DNA of 64,000 nucleotides, from NCBI RefSeq assembly GCF_004297105.1, contig NZ_SCVE01000012.1, positions 558,001 through 622,000 on the forward strand. The letters run 5' to 3'. Position numbers and translations under genes: made by a program. The notes below the pieces were generated by a model. That model did no database searches. It saw only the letters and a list, made by a program, of their open reading frames with translations, and was not told where the DNA came from. This document shows, piece by piece, positions 1 to 64,000 of the stretch. The stretch comes from Herbiconiux sp. (lineage in GTDB: Bacteria > Actinomycetota > Actinomycetes > Actinomycetales > Microbacteriaceae). Numbering within the stretch: the first letter of the stretch is position 1; each line of letters begins with the position of its first letter.

Positions 1-253
1 CCACCTGTTCACGGAGACGAACTTCCGGGAGGGATACGACTCCGAGCAGGTCGCCGCGACGCTGAGCCATGTGGTGGCGACGCTGGAGGCGTATGAGCGC
101 GGCGAGACGCTGACGGCGCCGATCACGGCGAGCGAGCTGGTGAATGTGCGGTTCGCGCAGACGAAGTTCCGCACGGGGTGGGATCAGGACGAGGTCGACG
201 GTCTCCTCGACGACATCGTCTTCACCCTGCGTGCGTTCGAGGAGCAGGCCTAG
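1..253 (+). CDS. DivIVA-like domain protein, C-terminal fragment
   Basis: The gene enters from the left edge; the open frame begins at base 2 and stops with TAG at 251-253. The visible 83 residues contain two copies of the short DivIVA-type motif: F-T-E-T-N-F-R-E-G-Y-D near the start and F-A-Q-T-K-F-R-T-G-W-D-Q-D-E-V-D near the end, each followed by an acidic/leucine stretch. Tandem short DivIVA-domain repeats like these are common in actinobacterial proteins related to the cell-pole scaffold DivIVA/Wag31. The N-terminus, and so the full length, is not visible. Family assignment is good; any polar-growth role is inference. Confidence 0.7.
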   Translation, partial: HLFTETNFREGYDSEQVAATLSHVVATLEAYERGETLTAPITASELVNVRFAQTKFRTGWDQDEVDGLLDDIVFTLRAFEEQA

Positions 254-304
254 CACTTCGCGGCCACACCGCGGGCATGCGGCCGTGGTGTGGCGGGGCG
301 CGCG

Positions 305-310
305 TAGCCT
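305..310 (+). promoter_or_regulatory. -10 hexamer TAGCCT, leaderless start
   Basis: TAGCCT lies 6 nt before the GTG at 317 and there is no Shine-Dalgarno sequence, so the transcript probably begins at or next to the start codon. No convincing -35 box is visible. Confidence 0.5.
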
Positions 311-316
311 GTTGCG

Positions 317-1171
317 GTGCCTGACTCCGACCCTTTCGACCGCTACGGCTCCGACGTGCTCGCCGACTACAATCGGCGGGCCGCGCCCGTCGCCCTGCCC
401 CAAGTGGAGGCCGAGTTCGACCTCGTGGTCGAGGAGGTGGCGAGCGACTTCTGCGGGAGCGTGGTGAGCGTCGAGGGGCGTGTGGTCGAGCTCGAGGATC
501 GCCACGGGAAGCGGCGGATGTTCCCGCTCGGAGCGGGCTTCCTGCTCGAGGGGCGACCGGTGCAGCTGGTGGCGCCGAGCGGCAAGGCCGCCACGGGGCT
601 GCGCCGCACGGCCTCGGGCTCGATTGCGGCGCCGCTCGAACGCGCCCGGGTCGCGCGCGCGAGCCGCATCTACGTGGAGGGGCGACACGACGCCGAGCTC
701 GTGGAGAAGGTGTGGGGTGACGACCTCCGTGCCGAAGGTGTCGTAGTGGAGTACCTCGAGGGCGTCGACGACCTCGACGCGATCGTGCGGTCGTTCGCGC
801 CCTCCCGCGAGCGGCGCATCGGGGTGCTGGTCGATCACCTGGTGGCCGGGTCGAAGGAGAGCCGGATCGCCGAGGCCGTGGCGCGCGGGCCGTTCGGGTC
901 GCACGTGCTGGTGGTGGGGCATCCGTTCGTCGACATCTGGCAGGCCGTGACGCCCAAGGCGCTCGGCATCCGTGCGTGGCCCACCGTGCCGCGCTCGATC
1001 GAATGGAAGCACGGCATCTGCGAAGCGTTCGGCTGGCCGCACGCCGACCAGGCCGACATCGCGCGGGCGTGGAAGCGCATCCTGTCGCGGGTCTCGACCT
1101 ACACCGACCTCGAACCGGTGCTGCTCGGGCGGGTGGAACAGCTCATCGACTTCGTGACCGAGCCGCAATAG
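317..1171 (+). CDS. DUF3097 family protein with Toprim-like motifs
   Basis: This 284-residue protein matches my recollection of the actinobacterial DUF3097 family, whose function is unknown. After an N-terminal beta-rich region (about 30-90), residues 117-126 read R-I-Y-V-E-G-R-H-D-A, the layout of the Toprim glutamate motif. About 50 residues on is L-V-D-H-L (D173), which could supply the acidic metal-binding residue of the same fold. Toprim domains coordinate Mg2+ in primases, topoisomerases and nucleases, so a nucleic-acid-linked activity is possible but unproven. The GTG start at 317 is fixed by the -10 box 6 nt upstream. It follows the DivIVA-like gene in the same direction but has its own promoter. 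Confidence 0.75.
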   Translation: MPDSDPFDRYGSDVLADYNRRAAPVALPQVEAEFDLVVEEVASDFCGSVVSVEGRVVELEDRHGKRRMFPLGAGFLLEGRPVQLVAPSGKAATGLRRTASGSIAAPLERARVARASRIYVEGRHDAELVEKVWGDDLRAEGVVVEYLEGVDDLDAIVRSFAPSRERRIGVLVDHLVAGSKESRIAEAVARGPFGSHVLVVGHPFVDIWQAVTPKALGIRAWPTVPRSIEWKHGICEAFGWPHADQADIARAWKRILSRVSTYTDLEPVLLGRVEQLIDFVTEPQ

Positions 1172-1192
1172 CGGCGTGCGGGGCAGGGCTCG

Positions 1193-1876
1193 TCAGTCGT
1201 CGCCGAGGAGCATGGCTGCCGCGGCTATCATCTCGAGCATCCGCTCGCGCATGTGGCCGATGTGCTTCTTGACCGCGGGCTCGATCCCGGCGTAGTCGTG
1301 GGCGACCATGGCGTTGTAGAGCTCGTCGTACTCCTCCGCGCAGGAGAGCAGACGGCTCTGCATCGATGCGGCGCGCAACCAGAAGCGCTGGATGCGCCGA
1401 CGCGTCTCGCGCACGGTCTCGGCCACGAGCACATTGCCCGAGAGCGCGTTGGCGTAGCGGTGGAACAGCTGATCGGCGAGCGCCCAGGCGGCGCGGTCGT
1501 CGGCAGCGGCAGCGGCGTACATGTCGTCGACGTAGCCCTTGAGCTTCGCGGCCTCGGCATCGGTGAGCGTGGTGGCGGCCTTGCGGCAGATGTAGGTGTC
1601 GAGCACCTCGAGCAGGTCGCAGGCGTCGTTGACCTCGGTGGCGGTGAGCTGCGACACGGTGAAGCGCGCGTTGTCGGTGCGCTTGACCAGCCCCTCCTTC
1701 TCGAGGCGCTGCAGGGCCTCGCGCACCGGTGTGCGGCTGATGCCGAGCTGACCGGCGAGGCGGTTCTCCGACAGGGGCGAGCCCGATCGCAGCCGGAATC
1801 CCGTGATCTCGGCGAGCAACCACTCATACGCGTCATCGACGCGCGAACCCGCCTCGGCTGAAACGGCCATCATCAC
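1193..1876 (-). CDS. GntR family regulator, FadR/FCD subfamily
   Basis: The 227-residue product has an N-terminal winged helix (about 12-75) with the GntR signature L-S-E-N-R-L-A ... I-S-R-T-P-V-R-E-A-L-Q-R-L-E. A helical FCD ligand-binding domain follows (about 85-215), with the usual Asp and His metal-ligand pattern (H-R-Y-A-N and H-I-G-H-M). Such proteins are metabolite-responsive repressors, often of carboxylate or amino-acid catabolism. No obvious target gene is next to it: it is convergent with the DUF3097 gene and lies downstream of the sigma-factor gene. The start region reads GTG-ATG-ATG (1876, 1873, 1870) after GGGCAGG, so the exact codon is uncertain by two residues. Confidence 0.88.
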   Translation of the reverse strand: MMMAVSAEAGSRVDDAYEWLLAEITGFRLRSGSPLSENRLAGQLGISRTPVREALQRLEKEGLVKRTDNARFTVSQLTATEVNDACDLLEVLDTYICRKAATTLTDAEAAKLKGYVDDMYAAAAADDRAAWALADQLFHRYANALSGNVLVAETVRETRRRIQRFWLRAASMQSRLLSCAEEYDELYNAMVAHDYAGIEPAVKKHIGHMRERMLEMIAAAAMLLGDD

Positions 1877-1892
1877 CTGCCCTCAGCATCCG

Positions 1893-1898
1893 ATTCTA
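1893..1898 (-). promoter_or_regulatory. -10 hexamer TAGAAT for the GntR gene
   Basis: TAGAAT on the minus strand ends 16 nt before the GTG at 1876, predicting a leader of about 10 nt that contains the GGGCAGG ribosome-binding sequence. Confidence 0.4.
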
Positions 1899-1927
1899 GA
1901 CCGGGAAACGGATGCGTCGGACTTTGG

Positions 1928-4195
1928 TCAATCGGGGCGTCCTGCCGCGCCCACTCGCGTGCCGTCGACGTAGCGCACGAAGAAGCCGCCGCTCGGGGCC
2001 AGCCAGGTCGCCGTCCAGTTGCCATCGGCGTTCAGTGTGATGTCGGAGCTCTGGAAAGCGGGGAAGTCGTCGTGGTAGAGCCGCACGGTGCCGTTCGTGG
2101 AGCCGTGCACGGTCACCTGGTAGGAAGTGCCCTCGTCGAGCGTCTCGACAGTGATCGCTGGCGGTGCGTCGAGGGTGACCTGCACGGGTGCGGTCTGCGG
2201 GGAGGTGCCGGCGATGGCGGCACCGGGTGGGGCGGCGTCGGGTGTGTCGGAGTCGCCGGCGCCGGCTGCCCCGCCGGTCGACTCGGTGGGTGCGGTGACG
2301 GTCTGCGTCGCCGTCACCTCGGAGTCGCCGACGCGGAGGTCGTTCAGCGTGAGGTGCCAGACGCCGGTGGTGGGGTCGGCCGTGGTGGTCCACTGGGTCG
2401 ACTCGACGGTGTCGGACGATTCGTTCGCGCCGACGAGCGCGACGGTGATCTGGGCACCGGCGAGTGCCGTGCCGGAGAGGACGGGATAGACGGAGGTGGG
2501 GCCGGGATCGACGGCGATCTGGGGCGCCTCGGGTGGGGTGGGCGCCGATGGGTCGACGGGATCGACCGGGTCGACGGGATCGACGGGGGTGGTCGGAGCG
2601 GGAGGAGTCGGCGTCGGCGGGACACGGGAGGCATCGCCGGAGAGCGTTTGCGGGGTGGCGTCGGCCGGGGCATCCGGAACCGGAGTTCTGCGCGGTGACG
2701 TGATGACCGGATCCGTGGGAATCGGAGGGTCTACGGGGTCGTCCACGATCGGGGCAGGGGACGGCTCGGCGGGATCGCTCGGCGTCGCGGTGTCGGATGG
2801 GGGCGCACTCGGCGACGTGGCCGCCTCGACGACCGCGACCTCGCCGCCACCGCCCCACAGCGGTCCGGCGACGAGGGCGACGGCGACCCCGGCGCCCGCC
2901 AACACGGCGACCCCGGCTGCGACGAGACCCGCGATGGCTCCGGCGGCCAGGCCTCCGCCCGCGGACCCCGCTCCGGCACCGGCGCCGCCGCCCGCGGGGC
3001 CGCTCGACCCCGCCCCTGCACCGGGGCCGGCGCCGGCGGCAGAGCTCGTGGCCGTGGTGGCACCCACGGGCGAACCCGAACCCGCGGCCGAACCCGCGCC
3101 CGCGGTCGCGCCCGTGGCCGTGGTCGCGCCGGTGCCCGTGGTCGCGCCCGCGGTCGCGCCCGTGGCCGTGGTCGCGCCGGTGCCCGTGGTCGCGCCCGCG
3201 GTCGTGGCCGCGTGCACGCCGGTGGTTGCTCCTGCAGCCGCGCCCGATCCGAGGCCCGCACCCGCGCTCGACACACCACCGGAAGCCGCACCCGCAGCCG
3301 CGCCCGATCCGAGGCCCGCACCCGCGCTCGACACACCACCGGAAGCCGCACCCGGCCCGAGGCCCGCACCCGTCGCAGCACCACCGAAGGCGGCGGCCGT
3401 CGCTGCCGCGACCGCACCGTGCTGCACCGAGGCGAGGTAGGCACTGGCGCCTGCCGCGCCCGCCGCGAGCGGGAGAAGCACGAGGGCGAGACGGGAGCCG
3501 ACCTGGGAGGCCTCTTCGGCCACGATCTGGCACTGCGCGCATCCGTCGAGGTGCTCCGAGACCTTCGCCGTGGCCCGCGCACCCAGGGAACCGCGCGTGT
3601 AGGCCGCCAGGCGCTCGATGGTGGTGCGGCACTCGGGAGCAGTGGAGGCGGAGGCGAGGTGCGCCGTGATCCAGGCCTGCCGCAGCCCTTCGCGGGCGCG
3701 CACGGCGAGGGCCGCGACCGCGTTCGGCTTCATGCCCACGAGCGCCGACACATGACGGGGACTCATGGCCTCGACCTCGGTGTACCAGAGCACCTCCTGC
3801 CAGCGCGAAGGCAGGGTTCGGAACGCCCGCGCAGTGGTCGAGCGGTCGAGCGCCGCGAGCATCTCGTCTTCGCTCGTGCTGGGGTCTTCGAGGTCGTCGA
3901 CGTCGTCGATCGGCACGGCCTGCGACGTGCGCCCCCAGCTGGAGGCGACGTTGCGCACGGTGGTGAAGAGATAGGGCCGGAACGCGCCGGTCGGCCCACC
4001 GCCCGCACGGATGGCCGCGAACACCTTCGCGAACGCCTCCGCCACCAGGTCGTCGGCATCGAAGCTGCTGGCGGCGCGCGCGACCGTCAGCGCTGCTGCC
4101 GAATGACGGCGCCACAATTCGGCGAACGCCGCCTGATCGCCGGCCCGTGTTCTCTCGATGAGTTCACCGTCAGGCGCGACGGAATCGTGCTTCAT
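1928..4195 (-). CDS. ECF sigma factor fused to zinc finger, membrane and Ig-like domains
   Basis: The 755-residue protein begins with sigma-70 region 2 (about 8-80) and region 4 (about 125-175, with the L-P-S-R-W-Q-E-V-L-W start). Residues 215-222 (H-L-D-G-C-A-Q-C) form the HX3CX2C zinc motif of anti-sigma factors. Next come a hydrophobic stretch (about 236-255), a Gly/Ala/Ser/Thr repeat region (about 258-425), a strong membrane segment (about 416-447), a Pro/Thr linker, and two C-terminal beta-sandwich-like modules (about 560-650 and 670-750). ECF factors with fused membrane tails are known in actinobacteria; sensing an envelope cue is inference. I place the start at the second ATG (4195), preceded by GGAAAG at 6 nt. 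The frame is open upstream to 4297 and a start at 4213 is possible. Topology depends on whether the first hydrophobic stretch spans the membrane. Confidence 0.82.
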   Translation of the reverse strand: MKHDSVAPDGELIERTRAGDQAAFAELWRRHSAAALTVARAASSFDADDLVAEAFAKVFAAIRAGGGPTGAFRPYLFTTVRNVASSWGRTSQAVPIDDVDDLEDPSTSEDEMLAALDRSTTARAFRTLPSRWQEVLWYTEVEAMSPRHVSALVGMKPNAVAALAVRAREGLRQAWITAHLASASTAPECRTTIERLAAYTRGSLGARATAKVSEHLDGCAQCQIVAEEASQVGSRLALVLLPLAAGAAGASAYLASVQHGAVAAATAAAFGGAATGAGLGPGAASGGVSSAGAGLGSGAAAGAASGGVSSAGAGLGSGAAAGATTGVHAATTAGATTGTGATTATGATAGATTGTGATTATGATAGAGSAAGSGSPVGATTATSSAAGAGPGAGAGSSGPAGGGAGAGAGSAGGGLAAGAIAGLVAAGVAVLAGAGVAVALVAGPLWGGGGEVAVVEAATSPSAPPSDTATPSDPAEPSPAPIVDDPVDPPIPTDPVITSPRRTPVPDAPADATPQTLSGDASRVPPTPTPPAPTTPVDPVDPVDPVDPSAPTPPEAPQIAVDPGPTSVYPVLSGTALAGAQITVALVGANESSDTVESTQWTTTADPTTGVWHLTLNDLRVGDSEVTATQTVTAPTESTGGAAGAGDSDTPDAAPPGAAIAGTSPQTAPVQVTLDAPPAITVETLDEGTSYQVTVHGSTNGTVRLYHDDFPAFQSSDITLNADGNWTATWLAPSGGFFVRYVDGTRVGAAGRPD
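3108..3203 (-). repeat. two tandem 48-bp units inside the sigma-fusion gene
   Basis: The 48-bp unit at 3108-3155 is repeated at 3156-3203. It encodes 16 residues of Ala/Gly/Thr-rich sequence (G-A-T-T-G-T-G-A-T-T-A-T-G-A-T-A), so gain or loss of a unit keeps the frame. Confidence 0.85.
3241..3354 (-). repeat. 60-bp tandem repeat inside the sigma-fusion gene
   Basis: Bases 3241-3294 recur identically at 3301-3354, giving a period of exactly 60 bp (20 residues). The encoded module is Gly/Ala/Ser-rich with the core G-G-V-S-S-A-G-A-G-L-G-S-G. A third, partly matching copy follows toward 3380. Confidence 0.88.
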
Positions 4196-4424
4196 CTCGT
4201 TCTTTCCGCCCATCCCCGGTTCCAGTGTACGCAGCCTCTCCTCACTGAGAGAGACGCGCGGATGCGGGAAACGTGACGCCGCTCCGGGCGCCGACATTCA
4301 GGCACGCCGCGTGCAGAGCCCCGATCGGGGACTCGTTCTCCCGGCGCATCTGTGCTTTCCGCCGTTTCTCGCCACAGCGTGGCCGAAATCGGCCTGACTG
4401 CGAGAAGAGCGCAAGAAACGGGCG

Positions 4425-4430
4425 TAGCAT
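4425..4430 (+). promoter_or_regulatory. -10 hexamer TAGCAT, leaderless start
   Basis: TAGCAT lies 6 nt before the ATG at 4437 with no Shine-Dalgarno sequence between. It marks the promoter of the AsnC-GntR pair. Confidence 0.5.
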
Positions 4431-4436
4431 CGCGGG

Positions 4437-4865
4437 ATGGACGCTTTGGACCACCGGATCATCGACCTGTTGAAAATCAACTCACGCAGTGGCTACGGCG
4501 ACATCGGGCAGGTGATCGGGCTCTCCGCCTCGGCCGTGAAACGTCGCATCGACAGGCTCGTGGCCGACAACGTGATCACGGGATTCACGATCCAGCTGAA
4601 CCCCGCCCTCGACGGCACCGTCACCGAGGCGTACGTCGAGCTCTTCTGCCGCGGCACCGTCGCCCCGGCCGAGCTCAAACGCATTCTGTCGGGGGTGCCC
4701 GAAGTGGTCGACGCGGGCACCGTCACCGGAAGCGCCGACGCGATCGTGCACATCCGTTCGCGCGACATCCCGAGCCTCGAGGATGCGCTGGAGCGGGTGC
4801 GGATCGCCCCGAACGTCGATCACACGCGCAGCGCGATCGTTCTGTCGAACCTGATCCGGCGATGA
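4437..4865 (+). CDS. Lrp/AsnC family regulator
   Basis: At 142 residues this is the usual Lrp/AsnC size. The N-terminus is the family's helix-turn-helix: L-D-H-R-I-I-D-L-L (4-12), then S-A-S-A-V-K-R-R-I-D-R-L as recognition helix. A RAM-type effector domain (about 65-138) follows. These regulators sense amino acids and form octamers. The stop codon overlaps the ATG of the next regulator (ATGA), so the two are translationally coupled. The pair faces the end of putA tail to tail. Proline or amino-acid control is therefore conceivable but is only inference. Confidence 0.88.
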   Translation: MDALDHRIIDLLKINSRSGYGDIGQVIGLSASAVKRRIDRLVADNVITGFTIQLNPALDGTVTEAYVELFCRGTVAPAELKRILSGVPEVVDAGTVTGSADAIVHIRSRDIPSLEDALERVRIAPNVDHTRSAIVLSNLIRR

Positions 4866-5311
4866 AGGCTGCCACGACCCGCGCCTCTGGTGGCGGGGCC
4901 ACCCCGGGTGGAACCCTCGGTCTCGGAATCGATCTCGTGATCGACCAGGGAGGGGAGTCGGCCGCACCGGTGGTGGCGCCGTTCGAGCAGGTGCGCGTGC
5001 AGCTCCGGGATGCGATCACGGCCGGCACCCTCGCCGCGGGAGTGCGTCTGCCGACCGTGCGCGCCCTCGCCACCGAACTCCACCTGGCCACGAACACGAT
5101 CGCCCGGTCGTACCGCGAGCTCGAGGCCGACGGCGTGATCGAGACGCGAGGGCGTCTGGGTTCATTCGTGGCGGCGACGGGGTCGCCCGTGCACCGCGAG
5201 ATGCAGGTGGCGGCACGCGCCTTCGCCGACCGCATCACGGCCCTCGGCGCGGATCCGGCCGAGGCCCTCCTGCTCGCGGCCTCCGCTCTCGGCGTACGCG
5301 AAGCCGGCTGA
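4862..5311 (+). CDS. GntR family regulator, YtrA-like short form
   Basis: The 149-residue product has a glycine-rich N-terminus, then a GntR winged helix (about 40-110): P-F-E-Q-V-R-V-Q-L-R-D-A-I ... L-P-T-V-R-A-L-A-T-E-L ... T-N-T-I-A-R-S-Y-R-E-L. Only a short helical tail follows, as in the YtrA subfamily, which often controls adjacent ABC transporters; none is adjacent here. The ATG at 4862 overlaps the preceding stop as ATGA, which fixes the start, although the same frame is open further upstream. It is convergent with putA, 40 bp away. Confidence 0.85.
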   Translation: MKAATTRASGGGATPGGTLGLGIDLVIDQGGESAAPVVAPFEQVRVQLRDAITAGTLAAGVRLPTVRALATELHLATNTIARSYRELEADGVIETRGRLGSFVAATGSPVHREMQVAARAFADRITALGADPAEALLLAASALGVREAG

Positions 5312-5351
5312 AGACCGCTCCGCCCCTGCACGAGAACCCGGGCCTCACGGC

Positions 5352-8300
5352 CTACTCGAACAGGGCGTCCATCAGCACGCTCGGATTGCCGAAACGGTGG
5401 TTGGTGACGCTCACCACCTGCTCCACGAGGAACGGCAGCAGTTCGATGCGACCCGCGCGCGTGACCTCCCCGGCGTACACGGCCAGGTCGGGCGAACCAC
5501 CGAGGGCCACGGCGAGCGCCCCCGCGTCTCCGCCGATCAGACGGATGCGCGACACCTCCCCGAGATACTCCGGCACCCGCGCCAGCCAGGCCGAGTCGTT
5601 CTCGATCACGACGCGCACCCCGCGCTCTTTCAGCAGCAGGCGCAGCGGCTTCGGCAGCTTCAGCGCCGAGCTCAGCGTCACCGTGGAGCGGGCGAGGGTC
5701 GCTGCGGCCAGGACGCGCACCAGCTCGTGCAGGGGCGAACCCTCGGAGAGCCTCACCACGACGGGGACGGGCAGGTACCGCAGCACGTTGAGCTCGACGC
5801 CGAGCTGCGACTCGTCGCGCGCGGCGAAAGTGCTCGACCAGGCGGCCTGGTCGCTCTTCGCGCCCCTCCGTGCGAGGTCGAAGTCGCTCCACTCGAGCCC
5901 GCCGGTCGAGGCCTCCAGCAGCTGCACCACCCGCGGCTCCAGCCCGGCGAGACTCAGACCGTCACTGGCGTCTCCCGGGTCGTTGCGCCAGCGCCCGAGG
6001 TGCACGAGGTAGTTCGGCCCTCCGGCCTTCGCCCCGGCGCCGACGGACGACCTCTTCCATCCGCCGAAGGGCTGCCGCCGCACGATCGCACCCGTGATGC
6101 CCCTGTTGACGTAGAGGTTTCCGGCCTCGACCGTCGCCAGCCACTGGTCGATCTCGAGGGCGTCGAGCGAGTGGATGCCCGCGGTGAGGCCGTAGGGCAC
6201 GGCGTTCTGCATCTCGACGGCCTTCTCGAGGGTCGGCGCCTGCATGATGCCGAGCACCGGCCCGAAGTACTCCGTGAGGTGGAACGCGGTTCCCGGAAGC
6301 ACACCGTCGCGCACGCCCGGTGACCACAGCCGGCCGCTGTCGTCGAGGCGCCGCGGCTCCACCAGCCAGCGCTCTCCGGCACCCAGGGTGGTGAGCGCCT
6401 CGGCCAGCTTGCCCGAGGCCGGCTCGATGAGCGGCCCCATCTGCACCGACGGGTCATCCGGGTACCCCACGCGGAGCGACGTGACCGCGTCGACGAGCTG
6501 CCGCGCGAACCGCTTCGACTGCGCCACCGAGCCCACCAGGATGACGAGACTCGCTGCGGAGCACTTCTGCCCGGCGTGCCCGAACGCGCTCTTCACGACA
6601 TCCGCCACCGCGAGATCGAGGTCGGCGCTCGGGGTGACGACGATGGCGTTCTTGCCGCTCGTCTCGGCGAGGAGCGGCAGATCGGGCCGCCAGGAGCGGA
6701 ACAGGGCCGCGGTGTCGTATGCGCCGGTGAGGATGAGGCGGTCGACCCGGGCATCCGACATCAGGCGCCGGCCCAGGTCGCCCTCATCGACGTCGACGAG
6801 CACGAGCAGTTCGCGGGGGATGCCCGACTCCCACAGGGCCTCGGCCAGCACCGCGGCAGAGCGCTTCGCCTGCGGAGCGGGCTTGATGATCACGGCACTG
6901 CCCGCCGCGAGGGCCGCGAGCACCGAACCTGCGGGAATCGCCACCGGGAAGTTCCACGGCGGTGCGACGACGGTGAGTGTCGACGGCTCGAACACGGCGC
7001 CTTCGACCGCATCGAGTTCGACCGCGGTGTGCGCGTAGTAGTTCGCGAAGTCGATGGCCTCGCTCACCTCGGGGTCGCCCTGGTCGATCGTCTTGCCGGT
7101 CTCGGCGGCCATGACCTCGACGAGGCGGTCGCGGTTGGACTCCAGCGCATAGCCCGCCCGGCGGATGAATCCGGCGCGATCGGAGGCGGGCCGCGCCCCC
7201 CACGCCCGGCCCGCGATGATGGCGCCCTGCACGATGGCCTCGAGGGCGGCCTCCTGGTCGACGCGCGCCGCCTCGATGGTGGCGAGGCCGAGTGCCGAAC
7301 CGGGAACCCGGGCCAGGATGCGCGCACCCCACACCCGGTTCGCGAGAAGGGATGGATCGGTGTCGGCCGCGTTGTGGAAGGCGGCGGTGGCGGGCTCGAT
7401 GTCGCCGCTGAGCCGGTCTTGCCGTCGGTTCGGCAGGGGCGCCGGGGCGTCGGCGCCCTGCACGGCCGCCTCCTCCTCGGTTGCTCCGAGCCCCGCGAGC
7501 GAGAGCAGGAAGCGGTCGCGCTCGGTGGCGAATGCCGCCGGATCCGATGCCAGGTCGAACACCGACGACATGAAGTTCTCGTCGCTGGCGTTCTCCTCGA
7601 GGCGCCGCACGAGGTAGCCGATGGCCACATCGAACTCGGCGGGCGCGACCACCGGTGTGTAGAGCACCAGCCGGCCGACCGTGGCCCGCACGGCGTCGGC
7701 CTGCGCCGTGGCCATGCCGAGCAGCATCTCGAAGTCGACGGCATCCGTGACACCACGCTGACCCGCGAGGAGCCACGCCCACGCGATGTCGAAGAGGTTG
7801 TGGCCGGCGACTCCGATGCGCACCGCATCGGTGTGCTCGGGGCGCAGCGCCCAGTCGAGCACACGCTTGTAGTTGGTGTCGGTATCGACCTTCGCCCCAT
7901 AGGTGGCCAGCGGCCAGTCGTGCAGCGCCGAGTCGACGCGCTCGAGAGCGAGGTTGGCACCCTTCACCACACGCACCTTGATGGGCGCGCCGCCTCGGGA
8001 ACGCCGCTCTGCCGCCCACACCTGCAAGCCCTGGAGTGCCCCGAGCGCGTCGGGAAGATAGGCCTGAAGCACGATGCCGCCCTCGAAGTCAAGGAAGTCG
8101 GGCTCGTCGAGCACGCGCTTGAACACCGCGATGGTGAGGTCGAGGTCTCGATACTCCTCCATGTCGAGGTTGATGAACTTGCGCGGACCATCGTCGCCCA
8201 CCAGCCCCTTGCGCGCCGCGACGCGATAGAGCGGGATGAGGCTCTGCGCGACGCGTTCGACCGTCTGCTCGAACCCCCACATCGAGAGATCGGCTGCGAT

Positions 8301-8870
8301 CGACGAGACCTTCACCGACACGTAGTCGACATCGTCACGCTGCAGCAGCTCGCGCGTGCCCTCGAGCCGATTGCCCGCCTCCCGGTCGCCGAGCACCGCC
8401 TCACCGAGCAGATTGATGTTGAGCCGCACGCCACCCTGCCCCGAGCGGGCGCGCAGGGCCGCGACCGCTGGCCCGAACTTCGCGGGCCGGGCGTCGACGA
8501 TCAGGTGCCCCACCATCGACCGGAGCACTCGCCGCGCAATCGGCACCACGACGCCTGGCAGCGCCTCGCCGACCACTCCGCCGGCCTGCACCGCCGAGCG
8601 CAGGTACCACGGCAGGAACCGCGGAACCCGCTTCGCGAGCAGCCCGAGATTGCGGGCCGCGACCGTGAGGTCTTCGGGACGGGCGACGCCGTCGACGAAG
8701 CCGACCGTGAAGCCGAGGCCGTCGGGGTCTTTCAGCACGCCGGCCAGCCGGGCCGCCGAGGGATCGACCGCCGCGCTCCGGCTCTCGTCGAGCCACCGGC
8801 GTGCCAGCTCGACCGCCTCGCGCCCCAGGTCTGCGGAGGCGGCGGGAGGGGTGACGAGGGGCTCGGACAT
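5352..8870 (-). CDS. putA: bifunctional proline dehydrogenase / glutamate-semialdehyde dehydrogenase
   Basis: The 1172-residue PutA oxidises proline to glutamate in two steps: FAD-dependent proline dehydrogenase (about 40-430) and NAD-dependent P5C dehydrogenase (about 520-960). The ALDH half shows the general-base motif L-A-E-T-S-G-K (E736) and nucleophile motif G-H-A-G-Q-K-C-S (C770). The PRODH half shows the barrel motif L-D-M-E-E-Y-R-D-L. There is no N-terminal ribbon-helix-helix domain, so it is not the autoregulatory enteric type. A C-terminal region of about 200 residues follows the ALDH domain, as in many long PutA proteins. The ATG at 8870 has TATTGT 6 nt upstream; the frame is open to 8960 but that part runs across the divergent promoter. 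Confidence 0.96.
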   Translation of the reverse strand: MSEPLVTPPAASADLGREAVELARRWLDESRSAAVDPSAARLAGVLKDPDGLGFTVGFVDGVARPEDLTVAARNLGLLAKRVPRFLPWYLRSAVQAGGVVGEALPGVVVPIARRVLRSMVGHLIVDARPAKFGPAVAALRARSGQGGVRLNINLLGEAVLGDREAGNRLEGTRELLQRDDVDYVSVKVSSIAADLSMWGFEQTVERVAQSLIPLYRVAARKGLVGDDGPRKFINLDMEEYRDLDLTIAVFKRVLDEPDFLDFEGGIVLQAYLPDALGALQGLQVWAAERRSRGGAPIKVRVVKGANLALERVDSALHDWPLATYGAKVDTDTNYKRVLDWALRPEHTDAVRIGVAGHNLFDIAWAWLLAGQRGVTDAVDFEMLLGMATAQADAVRATVGRLVLYTPVVAPAEFDVAIGYLVRRLEENASDENFMSSVFDLASDPAAFATERDRFLLSLAGLGATEEEAAVQGADAPAPLPNRRQDRLSGDIEPATAAFHNAADTDPSLLANRVWGARILARVPGSALGLATIEAARVDQEAALEAIVQGAIIAGRAWGARPASDRAGFIRRAGYALESNRDRLVEVMAAETGKTIDQGDPEVSEAIDFANYYAHTAVELDAVEGAVFEPSTLTVVAPPWNFPVAIPAGSVLAALAAGSAVIIKPAPQAKRSAAVLAEALWESGIPRELLVLVDVDEGDLGRRLMSDARVDRLILTGAYDTAALFRSWRPDLPLLAETSGKNAIVVTPSADLDLAVADVVKSAFGHAGQKCSAASLVILVGSVAQSKRFARQLVDAVTSLRVGYPDDPSVQMGPLIEPASGKLAEALTTLGAGERWLVEPRRLDDSGRLWSPGVRDGVLPGTAFHLTEYFGPVLGIMQAPTLEKAVEMQNAVPYGLTAGIHSLDALEIDQWLATVEAGNLYVNRGITGAIVRRQPFGGWKRSSVGAGAKAGGPNYLVHLGRWRNDPGDASDGLSLAGLEPRVVQLLEASTGGLEWSDFDLARRGAKSDQAAWSSTFAARDESQLGVELNVLRYLPVPVVVRLSEGSPLHELVRVLAAATLARSTVTLSSALKLPKPLRLLLKERGVRVVIENDSAWLARVPEYLGEVSRIRLIGGDAGALAVALGGSPDLAVYAGEVTRAGRIELLPFLVEQVVSVTNHRFGNPSVLMDALFE

Positions 8871-8876
8871 GCTTCG

Positions 8877-8882
8877 ACAATA
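8877..8882 (-). promoter_or_regulatory. -10 hexamer TATTGT for putA, leaderless start
   Basis: TATTGT on the minus strand ends 6 nt before the putA ATG. The divergent oxidoreductase -10 box lies only 18 bp away, so the two promoters are back to back and may compete or share a regulator. Confidence 0.5.
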
Positions 8883-8900
8883 GATCGTGACACGCCGCAT

Positions 8901-8906
8901 TAGGCT
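8901..8906 (+). promoter_or_regulatory. -10 hexamer TAGGCT for the FAD oxidoreductase, leaderless start
   Basis: TAGGCT ends 6 nt before the ATG at 8913. No Shine-Dalgarno sequence is present. Confidence 0.5.
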
Positions 8907-8912
8907 CAAGGC

Positions 8913-10505
8913 ATGCGAGCTGTGGATGACTTCGACGTCATCGTCATCGGTGGAGGACACAACGGCCTGGTCGCCGCGGCCTACCTCGCCCGGGCCGGCC
9001 GCAGGGTCTGTCTGCTCGAACGGCTGGAGGATGTCGGGGGCGCCGCGGTCTCCACATATGCGTTCGAGGGAATGGATGCGAAGCTCTCCCGCTACTCCTA
9101 CCTCGTGAGTCTCCTCCCGCAGAAGATCGTCGACGAGCTCGGTCTCACGATCGAACTCCGCCGTCGCCGGTATTCGAGCTACACCCCCCTCCCCGGCAGC
9201 GATCTCGGCCTCCTGATCGACAATGACGACCCGGACGCGACCCGAGCCTCCTTCGATGCGCTCGGCTCCTCCTCCGATGCGCTCGCCTTCGACGCCCTCG
9301 GTGCCGACCTGCTCCGTGTGGCCGCCGCGCTCTGGCCCACCGTCACCGAACCGCTGCCCACCCGCTCGGAGGTGAAGCGGATGCTGGCCGACGACGCACT
9401 CTGGGCCGACCTGGTCGAGCGGCCCATCGGCGCGATGATTCGCGAGCGGTTCGCCGATGACCTCGTGCGAGGGGTCGTGGCCACCGACTCCCTCATCGGC
9501 ACCTTCGCCTCGCTCGACGACCCCTCACTGATCCAGAACATCTGCTTCCTGTATCACGTGATCGGCCGCGGCACCGGGGACTGGGATGTGCCCGTCGGCG
9601 GCATGGGCGCCGTCACCGGTGAGCTCGCGCGAGCGGCACGGGAAGCGGGTGTGGACATCCGCACCGGCGTGGAAGTCGTCGCGGTCACCCCGGAGGGCCG
9701 AGTCGACTTCCGCGACTCCGATGGCGTCACGAGAGCGCTCACGGCCACCCGTCTCCTGGCGAACGTCGCTCCGACCGTGCTGGCGGGTCTCCTCGGCGAT
9801 CGCGACATTCCCTCAGCGGAATACGCCGCATCCGATGCTCCCGAGGGTGCTCAGGTCAAGGTGAACATGCTCCTGAAGCGGCTTCCCCGGCTCCGGGACC
9901 CGTCGGTCGAACCGGCCGCGGCGTTCGGCGGCACGTTCCACATCAATGAGCTCGCCAGCCAGCTCGAGCGCGCGCACGAGCAGGCCGCCGACGGGAGAAT
10001 CCCGCATCCTCTCCCCGCGGAGATCTATTGCCATTCGCTCACCGATCCGAGCATCCTGTCGCCCGAGCTGCAGGAGACGGGCGCCCAGACGCTCACGGTG
10101 TTCGGACTGCACGTGCCGCACCGCCTGGTGGCCGAGGGAGTCGCCGATGCGGCGGCGCTCCAGACCGCCATCGTCGCGTCGCTCGACAGCGTGCTCGCGG
10201 AGCCGATCTCCGACCTGCTCCTCACCGATGCGAACGGCGCCCCCTGCATCGAGACGAAGACCACCGCCGACCTCGAGCGCACCCTCGGCATGCCCGGGGG
10301 CAACATCTTCCACGGCCCGCTGAGCTGGCCGTTCCTCGACGACGATGAGCCCCGCGGCACGGCCGCCGAGCGCTGGGGTGTCGCGACGGCGCACGAGCGC
10401 ATCCTGATCTGCGGATCGGGCTCACGCCGTGGCGGCGCGGTCTCCGGTCTGGGCGGCCACAGTGCGGCCATGGCCGTGCTCGACGACGACCTCGACCGCG
10501 GCTGA
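8913..10505 (+). CDS. FAD-dependent phytoene-desaturase-like oxidoreductase
   Basis: This 530-residue flavoprotein starts with a Rossmann dinucleotide fold (8-30, V-I-V-I-G-G-G-H-N-G-L-V-A-A) followed by the E-x(4-6)-G-G motif near residue 40. The C-terminal end has the second FAD-contacting segment (G-S-G-S-R-R-G-G-A-V-S-G-L-G-G-H). The overall pattern is that of the NAD(P)/FAD oxidoreductases related to phytoene desaturase and vertebrate PYROXD2. The substrate is unknown. No carotenoid gene is nearby, so carotenoid synthesis is unlikely. It is divergent from putA with 42 bp between starts, so co-regulation is possible. Confidence 0.85.
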   Translation: MRAVDDFDVIVIGGGHNGLVAAAYLARAGRRVCLLERLEDVGGAAVSTYAFEGMDAKLSRYSYLVSLLPQKIVDELGLTIELRRRRYSSYTPLPGSDLGLLIDNDDPDATRASFDALGSSSDALAFDALGADLLRVAAALWPTVTEPLPTRSEVKRMLADDALWADLVERPIGAMIRERFADDLVRGVVATDSLIGTFASLDDPSLIQNICFLYHVIGRGTGDWDVPVGGMGAVTGELARAAREAGVDIRTGVEVVAVTPEGRVDFRDSDGVTRALTATRLLANVAPTVLAGLLGDRDIPSAEYAASDAPEGAQVKVNMLLKRLPRLRDPSVEPAAAFGGTFHINELASQLERAHEQAADGRIPHPLPAEIYCHSLTDPSILSPELQETGAQTLTVFGLHVPHRLVAEGVADAAALQTAIVASLDSVLAEPISDLLLTDANGAPCIETKTTADLERTLGMPGGNIFHGPLSWPFLDDDEPRGTAAERWGVATAHERILICGSGSRRGGAVSGLGGHSAAMAVLDDDLDRG

Positions 10506-10516
10506 CCCGCGGCCCC

Positions 10517-11065
10517 TCACTCCCACACGCTGGGCGCGCTCGCCTTGCTCGGCGGCAGCTGGGCGGAGGCGCCCCACTCCGACACCCACGAGGGCAGGCT
10601 CCGCCCGTCGGGCGCGACACCGGCGAGCTCGGTGAGCTCGGCCACGCTCACGACGCCACCCGACTTCTTGAGGAACCGTGCACGGATGAAGGCCTGCGAA
10701 TACACCTCGCCGGCGACCGTGAAACGCTGCTCGACGTAGATGGCCTTCTCGTCGAACCCGAGCACCCGCGTCTCGATGTCGAAACGCTGCCAGAGCTGCA
10801 GCGACCGCCGGAAGCTGATGGTCTCCGACACCACCACCGGGTACCAACCCTGCGCGCTCAGCACCGCCCACATGCCGCTGCGCAGCATCAGGTCGAGCCG
10901 GCCGATGTCGAGCAGGGACAGGTACACGCCGTTGTTCATGTGCCGCAGCACGTCGAGGTCGGTGGGCAGCACCCGGAACGGGGTGGTTGCCACATCCCAC
11001 ATCCCGACCCGCGAACGGAAGGGGGAGCGGAGGCGCTGGAACAGCGTTCTGAAGAAGAAGTGCAC
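10517..11065 (-). CDS. hotdog-fold acyl-CoA thioesterase family protein
   Basis: The product is a single hotdog domain with the 4HBT-type segment D-L-D-V-L-R-H-M-N-N-G-V-Y-L-S (about 35-50) and the later beta strand F-D-I-E-T-R-V-L-G-F-D-E-K. It resembles the short thioesterase-like proteins related to THEM6. An acyl-CoA or other thioester substrate is likely but not identified. I chose the GTG at 11065 because TACGAT ends 7 nt upstream. The ATG at 11083 has GGAGG directly abutting it, too close to act as a ribosome-binding site. It converges with the FAD oxidoreductase gene. Confidence 0.78.
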   Translation of the reverse strand: MHFFFRTLFQRLRSPFRSRVGMWDVATTPFRVLPTDLDVLRHMNNGVYLSLLDIGRLDLMLRSGMWAVLSAQGWYPVVVSETISFRRSLQLWQRFDIETRVLGFDEKAIYVEQRFTVAGEVYSQAFIRARFLKKSGGVVSVAELTELAGVAPDGRSLPSWVSEWGASAQLPPSKASAPSVWE

Positions 11066-11072
11066 GAGCCTG

Positions 11073-11078
11073 ATCGTA
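11073..11078 (-). promoter_or_regulatory. -10 hexamer TACGAT for the thioesterase gene
   Basis: TACGAT on the minus strand ends 7 nt before the GTG at 11065, supporting a leaderless start there. If the ATG at 11083 were used, this sequence would be coding. Confidence 0.4.
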
Positions 11079-11165
11079 GACATCCTCCGAGCAGATCCGT
11101 ATCTGTACTGCGGACTCCTACGACTCCGGATGCTCGACGCGCGCGGATCACGCAGCACCGGCCAC

Positions 11166-11171
11166 TAAAAT
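11166..11171 (+). promoter_or_regulatory. -10 hexamer TAAAAT, leaderless start
   Basis: TAAAAT ends 6 nt before the GTG at 11178, with no Shine-Dalgarno sequence. Confidence 0.5.
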
Positions 11172-11177
11172 CGCCGG

Positions 11178-12107
11178 GTGGCCATCCCGAAGATCATCCT
11201 CTACTACGTCTTCACGCCCGTGGCCGATCCGCAGGCCGTGCGGCTCTGGCAGCGCGACCTGTGCGAATCGCTCGGGTTGCGCGGTCGCATCCTGATCTCG
11301 GCCGATGGCATCAACGGCACGCTCGGCGGCGAGCTCGACGCCGTGAAGCGCTACCTGCGCAAGACCCGCGAGTTCGCGCCCTTCCGCGACCTCGATGCGA
11401 AGTGGAGCGAGGGCACGGCACTCGAGGAGGAGCCGGCATCCGTGCACACCGTCTACCGCGCGAGCACCGATTTCCCGCGGCTCAGTGTGAAGGTGCGCGA
11501 CGAGATCGTGAGCTTCGGGGCGCCCGGCGAGCTGAAGGTCGACGCCTCAGGAGTCGTCGGGGGCGGCACGCGGTTGAGCCCGCGGGAGCTGCACGCCCTG
11601 GTCGAGCAGACCGAGGCCGAGGGCGATGAGCTCGTGTTCTTCGACGGCCGCAACGCCTTCGAGGCCGAGATCGGCCGCTTCCGAGGCGCGGTGGTGCCCG
11701 ATGTGGCCACCACCCGCGACTTCGTGCGCGAGCTCGACAGCGGCCGGTACGACCACCTCAAGTCGAAGCCGGTGGTGACCTATTGCACCGGCGGCATCCG
11801 CTGTGAGGTGCTGTCGTCGCTGATGGCGGCACGGGGATTCGAGCGGGTGTTCCAGCTCGAGGGCGGCATCGTGCGGTACGGCGAGGAATACGGCGACAAG
11901 GGACTCTGGGAGGGGTCGCTCTACGTCTTCGACCGGCGCGGCTCGATCGCCTTCTCCCCCGACGCCGCCGTGCTGGGGCACTGCATGGTGTGCGATGCCT
12001 CGACGTCGTCGCTGCAGAACTGCGCCGATGCCTCCTGCCGTGCGCAGCTCGTCGTGTGCCCCGACTGCAACCTCTCCTCCACAATCTTCTGCCCTGAGCA
12101 TTCCTGA
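11178..12107 (+). CDS. trhO: tRNA uridine(34) hydroxylase, rhodanese family
   Basis: The 309-residue protein has the three-part layout of the YceA/TrhO family. An N-terminal ferredoxin-like domain (1-95) contains the G-I-N-G-T-L-G signature. A rhodanese domain (about 125-225) carries the active-site loop Y-C-T-G-G-I-R-C-E (C203). A C-terminal Cys-rich zinc-binding-like tail holds C-M-V-C, C-x4-C, C-P-D-C and the final F-C-P-E-H. TrhO makes 5-hydroxyuridine at the wobble position of tRNAs, from studies of the E. coli and B. subtilis enzymes. It is a stand-alone gene with its own leaderless promoter. Confidence 0.92.
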
Positions 12108-12127
12108 ACCGATCCCTCCACGGGAGG

Positions 12128-12155
12128 TTGACCGCTCGCGCGGTAGACGTAGGCT
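12128..12155 (+). promoter_or_regulatory. sigma-A-type promoter TTGACC-N16-TAGGCT
   Basis: This is the best complete housekeeping promoter in the window: a -35 at 12128-12133, a 16-bp spacer, and a -10 at 12150-12155 that ends 6 nt before the ATG at 12162. The mRNA is predicted to be leaderless. Confidence 0.65.
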
Positions 12156-12161
12156 CGCCCC

Positions 12162-13001
12162 ATGAGCCAGCCTTCTTCTCACGACGCCCCCGATCCCTCC
12201 GACCCGCGGGTCGCGCATCCGAGCCATGAACTCGTGCACGACCGAGCCGATGATCTGCTCGGTCTGCACACCGCTCCCGAGATCCTCACGCTCGTGAACG
12301 TCTGGGATGTGGCGAGTGCCCAGGTCATCGCCGATCTGCCCGAGACGAAGGCGCTGGCCACAGCGAGTCACGGCATCGCCGCCTCCTACGGCTACGAAGA
12401 CGGGGAGCACATCCCACTCGACCTGATGATCGAGGCCGTCGGCCGCATCGCGCTCGCCACGTCACTCCCGGTGTCGGCAGACCTCGAGGGCGGCTACGGC
12501 GATGCCGGCGAGACCGTGCGCCGCGCCATCGGCGTCGGCGTGGTGGGCGCGAACATCGAAGACCAGATGCGGCCGCACATCGAGTCGGTCGAGAACGTGG
12601 CCGAGGTCATGAAGGCCGCCGAGGCGGAGGGCGTGCGCTTCGTGCTGAATGCGCGAACGGATGCGCTGCTCCGCCGCGGCGACCGGCCTCTGGAGGAGGC
12701 GGTCGACGACGCCATCGAGCGGGGGCGCGCGTATCTCGACGCAGGCGCCACGTGCATCTTCGTGCCCGGCCTCATCGATGAGCACCTCGCCGAGCGACTG
12801 GTGGAGGGGATCGGATGGCTCAAGGTGAGCGTGATCGGGGTTCCCGGTGCGCTCAGCCCTCAGCGCTACCAGGAGCTCGGTATCGCGCGGATCTCGTATG
12901 GGCCGTGGCCTCAGCGGGTGGCACTCACCGCACTGCAGGAGTCGGCGCTGACGCTGTACGCCGGAGGTGATCTACCGCCCGGTACCCAGACTCTCACCTG
13001 A
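12162..13001 (+). CDS. isocitrate lyase / PEP mutase family protein
   Basis: The 279-residue TIM-barrel protein belongs to the PEP mutase/2-methylisocitrate lyase-like group. It shows N-V-W-D-V-A-S-A near residue 46, the metal-binding segment S-A-D-L-E-G-G-Y-G (about 105-113), G-A-N-I-E-D-Q (about 128), and a substrate-binding N-A-R-T-D-A (about 164). The K-K-C-G-H catalytic loop of true isocitrate lyases is not visible, so it is not a glyoxylate-shunt enzyme. It probably cleaves or rearranges a small oxo-acid; the exact reaction cannot be given. Its 3' end overlaps the convergent LssY_C gene by 30 bp. Confidence 0.85.
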   Translation: MSQPSSHDAPDPSDPRVAHPSHELVHDRADDLLGLHTAPEILTLVNVWDVASAQVIADLPETKALATASHGIAASYGYEDGEHIPLDLMIEAVGRIALATSLPVSADLEGGYGDAGETVRRAIGVGVVGANIEDQMRPHIESVENVAEVMKAAEAEGVRFVLNARTDALLRRGDRPLEEAVDDAIERGRAYLDAGATCIFVPGLIDEHLAERLVEGIGWLKVSVIGVPGALSPQRYQELGIARISYGPWPQRVALTALQESALTLYAGGDLPPGTQTLT

Positions 13002-14453
13002 GCCCAACGCCGGGAGGCGGCGGGCATTGCGGCGGCCCACGCGGGCGAGCCTGCGGGCGAGAGCGCGCTGGTGAGAGAAGCGGCGCGCATCCGTTCCCGA
13101 GAGGGCCAGGAGCACCAGCACGTCGAACGAGAGGCCACCCAGGTTGGTCTGCAGAGTGATCTGCGGGCCGCCGTTGATGAAGTCGACCGCTGTCACCAGG
13201 ATGGCGGCCGAGCTGATGCCCATCGCGGCGAACCGGGCCCAGTTGTGCCCGTGGTAGATGAGATAGGCGAGCACCGAATACAACGCGCTGATGAGGAGGG
13301 CGATGGTGACGAAGATGGCGGTGACGAGCGAGGTGAGATAGCGCGCGTCATCCGGAGTCAGGGCGCCCGTGAAGGCCCGGAAGTCGAGCTGGCCGTCGCC
13401 GATCGAGAAGGCCACCACCGCTGCGGCGGCGAGCGCCGCGAGAACACGCAGCACCATGAGGAGCACCCCGAGGTAGAGCGACGTGGGCCGGCGGGTGCCG
13501 GCGATGGGCGACTCCGTGAACACGGCGGACGGCGTCGGTGCCACAGGCTGCTCGGCGACGGTGGGGCGGCCGGAGCCCTCGACGTCCCAGGTGCTGACGC
13601 GGCGGAGGTCGACCACGGGCAGGTCGCCGTCGGTGATGATGGCGTCGCCCCCGCCGTTCACGTGGTGATACCCGGTGGAGAAGTTGCGGATCAGCTTGAC
13701 CCGGGCGTCGTCGTTGCCCTCCACCAAGGTGGTCACGATGTGGTCGCGCTCCTTGTCGGTCTCCTTGTCGATGCGGTGCGTGACCTGGAGCGTGAAGAAG
13801 GAGATACCGATGCTGCGGTCATACGTGCCGGCGGCCAGCCAGTCGGCCTTGTGCCCGCCGGGCAGCAGCCATCCCTTCGGGCAGCGCCAGAACCGCACGT
13901 GGTGCCGCTTCGAGGGGTTGCCCGACACCTCCTGCTGGTAGGTGAAGTCCTGCACGTTGCCGAAGAGGTAGAGCCGCGACACCGGGGCGCCCGGATAGCT
14001 GCGGCGCAGCAGCGTGCCACGAACGGTGCGCAGGGCGGAGGTGAGCCCCATGTCGTCGGCCCGGTGCCAGCCGGCTCGCACCATTGCCTCGTGGATCTGC
14101 TCCTCCGAGCCGCGAAGCGCGATGTTGATGGGGTCGCCGAGGAGGCCCTCGCGGGTGCGGGCGCGGCCGATGAAGTAGTCCGGAACGTAGAACAGGGTCA
14201 GGATGCTGTGCACCCGGGGCAGCAGCAGGTACGCCACCACCACCCAGAAGATGAGGAGGAACCAGAGCTGCTGCCACCCCCGCGCGAACGACTCCGTCAC
14301 CACCAGGAAGGCGAGCCAGCCGGTTGAGACCGTGCCGAAGAGGAAGAAGAGACTGTCGACCACCAGGCCGACGGAACCGCGGAAGGTACGGCGGCGGATG
14401 TGCTCGACGAACCCGGCGTCTTCGAGAGCGTCGTCGGTGCCGGCATCGGCCAT
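12972..14453 (-). CDS. LssY_C domain membrane protein
   Basis: The 493-residue protein has two N-terminal membrane segments (about 28-50 and 60-82) and a central LssY C-terminal-type domain (about 120-300) with G-W-H-R-A-D-D and Y-L-F-G-N-V-Q-D. Four predicted C-terminal membrane helices (about 360-475) follow. LssY_C domains also occur next to PAP2 phosphatases; here the domain sits between membrane bundles and no phosphatase motif is seen. Function is unknown. I use the ATG at 14453, which has GAGAGGA about 9 nt upstream. The 3' end overlaps the convergent lyase gene by 30 bp. Confidence 0.75.
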   Translation of the reverse strand: MADAGTDDALEDAGFVEHIRRRTFRGSVGLVVDSLFFLFGTVSTGWLAFLVVTESFARGWQQLWFLLIFWVVVAYLLLPRVHSILTLFYVPDYFIGRARTREGLLGDPINIALRGSEEQIHEAMVRAGWHRADDMGLTSALRTVRGTLLRRSYPGAPVSRLYLFGNVQDFTYQQEVSGNPSKRHHVRFWRCPKGWLLPGGHKADWLAAGTYDRSIGISFFTLQVTHRIDKETDKERDHIVTTLVEGNDDARVKLIRNFSTGYHHVNGGGDAIITDGDLPVVDLRRVSTWDVEGSGRPTVAEQPVAPTPSAVFTESPIAGTRRPTSLYLGVLLMVLRVLAALAAAAVVAFSIGDGQLDFRAFTGALTPDDARYLTSLVTAIFVTIALLISALYSVLAYLIYHGHNWARFAAMGISSAAILVTAVDFINGGPQITLQTNLGGLSFDVLVLLALSGTDARRFSHQRALARRLARVGRRNARRLPALGSGESLGTGR

Positions 14454-14563
14454 CTCGTCGCATCCTCTCTCTCGCTCGTGACAACGTCCGACCACCACCC
14501 TAGGCTGGACATACGCGGCGAACCCGCATGTTCCACCCCCGGACACCGATAGGACAGTGAGAA

Positions 14564-15466
14564 ATGCCCACCGGCGTACCCATCGAATTCGCCCACGTGA
14601 CGAAGTCGTTCGGCGCCGTCGACGCGGTCTCCGACCTGAGCTTCACCGTCGAGCCGGGGCAGGTCACGGGCTTTCTCGGCCCCAACGGAGCCGGTAAGAC
14701 CACCAGTCTGCGCATGCTGCTCGGCCTCGTCACCCCCACGTCGGGCACCGCGACGTTCGGTGGCACCACCTACGGGCGCCTCGGTTCGCCGCTCACCACG
14801 GTGGGCGCGTCGCTCGAGGCCGCGAGCTTCCACCCCGGCCGTTCGGCACGCAATCATCTCGCGGTCTACGCGCAGGCGGCCGGCCTGCCCTCGACCGCTC
14901 CGGATGCCGCGCTCGAGAAAGTGGGACTGGGCGCCTACGGAGCACGCCGGGTGGGCGGGTATTCGCTCGGCATGCGGCAGCGCCTCGGGCTCGCGTTCGC
15001 CCTGCTCGGTGACCCGAGCGTGCTCGTGCTCGACGAACCCATCAACGGCCTCGACCCTGAGGGCATCAAGTGGATCCGCCTGCTCCTGCGCGGCATGGCC
15101 GCCGAAGGACGCACGGTGCTGATCAGCTCCCACCTCCTGAGCGAGGTGCAACAGACCGTCGACGACGTCATCATCATCTCGCACGGCAAACTGGTGCACC
15201 GCGGAGAGCTCTCGAGTCTTGACGTCTCCGATTCGAAGCAGGTGCAGGTGAACGCCGACGACCGCGAGAGACTGGCCGAAGTCATCCGTTCTGCCGGATT
15301 CGAGGTGGCGAATCTCCGCTCCGGAGTGCTCGTCGAGAACGCCGACGCCGCCGCCATCGGGCGCCTCGCCTTCGACGCCGGCATCCCGCTCACCGCGCTC
15401 TCGCAGAAACGCACCGGGCTCGAGGAATCGTTCCTCACGCTCGTGGGAGAGGAGGGGGCCCTGTGA
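14564..15466 (+). CDS. ABC transporter ATP-binding protein
   Basis: The 300-residue ATPase has Walker A G-P-N-G-A-G-K-T (39-46), a Q-loop region, the signature Y-S-L-G-M-R-Q-R (about 131-138, with M in place of the usual G-Q), Walker B V-L-V-L-D-E-P (about 150-156) and the H-loop S-S-H-L-L (about 186). A C-terminal extension of about 80 residues is typical of the DrrA/NatA exporter type. The GTGA overlap with the permease gene shows they form one transporter. A TAGGCT at 14511-14516 may be the promoter. The substrate is unknown; exporters of this type handle antibiotics, lipids or ions. Confidence 0.9.
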   Translation: MPTGVPIEFAHVTKSFGAVDAVSDLSFTVEPGQVTGFLGPNGAGKTTSLRMLLGLVTPTSGTATFGGTTYGRLGSPLTTVGASLEAASFHPGRSARNHLAVYAQAAGLPSTAPDAALEKVGLGAYGARRVGGYSLGMRQRLGLAFALLGDPSVLVLDEPINGLDPEGIKWIRLLLRGMAAEGRTVLISSHLLSEVQQTVDDVIIISHGKLVHRGELSSLDVSDSKQVQVNADDRERLAEVIRSAGFEVANLRSGVLVENADAAAIGRLAFDAGIPLTALSQKRTGLEESFLTLVGEEGAL

Positions 15467-16266
15467 ACATCGTCGCCTCTCTCCGCTCGGAGATCACGAA
15501 GCTCACCAGCACGCGGCTGTGGTGGGTTCTGGCCGTCATCATGGTGGGCTACGTCGCACTCTGCGCAGGCGGGCTCGCCGCCATCCTGTCGGGCGTCGGC
15601 ACGCAGGCGGGTGCACCCGTGCTGTCGGATGCGCAGCTCCCGCCCCTCATCTACAGCTTCGCGACATCCGTCGGCTACGTCTTCCCGGTTCTGCTCGGGG
15701 CCCTCGCGGTGACGAGCGAGTTCCGCTTCCAGTCACTCACTCCGACCTTCCTCGCCACACCGCGCCGCGGCACCGTGCTCGCCGGCAAGATGACCGCCCT
15801 CGTGCTGGCCGGGGCGATGTTCGGTGTGCTCGCGCTCGTGGCCTCGATGGGAGCGGGTGCTGCCGTGCTCGGCGCGTTCGGCATCGATCCTCAACTCGGC
15901 TCGCCCGACACCTGGGCGTTCGTGGGCCGCTCGATCCTCGCCATGGCTCTCTGGGCCGCCATCGGCGTCGGGCTCGGCGCGCTCGTGCCGAGCCAGATCG
16001 CGGCGATCGTGATCGTGCTCGCATTCACCCAGTTCCTCGAACCGCTGTTGCGGTTCGGCGCGAGCATCACCGACTGGTCGGCGGCGATCGGCAAGTTCCT
16101 GCCGGGTGCCGCATCCGATGCCCTGGTGGGATCGAGCATCTTCACACTCACGTCGGGCGGCGGCACGCAGCTCGAGTGGTGGCAGGGTGCGCTCGTGCTC
16201 GCGGCGATCGCGGCGGTGGCCACGGCGATCGGGTACTTCACGAGCTGGCGGCGCGACGTCTCCTGA
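15463..16266 (+). CDS. ABC transporter permease
   Basis: The 267-residue membrane protein overlaps the ATPase stop codon as GTGA, so the two subunits are translationally coupled. It has about six hydrophobic segments, starting with the one at residues 21-42. A charged loop (S-E-F-R-F-Q-S-L-T-P-T-F-L-A-T-P) between segments two and three is typical of ABC-2-type permeases that pair with this kind of ATPase. Substrate not deducible. Confidence 0.87.
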   Translation: MNIVASLRSEITKLTSTRLWWVLAVIMVGYVALCAGGLAAILSGVGTQAGAPVLSDAQLPPLIYSFATSVGYVFPVLLGALAVTSEFRFQSLTPTFLATPRRGTVLAGKMTALVLAGAMFGVLALVASMGAGAAVLGAFGIDPQLGSPDTWAFVGRSILAMALWAAIGVGLGALVPSQIAAIVIVLAFTQFLEPLLRFGASITDWSAAIGKFLPGAASDALVGSSIFTLTSGGGTQLEWWQGALVLAAIAAVATAIGYFTSWRRDVS

Positions 16267-16289
16267 CACACCCTGCCCCTCCGCGAGGT

Positions 16290-16667
16290 TCAGGAGTCGA
16301 TGATCTCCGTGCCCTCGGTGGGAGGCAGGCGCAGGGCGCGCAAGAGCTCGATTGAGTGCGCCGTGGTGATGATGAGGCGCGAGAACTCCTGCCCGTCGAG
16401 GTCGATCACCACCGACGTGCGGGTGCCCTTCACGAGCAGGAAGTCTTTGCCGTCGTGGAACTTCCAGGTGCCCACGGCGAGCGTGAGCGGAATCGCCGCA
16501 CCAGGGGCCCGGATGCCGCGCACCCACACCCACGGATCGTCGGTGAGGGCGGCCGAACGAATGCTCTCCAAAGGCACCACGATGTCGGTGCGGCGGAACG
16601 AGAGCATCTTCTCGGCGCGCGTCAGACGGATCTCGAGGCGATCGGTGTGGACGAAGAGAACGGCCAT
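16290..16667 (-). CDS. small conserved protein, possible PH-like fold
   Basis: This 125-residue protein has no recognisable catalytic motif. It is mainly predicted beta strands (V-L-F-V-H-T-D-R-L-E-I-R-L at the start, then W-V-W-V-R-G and W-K-F-H-D-G-K-D-F) and ends in one helix (about 100-115). This layout would suit a bacterial PH-like domain, but that is a guess from pattern alone. The central F-L-L-V-K-G-T-R-T-S-V-V-I-D-L resembles actinobacterial proteins of unknown function. It follows hemL in the same direction after 93 bp, so it may be read through from the heme genes or have its own promoter. Confidence 0.6.
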   Translation of the reverse strand: MAVLFVHTDRLEIRLTRAEKMLSFRRTDIVVPLESIRSAALTDDPWVWVRGIRAPGAAIPLTLAVGTWKFHDGKDFLLVKGTRTSVVIDLDGQEFSRLIITTAHSIELLRALRLPPTEGTEIIDS

Positions 16668-16760
16668 GGCTCTATCCTGCCGTGGCTTGCCTGAAGAACG
16701 GCAGGGTTTGGCCCCGAGACGTATATAACGATTCGGGAATCTACACCGAAGGCCGCATCC

Positions 16761-18140
16761 TCAGTCGGCGGGCCGGGCTGCGGCAGCCGCTGCGGCCGCG
16801 GCCGGGAGTGCCTCGAGGATGCGGGCCAGGGCCGCCTCGTCGTGCGCCGCCGAGACGAACCACGCCTCGTACACCGAGGGCGGAAGCGAAACGCCCGCGT
16901 CGAGCATCGCGTGGAAGAACGGCGCGTACCGGTAGCCCTCCTGCGCCTGCACATCGCGGTAGTCGCGCGGGGCGACGGATGACCCGAAGGTGAAGCTGAA
17001 GAGGTTGCCCGCGCGCTGCACACTGTGCTCGACCCCCGCGCCCGACAGTGCGTTCGACACCGCCTCCGAGACGGTGGCGGCCGTCGCATCGAGCGCTGCG
17101 TAGACCGATGCGTCGGCCAGGCGCAGCGTCGTGAGCCCGGCGGCCACCGCCACCGGATTGCCCGAGAGCGTTCCGGCCTGGTAGACGGGGCCGAGCGGTG
17201 CGAGGTGATCCATCACGTCGGCGCGACCGCCGAGCGCGGCCAAGGGCATGCCACCGCCCACGACCTTGCCGAACGTCACGAGGTCGGGCACGTAGGCGGG
17301 CACGTGACGTGCATCGGGGGCATCCTGGTGCACTTCGGCGACGGGGGATCCCGCATTCTCGAGCCCCCACCAGCCCGCCGGGCCGACACGGAAGCCGGTC
17401 AGCACCTCATCGACGATCAGCAGGGAGCCGTGCGCGTGCGCGATGTCGGCGAGCGCGGCGTTGAAGCCGGGAGCGGGGGGAACCACGCCCATGTTGGCGG
17501 GGGCGGCCTCCACGATGATCGCCGCGATGGCGTCGCCGCGGCTGGCGAAGAGCTCGCGCACGGCGCCGAGGTCGTTGTAGGGCAGCACGATGGTGAGGGC
17601 TGCGACATCCGCCGGCACACCCGCGGAAGCGGGCAGGGCGAGAGTGGCGAGGCCCGAGCCGGCCTCGGCGAGCAGCGAGTCGGAGTGGCCGTGGTAGTGC
17701 CCGGCGAACTTCACGAGCACGTCGCGGCCGGTGAAACCGCGGGCGAGGCGGATGGCCGTCATGGTGGCCTCCGTGCCCGTCGAGACGAGCCGCAGCTTCT
17801 CGATCGGATGCACGCCACCGGCCACCACGCGCTCCCGAACGAGCTCGGCCAGGTCGGTCTCGGCCGGGGTGGTGGCGCCGAACGAGAGACCCCGGGAGGC
17901 GGCATCCTGAACCGCGGCGACGACCTCCGGATGCGCGTGCCCCAGGATCGCCGGACCCCACGACGACACCAGGTCGACGTACTCCACCCCCTCGGAGTCG
18001 GTGACGTAGGGCCCGCGCGCCGACACGAGGAAACGGGGCGTGCCGCCCACCGATCGGAACGCCCGCACGGGCGAGTTGACTCCGCCCGGGATGGAGCGCT
18101 GGGCTCGGTCGAACTCGGCGGCGTTGGTGGTGCGGGTCAT
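16761..18140 (-). CDS. hemL: glutamate-1-semialdehyde 2,1-aminomutase
   Basis: HemL converts glutamate-1-semialdehyde to 5-aminolevulinate, the second step from glutamyl-tRNA. The 459-residue protein begins [21 protein letters not shown] and carries the PLP-lysine motif [11 protein letters not shown] (K292). It ends with an unusual run of nine alanines. The start ATG overlaps the hemB stop by one base (TGATG), which fixes the start although the frame is open further upstream. With hemB and the transporter upstream it forms a minus-strand operon. Confidence 0.96.
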
Positions 18141-19135
18141 CACAGCCCCTTCAGGGTGCGGGCGAGCTCGGTGGCCCAGTAGGTGAGAACGGCCTCGGCG
18201 CCGGCGCGGCGGATGCCGAGCACCGACTCGAGAACGGCGCGGTCGCGGTCGATCCAGCCGTTGGCTCCTGCGGCCTCGATCATGGCGTACTCGCCGGAGA
18301 CCTGATAGGCCCACACCGGCACGGGAACAGTGGCGGAGACGTCAGCCAGGAGGTCGAGGTAGCTCATCGCCGGCTTGACCATGACGATGTCGGCGCCCTC
18401 CTCGACGTCGAGCACGGCCTCCCGGAGACCCTCGCGCCGGTTGGCGGGGTCGAGCTGGTAGGTCTTACGGTCGCCGCGGAGGGTCGAGCCGACCGCCTCG
18501 CGGAAGGGGCCGTAGAAGGCGCTCGCGTATTTCGCCGCATAGGCGAGCAGGGCGACATCCTGGAACCCGTCGGCGTCGAGGGCGGCGCGCACGGCGGCCA
18601 CCTGACCGTCCATCATGCCGGAGAGGCCGAGCAGCTGGGAGCCGGCGCGAGCCTGTTCGACCGCCATGTCGCGGTAGCGCACCAGGGTGGCGTCGTTGTC
18701 GACGGAGCCGTCGGGGGCGAGCACCCCGCAGTGGCCGTGATCGGTGAACTCGTCGAGGCAGAGGTCGGTCTGAACGACGAGGGCATCGCCCACCTCGGCG
18801 GCCACGACGCGTGTCGCGGCGTTCAGCACGCCATCGGGGTCGGTGGCGGCGGTGCCGGCAGCATCCTTCACGTCGTCGGCCGGCACTCCGAAGAGCATCA
18901 CGCCGCCCAGACCCACCTCGGCCGCTTCCACCACCGCGGCGCGCAGGCTGTCGAAGGTGTGCTGCACCACGCCGGGCATCGACTGGAGCGGGAGCGGCTC
19001 GACGATGTCGTCGCGCACGAAGAGCGGCAGGATCAGCTGAGCAGCATCGATGCGGGTCTCGGCCACCAGGCGGCGCATCGCGGGGGTGCGGCGGAGGCGC
19101 CTCGGTCGGATCTCGGGAAAGGAGCCGGATGTCAT
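18140..19135 (-). CDS. hemB: porphobilinogen synthase (ALA dehydratase)
   Basis: HemB condenses two 5-aminolevulinates to porphobilinogen. The 331-residue protein has both Schiff-base lysines, in [12 protein letters not shown] (K202) and M-V-K-P-A (K254). The metal loop reads [14 protein letters not shown]. Compared with the zinc enzyme's C-x-C ... C, the middle Cys is Asp, so the metal preference may differ. The gene lies 10 bp after the DMT transporter stop. GGAGG is only 2 nt from the ATG at 19135, which is short, but homology to the family N-terminus supports this start. Confidence 0.96.
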
Positions 19136-19145
19136 GACCTCCAGT

Positions 19146-20024
19146 TTAGGTCGTGGTGTGCGTGCGCCGCCGCTGCCCGAGCAGCACACCCACGATCACC
19201 AGGGCCGTGCCGACCAGCTGGCGCGGCCCGAACGGCTCGGCGGCGACGAGCACGCCGAGCAGCACCCCCGTGACCGGGTTGAGCAGGCCGATCAGCCCCA
19301 CGGATCCGGCCGGCAGGTGACGGAGCCCGGTGAACCAGGCCACGAAGGCGAGCGCGGTCGCGACCACCGAGACGTAGGCGAAACCGGCGAGCGCCGGGCC
19401 GTCGAGAGCGGGCGGCGGGCCCTCGATCAGCACGGCGAACGGCACCAGGAGCAGTCCACCGGCGACGAGTTGCCACGACGTGAGCGCGATGGTGGAGGGA
19501 GCGGATGCCCCATCCGGAGCCGCGGCCCACCGCTTCGTCAGCACGAAGCCGGTCGACGAGAGGAGCATCGCGGCGAGCGAGGCGGCCACTCCCCAGGGGT
19601 CGATGGCCGCGCCGCCGCCGAGAAGCATCACGCACACACCGGCGAAACCGACGATCGCACCCACGACGGGAAGCAGTGCGGGCCTCTCGCGCAGCAGGGG
19701 CCACGCCAGCAGCATCAGCACGCCGGCCGAGGTCGCCATGATGGTCGAGGCCACACTCGAGGGGAGCAGCTGCGAGGCCACGTAGATGAGAACGAAGAAG
19801 GCACCGACATTGAGGGCGCCGAGCACGAGGGACTTCCACCACCAGGAACCGCGGGGCATCCGGCGGGCGAGGAGCAGGAGGATGATGCCTGCCGGGAGAG
19901 CGCGAAGCGCGGCGCCCCAGAGCGGGCTGTCGAGAGGGAGGAACTGGCGGGTGACGAAGTAGTTCGACCCCCACGCCACAGGGGCGATCGCGGTGATGAG
20001 CACCCAACGCCATTTGCCTTCCAT
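19146..20024 (-). CDS. EamA/DMT family transporter
   Basis: The 292-residue protein has ten predicted membrane helices in two EamA repeats, with the typical end-of-repeat pattern G-L-I-G-L-L-N-P-V-T-G-V-L-L-G near residue 250. EamA proteins export metabolites such as amino acids or toxic compounds. The ATG at 20024 lies inside a palindromic operator and has TATAGT 7 nt upstream, so the mRNA should be leaderless. The divergent MarR gene is the expected repressor. hemB starts 10 bp after its stop, so it probably heads a transporter-hemB-hemL operon. Substrate unknown. Confidence 0.86.
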   Translation of the reverse strand: MEGKWRWVLITAIAPVAWGSNYFVTRQFLPLDSPLWGAALRALPAGIILLLLARRMPRGSWWWKSLVLGALNVGAFFVLIYVASQLLPSSVASTIMATSAGVLMLLAWPLLRERPALLPVVGAIVGFAGVCVMLLGGGAAIDPWGVAASLAAMLLSSTGFVLTKRWAAAPDGASAPSTIALTSWQLVAGGLLLVPFAVLIEGPPPALDGPALAGFAYVSVVATALAFVAWFTGLRHLPAGSVGLIGLLNPVTGVLLGVLVAAEPFGPRQLVGTALVIVGVLLGQRRRTHTTT

Positions 20025-20050
20025 GGAAGCTACTATACCTTCCGAGGAAG
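20018..20050. promoter_or_regulatory. paired MarR-type operator, CTTCC-N2-GGAAG twice
   Basis: CTTCCATGGAAG (20018-20029) is a perfect 12-bp palindrome. CTTCCGAGGAAG (20039-20050) is the same with an asymmetric centre. Centres are 21 bp apart, two helical turns, so two dimers would sit on the same DNA face. The first site covers the DMT start codon and the second lies just before the MarR -10 box. Confidence 0.75.
20032..20037 (-). promoter_or_regulatory. -10 hexamer TATAGT for the DMT transporter
   Basis: TATAGT on the minus strand ends 7 nt before the transporter ATG and lies between the two operator palindromes, so repressor binding would block it. Confidence 0.55.
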
Positions 20051-20051
20051 C

Positions 20052-20057
20052 TATTGT
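20052..20057 (+). promoter_or_regulatory. -10 hexamer TATTGT for the MarR gene
   Basis: TATTGT ends 6 nt before the ATG at 20064 and starts 2 bp after the second operator, as expected for autoregulation. Confidence 0.5.
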
Positions 20058-20063
20058 GGACTC

Positions 20064-20558
20064 ATGGCCATGAATCCCGACCACGTCTCGCGCATCCAGT
20101 CGGAGTGGGCTCGGGAGCGACCCGACCTCGACGTCTCGCCGCAGGGCCTGATCGGCCGCCTCCACCGCTTGGCTGGACACCTCACCGAGGAGCTCGTGGC
20201 CGTCTATGCCCACCACGGCCTCGGCGAGGGCGAGTTCGACGTGCTCGCCACGCTGCGGCGGGCGGGCGCCCCGTACGAGCGGGCACCCGGCGAACTGGCG
20301 GAGCACACCATGGTGACCACGGGCGCCATGACGAAGCGCATCGACCGCCTGGCTTCGGCCGGGCTCGTCGAGCGCCGCGCCGCCGTGGGCGACGGCCGCC
20401 GACGCATCGTCGCACTCACGCCGCCCGGGCTCCGCACGATCGATGCCGCTTTCACCGACCACATGGCCAACGAGCATCGGCTCGTCGCCGCACTCTCCCC
20501 GGCCGACCGAGCTGCCCTCGAGCCGATCCTCACCCGCTGGCTCGAGCACTACGAATAG
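20064..20558 (+). CDS. MarR family transcriptional regulator
   Basis: The 164-residue protein has the MarR winged helix in the middle: E-G-E-F-D-V-L-A-T-L-R-R (about 53-64), recognition helix M-V-T-T-G-A-M-T-K-R-I-D-R-L, and wing D-G-R-R-R-I-V-A-L-T. It is divergent from the DMT transporter with two palindromes between, the classic layout for an autoregulated repressor of an efflux gene that is released by a small ligand. The start is ATG 20064 (the in-frame ATG at 20070 is an alternative), chosen by the -10 box 6 nt upstream. Confidence 0.92.
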   Translation: MAMNPDHVSRIQSEWARERPDLDVSPQGLIGRLHRLAGHLTEELVAVYAHHGLGEGEFDVLATLRRAGAPYERAPGELAEHTMVTTGAMTKRIDRLASAGLVERRAAVGDGRRRIVALTPPGLRTIDAAFTDHMANEHRLVAALSPADRAALEPILTRWLEHYE

Positions 20559-20612
20559 CAGGCCGCCGGGTCAGGCGATCGTCGCGATCGAACATACTTT
20601 CGAAACTCGGGC

Positions 20613-20618
20613 TAGGGT
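20613..20618 (+). promoter_or_regulatory. -10 hexamer TAGGGT, leaderless start
   Basis: TAGGGT ends 6 nt before the ATG at 20625; no Shine-Dalgarno sequence. Confidence 0.5.
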
Positions 20619-20624
20619 GGTGCC

Positions 20625-21257
20625 ATGAACATCGACTTCCAGAGCTCGCTCTTCGACGACCTCGATGCCGATCCCGGGCTCGAGTCGCTCGCGGGTGAGG
20701 TGCAGCGCACCGAGCTCGGGGCCGGTGCGTGGGTCGACCTCCGGCCCGGCTGGGTGAGCAACTCCGATGCCCTGTTCGAACGGCTCGCGCTCGACGTTCC
20801 CTGGCACGCCGACCAGCGCGAGATGTACGACCGGGTGGTCGACGTGCCTCGACTGGTGTCGCACTTCGGCGCGGGCAGCCTGTACCCCGACCTCGTTCTC
20901 ACCCGGGCACAGGATGCGCTCAACGACTTCTACGGGCGCCCACCGGGCCAGGTGTTCTCCACCGCCGGCCTCTGCTTCTACCGCACGGGCGACGACAGTG
21001 TCGCCTGGCACGGCGACCGCGTGGGGCGCGCCATCGATCGCGACACCATGGTGGCGATCGTGTCGGTGGGCGCGGCACGCACGCTCTCCGTTCGTCCGAA
21101 GGGCGGTGGTGAGACGATGCGCTTCCCGGTGGGGCACGGCGACCTCGTGGTGATGGGCGGCAGCTGCCAGCGCACGCATGAGCACGCCATCCTGAAGACC
21201 AAGCAGGCCGTCGGCCCGCGCATCAGCATCCAGTTCCGTCCGGTCTGGCCGCGCTGA
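20625..21257 (+). CDS. AlkB-like 2-oxoglutarate/Fe(II) dioxygenase
   Basis: The 210-residue protein has the double-stranded beta-helix iron site: W-H-G-D-R (His and Asp of the HxD pair, about 126-130), the distal histidine in R-T-H-E-H, and the 2-oxoglutarate arginine near the end in R-I-S-I-Q-F-R. AlkB proteins remove methyl groups from damaged DNA or RNA by oxidation. This protein is closer to the general alpha-ketoglutarate-dependent AlkB-like set than to E. coli AlkB itself. It stands alone between the MarR gene and the convergent hemD. Confidence 0.88.
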   Translation: MNIDFQSSLFDDLDADPGLESLAGEVQRTELGAGAWVDLRPGWVSNSDALFERLALDVPWHADQREMYDRVVDVPRLVSHFGAGSLYPDLVLTRAQDALNDFYGRPPGQVFSTAGLCFYRTGDDSVAWHGDRVGRAIDRDTMVAIVSVGAARTLSVRPKGGGETMRFPVGHGDLVVMGGSCQRTHEHAILKTKQAVGPRISIQFRPVWPR

Positions 21258-21293
21258 GGGCGCCGGCCCGCCCGGCCGGTACCCGCCTCCGAC

Positions 21294-21342
21294 TTGCCAC
21301 AAACTGTTGCCCCCGGCCATCAGTTGCCACAAGTTGTGGCAA
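21294..21342 (+). repeat. 49-bp half-site plus palindrome element, copy 1
   Basis: A half-site TTGCCACAAA at 21294 is followed exactly 30 bp later by the perfect palindrome TTGCCACAAGTTGTGGCAA (21324-21342). It lies in the 214-bp gap between the AlkB-like gene and convergent hemD. Confidence 0.8.
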
Positions 21343-21401
21343 CCCGCCGCCCGCGGCGGCGCCCACCCCACCCGCTCAAGCCGCCCCGCGGACACAGCCA
21401 C

Positions 21402-21450
21402 TTGCCGCCAAGTGTTGCCTGCAGGAGGGAGTTGCCACATCGTGTGGCAA
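21402..21450 (+). repeat. 49-bp half-site plus palindrome element, copy 2
   Basis: A half-site TTGCCGCCAA at 21402 is followed 30 bp later by TTGCCACATCGTGTGGCAA (21432-21450). It is in the same orientation as copy 1, 108 bp away. Confidence 0.78.
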
Positions 21451-21471
21451 CTGGGGGAGTGAGGGGCGGCG

Positions 21472-22254
21472 TCAGTCGGCGCGACGGGCGTTCGCGACCT
21501 CGATGACCGCGTTGATGAGCGACTCCGACGAGCGGCCCTTCGCGATCACGTCGACGCGCAGCCCGTAGGCGCGAGCGTCTTCCGCGGTGCGCGGACCGAT
21601 CGCCGCCACCAGCGTCGATTCCGGCACGGGGCCCAGCTGTCGCTGCACCTGCTCCGCCACCGATCCGGATGTCACGAACACCGCGTCGATCGCACCCGCA
21701 GCGATATCGGCCCTGATCTGCGGATCCACCTCGACCCCGATGGTGCGGTACGCCACGACCGATTCGACCGTGTGCCCCCGCGCGATGAGCCCCTGCGTGA
21801 GCACCGGCTTCGCGATGTCGCTGCGCAGCGTCAGCACGCGCAGTTCGGGCCCGAACTGCTCGAAGCGCTTGAGCTCACGCAGCAGGCCCTTCGCCGAATT
21901 GTCTTCCGGCGGCACGAGGTCGACCTTGTAACCGGCCGCGGTGAGCGCCGCCGCCGTGGTCTCGCCGACCGCCGCGATGTGCGTCTCGGGCGGCACCACC
22001 GCCTGGTGTGCGGTCAGCACGTCGACCGTGGTCGCGCTCGTCATGGTGAGCCAATCGAACGAGCCGGCAGCCAGGGCGGCGAGCGCTCGCTCGAGGGTCT
22101 CCGAGTCATCCGTGGCTGCGAAGTTGATCATGGGCGCCACGATCGGCTTCGCGCCGACCGCCCTCAGGTCGGCCGCGACCCCATGACCCCACGGGCCACC
22201 GCGCGGCACCAGGATGCGCCACCCCCCGAGCGGACGTTGCGACCACGCGGTCAT
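21472..22254 (-). CDS. hemD: uroporphyrinogen-III synthase
   Basis: HemD cyclises hydroxymethylbilane to uroporphyrinogen III with inversion of ring D. The 260-residue protein has the weakly conserved two-lobe pattern: I-L-V-P-R-G at the start, D-W-L-T-M-T-S-A-T-T-V-D (about 67-78), A-A-V-G-E-T-T-A-A-A-L (about 93-103), and D-A-V-F-V-T-S-G-S-V-A (about 198-208). The start overlaps the hemC stop as ATGA, which secures both start and assignment. It is the last gene of the hemQ-hemH-hemC-hemD unit. Confidence 0.93.
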   Translation of the reverse strand: MTAWSQRPLGGWRILVPRGGPWGHGVAADLRAVGAKPIVAPMINFAATDDSETLERALAALAAGSFDWLTMTSATTVDVLTAHQAVVPPETHIAAVGETTAAALTAAGYKVDLVPPEDNSAKGLLRELKRFEQFGPELRVLTLRSDIAKPVLTQGLIARGHTVESVVAYRTIGVEVDPQIRADIAAGAIDAVFVTSGSVAEQVQRQLGPVPESTLVAAIGPRTAEDARAYGLRVDVIAKGRSSESLINAVIEVANARRAD

Positions 22255-23216
22255 TCCGTACCACCAGGCCAGTTGTCGTCGCGGAGCTCGGCGGCCGGAC
22301 CCACCGGAGCCAGCTCGGCGGCGCCGTCTTCGAGAAGTTGGGTCGCCACGGCCTGTCCGAGCAGCTCGGCCACGAGGTGGTCGTCACCCAGGAGATCGGC
22401 GCTGCGCTCGCATCCGAGTTCCGCCTCCCCGTCGGCCTGGTACACCGTGGCCGACAGGGCGAGCGAGTCGCCGGTGACGACCGCCGTGGCACCGATGGGA
22501 GCCGCGCACCCGGCCTCGAGGGCAGCGAGCACCGAGCGCTCGGCCAGAACGGCCGTGCGCGTGGGCGTGTGTTCGATGCTCAGAAGCTCGGGAATGCTGT
22601 CTCCCTCTCGGGTCTCGATCGCGAGCGCACCCTGACCCGGTGCAGTCGGCCAGATGTCGAGCGCGAAGAGTTCGGATGCTTCGTCTAGCCTACCCAGCCT
22701 GGCGAGCCCTGCGGACGCGAGCACCACGGCATGCAGATCGCCCTCGCGAACCCGGCCCAGTCGGGTGTCGACGTTGCCCCGGATGTCGACGATCTCGAGA
22801 TCGGGCCGCAACGCGAGCAACTGCGCCACCCGCCGCGGCGACCCGGTGCCCACCCGAGCGCCCTCCGGCAGCTCGTCGAGAGTGAGACCGTCGCGGGTGC
22901 AGAGCGCATCACGCGGATCTTCGCGCTCGGGCACGGCGCCGATCACGAGTCCCTCGTAGGGCGCGGTGGGCAGGTCTTTCAGCGAGTGCACGATGAGATC
23001 GCAGTCGCCGGCCAAAAGCGCTTCGCGCAGAGCGCTCGCGAACACACCCGTGCCCCCGAGGCTCGCGAGCGACTCCGTGGAGCGATCGCCCTCGGAGGTG
23101 ATGATGACGGTCTCGATCTCCACGCCGGTGGCCTCCCGGAGCGCCGCCACGACGTGCCCCGTCTGCGCGCGCGCCAGAGCGCTTCCGCGAGTGGCGACTC
23201 GGAGGGTTCTCGTCAC
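22251..23216 (-). CDS. hemC: hydroxymethylbilane synthase (porphobilinogen deaminase)
   Basis: HemC joins four porphobilinogens into hydroxymethylbilane. The 321-residue protein begins with L-R-V-A-T-R-G-S-A-L-A and contains V-H-S-L-K-D-L-P-T and the Arg cluster in G-T-G-S-P-R-R. The dipyrromethane cofactor cysteine is in L-E-A-G-C-A-A-P-I-G (C237). The GTG start at 23216 has GGGAGGA upstream; the frame is open further up into hemH but lacks the family sequence there. It overlaps hemD by 4 bp and follows hemH by 17 bp. Confidence 0.96.
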   Translation of the reverse strand: MTRTLRVATRGSALARAQTGHVVAALREATGVEIETVIITSEGDRSTESLASLGGTGVFASALREALLAGDCDLIVHSLKDLPTAPYEGLVIGAVPEREDPRDALCTRDGLTLDELPEGARVGTGSPRRVAQLLALRPDLEIVDIRGNVDTRLGRVREGDLHAVVLASAGLARLGRLDEASELFALDIWPTAPGQGALAIETREGDSIPELLSIEHTPTRTAVLAERSVLAALEAGCAAPIGATAVVTGDSLALSATVYQADGEAELGCERSADLLGDDHLVAELLGQAVATQLLEDGAAELAPVGPAAELRDDNWPGGTE

Positions 23217-23233
23217 GTCGGATCCTCCCGCGC

Positions 23234-24496
23234 TCAGGGGGCGATTCCGGAGAGGGCGGGCTTGAACCCGAGCCGCACGTTCTCGCAGCATCCGGGGCGG
23301 CACACGTCGTACCACGGGCCGAGGCCGGTGACCGCCGGGCGATCGGCCGTCGGGGTGCCGTCGCGGCGCTCGAGAACGAGGTCGACGAGACCGGTGACGT
23401 AGGCGGGGTCGACGCCGGGCGTCGGTGTGCGCAGGCCGAACAGGCCGTGCTCGGCGCAGGTGGTGAGCGCCTCGTTGTCGAGGTCCCACATCACCTCCAT
23501 GTGGTCGCTCACGAAGCCGAGCGGCACGATCACCACGGCTTTCACGCCGCGCGCGGGCAGTTCGGCGATGGCGTCGTTGATGTCGGGCTCCAGCCAGGGC
23601 TGCGTCGGCGGGCCCGAGCGCGACTGGTACACGAGCTGCCACGGGATGTCGATCGTGGCCCCGATCTCGGATGCTCCTCCCGAAGCGAGCGCGCCCGCGG
23701 CATCCGCGAGTTCCACACCCGCCGTCGCCGCGAACATCACGACCTCGGCCACGGCCTTGTGCTGGGCCGCGTAGGCGCCGTCCGGTCCGAAGCCCCGGAA
23801 CGCGGGGCCCGAGCGCTCGGCGTCGGCGCTGGGGATGGAGTGCGTGGTGAACAGCACCTCCACCTCGCGCGTGAGATCGATGCCCTCGAACGTCTGCTGG
23901 ATCTGCTCGAGTGCCGCCACGAGCCCGGTCACGAACGGCTGCACGAATCCGGGGTGGTCGAAGAACTGCCGCACCTTGTCGATGGTGATCTCACCCGCGA
24001 GACCTGTCTCGTCGAGGGCGATCGCGAAGTCTTCGCGGTACTGCCGGCAGCTCGAGTACGAGCTGTAGGCGCTCGTGGCCACGGCGATCAGCGACCGGTA
24101 GCCGCGCTCGTGCGCCTCGGTGAGTGCATCCCGGAGGTACGGGTCCCAGTTGCGGTTGCCCCACAGCACGGGCAGGTCGATGCCGCGCGACGCGATCTCG
24201 GCCTCGAGGGCGAGCTTCAGCTGGCGGTTCTGTGCATTGATGGGGCTCACGCCGCCGAACGCGCGGTAGTGGTGGGCCACCTCCTCGAGCCGCTCGTCGG
24301 GGATGCCCCGGCCGCGGGTGACGTTGCGGAGGAAGGGGATGACGTCGTCCTGTCCCTCCGGCCCGCCGAAGGAGGCCAACAGGATGGCGTCGTAGGCCAC
24401 CGGCTCGGTGACGTGCTCCGGGCCGCTCACGGCGGCGGGGCTGGCCCCGAGCACCACGACGGGCGACTCGGGGGCAGAGGTCGTGGGGTCGCTCAC
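23234..24496 (-). CDS. hemH: ferrochelatase, coproporphyrin type (CpfC)
   Basis: The 420-residue enzyme inserts Fe2+ into coproporphyrin III in the actinobacterial/Firmicute heme route. It shows the ferrochelatase start A-I-L-L-A-S-F-G-G-P-E-G and the conserved H in F-T-T-H-S-I-P. The acidic segment reads F-V-S-D-H-M-E-V-M-W-D-L-D. An internal Cys in S-S-Y-S-S-C-R-Q-Y-R and three C-terminal Cys in C-R-P-G-C-C match the [2Fe-2S] cluster ligands known from mycobacterial ferrochelatase. The GTG start at 24496 overlaps the hemQ stop (GTGA). The coproporphyrin assignment rests on HemQ being encoded next to it. Confidence 0.95.
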   Translation of the reverse strand: MSDPTTSAPESPVVVLGASPAAVSGPEHVTEPVAYDAILLASFGGPEGQDDVIPFLRNVTRGRGIPDERLEEVAHHYRAFGGVSPINAQNRQLKLALEAEIASRGIDLPVLWGNRNWDPYLRDALTEAHERGYRSLIAVATSAYSSYSSCRQYREDFAIALDETGLAGEITIDKVRQFFDHPGFVQPFVTGLVAALEQIQQTFEGIDLTREVEVLFTTHSIPSADAERSGPAFRGFGPDGAYAAQHKAVAEVVMFAATAGVELADAAGALASGGASEIGATIDIPWQLVYQSRSGPPTQPWLEPDINDAIAELPARGVKAVVIVPLGFVSDHMEVMWDLDNEALTTCAEHGLFGLRTPTPGVDPAYVTGLVDLVLERRDGTPTADRPAVTGLGPWYDVCRPGCCENVRLGFKPALSGIAP

Positions 24497-25239
24497 TGCA
24501 GCACCTCGAGGATCTCGGCGATCTCGATGCGCCGCCCCGTGAAGAACGGCACCTCCTCGCGCACGTGCAGGCGCGCCTCCGTCTGCCGGAGGTGACGCAT
24601 CAGGTCGACCAGGTTGGTGAGCTCGTCGTCTTCGAGGGCGAGGATCCACTCGTAGTCGCCGAGCGCGAAGGAGGCCACCGTGTTGGCGAGCACCGAGCGG
24701 TACTGGGCCCCCTTGCGACCGTGGTCGGCGAGCATCGCGCGCCGTTCGTCTTCGGGCAGGATGTACCACTCGTACGAGCGCACGAACGGATACACCGTCA
24801 GCCAGGCGGCCGGCTCCTTGCCGCGCATGAACGCGGGCAGGTGGCTGGCAGAGAACTCGGCGTCGCGGTGCACGCCCATGGCGTTCCAGACCGGGAGCAG
24901 CGGGGTGAAGACCCGGGTGCGGCGGAGCTGCCGCAGCGCCCACTGGAGCGTCTCGGGCACGCTGCCGTGCATCCACACCATGATGTCGGCGTCGGCGCGG
25001 AGCCCCGACACGTCATAGATGCCACGCACCATCACGTCTTCGGCCTCGATGGACTCGATGGCCTGGTCGATCTCGGCCAGCGCATCCGGAGCATCGCTGC
25101 CGTCGACGGCCAACGGCAGCGCGGGGTTGCGGCGCAGGACCGCCCAGAGCGTGTACCCGAGCGCCGGAACCTCTTCGGAGTCCTCGACGTCGCGGGCGGT
25201 GTATTCGGTGTTCGTGTCGACTGTCGGGTCGTCAGTCAT
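24493..25239 (-). CDS. hemQ: coproheme decarboxylase (HemQ/ChdC)
   Basis: HemQ oxidatively decarboxylates coproheme III to heme b, the last step of the coproporphyrin-dependent pathway. The 248-residue protein is of the chlorite-dismutase fold. Its proximal heme ligand is H173 (A-D-H-G-R-K-G), its catalytic tyrosine Y150 (V-Y-P-F-V-R-S-Y-E-W-Y), and a distal His is H133 (A-S-H-L-P-A-F). The spacing equals H158, Y135 and H118 of the Corynebacterium diphtheriae enzyme, the actinobacterial pattern. AAGGA precedes the ATG. It is coupled to hemH by GTGA. Confidence 0.96.
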   Translation of the reverse strand: MTDDPTVDTNTEYTARDVEDSEEVPALGYTLWAVLRRNPALPLAVDGSDAPDALAEIDQAIESIEAEDVMVRGIYDVSGLRADADIMVWMHGSVPETLQWALRQLRRTRVFTPLLPVWNAMGVHRDAEFSASHLPAFMRGKEPAAWLTVYPFVRSYEWYILPEDERRAMLADHGRKGAQYRSVLANTVASFALGDYEWILALEDDELTNLVDLMRHLRQTEARLHVREEVPFFTGRRIEIAEILEVLQ

Positions 25240-25303
25240 GATCCTTCTTCGTTGTCGGTGCGGGTGGTTCTGAACCGCGGCTGCGGACCGGTCGGTCGCC
25301 GGG

Positions 25304-25588
25304 CTACTTCTTGGCGGCGGAGCGGAAGCCCAGGAAGGCGGCCCCGCCCACGGCGACCACGGCCGCCGCTACCCCTACGGCGAAGCCCACCGGGTTCTGT
25401 GCTCTGAACCGCCGCACTCGGCCGGCCACCCGATGGGCGGCGTGCCGGGCCTGCTTCGGCAGGTTCAGCTTGAACTCGATGGCGTCGAGGGTGGCGCGCA
25501 GATCGGCCCTGGTCTTCTCGATGTCGGCGTGCAGCTGGGCCTGCGAGCGCTGAGGGGCTTCGGGGGTGACCTTCTGTGCGTCGCTCAT
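25304..25588 (-). CDS. DUF3618 family membrane-anchored protein
   Basis: The 94-residue protein begins with an amphipathic helix containing the DUF3618 signature I-E-K-T-R-A-D-L-R-A-T-L-D-A-I (about 23-37). A basic linker and one C-terminal membrane helix (about 66-88) follow. DUF3618 genes commonly accompany a holin-like protein gene in actinobacteria, as here. The start overlaps the upstream stop (ATGA). Function is unknown; an envelope-stress or membrane-shape role is only a guess. Confidence 0.85.
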   Translation of the reverse strand: MSDAQKVTPEAPQRSQAQLHADIEKTRADLRATLDAIEFKLNLPKQARHAAHRVAGRVRRFRAQNPVGFAVGVAAAVVAVGGAAFLGFRSAAKK

Positions 25589-25992
25589 GACCGACCCAAT
25601 CCCTTGACGACGTTGATGTCTTTCTTGATGCTCGTGATGGCGTCTTCGGGGATGGGCGGAACGCCCTTCTTGACCGAGGAGACCCCCACCAGCACCAGGA
25701 TGACCGCGAGCAGAAGCAGTGCCACCGCCACGATCAGTGCGGCGAGCCAGGCGGGCAGGACCGTGGCGATTCCGAGAACGGCCGCGGCGATCAGCGTCGC
25801 AAGCGCGAAGAACGCGAACAGAGCGGCCGCCACGAACAGGCCGATGCCGATGCCGAGCTTCGCCAGACGCGACGTGAGTTCGCGTTTGAGGTTCTCGATC
25901 TCGTCTTTGAGGAGCTGCACGACGAGGGTGGGCACCTCGGCGAAGAGAGAGGCCAGGGAACGGCGTGCGCGCTTGTCGCGTTCTTCGGTCAC
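25585..25992 (-). CDS. phage holin family (actinobacterial holin-like) membrane protein
   Basis: The 135-residue protein has an N-terminal charged amphipathic part (V-V-Q-L-L-K-D-E-I-E-N-L-K-R-E-L, about 24-39), then two adjacent membrane helices (about 46-70 and 80-105) and a basic tail. This matches the 'phage holin family' (superfamily III) widespread on actinobacterial chromosomes, which is not itself evidence of a prophage. The GTG at 25992 has AAGGAG 9 nt upstream. It overlaps the DUF3618 gene. Confidence 0.84.
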   Translation of the reverse strand: MTEERDKRARRSLASLFAEVPTLVVQLLKDEIENLKRELTSRLAKLGIGIGLFVAAALFAFFALATLIAAAVLGIATVLPAWLAALIVAVALLLLAVILVLVGVSSVKKGVPPIPEDAITSIKKDINVVKGLGRS

Positions 25993-26008
25993 AGCGTGCG
26001 GCTCCTTG

Positions 26009-26425
26009 TTATTCGTCGGACTCGGATGCGGCGGAGGCCGCAGGCTTCGATGCCGCGGGCTTCGATGCCGCCGGCTTGGCCGCGGGCTTCTTCGGAGCGG
26101 CTTTCGGGGCTGCCTTCGTCGTGGTGGCAGACCGCGTCGCTGCCGCCTTCGTCGACCCGCCGCGCGCCTGCTGAGGGCTGGAGAGGGGCTCGCGGCCGAT
26201 GAGAGCGCCGAGCGCATTGCGCGCCTTCTGCGACAGATCGGCCTTCACCTGGTCTACGCGCGACCCCGCGAAACTCTGAACAGACTGCACGCCCGACTGA
26301 ACAGCCGGGATGTTCCAGACCTTCTCGGCACCCGCCTTGATCTGCTCGTAGCGCTCGCGCCCGGCGCGTGTACCGAGCACGTAGCCCGTGGCCAGCCCGA
26401 CCACGAAGATGAACTTTCCGCGCAT
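26009..26425 (-). CDS. YtxH-like membrane protein with Lys/Ala/Pro tail
   Basis: This 138-residue protein starts with a short membrane anchor (4-20) followed by G-T-R-A-G-R-E-R-Y-E-Q-I, the pattern of YtxH-like and DUF3618-associated proteins. A helical region comes next, then a low-complexity Lys/Ala/Pro tail (about 90-132) with three P-A-A-S-K repeats and an acidic end. The tail resembles histone-like tails but no DNA-binding domain precedes it. The gene is first of the three-gene envelope cluster; a GGAG lies 6 nt before the ATG. Function unknown. Confidence 0.7.
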   Translation of the reverse strand: MRGKFIFVVGLATGYVLGTRAGRERYEQIKAGAEKVWNIPAVQSGVQSVQSFAGSRVDQVKADLSQKARNALGALIGREPLSSPQQARGGSTKAAATRSATTTKAAPKAAPKKPAAKPAASKPAASKPAASAASESDE

Positions 26426-26464
26426 TACGAACTCCGTATCGATCGTGTGTACAGGGTTCTTCCC

Positions 26465-26470
26465 AGCGTA
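26465..26470 (-). promoter_or_regulatory. possible -10 (TACGCT) for the envelope trio
   Basis: TACGCT on the minus strand lies 39 nt before the ATG at 26425, in the 96-bp gap after hemY. It would allow the three small membrane genes to be transcribed apart from the heme genes. Confidence 0.35.
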
Positions 26471-26521
26471 GTCCCCTCACCTTGAGGTCGCATGGCCGGG
26501 GCCGGGGCAGCTGAACGCCTG

Positions 26522-28147
26522 CTAATCGAGCGGCAGCCGGCGGTCGCCGCGCAGCTCGGCGGCGAGGGCCGAGGCTGTGCTCCGCGCGTGCTCCACCGTG
26601 GCGGCGAGCCCGGTTCCCGACACCCACGCGCCCACGGCGTCGAGGCCGGGGATCCGCTCGACGGCGGCGAGCATCCGGCGCACCCGCGCGCGGTGACCGA
26701 CGGTGGCGAAGGCGAGGGAGTCGGTCCACGGAGTCACGGCGAAGCCGACCACGTCGGCCGACGAGAGGGGCACGCCGAGCAGAGTGCTCGCGTCGCGCAG
26801 CACGGTCTCCTGATCGGGCATGAAGGGGGCCTCCCCGGGCTCCTGCGACTCAGGCCCGGGGGCGCCGCTGCGCACCGCGCCATCCGGATGCCCGTCACGG
26901 CGCCCATAGGACAGCCGCACCACGTGCCGGTGAGCCGGCAGCGACTCGGCGAGCCAGGCCCACTTGGCACTCGAGTGGGTGAGCGCCTTCGCCCGCACAC
27001 CGGGCGTTCCCGGTGCGACCAGCACGCCGGTGCCGCGCGGGTGGGCGTCGAGCCGCGCTTCGTCGAGCACGACCGTGGCGATGACGACGGATGCGGGCTC
27101 GGGCCACGCCCCCGCACCGCCGACCTCGTCGGCCGCCTCGTCGGGGTCGGCGGTGCGATCCCCACCCTCGACGACACCCGCCTCCTCGAGCAGGGCGAGC
27201 CCGGGGCGGAAGTCGGTGGCCACCACGACGGCGCGGGCGGTGAGGGTCTGGGGCGCGCCACCCGGCGCCCCAGCACCCGGCGCCCCAGCACCGGACACCA
27301 CAGCACCCGACGTCGCATCCCCGGCATCCGGCTCCGGCGTCACCTCGACGGTCCAGCCGCCCGCGTCGCGGTGTGGTGCCAGCGCCGTCACGCGCGCCGC
27401 CGTGCGGAACTGCACGTCGTAGTAGCGGCAGTCGGCCTCGAGCGCCTCGACGAGTCGGTGCATGCCGCCCGCGATGCCCTGCACCGCGGAGCCGGCGGGT
27501 GCCTGCTCGCGCAGCGCCATCACAGCCCCCGACAGCGACCCCTGCGTGGTCATCGCCTGGGTGAGGCCCGGGGCGACGGTGTGCACGTCGACGACGGAGG
27601 GATCCGCGGAGTGCACGCCCGCGACCACCGGCGTGACGAGCCGCTCGAGCACGCGGGCTCCCATCCGGCGCCGCACGATGTCACCGAGATCGGTCTCCTT
27701 GCGCACACGGAGGAGCGGCATGAGCCGATCGCCGTACGCGCGCAGCACACCCTTCCACCCGATGATCCGGCGCACGTCGTCGGCGAGGGGCACGCCGGGG
27801 ATGCCGAGCAGTCCCGAGGCGGGGAGGGGCGCGCATCCGCCGTTCCACATCACCCAGGCGCCGACCGGATTCGGGGCGACGATGTCGTCGGCGAGGCCCA
27901 CCTCCGCGGCGAGCGCGGCGACAGTGCCCTTGCGGGTGGCGAAGCTCTCGGCTCCGGTATCGACCCGCACCCCCGCCACCTCGCGGCTCGCCACAAAACC
28001 ACCCACGGAGTCGCGCGCCTCCAGCACCACCACCGCGTGGCCGAGGTGAGCGAGCTGCCGCGCCGCCACGAGACCGGCGACGCCGCCGCCGATCACGATC
28101 ACGTCGACGCCGGCGGAACGACCGGCGGTCTCGTCAGGCGACGTCAT
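26522..28147 (-). CDS. hemY: coproporphyrinogen/protoporphyrinogen oxidase (HemY/CgoX)
   Basis: This FAD enzyme of 541 residues oxidises coproporphyrinogen III to coproporphyrin III in the HemQ-type pathway. It opens with V-I-V-I-G-G-G-V-A-G-L-V-A-A (about 17-30) and E-A-R-D-S-V-G-G (about 43-50). It has the family motif G-A-E-S-F-A-T-R and ends with the second FAD site W-V-S-G-T-G-L-A-A-T-V-E. A Gly/Ala/Pro-rich insertion (about 280-305) lies in the middle. I use ATG 28147: GGAGG lies 9 nt before it but directly abuts the in-frame ATG at 28156. It overlaps the end of hemE by 14 bp. Confidence 0.94.
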   Translation of the reverse strand: MTSPDETAGRSAGVDVIVIGGGVAGLVAARQLAHLGHAVVVLEARDSVGGFVASREVAGVRVDTGAESFATRKGTVAALAAEVGLADDIVAPNPVGAWVMWNGGCAPLPASGLLGIPGVPLADDVRRIIGWKGVLRAYGDRLMPLLRVRKETDLGDIVRRRMGARVLERLVTPVVAGVHSADPSVVDVHTVAPGLTQAMTTQGSLSGAVMALREQAPAGSAVQGIAGGMHRLVEALEADCRYYDVQFRTAARVTALAPHRDAGGWTVEVTPEPDAGDATSGAVVSGAGAPGAGAPGGAPQTLTARAVVVATDFRPGLALLEEAGVVEGGDRTADPDEAADEVGGAGAWPEPASVVIATVVLDEARLDAHPRGTGVLVAPGTPGVRAKALTHSSAKWAWLAESLPAHRHVVRLSYGRRDGHPDGAVRSGAPGPESQEPGEAPFMPDQETVLRDASTLLGVPLSSADVVGFAVTPWTDSLAFATVGHRARVRRMLAAVERIPGLDAVGAWVSGTGLAATVEHARSTASALAAELRGDRRLPLD

Positions 28148-29219
28148 CGCGGGCATCCTCCGTGGTCTGCGCGTGCACGAGCTCCACGATGCGGGTGAGC
28201 ACCGCAGGGTCGGTCTCGGGCGGAACGCCGTGCCCCAGGTTCAGCACGTGCGCGGGCGCCGAACGACCGCGCCGCAGCACATCGAGCACGTGGGTCTCGA
28301 GCACCGGCCAGGGCGCCGCGAGCAGCGCCGGGTCGATGTTGCCCTGCAGGGTCACGCCTCCGCCGAGGCGTTGCGACGCGACATCCAGCGGCAGGCGCCA
28401 GTCGACGCCCATCACGTCGACCCCGATGTCGTGCATCGGCTTCAGCACCTCCCCGCTGCCGACGCCGAAGTGCACCACGGGTACATCGAGATCCCGGATG
28501 TGCGCGAGCGCCTGCTGGGAGAAGGGAGCGACCCGCTCCACGTAGTCGGCCTTCGACAGCGAGCCCACCCACGAGTCGAAGAGCTGCGCGGCGCTCGTGC
28601 CCGCGAGAACCTGCGCGCGCAGGAACCGGCCGGTCACCTCGGCGGCCCAGCCGAGGAGGGCGGCCCACGCCTCGGGATCGGAGTGCATGAGCGTCCGCGC
28701 CCGGATGTGGTCTTTCGACGGTCCGCCCTCCACGAGGTAGGCGGCCAGCGTGAACGGGGCACCGGCGAAGCCGATGAGAGGAGTGCTGCCGAGCTGGGCG
28801 ACGGTGAGCGCCACCCCGGCTTCGACGGCCGAGAAGTCGGCCCCCGCCGCATCCGGCAGCGCCTGCACGTCGGCGAGGGTGCGCACGGGGTGGGCGAGCA
28901 CCGGCCCGCGCCCGGGAACGATGTCGACGTCGACGCCCGCCAGCTTCAGCGGGATGACGATGTCGCTGAAGAAGATGCCCGCATCCACCCCGTGCCGCCG
29001 AACGGGCTGCAGCGTGATCTCGCTCGCCATCGCGGGATCGAGGCACGCGTCGAGCATCCGGGTGCCGACGCGCAGCTCCCGGTACTCGGGCAGCGAGCGG
29101 CCGGCCTGCCGCATGAACCACACCGGGGTCACGGGGCCGCGGGTTCCGCGGTAGGTGGTGACGAGGGCGGAGTCGGCGGTGCGGCCGTCGGAGAGCGGAT
29201 GATTCGCGGGCAGAGTCAC
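28134..29219 (-). CDS. hemE: uroporphyrinogen decarboxylase
   Basis: HemE removes four carboxyl groups from uroporphyrinogen III to give coproporphyrinogen III. The 361-residue protein has the substrate-site segment T-P-V-W-F-M-R-Q-A-G-R-S-L-P-E-Y (about 30-45), F-S-D-I-V-I-P (about 82), G-F-A-G-A-P-F-T-L-A (about 147) and G-H-G-V-P-P-E-T-D-P near the end. Two GTG starts are possible (29225 and 29219). The second is chosen because TAGGAT ends 6 nt before it, while it abuts the first. hemE heads the minus-strand heme run and is divergent from the proline-rich membrane protein gene. Confidence 0.95.
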   Translation of the reverse strand: MTLPANHPLSDGRTADSALVTTYRGTRGPVTPVWFMRQAGRSLPEYRELRVGTRMLDACLDPAMASEITLQPVRRHGVDAGIFFSDIVIPLKLAGVDVDIVPGRGPVLAHPVRTLADVQALPDAAGADFSAVEAGVALTVAQLGSTPLIGFAGAPFTLAAYLVEGGPSKDHIRARTLMHSDPEAWAALLGWAAEVTGRFLRAQVLAGTSAAQLFDSWVGSLSKADYVERVAPFSQQALAHIRDLDVPVVHFGVGSGEVLKPMHDIGVDVMGVDWRLPLDVASQRLGGGVTLQGNIDPALLAAPWPVLETHVLDVLRRGRSAPAHVLNLGHGVPPETDPAVLTRIVELVHAQTTEDARDDVA

Positions 29220-29225
29220 CGCCAC

Positions 29226-29231
29226 ATCCTA
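29226..29231 (-). promoter_or_regulatory. -10 hexamer TAGGAT for hemE, leaderless start
   Basis: TAGGAT on the minus strand ends 6 nt before the GTG at 29219 and decides between the two in-frame GTG codons. Confidence 0.5.
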
Positions 29232-29280
29232 CGGAACACGGCTGCACGCGATCTGGGCTGGTGTCGCGGCGCAAGAGGAG

Positions 29281-29309
29281 TTGGCCCCCTAACTGGGGTC
29301 CGTGATATA
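29281..29309 (+). promoter_or_regulatory. promoter TTGGCC-N17-GATATA
   Basis: A -35-like TTGGCC (29281-29286) and -10-like GATATA (29304-29309), 17 bp apart, precede the gene at 29336. AGGGGG about 6 nt before the ATG is the ribosome-binding site. Confidence 0.5.
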
Positions 29310-29335
29310 CAGGTGACGACAACAGGGGGCGCACC

Positions 29336-30742
29336 ATGAGCGACGACCGTCAGACACCACAGGGGCCGAACGACGAGCAGGGGCCTCCATCGAGCCCCGA
29401 GCAGCCGGTGCCACCGACCGCGCCGCCCGCGCCCGACCAGCCGTTCGCGCAGCCCGCACCGGTGACCCCGGATGCGCCACCCGCTCCCTCCACGCCCGGC
29501 TACCCGGCCACGCCCTCGACCGGCCAGGCGGTTCCCGACGCGCAGCCCACCGCCCCCTACCCCGGCGGCCAGCCGCCGTACCCCGGCGCCCCGGCGAACG
29601 GGCCGTATCCGGCACAGCCCTACCCGGCCCCGCAGTATCCGGGCCAGCCCTACCCCGGCCAGCCGTACCCGGGCGCCCAGCCCGGCGGCCCCGGTGGCCC
29701 CGGTGGCCCCGGCGCGCCTAAGAAGAAGGGCCTGAGCACCGGCGCCATCATCGGCATCATCGGCGGAGCGGTCGCCCTCGTGATCGTCATCATCGTCGTG
29801 ATCGCCCTCGTGGTGGGTCGCATCTTCGCCTCGGCCGGCGGAGGGGGCGGAACCGGCCCTGCGGCCGGCGGATCCCCGTCCGATGCCGTCTCGGCCTACC
29901 TCACCGCTCTGTCGGAGTCCGACTCCGAGACCGCGCTCGGCTACCTCAGCAGCCCGCCGTCCGACGACACCCTGCTCACCGACACCGTTCTCGCCGCCTC
30001 CAACGAACTCGCCCCGATCACGGGCATCGAGGTGCTCGACTCCACCGGCACGAGCGGTTCGGCCGATGTGACGGCCAGCTACCTGCTCGGCGACACCCCC
30101 GTCACCACCGACTTCAGCGTCACCGACTACGACGACGACGGCTCGTGGGAGATCTCGGGCGGCACCGGCTACCTCAGCACCGCGAAGTTCGACGGGCTCG
30201 GCCTCACCGTCAACGGCGAAGCAGTCGACGGCGACGAGGTCGAGGTGTTCCCGGGCGCCTACGAGCTCGCCACCACGCTGCCGAACTTCACCCTGACGGG
30301 CGAGACCGTCGTGCTGGTCACCGACCCCTACACGTCGGGCGACACCAGCGACATCGAGCCGACGCTCACGGATGCCGCGCTGCAGCAGTTCCGCGCCCTG
30401 GTCCGCGCCTCCGCCGAGGCCTGCCTCGCGCAGAAGACGCTCGACGCCGGCTGCGGCCTCGCCATCCCCGCCACCCTCTCCGACGGAACCCAGATGGCCG
30501 ACGGCTCGATCACCCGCACGCTCACGGCTGACGGGTCGGCCTCGCTCGACTCGGTGGAGCCGACCCTGAGCTACGACAACCCCACGCTCGCGCAGGGCGA
30601 CTACATCGGCGGGGTCGAGATCTCCGGCCAGTGCACCACCTCCGACGGCGCCACCGGCAGCTGCTCCGTGCTCTTCGGCCCGTCGCTCGGCTCGCCGTCG
30701 GTCGACATGGCGTCAGCCAACCCCACCGTCCTGTGGGACTGA
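29336..30742 (+). CDS. proline-rich single-pass membrane protein
   Basis: The 468-residue protein has a disordered N-terminus (1-130) rich in Pro, Gln, Tyr and Gly with repeated Y-P-G-Q-P units. One strong membrane helix (about 139-164) follows, then an extracytoplasmic part with Ser/Thr/Asp-rich beta sequence resembling DUF4878-like and lumazine-binding-like domains (about 178-270 and 285-465). Pro-rich cytoplasmic tail plus extracellular domain is a common actinobacterial layout for envelope proteins of unknown function. Four Cys in the C-terminal half could form disulfides outside. It lies between hemE and hemA but has its own promoter. Confidence 0.7.
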   Translation: MSDDRQTPQGPNDEQGPPSSPEQPVPPTAPPAPDQPFAQPAPVTPDAPPAPSTPGYPATPSTGQAVPDAQPTAPYPGGQPPYPGAPANGPYPAQPYPAPQYPGQPYPGQPYPGAQPGGPGGPGGPGAPKKKGLSTGAIIGIIGGAVALVIVIIVVIALVVGRIFASAGGGGGTGPAAGGSPSDAVSAYLTALSESDSETALGYLSSPPSDDTLLTDTVLAASNELAPITGIEVLDSTGTSGSADVTASYLLGDTPVTTDFSVTDYDDDGSWEISGGTGYLSTAKFDGLGLTVNGEAVDGDEVEVFPGAYELATTLPNFTLTGETVVLVTDPYTSGDTSDIEPTLTDAALQQFRALVRASAEACLAQKTLDAGCGLAIPATLSDGTQMADGSITRTLTADGSASLDSVEPTLSYDNPTLAQGDYIGGVEISGQCTTSDGATGSCSVLFGPSLGSPSVDMASANPTVLWD

Positions 30743-30775
30743 GAACGCTCCGAGGAAGCACCCCATCGACGGGCG

Positions 30776-30781
30776 TACACT
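30776..30781 (+). promoter_or_regulatory. -10 hexamer TACACT for hemA, leaderless start
   Basis: TACACT ends 6 nt before the GTG at 30788; no Shine-Dalgarno sequence. Confidence 0.5.
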
Positions 30782-30787
30782 GATGCA

Positions 30788-32122
30788 GTGCTGATCTGCC
30801 TGACCGCGAACCATCGGAACGCGAGCTTCGACCTTCTCGAGAAGCTGTCGATCGGCACCTCGACCGTGGCCAAGTCGCTGGTGACCGAGAGCGATTTCGT
30901 GCAGGGCGCGGTGGTTCTGGCCACCTGCAACCGCTTCGAGGCCTACCTCGACGTCGACGAGCCGCTCACCGCCGGCCTCACGCTGGCAGTGGAGCAGGCG
31001 GCCGAATCGTTCAGCGAAGCATCCGGAACCGACATCGACGAACTGCGCGACAGCCTCACGGTTCTCTGCGGAGACACCGTGGCCGACCACCTGTTCGCGG
31101 TGTCGTCGGGCCTCGAGTCGGTGGTGGTGGGCGAAGACGAGATCGCGGGCCAGGTGAAGCGGGCGCTCAGCACGGCGCGCATCGAGGGCACCACGTCATC
31201 CGACCTGGAGCGCCTCTTCCAGCGTGCCTCGCACACTTCGCGCGGTGTCAAGACGAAGACGGGTCTCGGCGGTGCCGGCCGCTCGCTCGCCCGCCTCGCG
31301 CTCGACCTCGCCGAGAGCCGGGTCACCGACTGGTCGGCGGCGCGCATCCTGCTCGTGGGCACCGGGCAGTACGCACGCGTCACGCTGGCCAACCTGCGCG
31401 ATCGGGGAGCCGACGACATCCGCGTCTTCTCGCCCTCGGGCCGCGCGGTCGTGTTCGCCGCCAAGCAGAACCTGGTGCCCGTCGCCGGCCCCGACTACGT
31501 GCACGCTCTCGCCGGCGCCGACGTCGTGATCACCTGCTCCACCGCCGAGACCGTCGTGCTCGGCCCCGAACACCTCGTGTCGGCCGCCGGCCTGCCGGGT
31601 GCGGTCGAGCGCCGACTCGTCATCGACCTCGGCCTGCCGCGCAACGTCGACCCCGCGGTCGCGTCCGTCGCCGGCACCGAGCTGCTCGACCTCGAGACCA
31701 TCAGCCTGCACGCCCCGCTCGACGAGCTGAACGCCGAGTCGGATGCCCGTGCCCTGGTCGACCAGGCCGCGGCCGAGTACCGCGCGGGCAAGGCCGAAGC
31801 CGCCGTCACCCCCGCCGTCGTGGCGCTGCGCTCGCACCTGTTCGACCTGCTCGACGCCGAGATCGATCGCTCGCGCTCGCGCGGCGACGCCGAGGAGACG
31901 CAGCGGGCGCTGCGGCACCTCGTGGGCGTCATCCTTCACTCTCCCTCCGTGCGTGCACGTGAGCTCGCTCGTGACGGCCGGGCCGACGAGGTGTTCGCCG
32001 CAGTCGAGACCCTTTTCGGACTCGGTGCCGACGCGGCCGAGGTCGCGGGCGCGCAGGCCGAGCGGGCAGCGGATGGCTCCGACGCCGTCGCCCTCGACGA
32101 CTACCGCCGCGCCGGGGCCTAG
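30788..32122 (+). CDS. hemA: glutamyl-tRNA reductase
   Basis: HemA reduces glutamyl-tRNA to glutamate-1-semialdehyde with NADPH, the committed step of tetrapyrrole synthesis. The 444-residue protein has the catalytic cysteine in A-T-C-N-R-F-E (C47), the [14 protein letters not shown] motif (about 101-114), a Rossmann domain starting L-L-V-G-T-G-Q-Y-A (about 188) and a C-terminal dimerisation helix region. It is the only heme gene here on the plus strand, so its rate-limiting product is controlled separately from the rest. The NUDIX gene follows after 4 bp. Confidence 0.96.
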
Positions 32123-32126
32123 CCGC

Positions 32127-32552
32127 GTGAGCGGCCCCGAACCCGCCCTGGCGCTCCCGCCCATCCGGGTGGCCGCACTCGCGCTCGTGCGCGATCGGCG
32201 TGTGCTGATGGTCACGGCGCGCGGGCGCGACGTGCACTTCATGCCCGGGGGCAAGATCGATGCGGGTGAGACGGCGGTGGAGGCCGTCATCCGCGAGGCG
32301 CACGAGGAGGTGAGCATCGCGCTCGACCCCGCGAGCGTCACGCCGCTCTTCGTCGTCACCACCCAGGCGCACGGTGAGCCCGAGGGCCGGCAGGTCGAGA
32401 TGCAGCTCTTCGCCGCCACCACACCGGATGCCCCGCTCCCCTCCAGCGAGGTCGACGCCGTGCACTGGGTCACCTCGGCCGACACGCACCGATGCCCCCC
32501 GGCGGGCGCCGAGACCCTCCACCGGCTGCGTGAGCTCGACCTCATCGACTGA
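32127..32552 (+). CDS. NUDIX hydrolase
   Basis: The 141-residue protein contains the NUDIX box G-K-I-D-A-G-E-T-A-V-E-A-V-I-R-E-A-H-E-E-V (about 46-66, matching GX5EX7REUXEEXG except the last position). NUDIX enzymes hydrolyse nucleoside diphosphate-linked compounds such as oxidised nucleotides. The GTG start at 32127 lies 4 bp after the hemA stop, so it is co-transcribed with hemA, although no shared pathway is apparent. Confidence 0.87.
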   Translation: MSGPEPALALPPIRVAALALVRDRRVLMVTARGRDVHFMPGGKIDAGETAVEAVIREAHEEVSIALDPASVTPLFVVTTQAHGEPEGRQVEMQLFAATTPDAPLPSSEVDAVHWVTSADTHRCPPAGAETLHRLRELDLID

Positions 32553-32582
32553 GCGCCCGCCGTCTCGACCTCGTCGTCTCGG

Positions 32583-32644
32583 TGTGTCCGATCTGAGCGA
32601 AACCGCGGGCCTCTACCGGGTCGGTCGTGCTCAGATCGAACACA
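32583..32644. terminator. 16-bp inverted repeat between convergent genes
   Basis: TGTGTCCGATCTGAGC (32583-32598) pairs with the complement of 32629-32644, with one mismatch in 16 and a 30-nt loop. It fills the space between the NUDIX gene and the convergent aminotransferase gene. It may act as a bidirectional terminator, but there is no U-tract and the loop is long. Confidence 0.45.
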
Positions 32645-32645
32645 G

Positions 32646-33764
32646 CTAGACCACGTCGAGGCCGAGCGCGGCGCAGACGAGCTCGACGTCGGAGGCGTCG
32701 TTCCACAGGTGGAACGCCACACGAGCCCGGCCCGACCGGGCCGAGGCCGCGACGCCCGCCGCGGTGAGGGCCGCGATGCCCGACCCGTCGGCATCCGGCC
32801 AGGTCACGATCGCGCTGGCGCTCTCGGGCTCGCCGAGCCGCCGCCGCAGCGCGTTCGCCAGCCCGACCGCGTGCTCCCGCACCGCCTCGATGTCGGCCGA
32901 CGCGAACAGTTCGAGCGCAGGCGCCGTGCCGAGCCAGGCCTGCCACGCGGGCGACACGTCGAAGCGCCGCGCCGTCGTGGCGAGCTGCATGCCCGGCCCG
33001 TAACACGATCCCCACACGTCATCGCCCGCGTACCAGTTCGCCGCCGACGGCACGAGCCCCTCGGCGAATGCGGGCTGTACCGTGAGGAAAGCCGTTCCCC
33101 GCGGCGAGCACAGCCACTTGTAGGCATGGCACACGGTGGCGTCGAACCGGCCGGCGTCCACGGGCAGCCAGCCCACGGCCTGCGTCGTGTCGACGAAGGT
33201 GGCCGCACCGCACCGCTCGGCAGCCCCCACGATGGCATCGGCATCCGCGATCTCCCCGGTCGCCGACTGCACGAGGGAGAACGACACCAGCGTGGTCGAG
33301 GGGCGGATGCTCTCGGCGAGCTCCGCGAGCGGCACGCACCGCACCGCGATGCGACCGCGCTGCTCCTGCACCAGGAACGGGAAGACCATCGAGCTGAAGT
33401 CGCCGTCCACCACCAGCACTTCGGCTCCCTCGGGCAGCGACCCGGCGATCATCGACGCGAAGACCGACACCTGCGACCCGACGGCCACTTGCGACACCGG
33501 GATGGAACACACCTGCGCGAAAGCGCTCCGAGAGCGCTCGACCGCATCTCCGTAGACGCCGGGATCGCGGTGCCCCGCACTCCAGTCGGCCAGGTCGGCC
33601 GTGAGCGCGGCGGCCGTCTCGCGCGGAGGAACACCGATCATGCAGGCCGAGAGGTATCCGGGGCGCACCGAGAAGTGGTCGCGCAGGTCTGCCAGCGCCA
33701 ACGGGGCCGGCTGCGGAGGCAGCACGGCGGCCTCCCTTCGGGCAGGCGCATCGATCGGAGTCAT
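32646..33764 (-). CDS. class V aminotransferase-fold PLP enzyme
   Basis: The 372-residue protein is a fold-type I PLP enzyme of the class V group. It shows F-V-D-T-T-Q-A-V-G-W-L-P-V-D (the Asp/Gln that contact PLP, about 187-200) and the PLP lysine motif C-H-A-Y-K-W-L-C-S-P-R-G (about 210). It resembles kynureninase/isopenicillin-epimerase-like proteins, but the substrate cannot be named. It is divergently paired with a LysR gene 93 bp away, which probably controls it. The ATG at 33764 is preceded by a GGAGG-like sequence. Confidence 0.84.
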   Translation of the reverse strand: MTPIDAPARREAAVLPPQPAPLALADLRDHFSVRPGYLSACMIGVPPRETAAALTADLADWSAGHRDPGVYGDAVERSRSAFAQVCSIPVSQVAVGSQVSVFASMIAGSLPEGAEVLVVDGDFSSMVFPFLVQEQRGRIAVRCVPLAELAESIRPSTTLVSFSLVQSATGEIADADAIVGAAERCGAATFVDTTQAVGWLPVDAGRFDATVCHAYKWLCSPRGTAFLTVQPAFAEGLVPSAANWYAGDDVWGSCYGPGMQLATTARRFDVSPAWQAWLGTAPALELFASADIEAVREHAVGLANALRRRLGEPESASAIVTWPDADGSGIAALTAAGVAASARSGRARVAFHLWNDASDVELVCAALGLDVV

Positions 33765-33844
33765 GCCTCCATGGTCTCGCGCCGTCTTCCATTCGACTAC
33801 GACCAGTGTTCGATGAATTCCATAATCTGCACTTATGGGCGGCG

Positions 33845-33850
33845 TACACT
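33845..33850 (+). promoter_or_regulatory. -10 hexamer TACACT for the LysR gene
   Basis: TACACT ends 7 nt before the ATG at 33858. The 93-bp divergent region also holds a T-N11-A LysR-type pattern, too short to assign firmly. Confidence 0.45.
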
Positions 33851-33857
33851 CGTGCTC

Positions 33858-34835
33858 ATGACGCTCACCCCGCTCGGCAGCGCGTTCGACCTCGACTCCT
33901 CCACCCTGCGGGTCGTCGCCGCCATCGCCGAGTACGGGTCGATCACGCGCGCAGCGGCGGTCCTCGGCCTCAGCCAGCCGGCGGTGAGCCAGCACCTGAA
34001 GAAGGTCGAGTCGCGCATCGGCATGCCGCTCGTCACACGCGCGGGGCGGGGCATCCGGTTGACGGATGCCGGTGCCGTCGTCGCCCGGCACGCCACCACC
34101 GTGCTCGCCGGACTCGAGTCGACCGCGGGCGAACTCGCCGACCTCGCCGGGCTGCGCGCCGGCCGGGTGCGGCTCGCCGCGTTTCCGTCGGCCTCGTCCA
34201 CGATCGTGCCCCGCCTGCTGAAGTCGATGGCCGCCGAGCACGCCGGCGTTCGCTTCACCTATCTCGAGGCCGAGCCGCCAGAGGCCATCACGGCGGTGCG
34301 CGACGGGGTCAGCGACCTCGCGATCGCATTCCACTACCCGGCCGACCGCAAAGACCCCTTCGCGGCGAGCGCCGACGGGCTCGAGGTGCACGAACTCGTT
34401 CGCGACGAGGTGCTCGTGCTGGTGCCCGACGGCCATCCGGTTCTCTCCGCGACGAGCTCGCTGCCGACGGATGCCGCCACCGCGGCCCCGATCGCCCTCT
34501 CGGCCCTCCGGCACGAGAACTGGATCGCGGGCTGTCCGCGCTGCCGCAGCCACCTGCTCGACTCCTGCGCCACGAGCGGCTTCGCCCCGTCGATCGGCTT
34601 CGAGACCGACAATTTCGTGGCCGTGATGAGCATGGTGGCGGCGGGCCTCGGCGTGGCTCTGGTGCCGGCCCTCGCGATCGCGGCCTCACCCGTTCCCGCG
34701 GGCGTCACCGCCCGGCCCACGGCTGCCGGCGACCATCGCTGGATCGTGGCCGTCACCCGCCCCGGCGCCGCCGGCATCCCGGCAGTGGGCGAGGCGCTCC
34801 GGATGCTGCGCCGCGACGCCATCGGCCACCCCTGA
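33858..34835 (+). CDS. LysR family transcriptional regulator
   Basis: At 325 residues it has the usual LysR size. The N-terminal winged helix (about 9-68) reads T-L-R-V-V-A-A-I-A-E-Y-G-S-I-T-R-A-A and L-S-Q-P-A-V-S-Q-H-L-K-K-V-E. A periplasmic-binding-protein-like effector domain follows (about 95-310). A CxxC in G-C-P-R-C-R and another C nearby in the effector domain are unusual and could respond to oxidation. It is divergent from the PLP enzyme, the standard arrangement of LysR regulator and target. Confidence 0.92.
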   Translation: MTLTPLGSAFDLDSSTLRVVAAIAEYGSITRAAAVLGLSQPAVSQHLKKVESRIGMPLVTRAGRGIRLTDAGAVVARHATTVLAGLESTAGELADLAGLRAGRVRLAAFPSASSTIVPRLLKSMAAEHAGVRFTYLEAEPPEAITAVRDGVSDLAIAFHYPADRKDPFAASADGLEVHELVRDEVLVLVPDGHPVLSATSSLPTDAATAAPIALSALRHENWIAGCPRCRSHLLDSCATSGFAPSIGFETDNFVAVMSMVAAGLGVALVPALAIAASPVPAGVTARPTAAGDHRWIVAVTRPGAAGIPAVGEALRMLRRDAIGHP

Positions 34836-34885
34836 TCGCACGGGCGAGGCCAAGTGGGCCCGCCCCCGCGTTCAGGCCCATCGAG

Positions 34886-34934
34886 TTGCCACGTCATGCG
34901 GCTTCCGACGTCGACCTGCCACACGGTGTGGCAC
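34886..34934 (+). repeat. 49-bp half-site plus palindrome element, copy 3 (degenerate)
   Basis: TTGCCACGTC at 34886 is followed exactly 30 bp later by CTGCCACACGGTGTGGCAC (34916-34934). It lies in the 119-bp gap between convergent genes. Confidence 0.7.
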
Positions 34935-34954
34935 GTCGGCAGGCACGCTCTGCT

Positions 34955-35932
34955 CTAGTAGACGTACTCCAGGAAGTCGGTGCCAAGCGTGCGCATCGCG
35001 TCGAGCACCGAGAGGCGAGCCGGCAAGCCGGTGTCGTTGAAGCGCATGGTCACCGCATAGGAGACACCCGCGCGGGGGCCCGTCACCACGCCCGCCTCCG
35101 AGCGCACCCCCGCATCCGTTCCCGTCTTGTTGAAGAGCGAGAGCCCGTGGTCTTCCCCCGTGTGCGCCAGCGGGTCGAGCCCGAACGCGCCCGCGACCAT
35201 CGAGAGGTCGGCGCCCAGCCCCAGCCAGCCGCTCACGAGACGCGAGGTCGTCTCGTCGACCACCTCGCCGCGGGCGAGCTGCCGGAACAGGCCCGCGAGC
35301 TCGCGCGCCGATCCCACCGAGAGCTGAGGCGCATCATCCGGGCCCCGCACATCGCGAACGATGTCGAGGAGCAGGGTGCGGCGGAGGCCGAGCGACTCGG
35401 CGCGCGACCGCACGGCGTCGAGGCCGATACGGCGCAGCAGCACGTTCGTGGCGAGGTTGTCGCTCGTGGCCCCGATGAGCGCGGCGAGATCGGCCACGGG
35501 CAGCGCGGGCACCTGCAGGTGCTGCCAGAGACCGGAGTCACCGACCGAGTCCTGAGCGGTGCGGTTCAGGATGCTGAGCGCCTCGGCACCGGGGGCGGCC
35601 CGGGCCGTGCGGGCCGAGGGTGAGCCCGATCCTCCCGAAGCCGACGCGCCATCCCGCGCCGAGATGCGTGCCGCCACCTCGATGAGCAGCAGCACCTTGC
35701 CGATCGAGGCCGTCGGCACCGACAGATGATCGTCGACCGAGAACAGCACCCGTCCGGATGCCACATCGATCGCACAGGCCGTGACCTGCACGCCCGACAG
35801 CGCCAGTTCGGTCAGCGAGGCGAAGCCTTTGCGGAAGATCACACCATCGTCGGCCGTGGCATCCGATCGCCGCCCGCGCGGGGCGATCTCCTCGCGCTCA
35901 CTGCGGGCGCGGCGCCGGATGGAATCGGCCAT
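34955..35932 (-). CDS. class A beta-lactamase-like serine hydrolase
   Basis: The 325-residue protein has the serine beta-lactamase/PBP-like triad: S-x-x-K in T-A-S-I-G-K-V (S76, K79), S-D-N in T-S-D-N-L-A-T-N, and K-T-G in N-K-T-G-T-D-A-G. This is the class A or beta-lactamase2 pattern. No signal peptide is visible: the N-terminus (1-35) is Arg/Glu-rich and hydrophilic, and GAAGGAGG lies 9 nt before the ATG at 35932, so the start is well supported. An extra Ser/Gly/Ala-rich insertion lies at about 90-110. Antibiotic hydrolysis cannot be inferred; some members cleave other substrates. Confidence 0.82.
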   Translation of the reverse strand: MADSIRRRARSEREEIAPRGRRSDATADDGVIFRKGFASLTELALSGVQVTACAIDVASGRVLFSVDDHLSVPTASIGKVLLLIEVAARISARDGASASGGSGSPSARTARAAPGAEALSILNRTAQDSVGDSGLWQHLQVPALPVADLAALIGATSDNLATNVLLRRIGLDAVRSRAESLGLRRTLLLDIVRDVRGPDDAPQLSVGSARELAGLFRQLARGEVVDETTSRLVSGWLGLGADLSMVAGAFGLDPLAHTGEDHGLSLFNKTGTDAGVRSEAGVVTGPRAGVSYAVTMRFNDTGLPARLSVLDAMRTLGTDFLEYVY

Positions 35933-36012
35933 GCTCGGGTGTCCTCCTTCAGCCGGGCGCTGCCTGAAGCGCGGCTCGTCCCGCATTCGCCCAGGCAGCA
36001 GCCAACGGGCTA

Positions 36013-38073
36013 CTACCAGATGGTCACACGTTCACCTGGGTTCAACCAGAGACTGTCTGATGAAGTCACGTCGAAGGCATCGTAGAACTCGTCGATGTTG
36101 CGCACGATCTGGTTGCAGCGGAACTCGTTCGGCGAGTGCGGGTCGATCGACAGCAGACGGATGACCTCCTCGTCGCGCGACTTCTGCTGCCAGGCCTGAG
36201 CCCAGGAGAGGAAGAAGCGCTGGGCGCCGCTGAGCCCGTCGATCACGGGGGGCTCGACCACGGTTCCGGATGCGTCACGCAGCGAGAGCAGGTACGCCTT
36301 CCACGCGATTCCGAGGCCTCCGAGATCGCCGATGTTCTCGCCGATGGTGAGCGCACCGTTCACGTGGTGGTCCGGAACCTGAGCAGGAGCGAGGGCGTCG
36401 TACTGGGCGATGAGGGAGGAGGTGAGCTTGTCGAACGCCTCCCGGTCGTCGGCCGTCCACCAGTCGGTGAGCCGGCCGTCGCCGTCGAAGCGGGAGCCCT
36501 GGTCGTCGAAGCCGTGGCCGATCTCGTGCCCGATCACGGCGCCGATGGCACCGTAGTTGGCGGCGGCATCCCTCGTCTCGTCGAAGAACGGGAACTGCAG
36601 GATGGCGGCGGGGAAGACGATCTCGTTGAAGCCGGGGTTGTAGTACGCATTGATGGTCTGCGGGGTCATGAACCACTCGTCGCGGTCGAGCGGCTTGCCG
36701 ATCTTGCCGAGCTCGCGCTGGAACTCGAACTCGCTCGTGGCCCGCACGTTCGCGATGAGGTCGGCGGGGTCGACCACGAGCGAGGAGTAGTCGCGCCACT
36801 TCTCGGGGAAACCGATCTTCGGCGTGAACTTGCCCAGCTTCTCGAGGGCGCGCTCGCGGGTGGCCGGGCTCATCCAGTCGAGGGTCGAGATCGACTCGCG
36901 GTAGGCCTCGATGAGATTGTCGACCAGAACGTCCATGGCGGCCTTCGCCGTCGGCGGGAAGTGCTGCTCGACGTAGATGCGGCCGATGGCCTCGCCCATC
37001 GCGCCCTCGGTGAACGAGACGCCGCGCTTCCACCGCTCGCGCATGCTCGGCGTGCCGGTGAGGGTGCGCGCGTAGAAGTCGAAGTTCTCCTCGACGAAAC
37101 CGCTCGAGAGGTAGGGCGCCCAGCCGTGCACGACCTTCCAGGAGAGCCAGTCCTTCCAGCTCTCGAGGGGAACGGATGTGAGTGCCTCCGCGAGCCCCGT
37201 GATGAAACTGGGTTCGCGCACCACGAGTTCGTCGAAGACCCCGTCGGGGGCGTCGAGCGCGTTCTTCCAGATCTCGAAGAGCGAGACATCCGCGTCATCG
37301 TCGTCATCCTCGATGCTCGCGTCGGCACCGGCACCGGGACTGGTCTCCACGGCCGCCGCCGCGGGCACGTTCGCCAGGTCGCCCGCGAGGTCGAGGAACT
37401 CGCCCCACGACACGAGGTTGTAGGTGGCCTGCGCATCGCGGGTGCGCACGTTGTCCCAGTGCGACGTCGCGATCAGCGTCTCGAGGTCGAACACGCGCTG
37501 GGCACGCACGGGGGCGTCATCGAGACCCGCGAGTTCGAACATCCGCTGGATGTGGGCGAGGTAGGCCTCGCGGATGGGCGCGAACTTCTCATCGCGGAAG
37601 TAGCTCTCATCCGGCAACGAGATGCCGCCCTGCTCCACGAACACGAGGTAGCGCTCGGGGTTGCCCGGGTCGTTGTCGACGAAGAGACGCAGGAGGCCCG
37701 AGACGCCTTCGCGCTCGAGGCGGCCCAGGATGCGGGCGAGCGACACCACGTCGTCGATCGTGTCGATCAGGGCGAGCTGAGGGGCGACGGGGGCGGCACC
37801 GAGTTCGTCGATGCGCTTCTCGTCCATGAAGCTCGTGAACAGGTCGCCGAACTTCCGGGCCTCGGTGCCCTCGGGCGCGGTCTGCGCCTCCTCGATGATC
37901 ACGCGCACGGCCTTCTCGGCCTCTTCGGCGAGCTGGTAGAAGGAGCCCCAGCGCGCCTTGTCGTCGGGGATCGGGGTCGCCGCGATCCATTTGCCATTGA
38001 CGTGGCGGAACAGGTCGTCCTGTGCGCGGATGGTCGGGTCGAGTGCGGTCGTGTCGATTCCGGATGCAGTCAC
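36013..38073 (-). CDS. M13 family zinc metallopeptidase (neprilysin-like)
   Basis: The 686-residue protein has both M13 zinc motifs: H-E-x-x-H in V-I-G-H-E-I-G-H-G-F-D-D (about 515) and the downstream E-N-I-G-D-L-G-G with the third ligand. Also present is the substrate-binding N-A-Y-Y-N-P (about 473). The family includes neprilysin and bacterial PepO; it cleaves short peptides. There is no signal peptide or membrane anchor, so it is probably cytosolic, like many bacterial M13 enzymes. The GTG start has TAGAGT 6 nt upstream. An acidic run (E-D-D-D-D-D) at about 252 is a local insertion. Confidence 0.94.
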   Translation of the reverse strand: MTASGIDTTALDPTIRAQDDLFRHVNGKWIAATPIPDDKARWGSFYQLAEEAEKAVRVIIEEAQTAPEGTEARKFGDLFTSFMDEKRIDELGAAPVAPQLALIDTIDDVVSLARILGRLEREGVSGLLRLFVDNDPGNPERYLVFVEQGGISLPDESYFRDEKFAPIREAYLAHIQRMFELAGLDDAPVRAQRVFDLETLIATSHWDNVRTRDAQATYNLVSWGEFLDLAGDLANVPAAAAVETSPGAGADASIEDDDDDADVSLFEIWKNALDAPDGVFDELVVREPSFITGLAEALTSVPLESWKDWLSWKVVHGWAPYLSSGFVEENFDFYARTLTGTPSMRERWKRGVSFTEGAMGEAIGRIYVEQHFPPTAKAAMDVLVDNLIEAYRESISTLDWMSPATRERALEKLGKFTPKIGFPEKWRDYSSLVVDPADLIANVRATSEFEFQRELGKIGKPLDRDEWFMTPQTINAYYNPGFNEIVFPAAILQFPFFDETRDAAANYGAIGAVIGHEIGHGFDDQGSRFDGDGRLTDWWTADDREAFDKLTSSLIAQYDALAPAQVPDHHVNGALTIGENIGDLGGLGIAWKAYLLSLRDASGTVVEPPVIDGLSGAQRFFLSWAQAWQQKSRDEEVIRLLSIDPHSPNEFRCNQIVRNIDEFYDAFDVTSSDSLWLNPGERVTIW

Positions 38074-38079
38074 ACGCCA

Positions 38080-38085
38080 ACTCTA
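38080..38085 (-). promoter_or_regulatory. -10 hexamer TAGAGT for the M13 peptidase gene
   Basis: TAGAGT on the minus strand ends 6 nt before the GTG at 38073; leaderless start. Confidence 0.48.
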
Positions 38086-38118
38086 ATCACGTGCGCCGAG
38101 TGGATACCCGCCACCGCG

Positions 38119-38679
38119 CTACGCGTGCGTCTCCGCGTCCAGCAGCGCCATGACCTGGTCGAGGACGACGGTCATCGAGCGTGACTCGTGGTCGGTCGCC
38201 CACTCCTCGAGGGCGGTATGGAAGAGCAGAGCCCCGAGCTCGGCGACCACGCCGGCCCGGAGTGAGGGCACTCCCCGCTCGATGAATGCGGCGCGAGCCG
38301 CGCGCACGAGGTCATCCCGCTTGCGGGCATCCCGGTCACGCAACGAGTCGTTCGCGTGGATGATCGCCCGGAGCGCGGCCGTCTGCTCTCCTTGGCCCGC
38401 GAACTGCTCCGTCGCGACACGATCGAGCACGAGCCGTACGACTTCCATCGGCTCGAGATCCGCGGGGGCCTCGGCGATCAGCCGGGCAGCCCGCTCCGGT
38501 ATCTCGTTCCCACCGAAGATCACCTCGCGCTTGTCGGCGAAGTACCGGAAGAACGTTCTCGTCGTCAGGCCGGCCCTGGCGGTTATCTGGGGAACCGTCG
38601 TCGCCGAGTACCCCTGTTCGGCGAACAGCTCGAAGGCCGCCCGCTGAAGGCGAGCGCGTGAGTCCGGCGCCCATCGCAT
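38119..38679 (-). CDS. TetR family transcriptional regulator
   Basis: The 186-residue protein has a TetR helix-turn-helix (about 8-52): R-A-A-F-E-L-F-A-E-Q-G-Y-S-A-T-T-V-P-Q-I-T-A-R-A, written here in part, ending T-F-F-R-Y-F-A-D-K-R-E-V-I. A ligand-binding helical domain follows. It is divergent from a two-gene oxidoreductase operon and probably represses it and itself through the palindromes in the 79 bp between. The ATG at 38679 is chosen since TAGACT ends 7 nt upstream; a GTG at 38703 lies inside the operator and is less likely. Confidence 0.9.
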   Translation of the reverse strand: MRWAPDSRARLQRAAFELFAEQGYSATTVPQITARAGLTTRTFFRYFADKREVIFGGNEIPERAARLIAEAPADLEPMEVVRLVLDRVATEQFAGQGEQTAALRAIIHANDSLRDRDARKRDDLVRAARAAFIERGVPSLRAGVVAELGALLFHTALEEWATDHESRSMTVVLDQVMALLDAETHA

Positions 38680-38686
38680 GACATCC

Positions 38687-38692
38687 AGTCTA
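38687..38692 (-). promoter_or_regulatory. -10 hexamer TAGACT for the TetR gene
   Basis: TAGACT on the minus strand ends 7 nt before the ATG at 38679 and lies 5 bp from the first operator palindrome. Confidence 0.48.
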
Positions 38693-38697
38693 GTTGA

Positions 38698-38739
38698 TGA
38701 CACGTCGTGTCATACTTATCGTGACGACACGACCTGTCA
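38698..38739. promoter_or_regulatory. two TetR-type operator palindromes
   Basis: TGACACGTCGTGTCA (38698-38712) is a perfect odd-centred palindrome. CGACACGACCTGTCA (38725-38739) matches it at 12 of 15 positions. The centres are 27 bp apart, between the divergent TetR and oxidoreductase genes. Confidence 0.7.
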
Positions 38740-38758
38740 TGACGATGAGGAGTCCGAG

Positions 38759-38809
38759 ATGACCACGCGAACCAGCACCTACCCACCCCCTGCGGGTGTG
38801 CGACCGTGA
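38759..38809 (+). CDS. 16-codon upstream ORF coupled to the oxidoreductase gene
   Basis: After GAGGAG at 7-8 nt, an ATG opens a reading frame coding for M-T-T-R-T-S-T-Y-P-P-P-A-G-V-R-P. It ends with a TGA that overlaps the GTG of the next gene (GTGA). The Shine-Dalgarno sequence belongs to this small ORF, not to the oxidoreductase. It contains three consecutive prolines, which slow ribosomes without EF-P. It may be a leader peptide with translational coupling, or a displaced native N-terminus: related enzymes often begin M-T-T-x-T. No codon is needed to be shifted except by an indel. Confidence 0.45.
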   Translation: MTTRTSTYPPPAGVRP

Positions 38810-39873
38810 GCGGCGGCAACGAAGCGCTGTGGCTCGACGCCCGGGGTCGGTTCGAGGTGCGAGAGGCCGGCCGGCCGTCACCGGGGCCGGGCCAGGTCGT
38901 CGTGCGGGTGCGATCGGTGGCGGTCAACCCGGTCGATGCGATCCCCGCCCCGTTCCGCCGCCTGGTCACGCCGTGGGTGCGGTATCCGACGGTGATCGGC
39001 ACCGATGTCGCCGGTGAGATCGCCGCTGTGGGCGAGGGTGTGACGCGATTCCGCATCGGCGATCGGGTCGTGGGCTTCGCGGCCGGCCAGGAGCGACCCC
39101 GCAACACCCCCTCGGAGGGCGGGTTCCAGCGCTACGTCACGGTCTTGGAGCGCGTGTGCACCGGGATCCCCGACGCCGTGTCCTTCGAGCGGGCTTCGGT
39201 TCTCCCGCTGGCGCTCTCGACGGCCGCCGCGGGACTGTACGAAGAGGATCAGCTCGCGTTGCCGTTCCCGGGTTCCACGCCGCCTGTCCGCGACGAGGTC
39301 GTGCTGGTGTGGGGAGCATCCACCAGCGTCGGAACCAACGCCGTCCAGCTCGCGCGGGCCAGCGGCTACGCCGTCGTCGCGACCGCCGGGCGCCACAACC
39401 ACGACCTCGTGCGGTCGCTCGGAGCGGAGGCGGTCTTCGACTACCGCGACCGCGACGTGCACCTCGAGGTCATCGACGCCGTGGGTGGTCGTCAGCTCGC
39501 GGGCACGATCGCCATCGGGAGCGGCTCCCTGACGCATGCGCTCCGCGTCGTCCGCGGCACCGAGGGAGACAAGCGGATCGCATCCGCCTACCCCGATCCG
39601 ATCACGCGGTTGCGGGCACTCCTGGAGCGAACCCGCGGCATCCGGGTGACCAGCATCTGGGGCGGAACCCCCGTGGTGTCGCCGGTCGGTCCGGCCATCT
39701 TCCGCGACTTCCTCCCCGAGGCACTGGCCTCCGGGCGATTCCGGCCGGCACCTGAGCCGCGACTCTCCGGCGTCGGCCTCTCGCAGATACCCGGGGCGCT
39801 GGCCGAGCTCCGCGCGGGCGTCTCCGCGGCCAAGCTCATCGTCACCATCGATCCGGAGGTACAGACATCGTGA
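38806..39873 (+). CDS. MDR superfamily zinc-independent alcohol dehydrogenase-like oxidoreductase
   Basis: The 355-residue protein belongs to the quinone-oxidoreductase branch of the medium-chain dehydrogenases. It has an N-terminal GroES-like domain with A-V-N-P-V-D-A-I (about 39-46) and G-T-D-V-A-G-E (about 65). The Rossmann domain shows W-G-A-S-T-S-V-G-T-N-A-V-Q-L-A (about 168-182). The Cys/His catalytic zinc ligands are absent. The substrate is unknown; such enzymes reduce enones or quinones. The GTG at 38806 overlaps the small upstream ORF. It is probably repressed by the divergent TetR and coupled to the next gene. Confidence 0.87.
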   Translation: MSGGNEALWLDARGRFEVREAGRPSPGPGQVVVRVRSVAVNPVDAIPAPFRRLVTPWVRYPTVIGTDVAGEIAAVGEGVTRFRIGDRVVGFAAGQERPRNTPSEGGFQRYVTVLERVCTGIPDAVSFERASVLPLALSTAAAGLYEEDQLALPFPGSTPPVRDEVVLVWGASTSVGTNAVQLARASGYAVVATAGRHNHDLVRSLGAEAVFDYRDRDVHLEVIDAVGGRQLAGTIAIGSGSLTHALRVVRGTEGDKRIASAYPDPITRLRALLERTRGIRVTSIWGGTPVVSPVGPAIFRDFLPEALASGRFRPAPEPRLSGVGLSQIPGALAELRAGVSAAKLIVTIDPEVQTS

Positions 39874-40517
39874 TGGTTCAGAAGACCTTTCTCGTCTTCG
39901 GCGCGACCGGCCGAACGGGCCGGCACTTCACCTCGCTGGCACTGAACGAGGGTCACCGCGTCAGGGTTCTGGTACGCGACCCCGGCACGCTCGACCCCGC
40001 CACCCCGCATCTCGAGATCCACCGGGGATCGATCACCGACCCGATCGACCTCGACCGTCTCGTGCACGGCTCCGACTTCGTGGTCTCGCTCCTGGGCAAT
40101 GCGCGCCTGCAGAAATCGCAGGAGATCAACACCGCCTTCGTGCGTCAGCTCGTGCCGGCCATGCGACGCCAGGGTGTCAAGCGGTTCCTGTATCAAGCGG
40201 GCGGTCTGAGCTCCCCGCCGGATCGCGCGCTGCCGCCGATTCTGCGGGCGATCAGGAGCACCGTGGCCCGCAGGCATCTCGGACAGCACAGAGACAACGA
40301 AGCCGTCATGCGCTACCTGGCCGAGGAGGCCGAGGACATCGAATGGATGGTGCACCGGGCAGGCATCGGCTCGGACGGGCCATCCAAAGGCGTGCTGGAG
40401 AGATCCAGCCGGAAGGTGAGCATCGCCACCTTCCGCGACTGCGCGTCCTACGACTACCGGATCCTCACGGATGCGAGCGCCATCCACACTTGCGACGTCA
40501 GCGCCTACCGCCCGTAG
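39870..40517 (+). CDS. NAD(P)-binding atypical short-chain dehydrogenase (NmrA-like)
   Basis: The 215-residue protein has the glycine motif G-A-T-G-R-T-G-R-H (about 11-19) of atypical SDR/NmrA-like proteins and V-R-V-L-V-R-D-P after the second beta strand. No Y-x-x-x-K catalytic pair is clear, so it may be a sensor or reductase of the NAD(P)H-binding group. Its GTG overlaps the preceding stop codon (GTGA), so it is translated with the oxidoreductase and is likely under the same TetR control. Confidence 0.83.
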   Translation: MMVQKTFLVFGATGRTGRHFTSLALNEGHRVRVLVRDPGTLDPATPHLEIHRGSITDPIDLDRLVHGSDFVVSLLGNARLQKSQEINTAFVRQLVPAMRRQGVKRFLYQAGGLSSPPDRALPPILRAIRSTVARRHLGQHRDNEAVMRYLAEEAEDIEWMVHRAGIGSDGPSKGVLERSSRKVSIATFRDCASYDYRILTDASAIHTCDVSAYRP

Positions 40518-40553
40518 CTGCGGCGGGCGCGGTCGGGCGGGTGGTCGCTCGCG

Positions 40554-40928
40554 TCAGGCGAGCAGCTTGGCCTTGGCCGCCGTGAACTCGTCGTCGGTGA
40601 GGATGCCCTGCTCCTTGAGCGCGGCGAGTTTCTGGAGCTCGGCGATGATGTCCACCCCACCGGCCGGGCCCGCCTGCGCCGGCGCGACCAGGGGCGGGGC
40701 CACCGGAGCCGCGGGGGTCTGCGCCGCGACGGCCGCGGCCGCAGCCGCGTCGATCTGCGCCTGCTGCTGCTGGGCGGCCCAGGCCTCCTGCTGCTGCTCT
40801 TCCTGCGACTTCTGCTGCTGGCGGCGCTGCATGCCGCCGCTCACCGCACTTGCGGTTCCGGCCACCACGGCGGTGCGGGCGGCGAGGCCGAGGAGGCCGG
40901 GTCGGCCCATTCTTCTGAATCCGGGCAT
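40554..40928 (-). CDS. SHOCT domain protein with hydrophobic N-terminus
   Basis: The 124-residue protein has a short hydrophobic segment (about 10-30), a Gln/Ala-rich coiled region (about 34-75), a Pro/Ala linker, and a C-terminal SHOCT domain (about 93-124: L-Q-K-L-A-A-L-K-E-Q-G-I-L-T-D-D-E-F). SHOCT domains are oligomerisation modules. AGGAG lies 7 nt before the ATG at 40928. It often occurs next to DUF6325 genes in actinobacteria, as here. Confidence 0.85.
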   Translation of the reverse strand: MPGFRRMGRPGLLGLAARTAVVAGTASAVSGGMQRRQQQKSQEEQQQEAWAAQQQQAQIDAAAAAAVAAQTPAAPVAPPLVAPAQAGPAGGVDIIAELQKLAALKEQGILTDDEFTAAKAKLLA

Positions 40929-41002
40929 TTCATAACTCCTCTGGGTACGTCTCGGGGTGATGCGGGGGTGCGACGGATGCCGCGCGGGTGTCGTCGAGGC
41001 AG

Positions 41003-41428
41003 CTACTCGGCGATGAGCGCGAGAACCTCGTTGACCACGGGCGCCGGGATGCGCTCCGTGCTGATAACGGCGCCACGGCCGGCGGCGAGCTTCGACGCGA
41101 GCGACTTCGCCCACACCAGCTCCACCACGAGCAGTGCGGCCGAGGAACCGGCGGGGATATCGGCGGCGAGCTCCTCCACGTCGTCGACCGAGGCCAGTCC
41201 CGTGGCCTCGAGCACGAGTTCGCCGAAGCCGATCGCGTCTCCGGCGTCTTCGAGTTCGAGCACCTCCAGGTCGCCCTCGGGCGACTTCGTGACGAAGAGC
41301 AGATCGAGCAGGCGCACGGCGCCGGAATCGATGACCTCTTCGAAGGCCTGCACGATCTCGGGCCCGGGGCGCTCGCCCTCGAACCCCACGAGGATCAGCT
41401 CGACCGGACCATAGGTGAATTCAGCCAT
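41003..41428 (-). CDS. DUF6325 family protein
   Basis: The 141-residue soluble protein matches the DUF6325 (formerly DUF1269-like) pattern: G-P-V-E-L-I-L-V-G-F-E-G at the start, an internal L-L-D-L-L-F-V-T-K, an acidic stretch, and L-V-V-E-L-V-W-A-K-S-L near residue 105. It is an alpha/beta protein of unknown function, commonly located with SHOCT-domain genes. Here the SHOCT gene follows it after 74 bp in the same direction, so they probably share a transcript. Confidence 0.82.
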   Translation of the reverse strand: MAEFTYGPVELILVGFEGERPGPEIVQAFEEVIDSGAVRLLDLLFVTKSPEGDLEVLELEDAGDAIGFGELVLEATGLASVDDVEELAADIPAGSSAALLVVELVWAKSLASKLAAGRGAVISTERIPAPVVNEVLALIAE

Positions 41429-41529
41429 CTCGGCCTCTCGTGTTCAGGTCGGCTCTGCGGCTGCGGGACAGCGCATCCGGGTCGACGATTCGCACGTTAC
41501 CAGTCGGCCGAGTCACCGCACCACCGTTC

Positions 41530-41535
41530 TAGGCT
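41530..41535 (+). promoter_or_regulatory. -10 hexamer TAGGCT for the MATE gene
   Basis: TAGGCT ends 6 nt before the GTG at 41542; leaderless start. Confidence 0.5.
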
Positions 41536-41541
41536 GAGCAG

Positions 41542-42864
41542 GTGCTGACGATCGATCGCGACATCCTTCGCCTCTCGGTTCCGGCGCTGGGGGCGCTCGT
41601 CGCCGAGCCGCTCTTCCTCCTCACCGACACCGCTCTCGTGGGTCATCTCGGCGAGGATCCGCTGGCCGGCCTGGGCATCGCGAGCGCCGTTCTGCAGACC
41701 ATCGTGGGGCTGCTCATCTTCCTCGCCTACGCGACCACCCCCGCGGTCGCCCGCCGACTCGGCGCCGGTGACACCCCGGGTGCCGTCAAAGCCGGCATCG
41801 ACGGGATGTGGCTCGCGCTCGGTGTGGGGATCGTGCTGGCTCTCGTGGCGTGGCCGCTCGCGGGAGCCGTCATCCGGCTGTTCGGATCGACACCGGCCGT
41901 GGAGGCGGAGGCCACGACGTACCTCACGCTCTCGCTGATCGGGCTGCCCGCGATGCTCGTGGTGATCGCGGCCACCGGCCTGTTGCGCGGACTGCAGGAC
42001 ACCCGCACCCCCCTCGTGGTGGCGGTGACCGGATTCGCGGCCAACGCACTCCTCAATGCCGTGCTGATCTACGGCGCCGGGTGGGGGATCGCGGGTTCTG
42101 CGATCGGCACGGTTCTCGCCCAGTGGGGGATGGCGGCGGTGTACGTGGTGATCGCGGTGCGGGCCGCCCGTGCCCAGCGCATCTCGCTGCGGCCCGCCCT
42201 CGACGGCGTCTCGGGCGCGGCCACCGCCGGAGGGTGGCTGTTCGTGCGCACCGCGTCACTGCGGGCGGCCCTCCTGGCCTCGGTGGTGGTGGCGTCGTCG
42301 CTCGGCGTGACGCAGCTGGCCGCGTTCCAGATCGCGATGACGATCTTCACGACGTCGGCGTTCATGCTCGACGCGCTCGCGATCGCGGGGCAGGCACTGG
42401 TGGGGCACGGCCTCGGCGCATCGGATGTGCCCCGTGTGCACGCGGTGACCCGACGGCTCATCCGCTGGGGCCTGTTGTCGGGCGTGGTGCTCGGCGCGGT
42501 GCTCGCCGTTCTGGCACCGTTCGCGGGGCCGGTGTTCAGCCCGTCGCCCGAGGTGCAGCAGGCGGTGTCGGCGACTCTGCTGCTGATGGCGGCGGGGATT
42601 CCACTGGCCGGGTTCGTGTTCGTGCTCGACGGGGTGCTGATCGGAGCGGGTGATGCTCGATATCTCGCGTTGACGGGGATCGTGAACCTCGCGATGTATG
42701 CGCCGCTGCTCGCCGCGGTGGCGGTGCTGCAGCCCTCCGGGGTGGCCGGGCTGCTCTGGCTCTGGGCGGCGTTCGGCTTCGGGTACATCGGGGCGCGGGC
42801 GCTCACGCTGGGGCTGAGGGCGCGCGGATCGCGGTGGATCGTGACGGGCGCCCCGGCCACCTGA
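41542..42864 (+). CDS. MATE family efflux transporter, DinF-like
   Basis: The 440-residue membrane protein has twelve predicted helices in two MATE repeats. It starts with the DinF-type I-L-R-L-S-V-P-A-L-G-A-L-V-A-E-P and L-T-D-T-A-L-V-G-H-L-G. MATE proteins export cationic compounds or toxins using H+ or Na+. The substrate is not deducible. It stands alone with its own promoter and converges on the MBL-fold hydrolase gene. Confidence 0.9.
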   Translation: MLTIDRDILRLSVPALGALVAEPLFLLTDTALVGHLGEDPLAGLGIASAVLQTIVGLLIFLAYATTPAVARRLGAGDTPGAVKAGIDGMWLALGVGIVLALVAWPLAGAVIRLFGSTPAVEAEATTYLTLSLIGLPAMLVVIAATGLLRGLQDTRTPLVVAVTGFAANALLNAVLIYGAGWGIAGSAIGTVLAQWGMAAVYVVIAVRAARAQRISLRPALDGVSGAATAGGWLFVRTASLRAALLASVVVASSLGVTQLAAFQIAMTIFTTSAFMLDALAIAGQALVGHGLGASDVPRVHAVTRRLIRWGLLSGVVLGAVLAVLAPFAGPVFSPSPEVQQAVSATLLLMAAGIPLAGFVFVLDGVLIGAGDARYLALTGIVNLAMYAPLLAAVAVLQPSGVAGLLWLWAAFGFGYIGARALTLGLRARGSRWIVTGAPAT

Positions 42865-42923
42865 CCCCCTCCTCCGCACGGCCCCTCCCGGATCGACGGA
42901 GAATTCGGCGTGCAGCGGAGCAC

Positions 42924-42942
42924 GACGGAGCCTTAATCCGTC
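42924..42942. terminator. weak hairpin between convergent genes
   Basis: GACGGA (42924-42929) and TCCGTC (42937-42942) form a 6-bp stem with a 7-nt loop between the MATE gene and the convergent hydrolase gene. There is no U-tract, so it is a tentative terminator. Confidence 0.3.
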
Positions 42943-42983
42943 ATTGCCCGCGACATCCGTCGACACCCGGGCGGCGCTGGCCG

Positions 42984-43823
42984 TCAGATCGGGATGCGGG
43001 CGCCCGGCTCGGCGACGGTGATCGGGCCGTCGTAGCACGCGGATGCTCGGGCGCGCGCCTCGGCCGGTGACACGGTGTCGGCGATGTGGGTGAGCACGAG
43101 GTGGCGTGCGCCCGACGTGGTGGCCGTGCGGCCGGTGTCTTCGGGGGTGTGGTGAGCGGGTGCATCCGTGCCGGCGGCCTCGGATGTCGCGTAGCCCGCC
43201 TCGACCAGCAGCAGGTCGGCGTTCTCGGCGATCTCCTCGAGCGAGAGGCAGGGGGCGGAGTCGCCCGAGTAGGCGAAGCGGCGCAGGCCTTCATCGACGG
43301 TGAGCCCGAACGCGGGCACACCGTGCTGCACCGGGCCCCACGAGAGCGCGAGTGGCCCGACGCGGGCCTCGCCGAACCCGCTCAGTGGGCGGAAGTCGAA
43401 CACCCGCGGCAACTCGTCGACCGAGTTCGGGCCGAGGAAGGCCCCGAGTCGCTCGAGCAGCCCCTCGGGACCGAACAGAGGAATCGGATGCGCCGGCCGC
43501 AGCTCGGCGAACCGGAGCGCATAGTAGGCCACGAGGAGATCGGCGGAGTGGTCGGCGTGGCGGTGGGAGATCCAGATGGCGTCGAGCTCGGGGAGGGTCG
43601 TGTGGCGCTGGAGCTCGGCGAGCGTGCCGGTTCCGGCGTCGATCCAGATCGTGGTGAGGCGCTCCGGCTGCGCGGGCGCCGCACCCGCGCCGGTTGCGCC
43701 CGCTTCCCCGCCGGCAGCCCCCGCGCCGTGCGCACCGCCCGCTCCGCTCTGCAGCAGGTAGCCGGAGCAGGCATTGCCCGGTCGCGGGTAAGGAGTCGCG
43801 GTTCCGAGCACAGTGAGCAGCAT
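42984..43823 (-). CDS. MBL-fold hydrolase, RNase Z-like
   Basis: The 279-residue protein has the metallo-beta-lactamase metal motif S-H-R-H-A-D-H-S-A-D (about 87-96), further ligands in V-Q-H-G-V-P, S-G-D-S-A-P, and a late histidine in L-T-H-I-A-D. This resembles RNase Z/phosphodiesterase-like hydrolases, but the tRNase Z flexible arm is not seen. A Gly/Ala-rich insertion lies at about 26-50. The start is ATG 43823; the frame is open further up but that part has no family sequence. Substrate unknown. Confidence 0.83.
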   Translation of the reverse strand: MLLTVLGTATPYPRPGNACSGYLLQSGAGGAHGAGAAGGEAGATGAGAAPAQPERLTTIWIDAGTGTLAELQRHTTLPELDAIWISHRHADHSADLLVAYYALRFAELRPAHPIPLFGPEGLLERLGAFLGPNSVDELPRVFDFRPLSGFGEARVGPLALSWGPVQHGVPAFGLTVDEGLRRFAYSGDSAPCLSLEEIAENADLLLVEAGYATSEAAGTDAPAHHTPEDTGRTATTSGARHLVLTHIADTVSPAEARARASACYDGPITVAEPGARIPI

Positions 43824-43894
43824 CCCCCCATTCTCCCGCGTTCCCACGCTCCCGCCGGACCCCTCGGCCACCGCGATCGAGGTACGGCGGGATG

Positions 43895-45034
43895 CTAGCG
43901 AGCGGTCGACGCCGCCCCCGTGGTGTCTCCGATGTGGAACTCGCACTCGAAGTGCGCGGACGCGACGGGACGGCCCGCGAGCAACTCGGTCACGGCGAGG
44001 CCCGCGGCGCGGCCCTTCTCCGCGGCGGGCTGGCGCATGGTGGTGAGGTCGACTCCGGCGAGGCCGTCGATGCGCACGCCGTCGAATCCGGTGACGCTGA
44101 GATCGTCGGGCACGCGCAGTCCGCGCTCGGCGGCCACCTGCAGCACACCGACCGCGAGCAGGTCGCTCTGCGCGATGATCGCCGTGGGGTGCGCCGCGAG
44201 CACGGTCGTGGCACCCTCCCCGCCGGCTGCGTCCGAGGCGGGCGAATCAGGCAGCGCCGCCGCGACCGCCGCATCCGCTGCCGCGAAGAGTTCGCGTCCC
44301 GCCCGCACCCCGTCGTCGACGAGGTTGAAGCCCGCGGAGTAGGCCACCGCATCCGGGAACACCCGCCGCACACCCTCCAGCCGATCAGCGGTCACCGCCG
44401 CGGTGATGCCGGCCTCCCGTTCGGGCGTGATGAGACCGATGGTGCGCGAGACATCCGTGCCCAGCGTCACGACACCCACGCTGCGGTGGCCGAGGTCGTG
44501 AAGGTGACGCGCCAGGGTCTCGGATGCGGCCGCGTTGTCGAGCCCCACATCCACGACGCCGTCGCGCGCTCCACCCTCGATCGACACGATCGGTACGCCG
44601 CGGCGGCCGAGCGAGTCGACGACACGGTCGAAGACGGGGGTGCATCCCATCAGCACGGCCGCGTCGATCGCCGCCGACTGGATGCCCGTGCCCACGGCAC
44701 CGGTCTCGGTAAGCAGGAGCAGGCCGTTGCTGTCGAGGCCCAGGCCTTCGGCGATGCCGTCGAGGGTCTGCACGTTCACGGGGTCACGGAACGCGTTGAG
44801 CAGGCTCTCGTCGAACACGATGCCCACGACCCCGGATCGGCCCTGCCGGAGCGATCGAGCCCGCGGGTCGGGGCCGCCGTAGCCGAGGTCGGATGCCGCG
44901 GCCATCACCCGCTCGCGCGTCGCCTCCGAGACGGGGCCCGCCCCGCTGAACGCGAGTGATGCCGTGGATCGCGACACCCCCGCCCGCTCGGCGACGTCGA
45001 GCAACGTGGCACGTGCTTGCTCCGGGGCGCTCAT
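43895..45034 (-). CDS. LacI family transcriptional regulator
   Basis: The 379-residue protein has the LacI helix-turn-helix and hinge (about 9-60: T-L-L-D-V-A-E-R-A-G-V-S-R-S-T-A-S-L-A-F) and a periplasmic-binding-protein-like sugar domain (about 66-370). Most relatives bind sugars or nucleosides. A Ser/Asp/Ala-rich insertion lies near residue 268. The start is ATG 45034, with TACGCT 7 nt upstream. It is divergent from an MFS transporter, its probable target, with two abutting operators between. Confidence 0.92.
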   Translation of the reverse strand: MSAPEQARATLLDVAERAGVSRSTASLAFSGAGPVSEATRERVMAAASDLGYGGPDPRARSLRQGRSGVVGIVFDESLLNAFRDPVNVQTLDGIAEGLGLDSNGLLLLTETGAVGTGIQSAAIDAAVLMGCTPVFDRVVDSLGRRGVPIVSIEGGARDGVVDVGLDNAAASETLARHLHDLGHRSVGVVTLGTDVSRTIGLITPEREAGITAAVTADRLEGVRRVFPDAVAYSAGFNLVDDGVRAGRELFAAADAAVAAALPDSPASDAAGGEGATTVLAAHPTAIIAQSDLLAVGVLQVAAERGLRVPDDLSVTGFDGVRIDGLAGVDLTTMRQPAAEKGRAAGLAVTELLAGRPVASAHFECEFHIGDTTGAASTAR

Positions 45035-45041
45035 GTTCGGT

Positions 45042-45047
45042 AGCGTA
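45042..45047 (-). promoter_or_regulatory. -10 hexamer TACGCT for the LacI gene
   Basis: TACGCT on the minus strand ends 7 nt before the ATG at 45034. The nearest operator begins 1 bp away, so the regulator would repress itself. Confidence 0.5.
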
Positions 45048-45048
45048 G

Positions 45049-45076
45049 TCGAATCGTTTCGATCGAATCGATTCGA
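45049..45076. promoter_or_regulatory. two abutting LacI-type operators
   Basis: TCGAATCGTTTCGA (45049-45062) is followed without a gap by the perfect palindrome TCGAATCGATTCGA (45063-45076); they match at 13 of 14 positions. Central CG and A/T-rich half-sites fit LacI-family operators. Confidence 0.72.
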
Positions 45077-45151
45077 CCTCAGAGCTTTCTCGCCCGCATC
45101 ACACGACGCCGACCCACGCCCCGCCCATCCACGATCGACCGGATCCCCGCC

Positions 45152-46420
45152 ATGACCTCCACCCTCACCCGCCCGCAGCTCCACGCGTGGCGCAATGCGA
45201 TCTTCGCGATCTTCGCGCTCAGCGGCCTGAGCATTGCCAGCTGGGTGGCACGCATCCCCTCGATCCGCGACAGCCTCGGCGTCGACACCGCCCAGATCGG
45301 TGCCCTCATCTTCGCCATGTCGGCCGGCGCCGTGCTCGGCCTCATCCTGTCTCCCCCGCTCATCAACCGCATCGGCGCTCGCGCGGGCATCGTCGTCACT
45401 CTCGTGGCGGCGGCGATCGGGCTCGCGATCGTCGGTCTAGGCGCGACGGTCATCGTGTCGCCCGCGGTCGTCGCCATCGGACTGTTCCTCTTCGGGCTCG
45501 GCAACGGCTGCGTCGACGTCATCCAGAACGTCGAGGGTGCCGCCGCCGAACGCGCCATCGGCAAGACCCTCCTGCCGCTCATGCACGCCTTCTTCAGCTT
45601 CGGCACGGTGGCGGGCGCAGCGCTCGGAGCACTGGCCTCGTTCCTCGAGATCGACGTCGCGGTGCATCTCGCGGTGATCTCGGTTCTCGTGGTGGTGAGC
45701 GCGCTCATCGCCATCCGCTTCGTGCCCGAGGGCGCCGAGGCCGAGTCGGATGAGAGCGCCCGCGCCGAGGCGGGGAACGCGGCCTCGGCCGACCCGAAGC
45801 CCTCCGTCGGCCAGCGGATGCGGGAGAGCCTTGCCGTCTGGAAAGACCCCCGCCTCATCGCGATCGGCCTCATCGTGCTCGGAATGGCATTCGCCGAAGG
45901 TTCCTCGAACGACTGGTTGGCACTCGCCATGGTCGACGGCCACGGCCAGGACAACACCGTCGGCGCCCTCGTCTTCGGCGTCTTCACCGTCGCGATGACG
46001 GTCGGGCGCGTGGTCGGTGGCCCCCTCCTCGACCGCTTCGGCCGCGTCCCGGTGCTGCGGGCCGGAGCCGCGCTCACCGTCATCGGTCTGCTGGCGTTCA
46101 TCTTCGCCCCCGTGTTCTGGCTCGCCGTCGTGGGCGCAATCCTCTGGGGTCTGGGCTGCTCCCTCGGCTTCCCGGTCGGCATGTCGGCCGCGGCCGACGC
46201 CGACAACCCGAAGCTCTCGGCTGCCCGCGTGAGCATGGTGGCCATCATCGGCTACGCCGCGTTCCTCGTGGGCCCGCCGGTGCTCGGGGTGCTCGGCCAC
46301 GCCTTCGGCATCCTGAACGCGCTGCTCGTGGTGCTGGTGCTCGTCGTGGTGGCCGGCCTCGCGTCGCCGGCGGCCCGTGAGCGGATGCGACGCCCCGCCG
46401 TTCCGGCCGCCCGCGAGTAA
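45152..46420 (+). CDS. MFS transporter
   Basis: The 422-residue protein has twelve predicted membrane helices with a central charged loop (about 195-225). It resembles the FucP/YbjJ-like group of the major facilitator superfamily, with W-V-A-R-I-P-S-I-R-D near residue 31 and L-G-N-G-C-V-D-V in helix four. The substrate is probably a sugar or similar compound given the divergent LacI regulator, but this is inference. The ATG at 45152 lies 76 bp after the operators. Confidence 0.88.
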   Translation: MTSTLTRPQLHAWRNAIFAIFALSGLSIASWVARIPSIRDSLGVDTAQIGALIFAMSAGAVLGLILSPPLINRIGARAGIVVTLVAAAIGLAIVGLGATVIVSPAVVAIGLFLFGLGNGCVDVIQNVEGAAAERAIGKTLLPLMHAFFSFGTVAGAALGALASFLEIDVAVHLAVISVLVVVSALIAIRFVPEGAEAESDESARAEAGNAASADPKPSVGQRMRESLAVWKDPRLIAIGLIVLGMAFAEGSSNDWLALAMVDGHGQDNTVGALVFGVFTVAMTVGRVVGGPLLDRFGRVPVLRAGAALTVIGLLAFIFAPVFWLAVVGAILWGLGCSLGFPVGMSAAADADNPKLSAARVSMVAIIGYAAFLVGPPVLGVLGHAFGILNALLVVLVLVVVAGLASPAARERMRRPAVPAARE

Positions 46421-46526
46421 CCGCCCCCCCCCCGCCCCGAGCAGCCCACCCACCCCGAGTAACCGCCTCCCCCTCCCAGCAGCCCCTGCGACCCGCCCAC
46501 CCGAGTAGCCACAACAGCCCCTCGAG

Positions 46527-46575
46527 TTGCCACAAGATGTGGCAACTCGGACGTGCAGCCCACACTTTCTGGCAA
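46527..46575 (-). repeat. 49-bp half-site plus palindrome element, copy 4 (inverted)
   Basis: The palindrome TTGCCACAAGATGTGGCAA (46527-46545) has its half-site on the opposite side: the GGCAA at 46571 is exactly 30 bp from that of the palindrome. The element is therefore in the reverse orientation to the others. Flanking bases extend the palindrome to 12-bp arms. Confidence 0.78.
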
Positions 46576-46643
46576 CTCGAACGCCGAGCGCGCGAGCTCA
46601 GTCAGGTCGAGCGCCCCCGCACCACCCGTCGTGCCCGCGGCGC

Positions 46644-46649
46644 TACGCT
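46644..46649 (+). promoter_or_regulatory. -10 hexamer TACGCT for nucS, leaderless start
   Basis: TACGCT ends 6 nt before the GTG at 46656. Confidence 0.5.
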
Positions 46650-46655
46650 CTACTG

Positions 46656-47351
46656 GTGCGTCTCGTCATTGCCACCTGTTCCGTCGACTACGCCGGCCGG
46701 CTCAGTGCCCACCTGCCGCTCGCGCAACGTCTGCTGATGCTGAAGAACGACGGCAGCATCCTGGTGCACTCCGACGGCGGTTCGTACAAGCCGCTCAACT
46801 GGATGAGCCCGCCGTGCACGCTCACGGTGCTCGAACCGGATGCCGACCAGGTCGAGGCCGGTATCACCGAGCTCTGGAAGGTCACGCAGAAGAAGACCGA
46901 CGACGTGCTCGTCGTGTCGATCCACGAGGTGCTGCACGACTCCTCGCACGAGCTCGGCATCGACCCGGGGCTCGTCAAAGACGGTGTCGAGGCCCACCTG
47001 CAGAAGCTGCTCGCCGAGCAGATCACCCTTCTCGGCGACGGGCACACGCTGGTTCGGCGGGAGTACATGACCGCGATCGGGCCGGTCGACATCCTCGCGC
47101 GGGATGCGGCCGGGGCCGCAGTGGCCGTCGAGATCAAGCGTCGCGGCGACATCGACGGCGTCGAGCAGCTCACGCGCTACCTGGAGCTGATGAACCGGGA
47201 TCCGCACCTGACTCCGGTGCAGGGTGTGTTCGCGGCGCAGGAGATCAAGCCGCAGGCCCGCACCCTGGCCGAGGATCGCGGCATCCGCTGCCTCGTGCTC
47301 GACTACGACGCGATGCGCGGCCTCGACGACGCGGATTCGCGCCTGTTCTGA
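46656..47351 (+). CDS. nucS: mismatch-specific endonuclease NucS/EndoMS
   Basis: NucS cuts both strands at mismatches and provides mismatch repair in actinobacteria and archaea that lack MutS-MutL. The 231-residue protein begins with the family's [15 protein letters not shown] and an N-terminal dimerisation/DNA-binding domain. Its nuclease core has the PD-(D/E)XK residues D145 (G-P-V-D-I-L-A), E159 and K161 (A-V-E-I-K-R-R). The usual C-terminal region, a partner for the beta clamp in other NucS proteins, ends here in D-S-R-L-F. The gene is leaderless and is flanked on both sides by palindromic repeats. Confidence 0.95.
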
Positions 47352-47380
47352 TCCCCACCGCGTCGCGGCCTCTCCCCGAC

Positions 47381-47843
47381 CGGCCACAAACCGCCGCCCC
47401 AAGCACCGAGTTGCCACAACTTGTGGCAACTGACCCGAGCCACTGGCACACACCCTCACCGACTTGCCACAAACCGCGGCCCCAAACACCCCGTTGCCAC
47501 AACTTGTGGCAAGTGACCCGAGCCACCGGCACACCCGCCAACCGACTCGCCACAAAGTGCCGCCCCAAACACCCAATTGCCACAACATGTGGCAAGTACC
47601 CGAACCACTGGCACCCACCCGCGCCGACTCGCCACGAACCGCCGCCCCAAACACCCCGTTGCCACAACTTGTGGCAAGTGACCCGAACCACCGGCACACC
47701 CGCCAAACGACTCGCCACAAAGTGCCGCCCTAAACACCCAATTGCCACAACATGTGGCAAGTGACCCGAACCACTGGCACACACCCTCACCGACTTGCCA
47801 CAAAGTGCCGCCCCAAGCACCGAGTTGCCACAACTTGTGGCAA
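47381..47843 (+). repeat. tandem array of six 49-bp elements, ~83-bp period
   Basis: Six copies of the half-site/palindrome element fill most of this 558-bp gap after nucS. Palindromes begin at 47411, 47494, 47577, 47659, 47742 and 47825 (period 83, 83, 82, 83, 83). Half-sites begin at 47381, 47464, 47547, 47629, 47712 and 47795, each exactly 30 bp before its palindrome. Palindrome cores alternate between TTGCCACAACTTGTGGCAA and TTGCCACAACATGTGGCAA in part. The whole 83-bp unit is repeated, including a spacer rich in CCGAGCCACTGGCACACC-like sequence. No coding capacity is supported. Confidence 0.9.
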
Positions 47844-47897
47844 CCTGGCACGCGGCGGCCGCAGCAGGCGCGCTCGGCACGCGCATCCTGAGCCGCC

Positions 47898-47903
47898 TAG
47901 GCT
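47898..47903 (+). promoter_or_regulatory. -10 hexamer TAGGCT, leaderless start
   Basis: TAGGCT ends 6 nt before the GTG at 47910, 55 bp after the repeat array. Confidence 0.5.
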
Positions 47904-47909
47904 GGAGGC

Positions 47910-48308
47910 GTGGCCAGTCGCGCACCCGCATTCCCCAAGACCTACTCGAACAGACCCCTGCGCAAGGCGCTCGAGACCTTCGCGGCCCTTCCCAATCGCG
48001 CCACCCTCGATGCCCTCCTCGGGGCGATGCGAACGGGCGGACTCGTGGTCGACATCACAGGAACAACGGATGCGGCCGACCCCCAGGTGCGCACCCTGCT
48101 CTCCACCGACGGCCAGCTCGTGCTGCCGCTGTTCACCTCGCTCACCGAGTTCCGGCTCGCGGTGCCGAAGGAGCAGCGGGCGGCGGCGAAGGCGATGTTC
48201 CTTCCCGCGAAGGATGCGCTGGCTCTCATCCACACCGCCGACTTCGCCGCCGTGCAGTTCGACGCCGGGAGTCTGGCGCAGATCGTGAAGCGCGACTTCG
48301 TGGCCTGA
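47910..48308 (+). CDS. SseB family protein
   Basis: The 132-residue protein is the N-terminal SseB domain (about 20-130), with L-V-L-P-L-F-T-S-L-T-E-F-R and a D-A-L-A-L-I-H-T-A-D segment. SseB-type proteins lack a known enzymatic activity; in Salmonella the name refers to a type III component, but this short form is a widespread soluble protein of unknown function. It stands alone, convergent with the SLC13-like gene. Confidence 0.85.
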   Translation: MASRAPAFPKTYSNRPLRKALETFAALPNRATLDALLGAMRTGGLVVDITGTTDAADPQVRTLLSTDGQLVLPLFTSLTEFRLAVPKEQRAAAKAMFLPAKDALALIHTADFAAVQFDAGSLAQIVKRDFVA

Positions 48309-48432
48309 CGCCACGGGCACACCCGCACGCCGCCGTCAGCGTCGCGATCCCCTGCGCCCGCGCCCGCGCATCCGCCGAGGCGTCAAGATCAGCCGCAAGA
48401 TGCCCGGTTTGACGGGGATTCCGACCCTGCTG

Positions 48433-49620
48433 CTAGTGCGCGCCCGCCGTGACCGCGAGCGCGATCGTCGCAAGCGGCACGATCACGACGACCGCTACGA
48501 CGCCGAGCCCCATGAATCGCGGCCAGGAGATCGTGACCCCGAGCGCCGTCATCCGCTGATGCCAGAGCAGTGTGGCGAGCGAGGCCCACGGGGTGACGAG
48601 AGGGCCGAGGTTCACGCCGATCAGCAGTGCGGTGAGACGGAGAGGGTCTCCGGCGAGGGGTTCCAGCACGAGGTACGCGGGGAGGTTGTTGATCGCGTTG
48701 GCGCCGAGAGCGCCGACGGCGGCGAGGTGGAGGAGGCTGAGAGGGTCGTCGCCCGATCCGGAGACCGCAGCGAGAAGATTCTCGAGTCCGTGGGCGTGGG
48801 CGGCCTCGACCAGCACGAAGAGGCCGAACGCGATGCCGATCGCCTGCCAGGGGATGAGCGTGGGCCGCAAGGCGGAGCGGTCGCGCACCAGGAATGCCCC
48901 GATGAGGAGCACGGCCGCGCCCGCCGCGACGATCCACACCTCGATGCCCGAGACGAGCAGAGGCAGCAGGATGGCGACCACCACGGCCGAGTAGATGAGC
49001 AGCGGCCGATCCGCGATCGGTGTGCGCTCGGGGGTGTCGTAGGCCCCGCGGAGGGATCGGCGGAACACGAACGTCAGGATGCCCGCGCTCACGACGACAC
49101 CGACGAGCGCCGGGGCCCAGGTCACGGCGAGGAAGTCGGCAGCGGAGCCACTCCCGCCGAACGAGTCCGCCGCGAGCAGGTTCGTGAGGTTCGACACCGG
49201 GAGGAAGAGCGATGCCGTGTTGGCCAGCCACACCGTGGCGAGCGCGAACGGGATCGGCGAGACCCCGACGTGCAACGCCAGCAGCACGACAACGGGCGTG
49301 ACGAGCACAGCGGTGGTGTCGAGCGAGAGGAACGCGGTGCTGACAACCGCCAGCAGGAGAACGAGCAACCAGAGCGCCACGACGCGCCCCCGTCCCCAAC
49401 CCGCCATCCGCTCGGCGAGGAGCGTGAACACTCCGGCGGCGCTGGCCAGTTCGGCCACGATCGTGATGGCCACGACGAAGCCGAGAACCGGGCTCACCCG
49501 CGCGACGAGCGCGCCGAAGTCGGCGGAGGGGAGGATGCCGGTGAGCACCACGATGGCCGCGCCGATCAGGAGGACGACGGTGGCGATCGCGCTGAGTCGT
49601 CGGGCGGCGAAGGCGAGCAT
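48433..49620 (-). CDS. SLC13/ArsB-like membrane transporter
   Basis: The 395-residue protein has about ten membrane helices and the ion-transporter superfamily pattern. F-L-S-L-D-T-T-A-V-L-V-T-P-V (about 98-111) and the first re-entrant-type S-N-L-T-N-L-L are in the first half. The pseudo-repeated L-G-A-N-A-I-N-N-L-P-A-Y-L and G-V-N-L-G-P-L are in the second half. Such proteins move arsenite, dicarboxylates or ions. No ars genes are adjacent, so arsenite export is uncertain. Confidence 0.84.
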   Translation of the reverse strand: MLAFAARRLSAIATVVLLIGAAIVVLTGILPSADFGALVARVSPVLGFVVAITIVAELASAAGVFTLLAERMAGWGRGRVVALWLLVLLLAVVSTAFLSLDTTAVLVTPVVVLLALHVGVSPIPFALATVWLANTASLFLPVSNLTNLLAADSFGGSGSAADFLAVTWAPALVGVVVSAGILTFVFRRSLRGAYDTPERTPIADRPLLIYSAVVVAILLPLLVSGIEVWIVAAGAAVLLIGAFLVRDRSALRPTLIPWQAIGIAFGLFVLVEAAHAHGLENLLAAVSGSGDDPLSLLHLAAVGALGANAINNLPAYLVLEPLAGDPLRLTALLIGVNLGPLVTPWASLATLLWHQRMTALGVTISWPRFMGLGVVAVVVIVPLATIALAVTAGAH

Positions 49621-49713
49621 GATCGAGTGAGTCTATTCCGACTTGGTATCTCCGCATGTCCGTCCAGCATCCAGCCCGGCCCACCGCGTTTCAGGCGATG
49701 GCACCCCCGACCC

Positions 49714-49719
49714 TAGGAT
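49714..49719 (+). promoter_or_regulatory. -10 hexamer TAGGAT for the HAD phosphatase gene
   Basis: TAGGAT ends 7 nt before the GTG at 49727; leaderless start. Confidence 0.48.
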
Positions 49720-49726
49720 TGTTCGA

Positions 49727-50398
49727 GTGACTCGCCACAGCCCTGTCAAGCCCTGGTCCTGCATCCTCTTCGATCTCGACGGAACGATCACCGACTCCGC
49801 CCCCGGCATCATCGGCCGGCTGTCGCGCACGCTTGAGGCGATGGGTCGGCCGATCCCGGCTCCGACCGAACTCCTGGCCTTCGTCGGCCCACCGATCCTC
49901 GACGGTTTCCGCGATGTGGCCGACATGAACGAGGAGGAGGCCAAGGAGGCTCTGGGCGTGTACCGCGCCCTGGCTGCTTCGGAGGGCCCAGCGGATGATT
50001 CAGTGGTGTACCCGGGAATGCTCGGTCTGATCCGTGCCCTTCACGCGGCCGCGGTACCGCTTGCGTTGGCCACGTCGAAGGGCGAGTCGCAGGCGATCCG
50101 GATCATCGAGCACCTCGGCGTGACCGAGTGCTTCACGGTGATCTGCGGTTCGTCGGAAGACGAGACCCGCAGCGCCAAGAAGGATGTCGTCGAGGAGACA
50201 CTCCGCCGCCTGCGCGAGCAGAGCATCGACCTCTCGAACCTCGTGATGGTGGGCGACCGCTCCCACGACATCGAGGGCGCCGCCCACCACGGCGTGCCGG
50301 CGATCATGGTCGAGTGGGGCTACGGGTCCCCTGCTGAAGCCTCGGGCGCCATCGCCATCGTGCACTCGGTCGACCAACTCCGCGAGAAGCTCCTCTAG
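49727..50398 (+). CDS. HAD hydrolase, phosphoglycolate phosphatase-like
   Basis: The 223-residue protein has the HAD motifs: I (F-D-L-D-G-T-I, nucleophile Asp near residue 16), II (A-T-S-K, about 115), III Lys (S-A-K-K-D) and IV (V-M-V-G-D-R-S-H-D). A helical cap (about 20-85) gives the phosphoglycolate phosphatase/GPH-like type. These enzymes dephosphorylate small phosphoesters. The substrate is not known. Confidence 0.9.
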   Translation: MTRHSPVKPWSCILFDLDGTITDSAPGIIGRLSRTLEAMGRPIPAPTELLAFVGPPILDGFRDVADMNEEEAKEALGVYRALAASEGPADDSVVYPGMLGLIRALHAAAVPLALATSKGESQAIRIIEHLGVTECFTVICGSSEDETRSAKKDVVEETLRRLREQSIDLSNLVMVGDRSHDIEGAAHHGVPAIMVEWGYGSPAEASGAIAIVHSVDQLREKLL

Positions 50399-50448
50399 CC
50401 CTCCGAGCGCTCGAGCTCGGGTACTCTGGCCCCTCCCGAACGCAAGAC

Positions 50449-50475
50449 GGGGCACCCGGATGTTCCGGATGCCCC
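50449..50475 (-). terminator. hairpin after surface protein A
   Basis: A 27-nt stem-loop (GGGGCA...TGCCCC with an inner CCGGA/TCCGG stem) lies 54 nt after the stop of the gene ending at 50529. An identical hairpin follows copy B. It also lies 51 bp after the convergent HAD gene, so it may terminate both. Confidence 0.6.
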
Positions 50476-50528
50476 GCTCGACTCCCCGCCGACCATCGGC
50501 CCGCTTCCTGCCGGGCCCTCGGCGAGAA

Positions 50529-51554
50529 TCAGCCCCGACGCGCCTTGCGGCGAGCGCTCCGCGCGATCGACAGCGCAACCCCACCCAGCGCGAGCGTCAG
50601 CGTGCCGAACCCGACCGCGAACGCAGGCCCGGCCCCGGTGTGCGCCAACTGCGGCGTGGTAGCGGCCGCCGCAGCACTAGCGGCAGGCTTCACCGCCGGT
50701 GTCGCGGGCGCCGCAGTCGTGGGCGTGGGCGTCGGCGTGGGAACGACCACCGGGTCGAGGGCCGCCGCCGCGATCACCCCGTCGACTGTGAGAGTGTCGG
50801 CGACATCTTCACCGGGGATGTAACGCGCTGTCACCGCGACGAGTCCACGGAAGGCATCGGTCTTGGCCAGTGGGGCGAATGTCACGCCGAAAGTCGCCTG
50901 CTCGTCGGCGGGGACGTAGCCACACGATGCACCCAACGACGACGACGTAACCTGGAAGTTGGGCAGTTCGGTGCCGACGATGTCGTAGAACATCACGTCA
51001 GCGGTACACAAGTACAGCGGCACCGAACCATCATTGCTGACGGTCAGCGTCTTGGTCGCCGATGCGCCAACTGTCACCGCCCCGAAGTCCAGAGTCACGG
51101 GATCGAGCGTGAAGTGGAGTGGGGAGGTCGACGTGGATTCCAAGCCGATGTGCAGGCTGGCGTTCTGGACATGGCTGCCATCCACCGCGGTCATGGTGAA
51201 GAAGACGGACTCCCCGGTGCGCCCCGGGGCACCCGCCGTGTAAGTGAGGGTGAGCGTGGCCGCCGCGCCCGGGAGGATGGTCTCACCGGTCATGCCTGTC
51301 CAGGAATCGAGATGCAGGGGCGCGATGAAAGTGGGCGGCGCAGGGAAGACAAGCGGATCGGTTCCGTCGTTGGTCAGCCGTACGACCTGCGTAACGGCCG
51401 TGCCTGTCTGCGCCACGAATTCGCTTCCATCGACATGGAAGGACAGCGGATCTCCCGGCGCTGCCGAGGCAGGCCCGGCCGCGAGACCCACCCCTATCAG
51501 AGCGGTTGTGAGCGCTGCCAGAACGCTGAAGACGAGACGGATTCGTGAGGACAT
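50529..51554 (-). CDS. sortase-type surface protein with choice-of-anchor D domain, copy A
   Basis: The 341-residue protein has a signal peptide (1-31, ending A-S-A-A-P) and one or two beta-sandwich modules (about 32-135 and 140-255) with the T-L-D-F-G-A-V-T-V-G-A-S-A pattern of ASPM/SPD-2/Hydin-like 'choice-of-anchor D' domains. A Pro/Thr/Ala linker follows. The C-terminus is a sorting signal: L-A-H-T-G (about 305), a hydrophobic stretch (about 312-330) and R-R-K-A-R-R-G. The LAHTG motif suits a class E-type actinobacterial sortase. It is a tandem paralogue of the next gene. Function unknown; a wall-anchored adhesin-like role is possible. Confidence 0.85.
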   Translation of the reverse strand: MSSRIRLVFSVLAALTTALIGVGLAAGPASAAPGDPLSFHVDGSEFVAQTGTAVTQVVRLTNDGTDPLVFPAPPTFIAPLHLDSWTGMTGETILPGAAATLTLTYTAGAPGRTGESVFFTMTAVDGSHVQNASLHIGLESTSTSPLHFTLDPVTLDFGAVTVGASATKTLTVSNDGSVPLYLCTADVMFYDIVGTELPNFQVTSSSLGASCGYVPADEQATFGVTFAPLAKTDAFRGLVAVTARYIPGEDVADTLTVDGVIAAAALDPVVVPTPTPTPTTAAPATPAVKPAASAAAAATTPQLAHTGAGPAFAVGFGTLTLALGGVALSIARSARRKARRG

Positions 51555-51655
51555 AGCGCCAACGGTCTCGCGAAACCACGAGCCCCCGTTATGAGCAATC
51601 CCTACTCAATCCCCACCACCCACGAATCCCCACTCGAGATCCCTGCGGCTAAGCG

Positions 51656-51773
51656 ATGGGTGACTTCTCCCTCGTTCCGACTCGTTATCGGCGGCACCCA
51701 GCTCCGCGAAAGCCTCCCCGATCTCGTCATCCGCGCGAACATCCAGCTGGTGCAGATGGACGATGCCGTCCGC
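51656..51773 (+). pseudogene. relic of the coiled-coil gene 5' end
   Basis: The ATG at 51656 begins M-G-D-F-S-L-V-P as in the intact gene at 53035, then an internal deletion of about 110 bp removes the membrane segment. The sequence resumes with a match to the intact gene's L-R-E-S-L-P-D-L-V ... L-V-Q-M-D-D-A region and ends at 51773. The frame is changed and no product is expected. It marks the right end of duplication copy A. Confidence 0.82.
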
Positions 51774-51822
51774 TTCCAGCGCTCCGAGGGCCGACCGCAC
51801 TGGCGCTCTCCGAACGCAAGAC

Positions 51823-51849
51823 GGGGCACCCGGATGTTCCGGATGCCCC
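51823..51849 (-). terminator. hairpin after surface protein B
   Basis: Same 27-nt stem-loop as at 50449-50475, 54 nt after the stop of the gene ending at 51903. Confidence 0.6.
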
Positions 51850-51902
51850 GCTCGACTCCCCGCCGACCATCGGCCCGCTTCCTGCCGGGCCCTCGGCGAG
51901 AA

Positions 51903-52931
51903 TCAGCCCCGACGCGCCTTGCGGCGAGCACTCCGCGCGATCGACAGCGCAACCCCACCCAACGCGAGCGTCAGCGTGCCGAACCCGATCATGAACGCAG
52001 GCTCAGCCCCGGTGTGCGCCAGCTGCCGCGCAGTGGCGGACGCGGCCGCCCCCACACCCGCGGGCTTCGCCGCAGGAGCGGCAGGCACCGCGGTCGTCGG
52101 AGTGGGTGTCGGCACGACCACAGGATCGACCGCCGCTGCAGCGATCACGCCATCGATCGACAGCGTGTCGGCCACGTCTTCACCCGGAATGTAACGCGCC
52201 GTCACCGCCACGAGCCCGCGGAAGGCATCGGTCTTCGCCGTCGGAGAATAGGTCACCGAGAAGGTCGCCTGCGCTCCGACGGAGACGTAGCCGCATCCAC
52301 CTCCCAGCGACGACGAGGTGATCGTGAAGTCGGGCAGTTCGGTGCCCACGATGTCGTAGAACATGATGTCGGCCACGCACAGATTGAGAGGCACTGCACC
52401 ATCATTGCGAACGGAGAGACTCTTCGATGCGGATGCACCCACCATGACCGAACCGAAGTCCAAGGTCGTGGGGTCGATCACGAAATGGAGCGGAGGACCG
52501 ACGGTCGATTCCGTCTTGAAGATCACCTGCACGAGATGGCGGTTGCTGCCATCTTCTGCCGTGACGAGGACGTTCGTCGGCACCTCCACCACCCCGGGAG
52601 AACCGGCCGTGAACGCGACGACAAGCGACGCAGAGGATCCGGGAAGAATCGTCTCTCCCGAGAATCCGGAGAAGGCGATCAAAGCGAGCGGTGATGTGAA
52701 GGCGGGCCGAGCCGGGAACTTGATCGGATCAGTCCCGTCGTTGACGAACGTGATCGTCTCAGTAGACGTGGTGCCGGTCTGCGCGATGAAGTCGGTGCTC
52801 CCCACGACATCGAATGACACCGGGTCGCCCGGCGTTGCGGAGGCCGGCCCCGCAACCACGCCGACACACACGAGAGCCAGAACGAACGCCACAGCGGCAC
52901 CCAGTACAGAACGATTGCGGAGAGATGACAT
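51903..52931 (-). CDS. sortase-type surface protein with choice-of-anchor D domain, copy B
   Basis: The 342-residue paralogue of copy A has a signal peptide (about 1-32), beta modules with T-T-L-D-F-G-S-V-M-V-G-A-S-A, a shorter Pro/Thr linker and the C-terminal L-A-H-T-G-A-E signal with hydrophobic stretch and R-R-K-A-R-R-G. The C-terminal 60 residues are nearly identical to copy A while the first beta module differs strongly. I take ATG 52931 because copy A also begins M-S-S and the shared upstream 12-mer lies at the same distance; the frame is open to 52955. No sortase gene is visible in this window. Confidence 0.85.
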   Translation of the reverse strand: MSSLRNRSVLGAAVAFVLALVCVGVVAGPASATPGDPVSFDVVGSTDFIAQTGTTSTETITFVNDGTDPIKFPARPAFTSPLALIAFSGFSGETILPGSSASLVVAFTAGSPGVVEVPTNVLVTAEDGSNRHLVQVIFKTESTVGPPLHFVIDPTTLDFGSVMVGASASKSLSVRNDGAVPLNLCVADIMFYDIVGTELPDFTITSSSLGGGCGYVSVGAQATFSVTYSPTAKTDAFRGLVAVTARYIPGEDVADTLSIDGVIAAAAVDPVVVPTPTPTTAVPAAPAAKPAGVGAAASATARQLAHTGAEPAFMIGFGTLTLALGGVALSIARSARRKARRG

Positions 52932-53021
52932 GCCGCCCACAGTGCCGTGCATCATCGCGCAGGCGTTATGAGCAATTAGTACTCACCAACCACCCCCCAC
53001 GAATCCCACACCCGAGATCCG

Positions 53022-53027
53022 TACGAT
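53022..53027 (+). promoter_or_regulatory. -10 hexamer TACGAT for the coiled-coil gene
   Basis: TACGAT ends 7 nt before the ATG at 53035. It overlaps the upstream in-frame ATG at 53026, which is therefore unlikely to be the start; the relic copy also lacks that ATG. Confidence 0.48.
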
Positions 53028-53034
53028 GATCCCC

Positions 53035-54354
53035 ATGGGTGACTTCTCCCTCATTCCGAGCGCGATCGTCTTCGGCCTCGTCCTCGTCGGCCTCATCGGC
53101 GGCGCGACCGTGATCCGCCGCCGATCCCGCCGGTCAGGACGACTCGTCGGCGGCGCAACGAACCCCGCACCCGCGATCGGCGGCGCCCCGCTCCGCGAGA
53201 GCCTCCCCGATCTCGTCAAGCGCGCCAACATCCAGCTCGTGCAGATGGACGACGCCATCCGCGCAGGCGACGACGAGGCCCAGTTCGCCCGCGCCGAGTT
53301 CGGCGAACAGAGCGCCCTCGAATTCGAGGCGGCGCTGGCAACGGCTCGGCAGCGGGCATCCGAGGCTTTCGCTCTGAAGCAGCGCCTCGACGACGCCGTT
53401 CCCGACACCGAGCAGCAGCAACGCGACTGGAGCAAGCGCATCCTCGCTCTCAGCGATTCAGCCCTCGCGCTCGTGACCGCCCAGACCAGGGCACTCGGCG
53501 AGCGCCGCCGGCTCGAATCCACTGCGCCGCAGGAGATCCGCCGCGTGCGAACGGCCATCGATGCCGCGCGCGCCCAGCTCCCGGATGCCCGCGCCACCCT
53601 CGAGACCCTGTCCGCCCGCTATCGGCCCACGGCCCTCACGGCGGTCGTCGACAATCCCGACAGCGCCGAGGAGCTCTTCGACCGGGCCGACAGCGCCCTC
53701 GCCGCCGCTGAGTCCGATCTCGCGAACAGCGCCATCACTCCGATAGCCCGGTCGGTGCAGCAGGCCGATGCCGCCGTGCGCGAGGGCCGAGCCCGACTCG
53801 ACGCCATAGCCCGCGCCCGCGATTCCCTCGCGACAGCCGAAGCAACCCGGATGTCGGCACTCGACGCCGCGCGCACCCGCCTCGCCGAGGCGACCCACCT
53901 GCGCGCACGGGTCGAAGACGCCGACGCCGTCGCCCGCATCGTCGCCGGCCAGAGCCAGCTCGAACAGTTGATCGGGCGCATCACCTCCGAGAGCACCCCC
54001 GGCGACCCGATCGCCGACATCGACGCCCTCGACGCGGCATCCGCCGCCCTCGACGCGACGCTCGCCGTCGCCCGCAGCGCGCAACAACGCCTCGACTCCG
54101 CGCGCCACGCCCTCGTGGGCGCCACCGCGATCGCCCGGAGCCACATCGGCACCGCCGACGACGCGATCGGCAGCGGCCGGGGCCGGGTGGGTCCGGATGC
54201 GCGCACCCGCCTGGCCGCCGCCCGCCGCGAACTCGAGCTGGCCGAGCAGGAGTCCGACCCCGTGGCAGCCCTCGACGGCGCCCGCCGCGCCGCCACCCTG
54301 GCCACGGATGCCGACGCCCTCGCCCGCTACGACCTCCGCGGCGCGCACGAGTGA
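53035..54354 (+). CDS. membrane-anchored alanine-rich coiled-coil protein
   Basis: The 439-residue protein has one N-terminal membrane helix (about 9-29), a basic stretch R-R-R-S-R-R (about 31-36), and a long helical region (about 55-430) rich in Ala, Arg and Asp with heptad spacing. The region has several repeats of a helix pair containing L-A-x-A-x-A and A-R-x-x-L-D patterns. No enzymatic motif is visible. It resembles actinobacterial coiled-coil envelope proteins that organise membrane or wall complexes; this is a guess. It is the intact source of the relic at 51656. Confidence 0.72.
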   Translation: MGDFSLIPSAIVFGLVLVGLIGGATVIRRRSRRSGRLVGGATNPAPAIGGAPLRESLPDLVKRANIQLVQMDDAIRAGDDEAQFARAEFGEQSALEFEAALATARQRASEAFALKQRLDDAVPDTEQQQRDWSKRILALSDSALALVTAQTRALGERRRLESTAPQEIRRVRTAIDAARAQLPDARATLETLSARYRPTALTAVVDNPDSAEELFDRADSALAAAESDLANSAITPIARSVQQADAAVREGRARLDAIARARDSLATAEATRMSALDAARTRLAEATHLRARVEDADAVARIVAGQSQLEQLIGRITSESTPGDPIADIDALDAASAALDATLAVARSAQQRLDSARHALVGATAIARSHIGTADDAIGSGRGRVGPDARTRLAAARRELELAEQESDPVAALDGARRAATLATDADALARYDLRGAHE

Positions 54355-54459
54355 CACCCAGCCCTGACCTCTCCTGCACACCTGCCCGCCCGGCAGCAGT
54401 TCTCCACCACAGCCCACGACCGGGTGACAACACGCCGTCGCCCATTCCATACTCTCTGC

Positions 54460-55185
54460 ATGGGACGAGAGACGACCGCACCGGTCACCATCACCGACGC
54501 CGCAGGGCGCACGCTCGAGAGCGCCGACGATGTGCATGTGCTGCTCGAGCCGACCGAACTGATCCTTCGCGGTCCGCTCCGGCGACGCTATGCCCTCGGC
54601 GAGCTGCAGGAGGTCTCGGCCACCGCTGACCTCCTCCGGGTGCGCGCCGCCGACGAGCGGATCGAGATCGAACTGCCACCCGCCGTCGCCCGCCGCTGGG
54701 CCGAGAAGATCCTGACACCGCCTCCGACCCTCGCCGAGAAGCTGGGGCTCTCCGCCCACAACCCACCTCACCTCATCGGTCACGTCACCGATCCCGAACT
54801 CCACCTGGCGATCACGGATGTCGCGGCGACCCCGACCCGGCCAACCTCCGCCTCGCCACACTCCGATCCGGGCGCGCGCGACGGCGACGCCTTCGGCCGC
54901 GAGCCCGACGTGTCGAGCCTCATCGCCATCGCCGAAGTCGACGACGAGCGCGATCTCGACAGCGCGCTCGAAGAACTGCCGCCCGGCGCGTCTCTCTGGT
55001 TGGTTCACCGCAAGGGCCGCGGCGCCTGGATCGGCGACGGCGCCATCCGCCAGATCATGCGGTCCCGCGGCTTCGTCGACACGAAGGTGGCCGCCGTCTC
55101 GTCGGCGAGAACCGCAACACGGTACGTCGAGCGCAGGGCTCAGCCTCCTCCCACGCCGCCCGCCGAGCGAGGAGGAGCGATCTGA
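54460..55185 (+). CDS. hypothetical protein with DUF3052-like C-terminal region
   Basis: The 241-residue protein has an N-terminal beta-rich part (1-80, with L-E-P-T-E-L-I-L-R-G-P-L-R-R-R), a linker low in complexity (about 125-150), and a C-terminal alpha/beta region. In the C-terminal region, G-A-S-L-W-L-V-H-R-K-G-R-G-A-W-I-G and G-F-V-D-T-K-V-A-A-V-S resemble the DUF3052 family in pattern; I am unsure of this. The ATG at 54460 has a TACTCT 4 nt upstream. It is 105 bp after the coiled-coil gene in the same direction. Function unknown. Confidence 0.6.
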   Translation: MGRETTAPVTITDAAGRTLESADDVHVLLEPTELILRGPLRRRYALGELQEVSATADLLRVRAADERIEIELPPAVARRWAEKILTPPPTLAEKLGLSAHNPPHLIGHVTDPELHLAITDVAATPTRPTSASPHSDPGARDGDAFGREPDVSSLIAIAEVDDERDLDSALEELPPGASLWLVHRKGRGAWIGDGAIRQIMRSRGFVDTKVAAVSSARTATRYVERRAQPPPTPPAERGGAI

Positions 55186-55242
55186 TGGCGAGCGCGCCGG
55201 AGCGGGTTAAGGTCGAGCATGACCCATCCTGAGGAGACCCCG

Positions 55243-56007
55243 ATGCCACGGCAGGCGGCAGCGCCGCGTCGCCCGCGGCGGCGGCACCCGCGGGCGGGCG
55301 TGGCCCTGGTGGCCGGCCTCAGCGTAGTGGTACTGGTGGTCGTCGGCTTCGTCGTGATGGCTCAGATCACCTACCCCGCCGAGCGCGATCCCGTGCAGCA
55401 GGTCGCCGCCGATTCCGCGGTGCACACCAGCTGGAGCTACGGCGACGTGGTGATGACTCCCACCGGCGATTCCACGGGAACCGGACTGGTGTTCCTCGCC
55501 GGAGCGAAGGTCGATCCGCTGGCCTACGCCGACAAGCTGAGCGGCCTCGTCGAGGCGGGCACCACCGTGGTGATCGTGCGCCCTGTGCTGAACTTCGCCA
55601 TCTTCGAGTTCCGTCCGTTCAGTGCCTTCACAGCCCTCGCGCCCGATGTCACCGATTGGTTCGTGGGCGGCCACTCGCTCGGCGGCGTGAAGGCGTGCCA
55701 GTACGCGAGCGACGACGCCGTCAGCGGGCTCATCTTGTTCGGCTCCTACTGCGCCGGCGACATCGCCGACCTGGGCAAACCCGTGCTCTCGATCTCGGCG
55801 AGCAACGACGGCCTCAGCACGCCGGCGAAGATCGAGGCGTCCAAGGCCGACCTGCCCGCCGACACCGAGTTCGTGGTGATCGAGGGCGCGAACCACGCGC
55901 AGTTCGGCGACTACGGAATGCAACCCGGAGATGGCACGTCAACCGTGAGTGACACCACGGTGAAAGACGAGCTCACCGCAGCGCTCGTCCGGTTCATCCG
56001 CAACTGA
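55243..56007 (+). CDS. secreted or membrane-anchored alpha/beta hydrolase
   Basis: The product begins with a basic stretch (R-R-P-R-R-R) and one N-terminal membrane helix (about 18-42), so the catalytic domain lies outside the cytoplasm. The nucleophile elbow is G-G-H-S-L-G-G (about 142-148), and a late H in G-A-N-H-A-Q completes the pattern together with D in S-N-D-G. It resembles the alpha/beta hydrolase (DUF-type 'YqiA/PhoPQ'-unlike) lipase-esterase group; substrate unknown. I prefer ATG 55243, with GAGGAG 6 nt upstream. ATG 55219 in the same frame, with a TAAGGT 5 nt upstream, is possible. A strong hairpin follows the gene. Confidence 0.8.
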   Translation: MPRQAAAPRRPRRRHPRAGVALVAGLSVVVLVVVGFVVMAQITYPAERDPVQQVAADSAVHTSWSYGDVVMTPTGDSTGTGLVFLAGAKVDPLAYADKLSGLVEAGTTVVIVRPVLNFAIFEFRPFSAFTALAPDVTDWFVGGHSLGGVKACQYASDDAVSGLILFGSYCAGDIADLGKPVLSISASNDGLSTPAKIEASKADLPADTEFVVIEGANHAQFGDYGMQPGDGTSTVSDTTVKDELTAALVRFIRN

Positions 56008-56029
56008 GAACAATGCCGGAAACGACGAA

Positions 56030-56066
56030 TGCCGGCCCCTCGGGAGAGAATCCCGACTGACCGGCA
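56030..56066. terminator. bidirectional hairpin between hydrolase gene and tRNA-Leu
   Basis: TGCCGG (56030-56035) pairs with CCGGCA (56061-56066), with an inner CGGGA/TCCCG stem. It ends 12 bp before the tRNA 3' end and 23 bp after the hydrolase stop, so it may terminate both convergent transcripts. Confidence 0.6.
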
Positions 56067-56077
56067 CCGATCGTTCG

Positions 56078-56161
56078 TGCGCGAGGGGGGACTTGAACCC
56101 CCACGCCCTTGCGGGCACTGGCACCTGAAGCCAGCGCGTCTGCCAATTCCGCCACTCGCGC
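56078..56161 (-). tRNA. tRNA-Leu (anticodon CAG)
   Basis: The 84-nt gene folds into a cloverleaf with acceptor stem GCGCGAG/CTCGCGC, a long variable arm (class II, TGCCCGCAAGGGCGT) and the T-loop GTTCAAGTC. The anticodon loop TTCAGGT places CAG at 34-36, reading CUG leucine codons, the main Leu codon in high-GC genomes. The discriminator base is A and CCA is not encoded. The placement beside fhaA matches the order I recall from mycobacteria. Confidence 0.95.
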
Positions 56162-56171
56162 GAACTAGGAG

Positions 56172-56177
56172 AGATTA
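56172..56177 (-). promoter_or_regulatory. -10 hexamer TAATCT for tRNA-Leu
   Basis: TAATCT on the minus strand lies 10 nt before the tRNA 5' end. No clear -35 is seen. Confidence 0.45.
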
Positions 56178-56362
56178 GCACAGTTCGAGATCCACGCCGG
56201 GCGATGCCCCTGAGAGTGCATTAACACGCAAGGCAAGTAACATCTACCTAGCATTCACGCCTTAATGAGCACGCGCCGCCTGCGCGAAGCCTCGAACGAC
56301 ACCACGCCGACTCCCCCTGCACGATGAGCCGACGGGTGCTGTGAGAAAGGGAACGGAGAGAC

Positions 56363-57157
56363 GTGGGAATACTGGACAACTTCGAGAAAGGTCTCGAGCG
56401 CGCCGTCAACGGCGCTTTCGCGAAGACCTTCCGCTCGGGGCTCCAGCCGGTCGAGATCTCTTCCGCGCTGAAGCGCGAACTCGACACGAAGGCTGCCGTC
56501 GTCTCGCGCGACCGCATCCTCGTACCCAACAGCTTCCGCGTGCTGCTCGCTCCGAGCGACTACCAGCGCATGACGGGCATCGGTCCGACCCTCATCGACG
56601 ACCTGAACCAGATCGTGCAGCAGCACGCCTCGCAGCAAGGCTTCCAGTTCGCGGGCGGCGTCACCATCGACCTCGTGAACGACACGAAGCTCACCACGGG
56701 CGTCGTGCAGATCGACTCCTCCAACATCAAGAGCGAAGTCACCTGGACCCCGGTTCTGGATGTCGCGGGCACGCGTCACCCCATCACCAAGTCCCGCACC
56801 GTCATCGGTCGCGGCAGCGATGCCGACATCACCATCGACGACACCGGCACCAGCCGCAAGCACGTCGAGATCCTCTGGGACGGATCGCACGCCCAGGCCC
56901 GCGATCTCGGCTCCACGAACGGCTCCCAGCTGAACGGCCGCGCCTTCCAACGGGCCAACCTCGAGCCCGACTCCGTCATCCAGATCGGCCGAACCAACAT
57001 CGTGTTCCGGATCGTGCCGCAGTCCACCCCCTCCTCATCCTCGAGCCGCCGTGCGTCCGCGCAGCCCCCCGCGCCGAACCAGTCGAACCAGGCGTACGGA
57101 CAGGTCGAGGGTCAAGGCGGTCGCCCACCGCTCGATCCCGGCGGATTCTGGCGGTAG
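56363..57157 (+). CDS. fhaA: FHA domain protein FhaA
   Basis: FhaA binds phosphothreonine on the membrane kinases and their targets and helps control peptidoglycan synthesis in actinobacteria. The 264-residue protein has an N-terminal DUF3662 domain (about 1-115: L-D-N-F-E-K-G-L-E-R-A-V-N-G and L-V-P-N-S-F-R-V). The FHA domain (about 140-215) shows G-R-G-S-D-A-D-I-T, S-R-K-H-V-E and D-L-G-S-T-N-G-S. The linker between is short. The GTG start has GGAGAG upstream. It is the first gene of the fha-pst-rod-pbp-pkn operon. Confidence 0.94.
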   Translation: MGILDNFEKGLERAVNGAFAKTFRSGLQPVEISSALKRELDTKAAVVSRDRILVPNSFRVLLAPSDYQRMTGIGPTLIDDLNQIVQQHASQQGFQFAGGVTIDLVNDTKLTTGVVQIDSSNIKSEVTWTPVLDVAGTRHPITKSRTVIGRGSDADITIDDTGTSRKHVEILWDGSHAQARDLGSTNGSQLNGRAFQRANLEPDSVIQIGRTNIVFRIVPQSTPSSSSSRRASAQPPAPNQSNQAYGQVEGQGGRPPLDPGGFWR

Positions 57158-57165
57158 GCGGCGAC

Positions 57166-57801
57166 ATGAGCGAACTGACCCTCCTCATCCTGCAGCTGGC
57201 GTTCCTGGCGCTGCTCTGGGTGTTCATCTTCATCGTCGTGTACGCGATGCGGTCCGATCTGTTCGGCCAGCGCGTGCGCAAGCTGAAGGATGGCGCTCCC
57301 GCGACAGCAGGCGCAGGCGCAGGCGCCGGCGCCGGCGCAGCGGCCTCCCCGGGCGCGAACCCCGCCGCCATGGCCGCCGCCGCCGCGGCCGGCACCGCCG
57401 CAGCCGGGGGCGCAGCCCCAGCCGCCCCTCCGCCCCCAGCCCCGAAGGTGCCCACCTTCGTCCCCGCCCCCGGCACCGAGCTCAGCGGGCCACCCCGCGC
57501 CACCACCGCCAACGCGAGCCGACTCGTCATCACGTCCGGCACCAAATCGGGCAGCGAGATCCCCCTCGGCACCGAGCCCCTCACGATCGGCCGCTCCTCC
57601 GACTCGAGCGTCGTCATCCGCGACGACTACACCTCCACCCACCACGCCCGCCTCATGATCTGGGGCGACGAATGGGTCATCCAAGACCTCGACTCCACGA
57701 ACGGCACATTCCTCGACGGCAACCGCGTCACCGCACCCGTTCACATTCCGCTGAACACCACGATCCGAATCGGCGCCACGAGCTTCGAGCTGCGACGGTA
57801 G
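57166..57801 (+). CDS. fhaB: FHA domain membrane protein FhaB
   Basis: The 211-residue protein has an N-terminal membrane helix (4-28), a short basic segment, and an Ala/Gly/Pro-rich linker (about 45-110). A C-terminal FHA domain (about 118-208) shows G-R-S-S-D-S-S-V, S-T-H-H-A-R-L and D-S-T-N-G-T-F-L-D-G. FHA domains bind phosphothreonine; the mycobacterial counterpart (FipA-interacting FhaB) links kinase PknA/PknB signalling to division. The ATG at 57166 is close after fhaA. Confidence 0.93.
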   Translation: MSELTLLILQLAFLALLWVFIFIVVYAMRSDLFGQRVRKLKDGAPATAGAGAGAGAGAAASPGANPAAMAAAAAAGTAAAGGAAPAAPPPPAPKVPTFVPAPGTELSGPPRATTANASRLVITSGTKSGSEIPLGTEPLTIGRSSDSSVVIRDDYTSTHHARLMIWGDEWVIQDLDSTNGTFLDGNRVTAPVHIPLNTTIRIGATSFELRR

Positions 57802-57804
57802 CCT

Positions 57805-59151
57805 GTGGCCATCGTGACCGTGAGCGCGGCCGTCTCCCACGTCGGCAAGATCCGCTCCAACAACCAGGACTCGGGCTACGCCGGTGAGACGCTCTTCGCG
57901 GTCGCCGACGGCATGGGCGGCCACGCCGGCGGCGACGTCGCCAGCGCCCTCGCCCTGAAGCGCCTGGCGGAGATCGACGGGCAGTACAACTCCGCGGTCG
58001 ACGCGGAGTTCGCCTTGCAGGAGGCCATCGTGGCCGCGAACGCCGTGCTCACGGAGACGGTGTACGAGCATCCGGAGCTCACCGGCATGGGCACGACGCT
58101 CAGTGCGCTGGTGCGGGTGGGCCAGAGCGTCGCGCTCGCACACATCGGCGATTCCCGGGTCTATCGCCTGCGCGACGAGGTGCTCACGCAGATCACCATC
58201 GACCACACCTTCGTGCAGCGCCTCGTCGACTCCGGCCGGATCACGCCCGAAGAGGCGAAGACCCACCCGCGGCGCTCCGTGCTCATGCGGGTGCTCGGCG
58301 ACGTCGACGCCGCACCCGAGGTCGACCTCCAGGTGATGGACACGCGACCCGGCGACCGCTGGATGCTCTGCTCCGACGGCCTCTCGGGTGTCGTCGAGCA
58401 CGACGACATCGAGAAGATCCTGAAGAACTCGATCGCTCCGCGAGATGCGGCCAATTCCCTCATCAAGGAGAGCCTCGACCACGGGGCGCCCGACAACGTC
58501 ACCGTCGTCGTCGTGGATGTGCACCAGTCGTTCGACGAGCCGAAGGTCGAGCCGGTGGTCGTCGGATCGGCGGCGCAGCCGATCGCCTTCGAACAGCCGG
58601 TGGGCCGTCGCACGTCGCGCATCCCGGGCCTCCGCCTGCACCCCCGCGGGCCGGCGAGCACCGAACCGAGCCACTTCGAGCCCGGCTCGGAGGACTACCT
58701 CGACGAGCTCATCGAGGAAGACCGCCGCCGAAGCCGCCGCCGCAAGGTCACCTGGCTCGTGGGCACCCTCGTGGTTCTCGCCCTCATCGCCGCCGGACTC
58801 TACGCCGGCTACCGCTGGACCCAGACCCGCTTCTACGTGGGCGCTTCGAACGGCAACGTCGCCATCTACCAGGGCGTGCAGCAGACCGTCGGACCCATCG
58901 CGCTCTCGCACGTCTTCCAGGAGACGGATCTCGCCACCGACGACCTCACCCCCTACGAGCAGCGCCAGGTGCAGAACACCATCAGTGCCGACTCCGTCAC
59001 CGCGGCACTCGAGATCGTCAAACGGCTGAGCGACTCCGCCGCCGCGAGCACGGGCACGGATGCCGGCACAGGAGCCACTGACGCTACCGCGACCCCGACT
59101 CCCACCCCCGCCGACCCTGCGGCACCACCCGCCGACGGAACGGCCCCCTGA
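57805..59151 (+). CDS. pstP: PP2C-type Ser/Thr phosphatase
   Basis: PstP reverses phosphorylation by the PknA/PknB kinases. The 448-residue protein has an N-terminal PP2C domain (about 1-240) with the metal-binding D-G-M-G-G-H-A-G-G-D (about 35-44), G-T-T-L-S, H-I-G-D-S-R-V-Y-R-L and C-S-D-G-L-S-G motifs. A cytoplasmic linker with basic R-R-R-S-R-R-R comes next, then one membrane helix (about 314-335) and an extracellular tail ending in a Thr/Pro-rich stretch. The order of domains matches mycobacterial PstP. The stop overlaps the rodA start. Confidence 0.94.
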   Translation: MAIVTVSAAVSHVGKIRSNNQDSGYAGETLFAVADGMGGHAGGDVASALALKRLAEIDGQYNSAVDAEFALQEAIVAANAVLTETVYEHPELTGMGTTLSALVRVGQSVALAHIGDSRVYRLRDEVLTQITIDHTFVQRLVDSGRITPEEAKTHPRRSVLMRVLGDVDAAPEVDLQVMDTRPGDRWMLCSDGLSGVVEHDDIEKILKNSIAPRDAANSLIKESLDHGAPDNVTVVVVDVHQSFDEPKVEPVVVGSAAQPIAFEQPVGRRTSRIPGLRLHPRGPASTEPSHFEPGSEDYLDELIEEDRRRSRRRKVTWLVGTLVVLALIAAGLYAGYRWTQTRFYVGASNGNVAIYQGVQQTVGPIALSHVFQETDLATDDLTPYEQRQVQNTISADSVTAALEIVKRLSDSAAASTGTDAGTGATDATATPTPTPADPAAPPADGTAP

Positions 59152-60554
59152 TGTCAGGAAACGCCGCCGCCATCGCCGAGGCCGGAGCGCCCGCACCCAC
59201 CCCGGGTCGCGGCATCCGGCGAATCCGCGTACCGCAGAAGCTCCGCAACCTCGAGCTCTTCCTCCTCGTGATCGTCTGCGCCGTGAACGCCTTCGCCGTG
59301 GTGCTCGTGCAGTTCGGTGCGCTCGGCGCGGCCGACATCGGCACCATCATCACGCTCGGCGCGGGCCTCTCCGTGCTCGTGATCGGCATGCACATCGCCC
59401 TGCGGTTCGTCGCCACCAACGCCGATCCGTTCATCCTGCCCATCGCGGCGCTGCTGAACGGTATCGGCATCGCCATGATCTACCGCATCGACATCGCCGA
59501 GAACCTCACCGGCTGGGAGAGCACGGCCGTGCGCCAGGTGGTGTGGACGGGTCTCGCCGTCGCGATCGCCATCATCGTGATCCTCGTCATCCGCAACCAC
59601 CGCGTGCTGCAGCGCTACACCTACGTGGCCATGCTCGTGGCCGCCATCCTGCTGCTCCTGCCGATGCTGCCCGGCATCGGACAGGAGATCTACGGCGCCC
59701 GCGTCTGGATCCACATCGGCGCCTTCTCGTTCCAGCCCGGCGAGGTGGCGAAGATCGCCCTGGCGGTGTTCTTCGCCGGCTACCTCGTGTCGCGCCGCGA
59801 CAGCCTCTCGATGGTGGGCCGCACGGTCCTCGGCATGCGGTTCCCCCGCGCCCGCGACCTCGGCCCCATCCTCGTGCTGTGGGCCCTGTCGATGTCGATC
59901 ATCATCTTCCAGCGCGACCTGGGCACGGCGCTCCTGTACTTCGGTCTCTTCGTCGTGATGATCTACGTGGCCACCGGTCGTGCCAGCTGGGTGGTGCTCG
60001 GCGTCGGACTGTTCCTCGCCGGCGCCGTGATCGCGGGCCAGGTGCTGGTCTACGTCAACGACCGCTTCACCAACTGGCTCGATGCCTTCAACCCCGACAT
60101 CTACAACGCCGACGGCGGCAGCTACCAGTTGGTGCAGGGTCTGTTCGGGCTCGCCAACGGCGGACTCATCGGCACGGGTCTCGGTCAGGGCCGGCCCGAC
60201 ATCACGCCACTGGCGCAGAGCGACTACATCATCGCGTCGATCGGCGAGGAACTCGGCCTGGCCGGGATGTTCGCCATCCTGGCTCTCTACCTTCTGTTCA
60301 TCGCGCGCGGCTTCCGCATCAGCTTCGCGGGGCAAGACGATTTCGGTCGTCTGCTCGGTGTGGGCCTGTCGTTCACGGTGGCGCTGCAGTGCTTCATCGT
60401 GATCGGCGGCGTCACCCGCGTCATCCCCCTCACCGGTCTCACCACACCCTTCCTCGCGGCCGGCGGATCCTCGCTCGTGGCGAACTGGATCATCGTGGCG
60501 CTCCTGCTCCGGCTGTCGGACACAGTGCGCAATCAGCCAAGGCTGGTGATCTAG
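59151..60554 (+). CDS. rodA: FtsW/RodA/SpoVE family glycosyltransferase (RodA)
   Basis: SEDS-family peptidoglycan polymerase working with the PBP encoded next. The 467-residue protein has an N-terminal cytoplasmic tail and ten or more membrane helices. Family motifs are G-A-R-V-W-I-H-I-G-A-F-S-F-Q-P-G-E (about 182-198), F-Q-R-D-L-G-T-A-L-L and I-I-A-S-I-G-E-E-L-G-L-A-G. The catalytic Asp is in the Q-P-D/E-like region of the long loop. Placement beside the kinases and the transpeptidase supports elongation (RodA) rather than septal (FtsW) function. Confidence 0.93.
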   Translation: MSGNAAAIAEAGAPAPTPGRGIRRIRVPQKLRNLELFLLVIVCAVNAFAVVLVQFGALGAADIGTIITLGAGLSVLVIGMHIALRFVATNADPFILPIAALLNGIGIAMIYRIDIAENLTGWESTAVRQVVWTGLAVAIAIIVILVIRNHRVLQRYTYVAMLVAAILLLLPMLPGIGQEIYGARVWIHIGAFSFQPGEVAKIALAVFFAGYLVSRRDSLSMVGRTVLGMRFPRARDLGPILVLWALSMSIIIFQRDLGTALLYFGLFVVMIYVATGRASWVVLGVGLFLAGAVIAGQVLVYVNDRFTNWLDAFNPDIYNADGGSYQLVQGLFGLANGGLIGTGLGQGRPDITPLAQSDYIIASIGEELGLAGMFAILALYLLFIARGFRISFAGQDDFGRLLGVGLSFTVALQCFIVIGGVTRVIPLTGLTTPFLAAGGSSLVANWIIVALLLRLSDTVRNQPRLVI

Positions 60555-60558
60555 ACCC

Positions 60559-62010
60559 GTGACCCGTGAACTCAAACGCGTGACCGTGGTCGTGATCCTC
60601 ATGTTCGCGACACTGCTCGTGTCGACCACCATCATCCAGTTCTTCCAGGCCGGAAACCTCGCCGACGACGCCCGTAACGCCCGCACCATCTACGCCAGCT
60701 ACGACACCGAGCGCGGCCCCATCCTCGTCGACGGCCAGCCGATCGCCGTATCGGTGCCGACCACCGACGAATTCAAGTACCAGCGCACCTACCCGCAGGG
60801 TGCGCTCTACAGCGCGGTCACCGGCTACTACACGCTGGGTCAGGGCTCGAGCCAGCTCGAGCAGGCCATGAATGACTACCTCTCGGGCACGAGCAACTCC
60901 CAATTCCTCGACTACCTCAACCGCCTCGTCACGGGCCAGAACCCGCAGGGTGCCTCGATCGAGACCACGATCGACCCCGTGGTGCAGCAGGCGGCGTATG
61001 ACGCCCTCGGCGACCAGCAAGGGGCCGTGATCGCCATCGAGCCCTCCACCGGCAAGATCCTGGCCATGGTCTCTAAGCCCGACTACGACCCGAACGCCCT
61101 GGCGGTGCACGACAGCCAGCAGGTGCTCGACACCTACGAGACACTGCTAGGGGCCGACGGCGATCCGCTCATCAACAAGACCATCAACGACCTGAACCCT
61201 CCCGGTTCGACGTTCAAGATCGTCACCACGGCGGCGGCGCTGCAGAACGCCGGCCTCGGCATCGATCACACCGAGCCGAACCTCGCCCGTCTCCCTCTTC
61301 CCGGCAGCGATTCCACCGTGAGCAACTCCGGCGGCGGCACCTGCGGCGGGGGCGACACCACCACCATCCAGACCGCCTTCGTGCTCTCCTGCAACATCCC
61401 GATGGCCGAACTCGGCATGGAGATCGGCGAGGGCGCGCTCGGCGACATGGCGAAGGCGTTCGGCTTCGGCACCGATCTCTCCGTGCCGATGGATGTCTCG
61501 CAGAGCGTGTATCCGCGAGGCCTCGACGACGCCCAGGTCGCACTGTCGGCCTTCGGGCAGGGCAGCGACGTGGCCACGCCCATCCAGATCGCGATGCTCT
61601 CCGCCGCGGTCGCGAACGGAGGAAAGCTGATGACGCCCACACTGGTGGACGAGATCAGAGCGCCCGATCTGAGCGTTCTGCAGAGCTTCGAGGCCAAGGA
61701 GTTCAGCACTCCGCTGACTTCTGTAACAGCTTCGACACTTTCGCAGCTGATGGTCGAAGCGGTCGAGAGCGGCGCGGCGACTAATGCAAGAATAGACGGG
61801 GTCAGTGTGGCCGGTAAGACGGGTACTGCGGAGAACGGGGAGGGCGATCCCTACACCCTGTGGTTCACCGGTTTCGCTCCCGCAGACAACCCCCGGGTTG
61901 CCGTCGCAGTGGTCGTGGAGAATGGCGGAGGGTTGGGTCAATCCGGTTCGGGAAACCAGGTGGCCGCACCGATCGCACAACGAGTACTAGAGGCGGTGCT
62001 GAGTAAATGA
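60559..62010 (+). CDS. pbpA: class B penicillin-binding protein (PbpA)
   Basis: This transpeptidase cross-links peptidoglycan made by RodA. The 483-residue protein has an N-terminal membrane anchor (about 8-30), a short pedestal region, and the transpeptidase domain (about 150-480). Its motifs are S-x-x-K in P-G-S-T-F-K (S217, K220), S-x-N in L-S-C-N (S277, N279) and K-T-G-T (K420). Short class B PBPs of this type are called PbpA in mycobacteria. The stop overlaps the kinase start (ATGA). Confidence 0.94.
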   Translation: MTRELKRVTVVVILMFATLLVSTTIIQFFQAGNLADDARNARTIYASYDTERGPILVDGQPIAVSVPTTDEFKYQRTYPQGALYSAVTGYYTLGQGSSQLEQAMNDYLSGTSNSQFLDYLNRLVTGQNPQGASIETTIDPVVQQAAYDALGDQQGAVIAIEPSTGKILAMVSKPDYDPNALAVHDSQQVLDTYETLLGADGDPLINKTINDLNPPGSTFKIVTTAAALQNAGLGIDHTEPNLARLPLPGSDSTVSNSGGGTCGGGDTTTIQTAFVLSCNIPMAELGMEIGEGALGDMAKAFGFGTDLSVPMDVSQSVYPRGLDDAQVALSAFGQGSDVATPIQIAMLSAAVANGGKLMTPTLVDEIRAPDLSVLQSFEAKEFSTPLTSVTASTLSQLMVEAVESGAATNARIDGVSVAGKTGTAENGEGDPYTLWFTGFAPADNPRVAVAVVVENGGGLGQSGSGNQVAAPIAQRVLEAVLSK

Positions 62011-63737
62011 GACCCACAGCAGGGGTGACCTTCGGTGGCCGGTACGAGCTGTCCAATCGCATCGCGATCGGCGGCATGGGCGAGGTCTGGCAAGCCACAG
62101 ACCTCGTGATCGGGCGCACCGTCGCCATCAAGATCCTGAAAGACGAGTACCTCGGCGACCCCGGCTTCCTCGAGCGCTTCCGCGCCGAAGCCCGGCACGC
62201 CGCCCTCGTCAACCACGAGGGCATCGCGAACGTCTTCGACTACGGCGAAGAAGAGGGCAGCGCCTACCTCGTGATGGAGCTCGTGCCCGGCGAGGCGCTC
62301 TCCACGATCCTCGAGCGCGAGCACGTTCTCTCCACCGACCGCGTGCTCGACATCGTGGCCCAGACCGCCCTGGCCCTGCAGGCCGCGCACGCCGCCGGTC
62401 TCGTGCACCGCGACATCAAGCCGGGCAACCTGCTGATCACTCCGGATGGCCGGGTGAAGATCACCGACTTCGGCATCGCCCGTATCGCCGACCAGGTGCC
62501 CCTCACGGCCACGGGTCAGGTCATGGGCACCGTGCAGTACCTGTCGCCCGAGCAGGCCAGCGGCCAGGCCGCCTCGCCCACCACCGACATCTACTCGCTC
62601 GGAATCGTGGCCTACGAGTGCCTCGCCGGCAAGCGCCCCTTCACGGGCGAGTCGCAGGTGGCCATCGCCATGGCTCAGATCAACGAGACCCCGCCCGACC
62701 TCCCCACCACGGTGGCGGAGCCGGTGCGCAACCTCGTGCTGTCGTGCATCGCGAAGAAGCCCGAAGACCGCCCGTCGTCGACCGCCAACCTCGCGCGTGC
62801 CGCGATGGCGCTCCGCCGCGGCGACATCGCCTCCGCCGCGGCCGCGGTTCCCGCCGTTCTCGGCAGTGAGGGCCTCCCGCCCACCATGGCCACCACGGTC
62901 ATGCAGTCGGGCGCCCCCACCCAGGCCACCACCGTTCTGAGCGCCGCCGGCGGCGCTGCGGCGAGCCAGGCGGCAGCGGATGCTGCGGTCGCCACCGAGG
63001 AGCCGCCGAAGAAGCGCAGTCCCTGGACGTGGCCGCTCATCGTGCTCATCATCATCCTGGGCCTCGTGCTCGTGGGCACCATCGTCGCCCTCGTGGTTCA
63101 GGGCAGCAACAACGACGCGCCCGTCACCCCGGCCACCACGTCGAGCACTCCCACGCCGACGCGCACGCCCACCACGACCCCGACGCCCACACCCACCACG
63201 GTCGCGGTGACGGAGGCCGAGCTGAAGGGCAAGACGTTCGACGAGGCGTCGGGCATCCTGCAGACCATGGGTCTCGGGGCCGAGCGCGTCTCCGGCAATG
63301 CGGCGCCCTCGGCCGACCAGGTGGACGTCGTCTATCAGGCCAGCCCGGTCGGCAACGTGCAGCCCGGCACCACCATCAAGCTCACGGTCTACACCGACGT
63401 GATCGTTCCGACGGCCCCGAGTGCGGCTCCCACGGTGTCGTCCGGCGCCACGGGCAACGTCGTTCCGGCCGGCGGCACCTTCGTGGTGAACTGGACGTCG
63501 TACAGCTGCCCCTCGGGCACCACGCTGAGCGGCTACACGGTCACCGCCACGAACGCCACGCTGCAGGGCGAGCCGGGCACGAACGCCCAGGCCACCTTCG
63601 TGGCCACGGGTGCGGCCACCTCCACCATCGAGGTGAAGTACTCGGTCACCTGCTCCGGCTCGGCTTCCGGCCAGTCCCCGGCGCTCACCCTCACCATCGG
63701 CCCGGCCGTCACCCCCACGCCGGTGCCCACCCCGTAG
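62007..63737 (+). CDS. pknA: membrane Ser/Thr protein kinase, PknA-like
   Basis: The 576-residue protein has a Hanks kinase domain (about 10-270): G-x-G loop I-A-I-G-G-M-G-E-V, K in V-A-I-K-I-L, H-R-D-I-K-P-G-N, D-F-G-I-A-R and activation loop T-A-T-G-Q-V-M-G-T. A juxtamembrane part and one membrane helix (about 343-368) follow, then a Thr/Pro stalk, a single PASTA-like domain (about 395-465), and a second beta module (about 475-570, with two Cys). PknA of mycobacteria lacks a PASTA domain; this one has one. It is the first of two kinases in the operon. Confidence 0.92.
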   Translation: MRPTAGVTFGGRYELSNRIAIGGMGEVWQATDLVIGRTVAIKILKDEYLGDPGFLERFRAEARHAALVNHEGIANVFDYGEEEGSAYLVMELVPGEALSTILEREHVLSTDRVLDIVAQTALALQAAHAAGLVHRDIKPGNLLITPDGRVKITDFGIARIADQVPLTATGQVMGTVQYLSPEQASGQAASPTTDIYSLGIVAYECLAGKRPFTGESQVAIAMAQINETPPDLPTTVAEPVRNLVLSCIAKKPEDRPSSTANLARAAMALRRGDIASAAAAVPAVLGSEGLPPTMATTVMQSGAPTQATTVLSAAGGAAASQAAADAAVATEEPPKKRSPWTWPLIVLIIILGLVLVGTIVALVVQGSNNDAPVTPATTSSTPTPTRTPTTTPTPTPTTVAVTEAELKGKTFDEASGILQTMGLGAERVSGNAAPSADQVDVVYQASPVGNVQPGTTIKLTVYTDVIVPTAPSAAPTVSSGATGNVVPAGGTFVVNWTSYSCPSGTTLSGYTVTATNATLQGEPGTNAQATFVATGAATSTIEVKYSVTCSGSASGQSPALTLTIGPAVTPTPVPTP

Positions 63738-63818
63738 ACCCCGTATCGACCTGATAGCGATTCCACCGAACCACCCGAGCCACCCGATGCTCACACCGAC
63801 GATCCAGGAGCACCAGAC

Positions 63819-64000
63819 GTGACCGACGACAACCGACTTCTCGCCGGGCGATACCGCCTGGGCGAATTGATCGGGCGCGGCGGCATGTCCAACGTGTACT
63901 CCGGTCGCGACGAACGCCTCGGCCGCCAGGTGGCGATCAAGCTGCTCAAGTCGTCGCTCGCGGGCGACCCGGTCTTCCGCACGCGATTCCGGCAGGAGGC
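63819..64000 (+). CDS. pknB: Ser/Thr protein kinase PknB, N-terminal fragment
   Basis: The visible 60 residues are the start of a Hanks-type kinase: G-R-Y-R-L-G-E-L-I-G-R-G-G-M-S-N-V-Y (glycine loop) and V-A-I-K-L-L (the ATP lysine). The GTG at 63819 has AGGAG 7-8 nt upstream. Its position after pknA and the operon order make it PknB, the kinase with repeated extracellular PASTA domains that senses peptidoglycan fragments. The rest lies beyond the right edge. Confidence 0.9.
   Translation, partial: MTDDNRLLAGRYRLGELIGRGGMSNVYSGRDERLGRQVAIKLLKSSLAGDPVFRTRFRQE

Follow-up and report, generated by a model that had tools for sequence, protein, structure and literature searches.

An ECF sigma factor gene of Herbiconiux sp. 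predicted to carry its own zinc anti-sigma domain, membrane span and Ig-like modules

A single gene in the DNA analysed here, a stretch of 64,000 nucleotides from Herbiconiux sp. (hereafter the window), encodes a sigma factor, a zinc anti-sigma domain, hydrophobic segments and surface-type modules in one chain. This fused layout is real and is widespread in Actinobacteria. Taken as a whole, our data are probably best explained by an ECF sigma factor fused to its own class I zinc anti-sigma domain and to a sensor with one membrane span, of the kind found in groups ECF48, ECF52 and ECF53.

Domain layout and release of the sigma factor

The gene (1928..4195, minus strand) was defined from its open reading frame and its relatives, and runs from an ATG at 4195 to a TGA at 1928, coding for 755 residues. 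A longer product of 789 aa, from an ATG at 4297, is unlikely, as this start would precede the promoter-like site at 4250-4279 described below; an ATG at 4213, below that site, would add 6 residues and is a possible alternative. The original prediction of one polypeptide of about 755 codons, with ECF regions 2 and 4 and a zinc motif, is borne out by the reading frame, by Pfam and by TIGR02937. All the features that follow are on the minus strand. Sigma region 2 (residues 29-87; 3935..4111) matches PF04542 (Sigma70_r2) above the Pfam cut-off, while in sigma region 4 (residues 123-169; 3689..3829) PF08281 (Sigma70_r4_2) stays below it, with 17.2 bits vs a cut-off of 25.7. The whole-sigma model TIGR02937 passes its own cut-off over residues 23-174 (56.9 bits vs 42.9). 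The sigma part thus consists of the sigma-2 and sigma-4 domains only, as in ECF-type factors. The zinc anti-sigma domain (residues 189-223; 3527..3631) matches zf-HC2 (PF13490) above the cut-off and, by profile, RslA, ChrR and RsiW. It holds the HX3CX2C motif of class I zinc anti-sigma domains as H215-C219-C222, and C189, the sole further cysteine of the protein, is a possible fourth zinc ligand.

The remainder of the chain begins with a hydrophobic segment, H1 (residues 232-250; 3446..3502; mean hydropathy 1.58), which we read as the fourth helix of the anti-sigma domain. It is followed by an uncharged Ala/Gly/Thr/Ser repeat linker (residues 251-423; 2927..3445), delimited by its composition, its DNA repeats and the linker lengths of relatives, and by a second hydrophobic segment, H2 (core 424-442; 2870..2926; mean hydropathy 2.53), which is likely the single membrane span. 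From residue 444 to the C-terminal end the protein has 39 D/E vs 8 K/R and includes an acidic, Pro-rich stretch (residues 457-571; 2483..2827), apparent from the sequence. For residues 551-755, AF2 predicted two beta-sandwich modules (pLDDT 78.5, from an alignment of three sequences), placed at residues 572-633 (2297..2482) and 671-742 (1970..2185). Foldseek matched them mostly to FNIII/Ig tandem domains in the PDB and also to the adhesin SiiE (best E 1.4e-5), with low TM-scores on the query (0.24-0.40 across the 50 PDB matches listed), and a Pfam search of the C-terminal part, up to E = 1, gave no match. The surface module had been called duplicated, which is partly right in that two such modules are predicted. 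A third hydrophobic window (572-590, mean 1.61) falls within the strand-rich part of the first module.

We propose that, at rest, sigma-4 and sigma-2 would be kept inactive by the zinc domain and H1 of their own chain, with the flexible uncharged linker tethering the inhibited complex to H2 and the Pro-rich stalk and both Ig-like modules probably standing in the cell wall. A change outside, for which a cell-wall or surface-protein cue is our guess, would then lead to site-1 and subsequently site-2 (M50) cleavage, which would release the sigma domain. This could drive its own promoter, GCGTCAY-N17-RTCTCT, together with a small set of others. Proteolysis appears to be the easiest route to activation, and for SCO4117 of Streptomyces coelicolor both a sigma-only truncation and cleavage models figure in the published accounts (PMC8999054, PMC5826349). 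A gene for an M50 protease is present in the host genome (C5:178935-180071), and this is weak evidence for proteolysis because M50 proteases also match in all 14 control genomes.

It is conceivable, though rather unlikely, that release is conformational and needs no proteolysis: binding outside the cell would alter H1 or the linker, and the sigma domain would work without leaving the membrane. The fused ECF41 and ECF238 factors act by conformational change according to PMC8999054. Also in keeping with this alternative, Pfam revealed no protease gene among the three neighbours of the window gene: 1193-1876 encodes a GntR/FCD regulator, 4437-4865 a regulator of the AsnC/Lrp type and 5352-8960 a proline dehydrogenase/aldehyde dehydrogenase protein. 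However, a disordered linker of 169 residues would presumably be a poor transmitter of such a signal, and the models given for the ECF52 relative include cleavage, although conformational change is named there too (PMC8999054, PMC5826349).

Topology, linker and spread among relatives

Whether the chain crosses the membrane once or twice depends on H1. The original prediction left the topology ambiguous; that view holds insofar as the charge evidence is mixed and H1 is hydrophobic enough to span, while one span is now favoured. Counts of linkers, hydropathy and charge were made on 68 of the 73 frames read from relatives (left out were four short ones, two of them cut by the sequence end, and one without the zinc motif). 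In 59/68, H2 exceeds H1 in hydrophobicity. H1 starts about 21 residues past the zinc His, contains Pro in 63/68 relatives vs 15/68 for H2, and has D, E, K, R, H, N or Q within it in 24/68 vs 3/68. A profile of the zinc domain with H1 aligned without gaps to residues 11-73 of ChrR (E 7.8e-6), which is a soluble anti-sigma factor, and this ungapped alignment is a reason to favour one span. RslA and RsiW align over the zinc part alone, so the match of H1 rests on ChrR, and the likeness is suggestive only. In class I anti-sigma domains a fourth helix binds sigma-2, as stated in PMC7406223, and we read H1 as this helix and not as a membrane span.

The charges flanking H2 point in both directions. 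Among the 68 relatives, K/R are more numerous before H2 than after it in 29, the reverse holds in 6 and 33 are ties (Wilcoxon p 5e-5, ignoring kinship), whereas 13 further members gave 2, 8 and 3, respectively. By the same count, the flanks of H2 in the window protein are free of K and R. Charge alone thus decides nothing on topology. Nor did two other approaches separate the segments: in an AF2 model of the N-terminal part H1 was unplaced (pLDDT under 50), leaving the topology unsettled by the model, and the helical moment was alike for H1 and H2 (0.11 vs 0.09). Arg-rich linkers in L044 and in one L118 member fit a cytoplasmic linker, and some tails of relatives carry surface-type domains: LamG in Leifsonia (L039) and NPCBM in two Streptomyces-like loci (L214, L217), with no Pfam match for the tails of five other relatives searched besides L039. 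Because the ChrR alignment, the Arg-rich linkers and the surface-type tails agree, we favour as likely a single span, H2, with the Ig-like modules and the C-terminus outside.

With two spans, the Gly/Ala tract would instead lie outside as a loop, and the Pro-rich stalk and Ig-like modules would be cytoplasmic, modulating the sigma domain directly. The mean hydropathy of H1 is still 1.6 or above in 52/68 relatives, the description of ECF48, ECF52 and ECF53 in PMC8999054 allows one to two membrane helices, and the excess of K/R after H2 in 8 of the 13 further members goes the same way. Nevertheless, this arrangement is improbable in our judgement, as it would place NPCBM, LamG and Ig-like C-termini, which are surface-type domains, inside the cell, and it sits poorly with the Arg-rich linkers and with the proline and polar or charged residues of H1.

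Under the single-span topology, the linker would be a cytoplasmic tether. It spans about 173 residues (~251-423) with zero K, R, D or E, and its DNA contains perfect repeats of 48 bp x 2.3 and 60 bp x 2. Linker length among the 68 relatives ranges from 12 to 169 residues, that of the window protein being the longest, and no tandem DNA repeat occurs at this position in H. ginsengi. The long repeat tract had been regarded as unusual; it exists, and we read it as a fast-changing, variable tether rather than a functional repeat domain.

The spread of the family was followed with residues 1-244, the N-terminal part, as query. Over this part, the nearest named relatives are from Herbiconiux ginsengi (80% identical), a Microbacteriaceae bacterium (78%) and Agromyces (60%). 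Matches occurred in 14/60 near genomes at 1e-15 and, among the matches listed, in at least 111/299 family genomes at 1e-25, representing at least 46/85 genera (at most nine candidates were scored per genome). Within the genus the distribution is patchy, with matches in 2/15 other genomes. One alignment covered the window with 9 of 10 loci (A1; L045, with 56 matched residues, was left out) and another covered 44 of 70 listed references (A3). In the frames read, the zinc motif is present in 72/73 and a length of at least 370 residues in 68/73; two frames are cut by the sequence end, and three are under 300 aa, namely L043 (246), L112 (267) and L122 (185, without the zinc motif), with short forms also in L026 and L031. 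It had been reasoned that a true fusion would be contradicted by relatives in which sigma and tail are encoded separately. None was found: in the 1.5 kb downstream of L043, L112 and L122, the strand of the gene holds no further HX3CX2C frame. A frameshift or sequencing error joining two genes is therefore almost certainly not the explanation, notwithstanding these three short soluble members and a stop codon in five of the listed family-search matches, since 68/73 frames are long fusions, including two relatives 80 and 77% identical in the N-terminal part, and the single frame of the window gene stays open from start to end.

Promoter-like motif and neighbouring surface proteins

Upstream of the gene, 54 nt before the ATG, lies a promoter-like motif, GCGTCAC-N17-GTCTCT (4250-4279, minus strand), which may be an autoregulatory promoter. 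Its general form, GCGTCAY-N17-RTCTCT, was found by eye as common to the regions upstream of the sigma gene in close orthologues. We counted it in 91 upstream regions, the discovery set included, after removal of duplicates, short hits and short flanks and ignoring kinship. It is exact in 14/28 members at 60% identity or more, 7/18 at 50-60%, 1/18 at 40-50% and 0/27 below 40%, and allowing up to two mismatches raises the first two classes to 23/28 and 12/18. In 20-fold shuffled regions no class gave an exact match, and about 3% of regions matched with up to two mismatches in the class at 60% or more. Within the window, the 6 matches at up to two mismatches are no more than the 8.4 expected by chance, so there only the exact site carries meaning. 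The host genome (3.77 Mb) has two exact sites, and at up to one mismatch 18 vs 2 for the reversed pattern. A 120-codon frame has its ATG 5 nt after the second exact site, a leaderless-like arrangement; this frame gave no Pfam match, nor was it matched in any of 98 other genomes, and on the latter ground it may not be a gene.

Across the 299 family genomes, an exact site occurs in 119 and the reversed control in 24 (counted by eye among the matches listed). Many of the listed sites are away from sigma genes, and a number are just upstream of them. Since autoregulation is common among ECF factors, it is reasonable to suggest that the sigma factor of the window reads this motif and that the gene appears to switch on itself through it. 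The expectation that its promoter motif would be found upstream of envelope genes is unsupported by these sites, as the motif marks the sigma gene itself. A shared target at second motif copies was sought downstream or divergently at L125 (the same as L021), L129, L011, L047, L055-L057, L068 and L069, and yielded no one recognisable gene. The sites L182, L185 and L186, from genomes of one genus, precede small frames with a P-C-[AS]-C pattern, as seen by eye. Scans of 1850-4450 for sigma-70 promoters and terminators found nothing. For SCO4117, the two predicted promoter motifs reported in PMC5826349 disagree with each other. The sharp candidate promoter in the orthologue group of the window gene, with its fixed 17-base spacer, offers a direct reporter of sigma activity.

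Distant paralogues have multiplied in some genomes, with 26 matches in one (G018) and seven in another (G033); the motif of the window has no exact copy in G018. Directly upstream of the fused genes of the family, on the same strand, a frame ending in a sortase-type signal, recognised by a simple motif rule, is present in 23/72 members, compared with 11/382 control ORFs of the same loci. The count covers 72 of the 73 frames (one duplicate was dropped), and the ORFs were chosen by length, such that some may be shadow frames. By genome, the upstream frame occurs in 16/22 members from G018, 4/7 from G033 and 3/43 elsewhere. At 50% identity or more it accompanies only 1/32, a gene of H. ginsengi (L075, 66%); neither the window copy nor the H. 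ginsengi gene nearer to it (80%) has such a partner. The sortase linkage is thus a feature of divergent copies, mostly in one genome, and lends the window copy no independent support.

Six neighbouring surface-protein frames, five of them upstream and that of L095 downstream, carry Big, SdrD_B, cadherin-like, DUF5979 and collagen-binding domains by Pfam. In G018, 13 places match the N-terminal part of one of these proteins at 1e-50 or better, and five further matches are weaker. Twelve of the 13 adjoin a fused sigma gene, the thirteenth (L134) having none within the 12 kb read. We also sought a shared motif upstream of the 13 large surface-protein genes of G018 and discarded both candidates: TTGGGG was present in 11/13 vs shuffle maxima of 9-10, and the best dyad in 5 vs 3-4 in shuffles. 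ORF clustering for other conserved neighbours of the window's orthologue group was likewise set aside, as several clusters look like shadow frames in G+C-rich DNA, while the sortase-type clusters were trusted after their C-terminal signals were checked.

It is tempting to speculate, and we do so tentatively, that the family may serve Gram-positive surface signalling for sortase-anchored proteins. Each copy would be made together with its upstream partner, its tail watching the display of this partner or a ligand and controlling the locus, while the window's orphan, single-copy relative, with its own promoter code, would read the general state of the wall or surface. Titles and abstract starts in the open-licence PMC literature gave no link between fused ECF sigma factors and sortase-anchored proteins. 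The neighbourhood of the paralogues provides a concrete guess at the releasing signal.

Comparison with known systems

Little is understood of sigma factors that carry a fused sensor tail: of at least 26 ECF groups with regulatory extensions counted in a 2022 review, 15 are called unstudied there (PMC8999054). A promoter reporter together with the surface-protein lead would make it testable, in environmental actinobacteria, what releases such sigma factors.

The zinc domain of the window protein is homologous, by profile match, to those of ChrR, RslA and RsiW, which are separate proteins, unfused to their sigma factor. Closer in architecture are ECF48, ECF52 and ECF53, described in PMC8999054 as fused sigma/ZAS/membrane groups of Actinobacteria for which proteolytic activation is expected; ECF48 and ECF53 resemble the window protein by that description, having a ZAS in the same chain and one or two membrane helices. 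Similar by description, too, is IutY of Pseudomonas putida (ECF243), in which a sigma factor and a membrane anti-sigma part form one protein; its activation is attributed to Prc and RseP in PMC8999054, and unlike the window protein, it belongs to siderophore signalling in a Gram-negative bacterium.

The closest comparison is with ECF52 and its member SCO4117, studied in vivo. Both this group and the window protein combine sigma-2 and sigma-4, zf-HC2, a membrane region and a Pro-rich extension in one chain in Actinobacteria. They differ in the tail, which carries a carbohydrate-binding domain in ECF52, with a C-terminal smart00776 in SCO4117, according to the descriptions in PMC5826349, whereas in the window protein, where Pfam finds no such domain, Ig-like modules take its place. 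The same source prints a motif for SCO4117 as 'CSGYN-17bps-SRHA' and describes an upstream TetR gene at its locus (PMC5826349).

A profile search of 396 phylum genomes gave matches at 1e-40 in at least 22, host included (six candidates were scored per genome, so that counts are lower bounds). Eleven of these 22 belong to one family with genomes of ~6-10 Mb and have one 1e-40 match each. These Streptomyces-like loci match the window-family profile at 6e-67 to 3e-78. The seven that were read are 35-43% identical to the window protein in the N-terminal part; six of the seven end in what seems by eye to be one domain, and Pfam searches of two of the loci revealed NPCBM, with a TetR gene upstream. 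Because of the NPCBM domain, the TetR neighbour and the description in PMC5826349, we infer that these loci are of the SCO4117 type. In a tree, all seven stand apart from the window clade (100/100), although two of the four outgroup sigma factors fell inside on long branches and deep forks are unsafe.

Our results therefore agree with the original prediction that fused ECF groups are known, as ECF48, ECF52 and ECF53 are described in PMC8999054 and PMC5826349 and one member has been studied in vivo, and show that its claim of novelty was overstated, since proteins of this kind were already known. Our analysis adds a tail variant not described for ECF52, a new promoter candidate and, in the paralogues, a lead to partner surface proteins.

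Copies beside surface-protein genes and variation of the tail

The fused sigma factor is matched 26 times in one Microbacteriaceae genome, G018 (loci L094-L113 and L135-L147), and in 16 of the 22 copies examined there a sortase-type surface-protein frame lies directly upstream of the fused sigma gene. The large surface-protein genes of this genome (L135-L147) are preceded by TTGGGGA-like words, which barely exceed shuffled sequence.

Because the tail of a Leifsonia member (L039) carries a LamG-type domain, the tail of the fused sigma factor is exchangeable. In a Longimycelium member (L043:4992-5729), the frame terminates past the zinc domain, and this protein is a natural soluble form. Some relatives stop soon after the sigma part, namely the one at locus L122, where no frame with the zinc motif was found in the 1.5 kb downstream, and the stop-containing copies of G161, G213, G260 and G300 among the matches listed; these may be unfused or broken copies. 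The host genome itself holds another sigma-2 match (L005, G000:C12:266030), inside an open frame of 1317 codons, which is either a second fused protein or a mere open frame in G+C-rich DNA.

Promoter-motif copies elsewhere

Additional copies of the promoter motif (GCGTCAY-N17-RTCTCT) lie 3' of the sigma gene at L125:6742-6771, L129:6106-6135 and L011:550-579, 1.7-1.9 kb from the first copy. No clear protein gene goes with them; it is possible that these copies drive a small RNA or an antisense transcript. At three loci of one genus (L182, L185 and L186), small frames downstream of motif sites have a P-C-[AS]-C pattern in common, as judged by eye, and could represent a shared target.

Host neighbours and a second host site

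A second exact copy of the motif is present in the host genome (L156:1136-1530, G000:C17:877363). A frame of 120 codons, with no matches among 98 other genomes, starts 5 nt past it, and could thus be read from a leaderless message. In the window, an AsnC/Lrp-type regulator (4437-4865) is divergent from the sigma gene. About 50 nt downstream of the sigma gene, in the same orientation, lies a GntR/FCD regulator (1193-1876), which is possibly co-transcribed with it.
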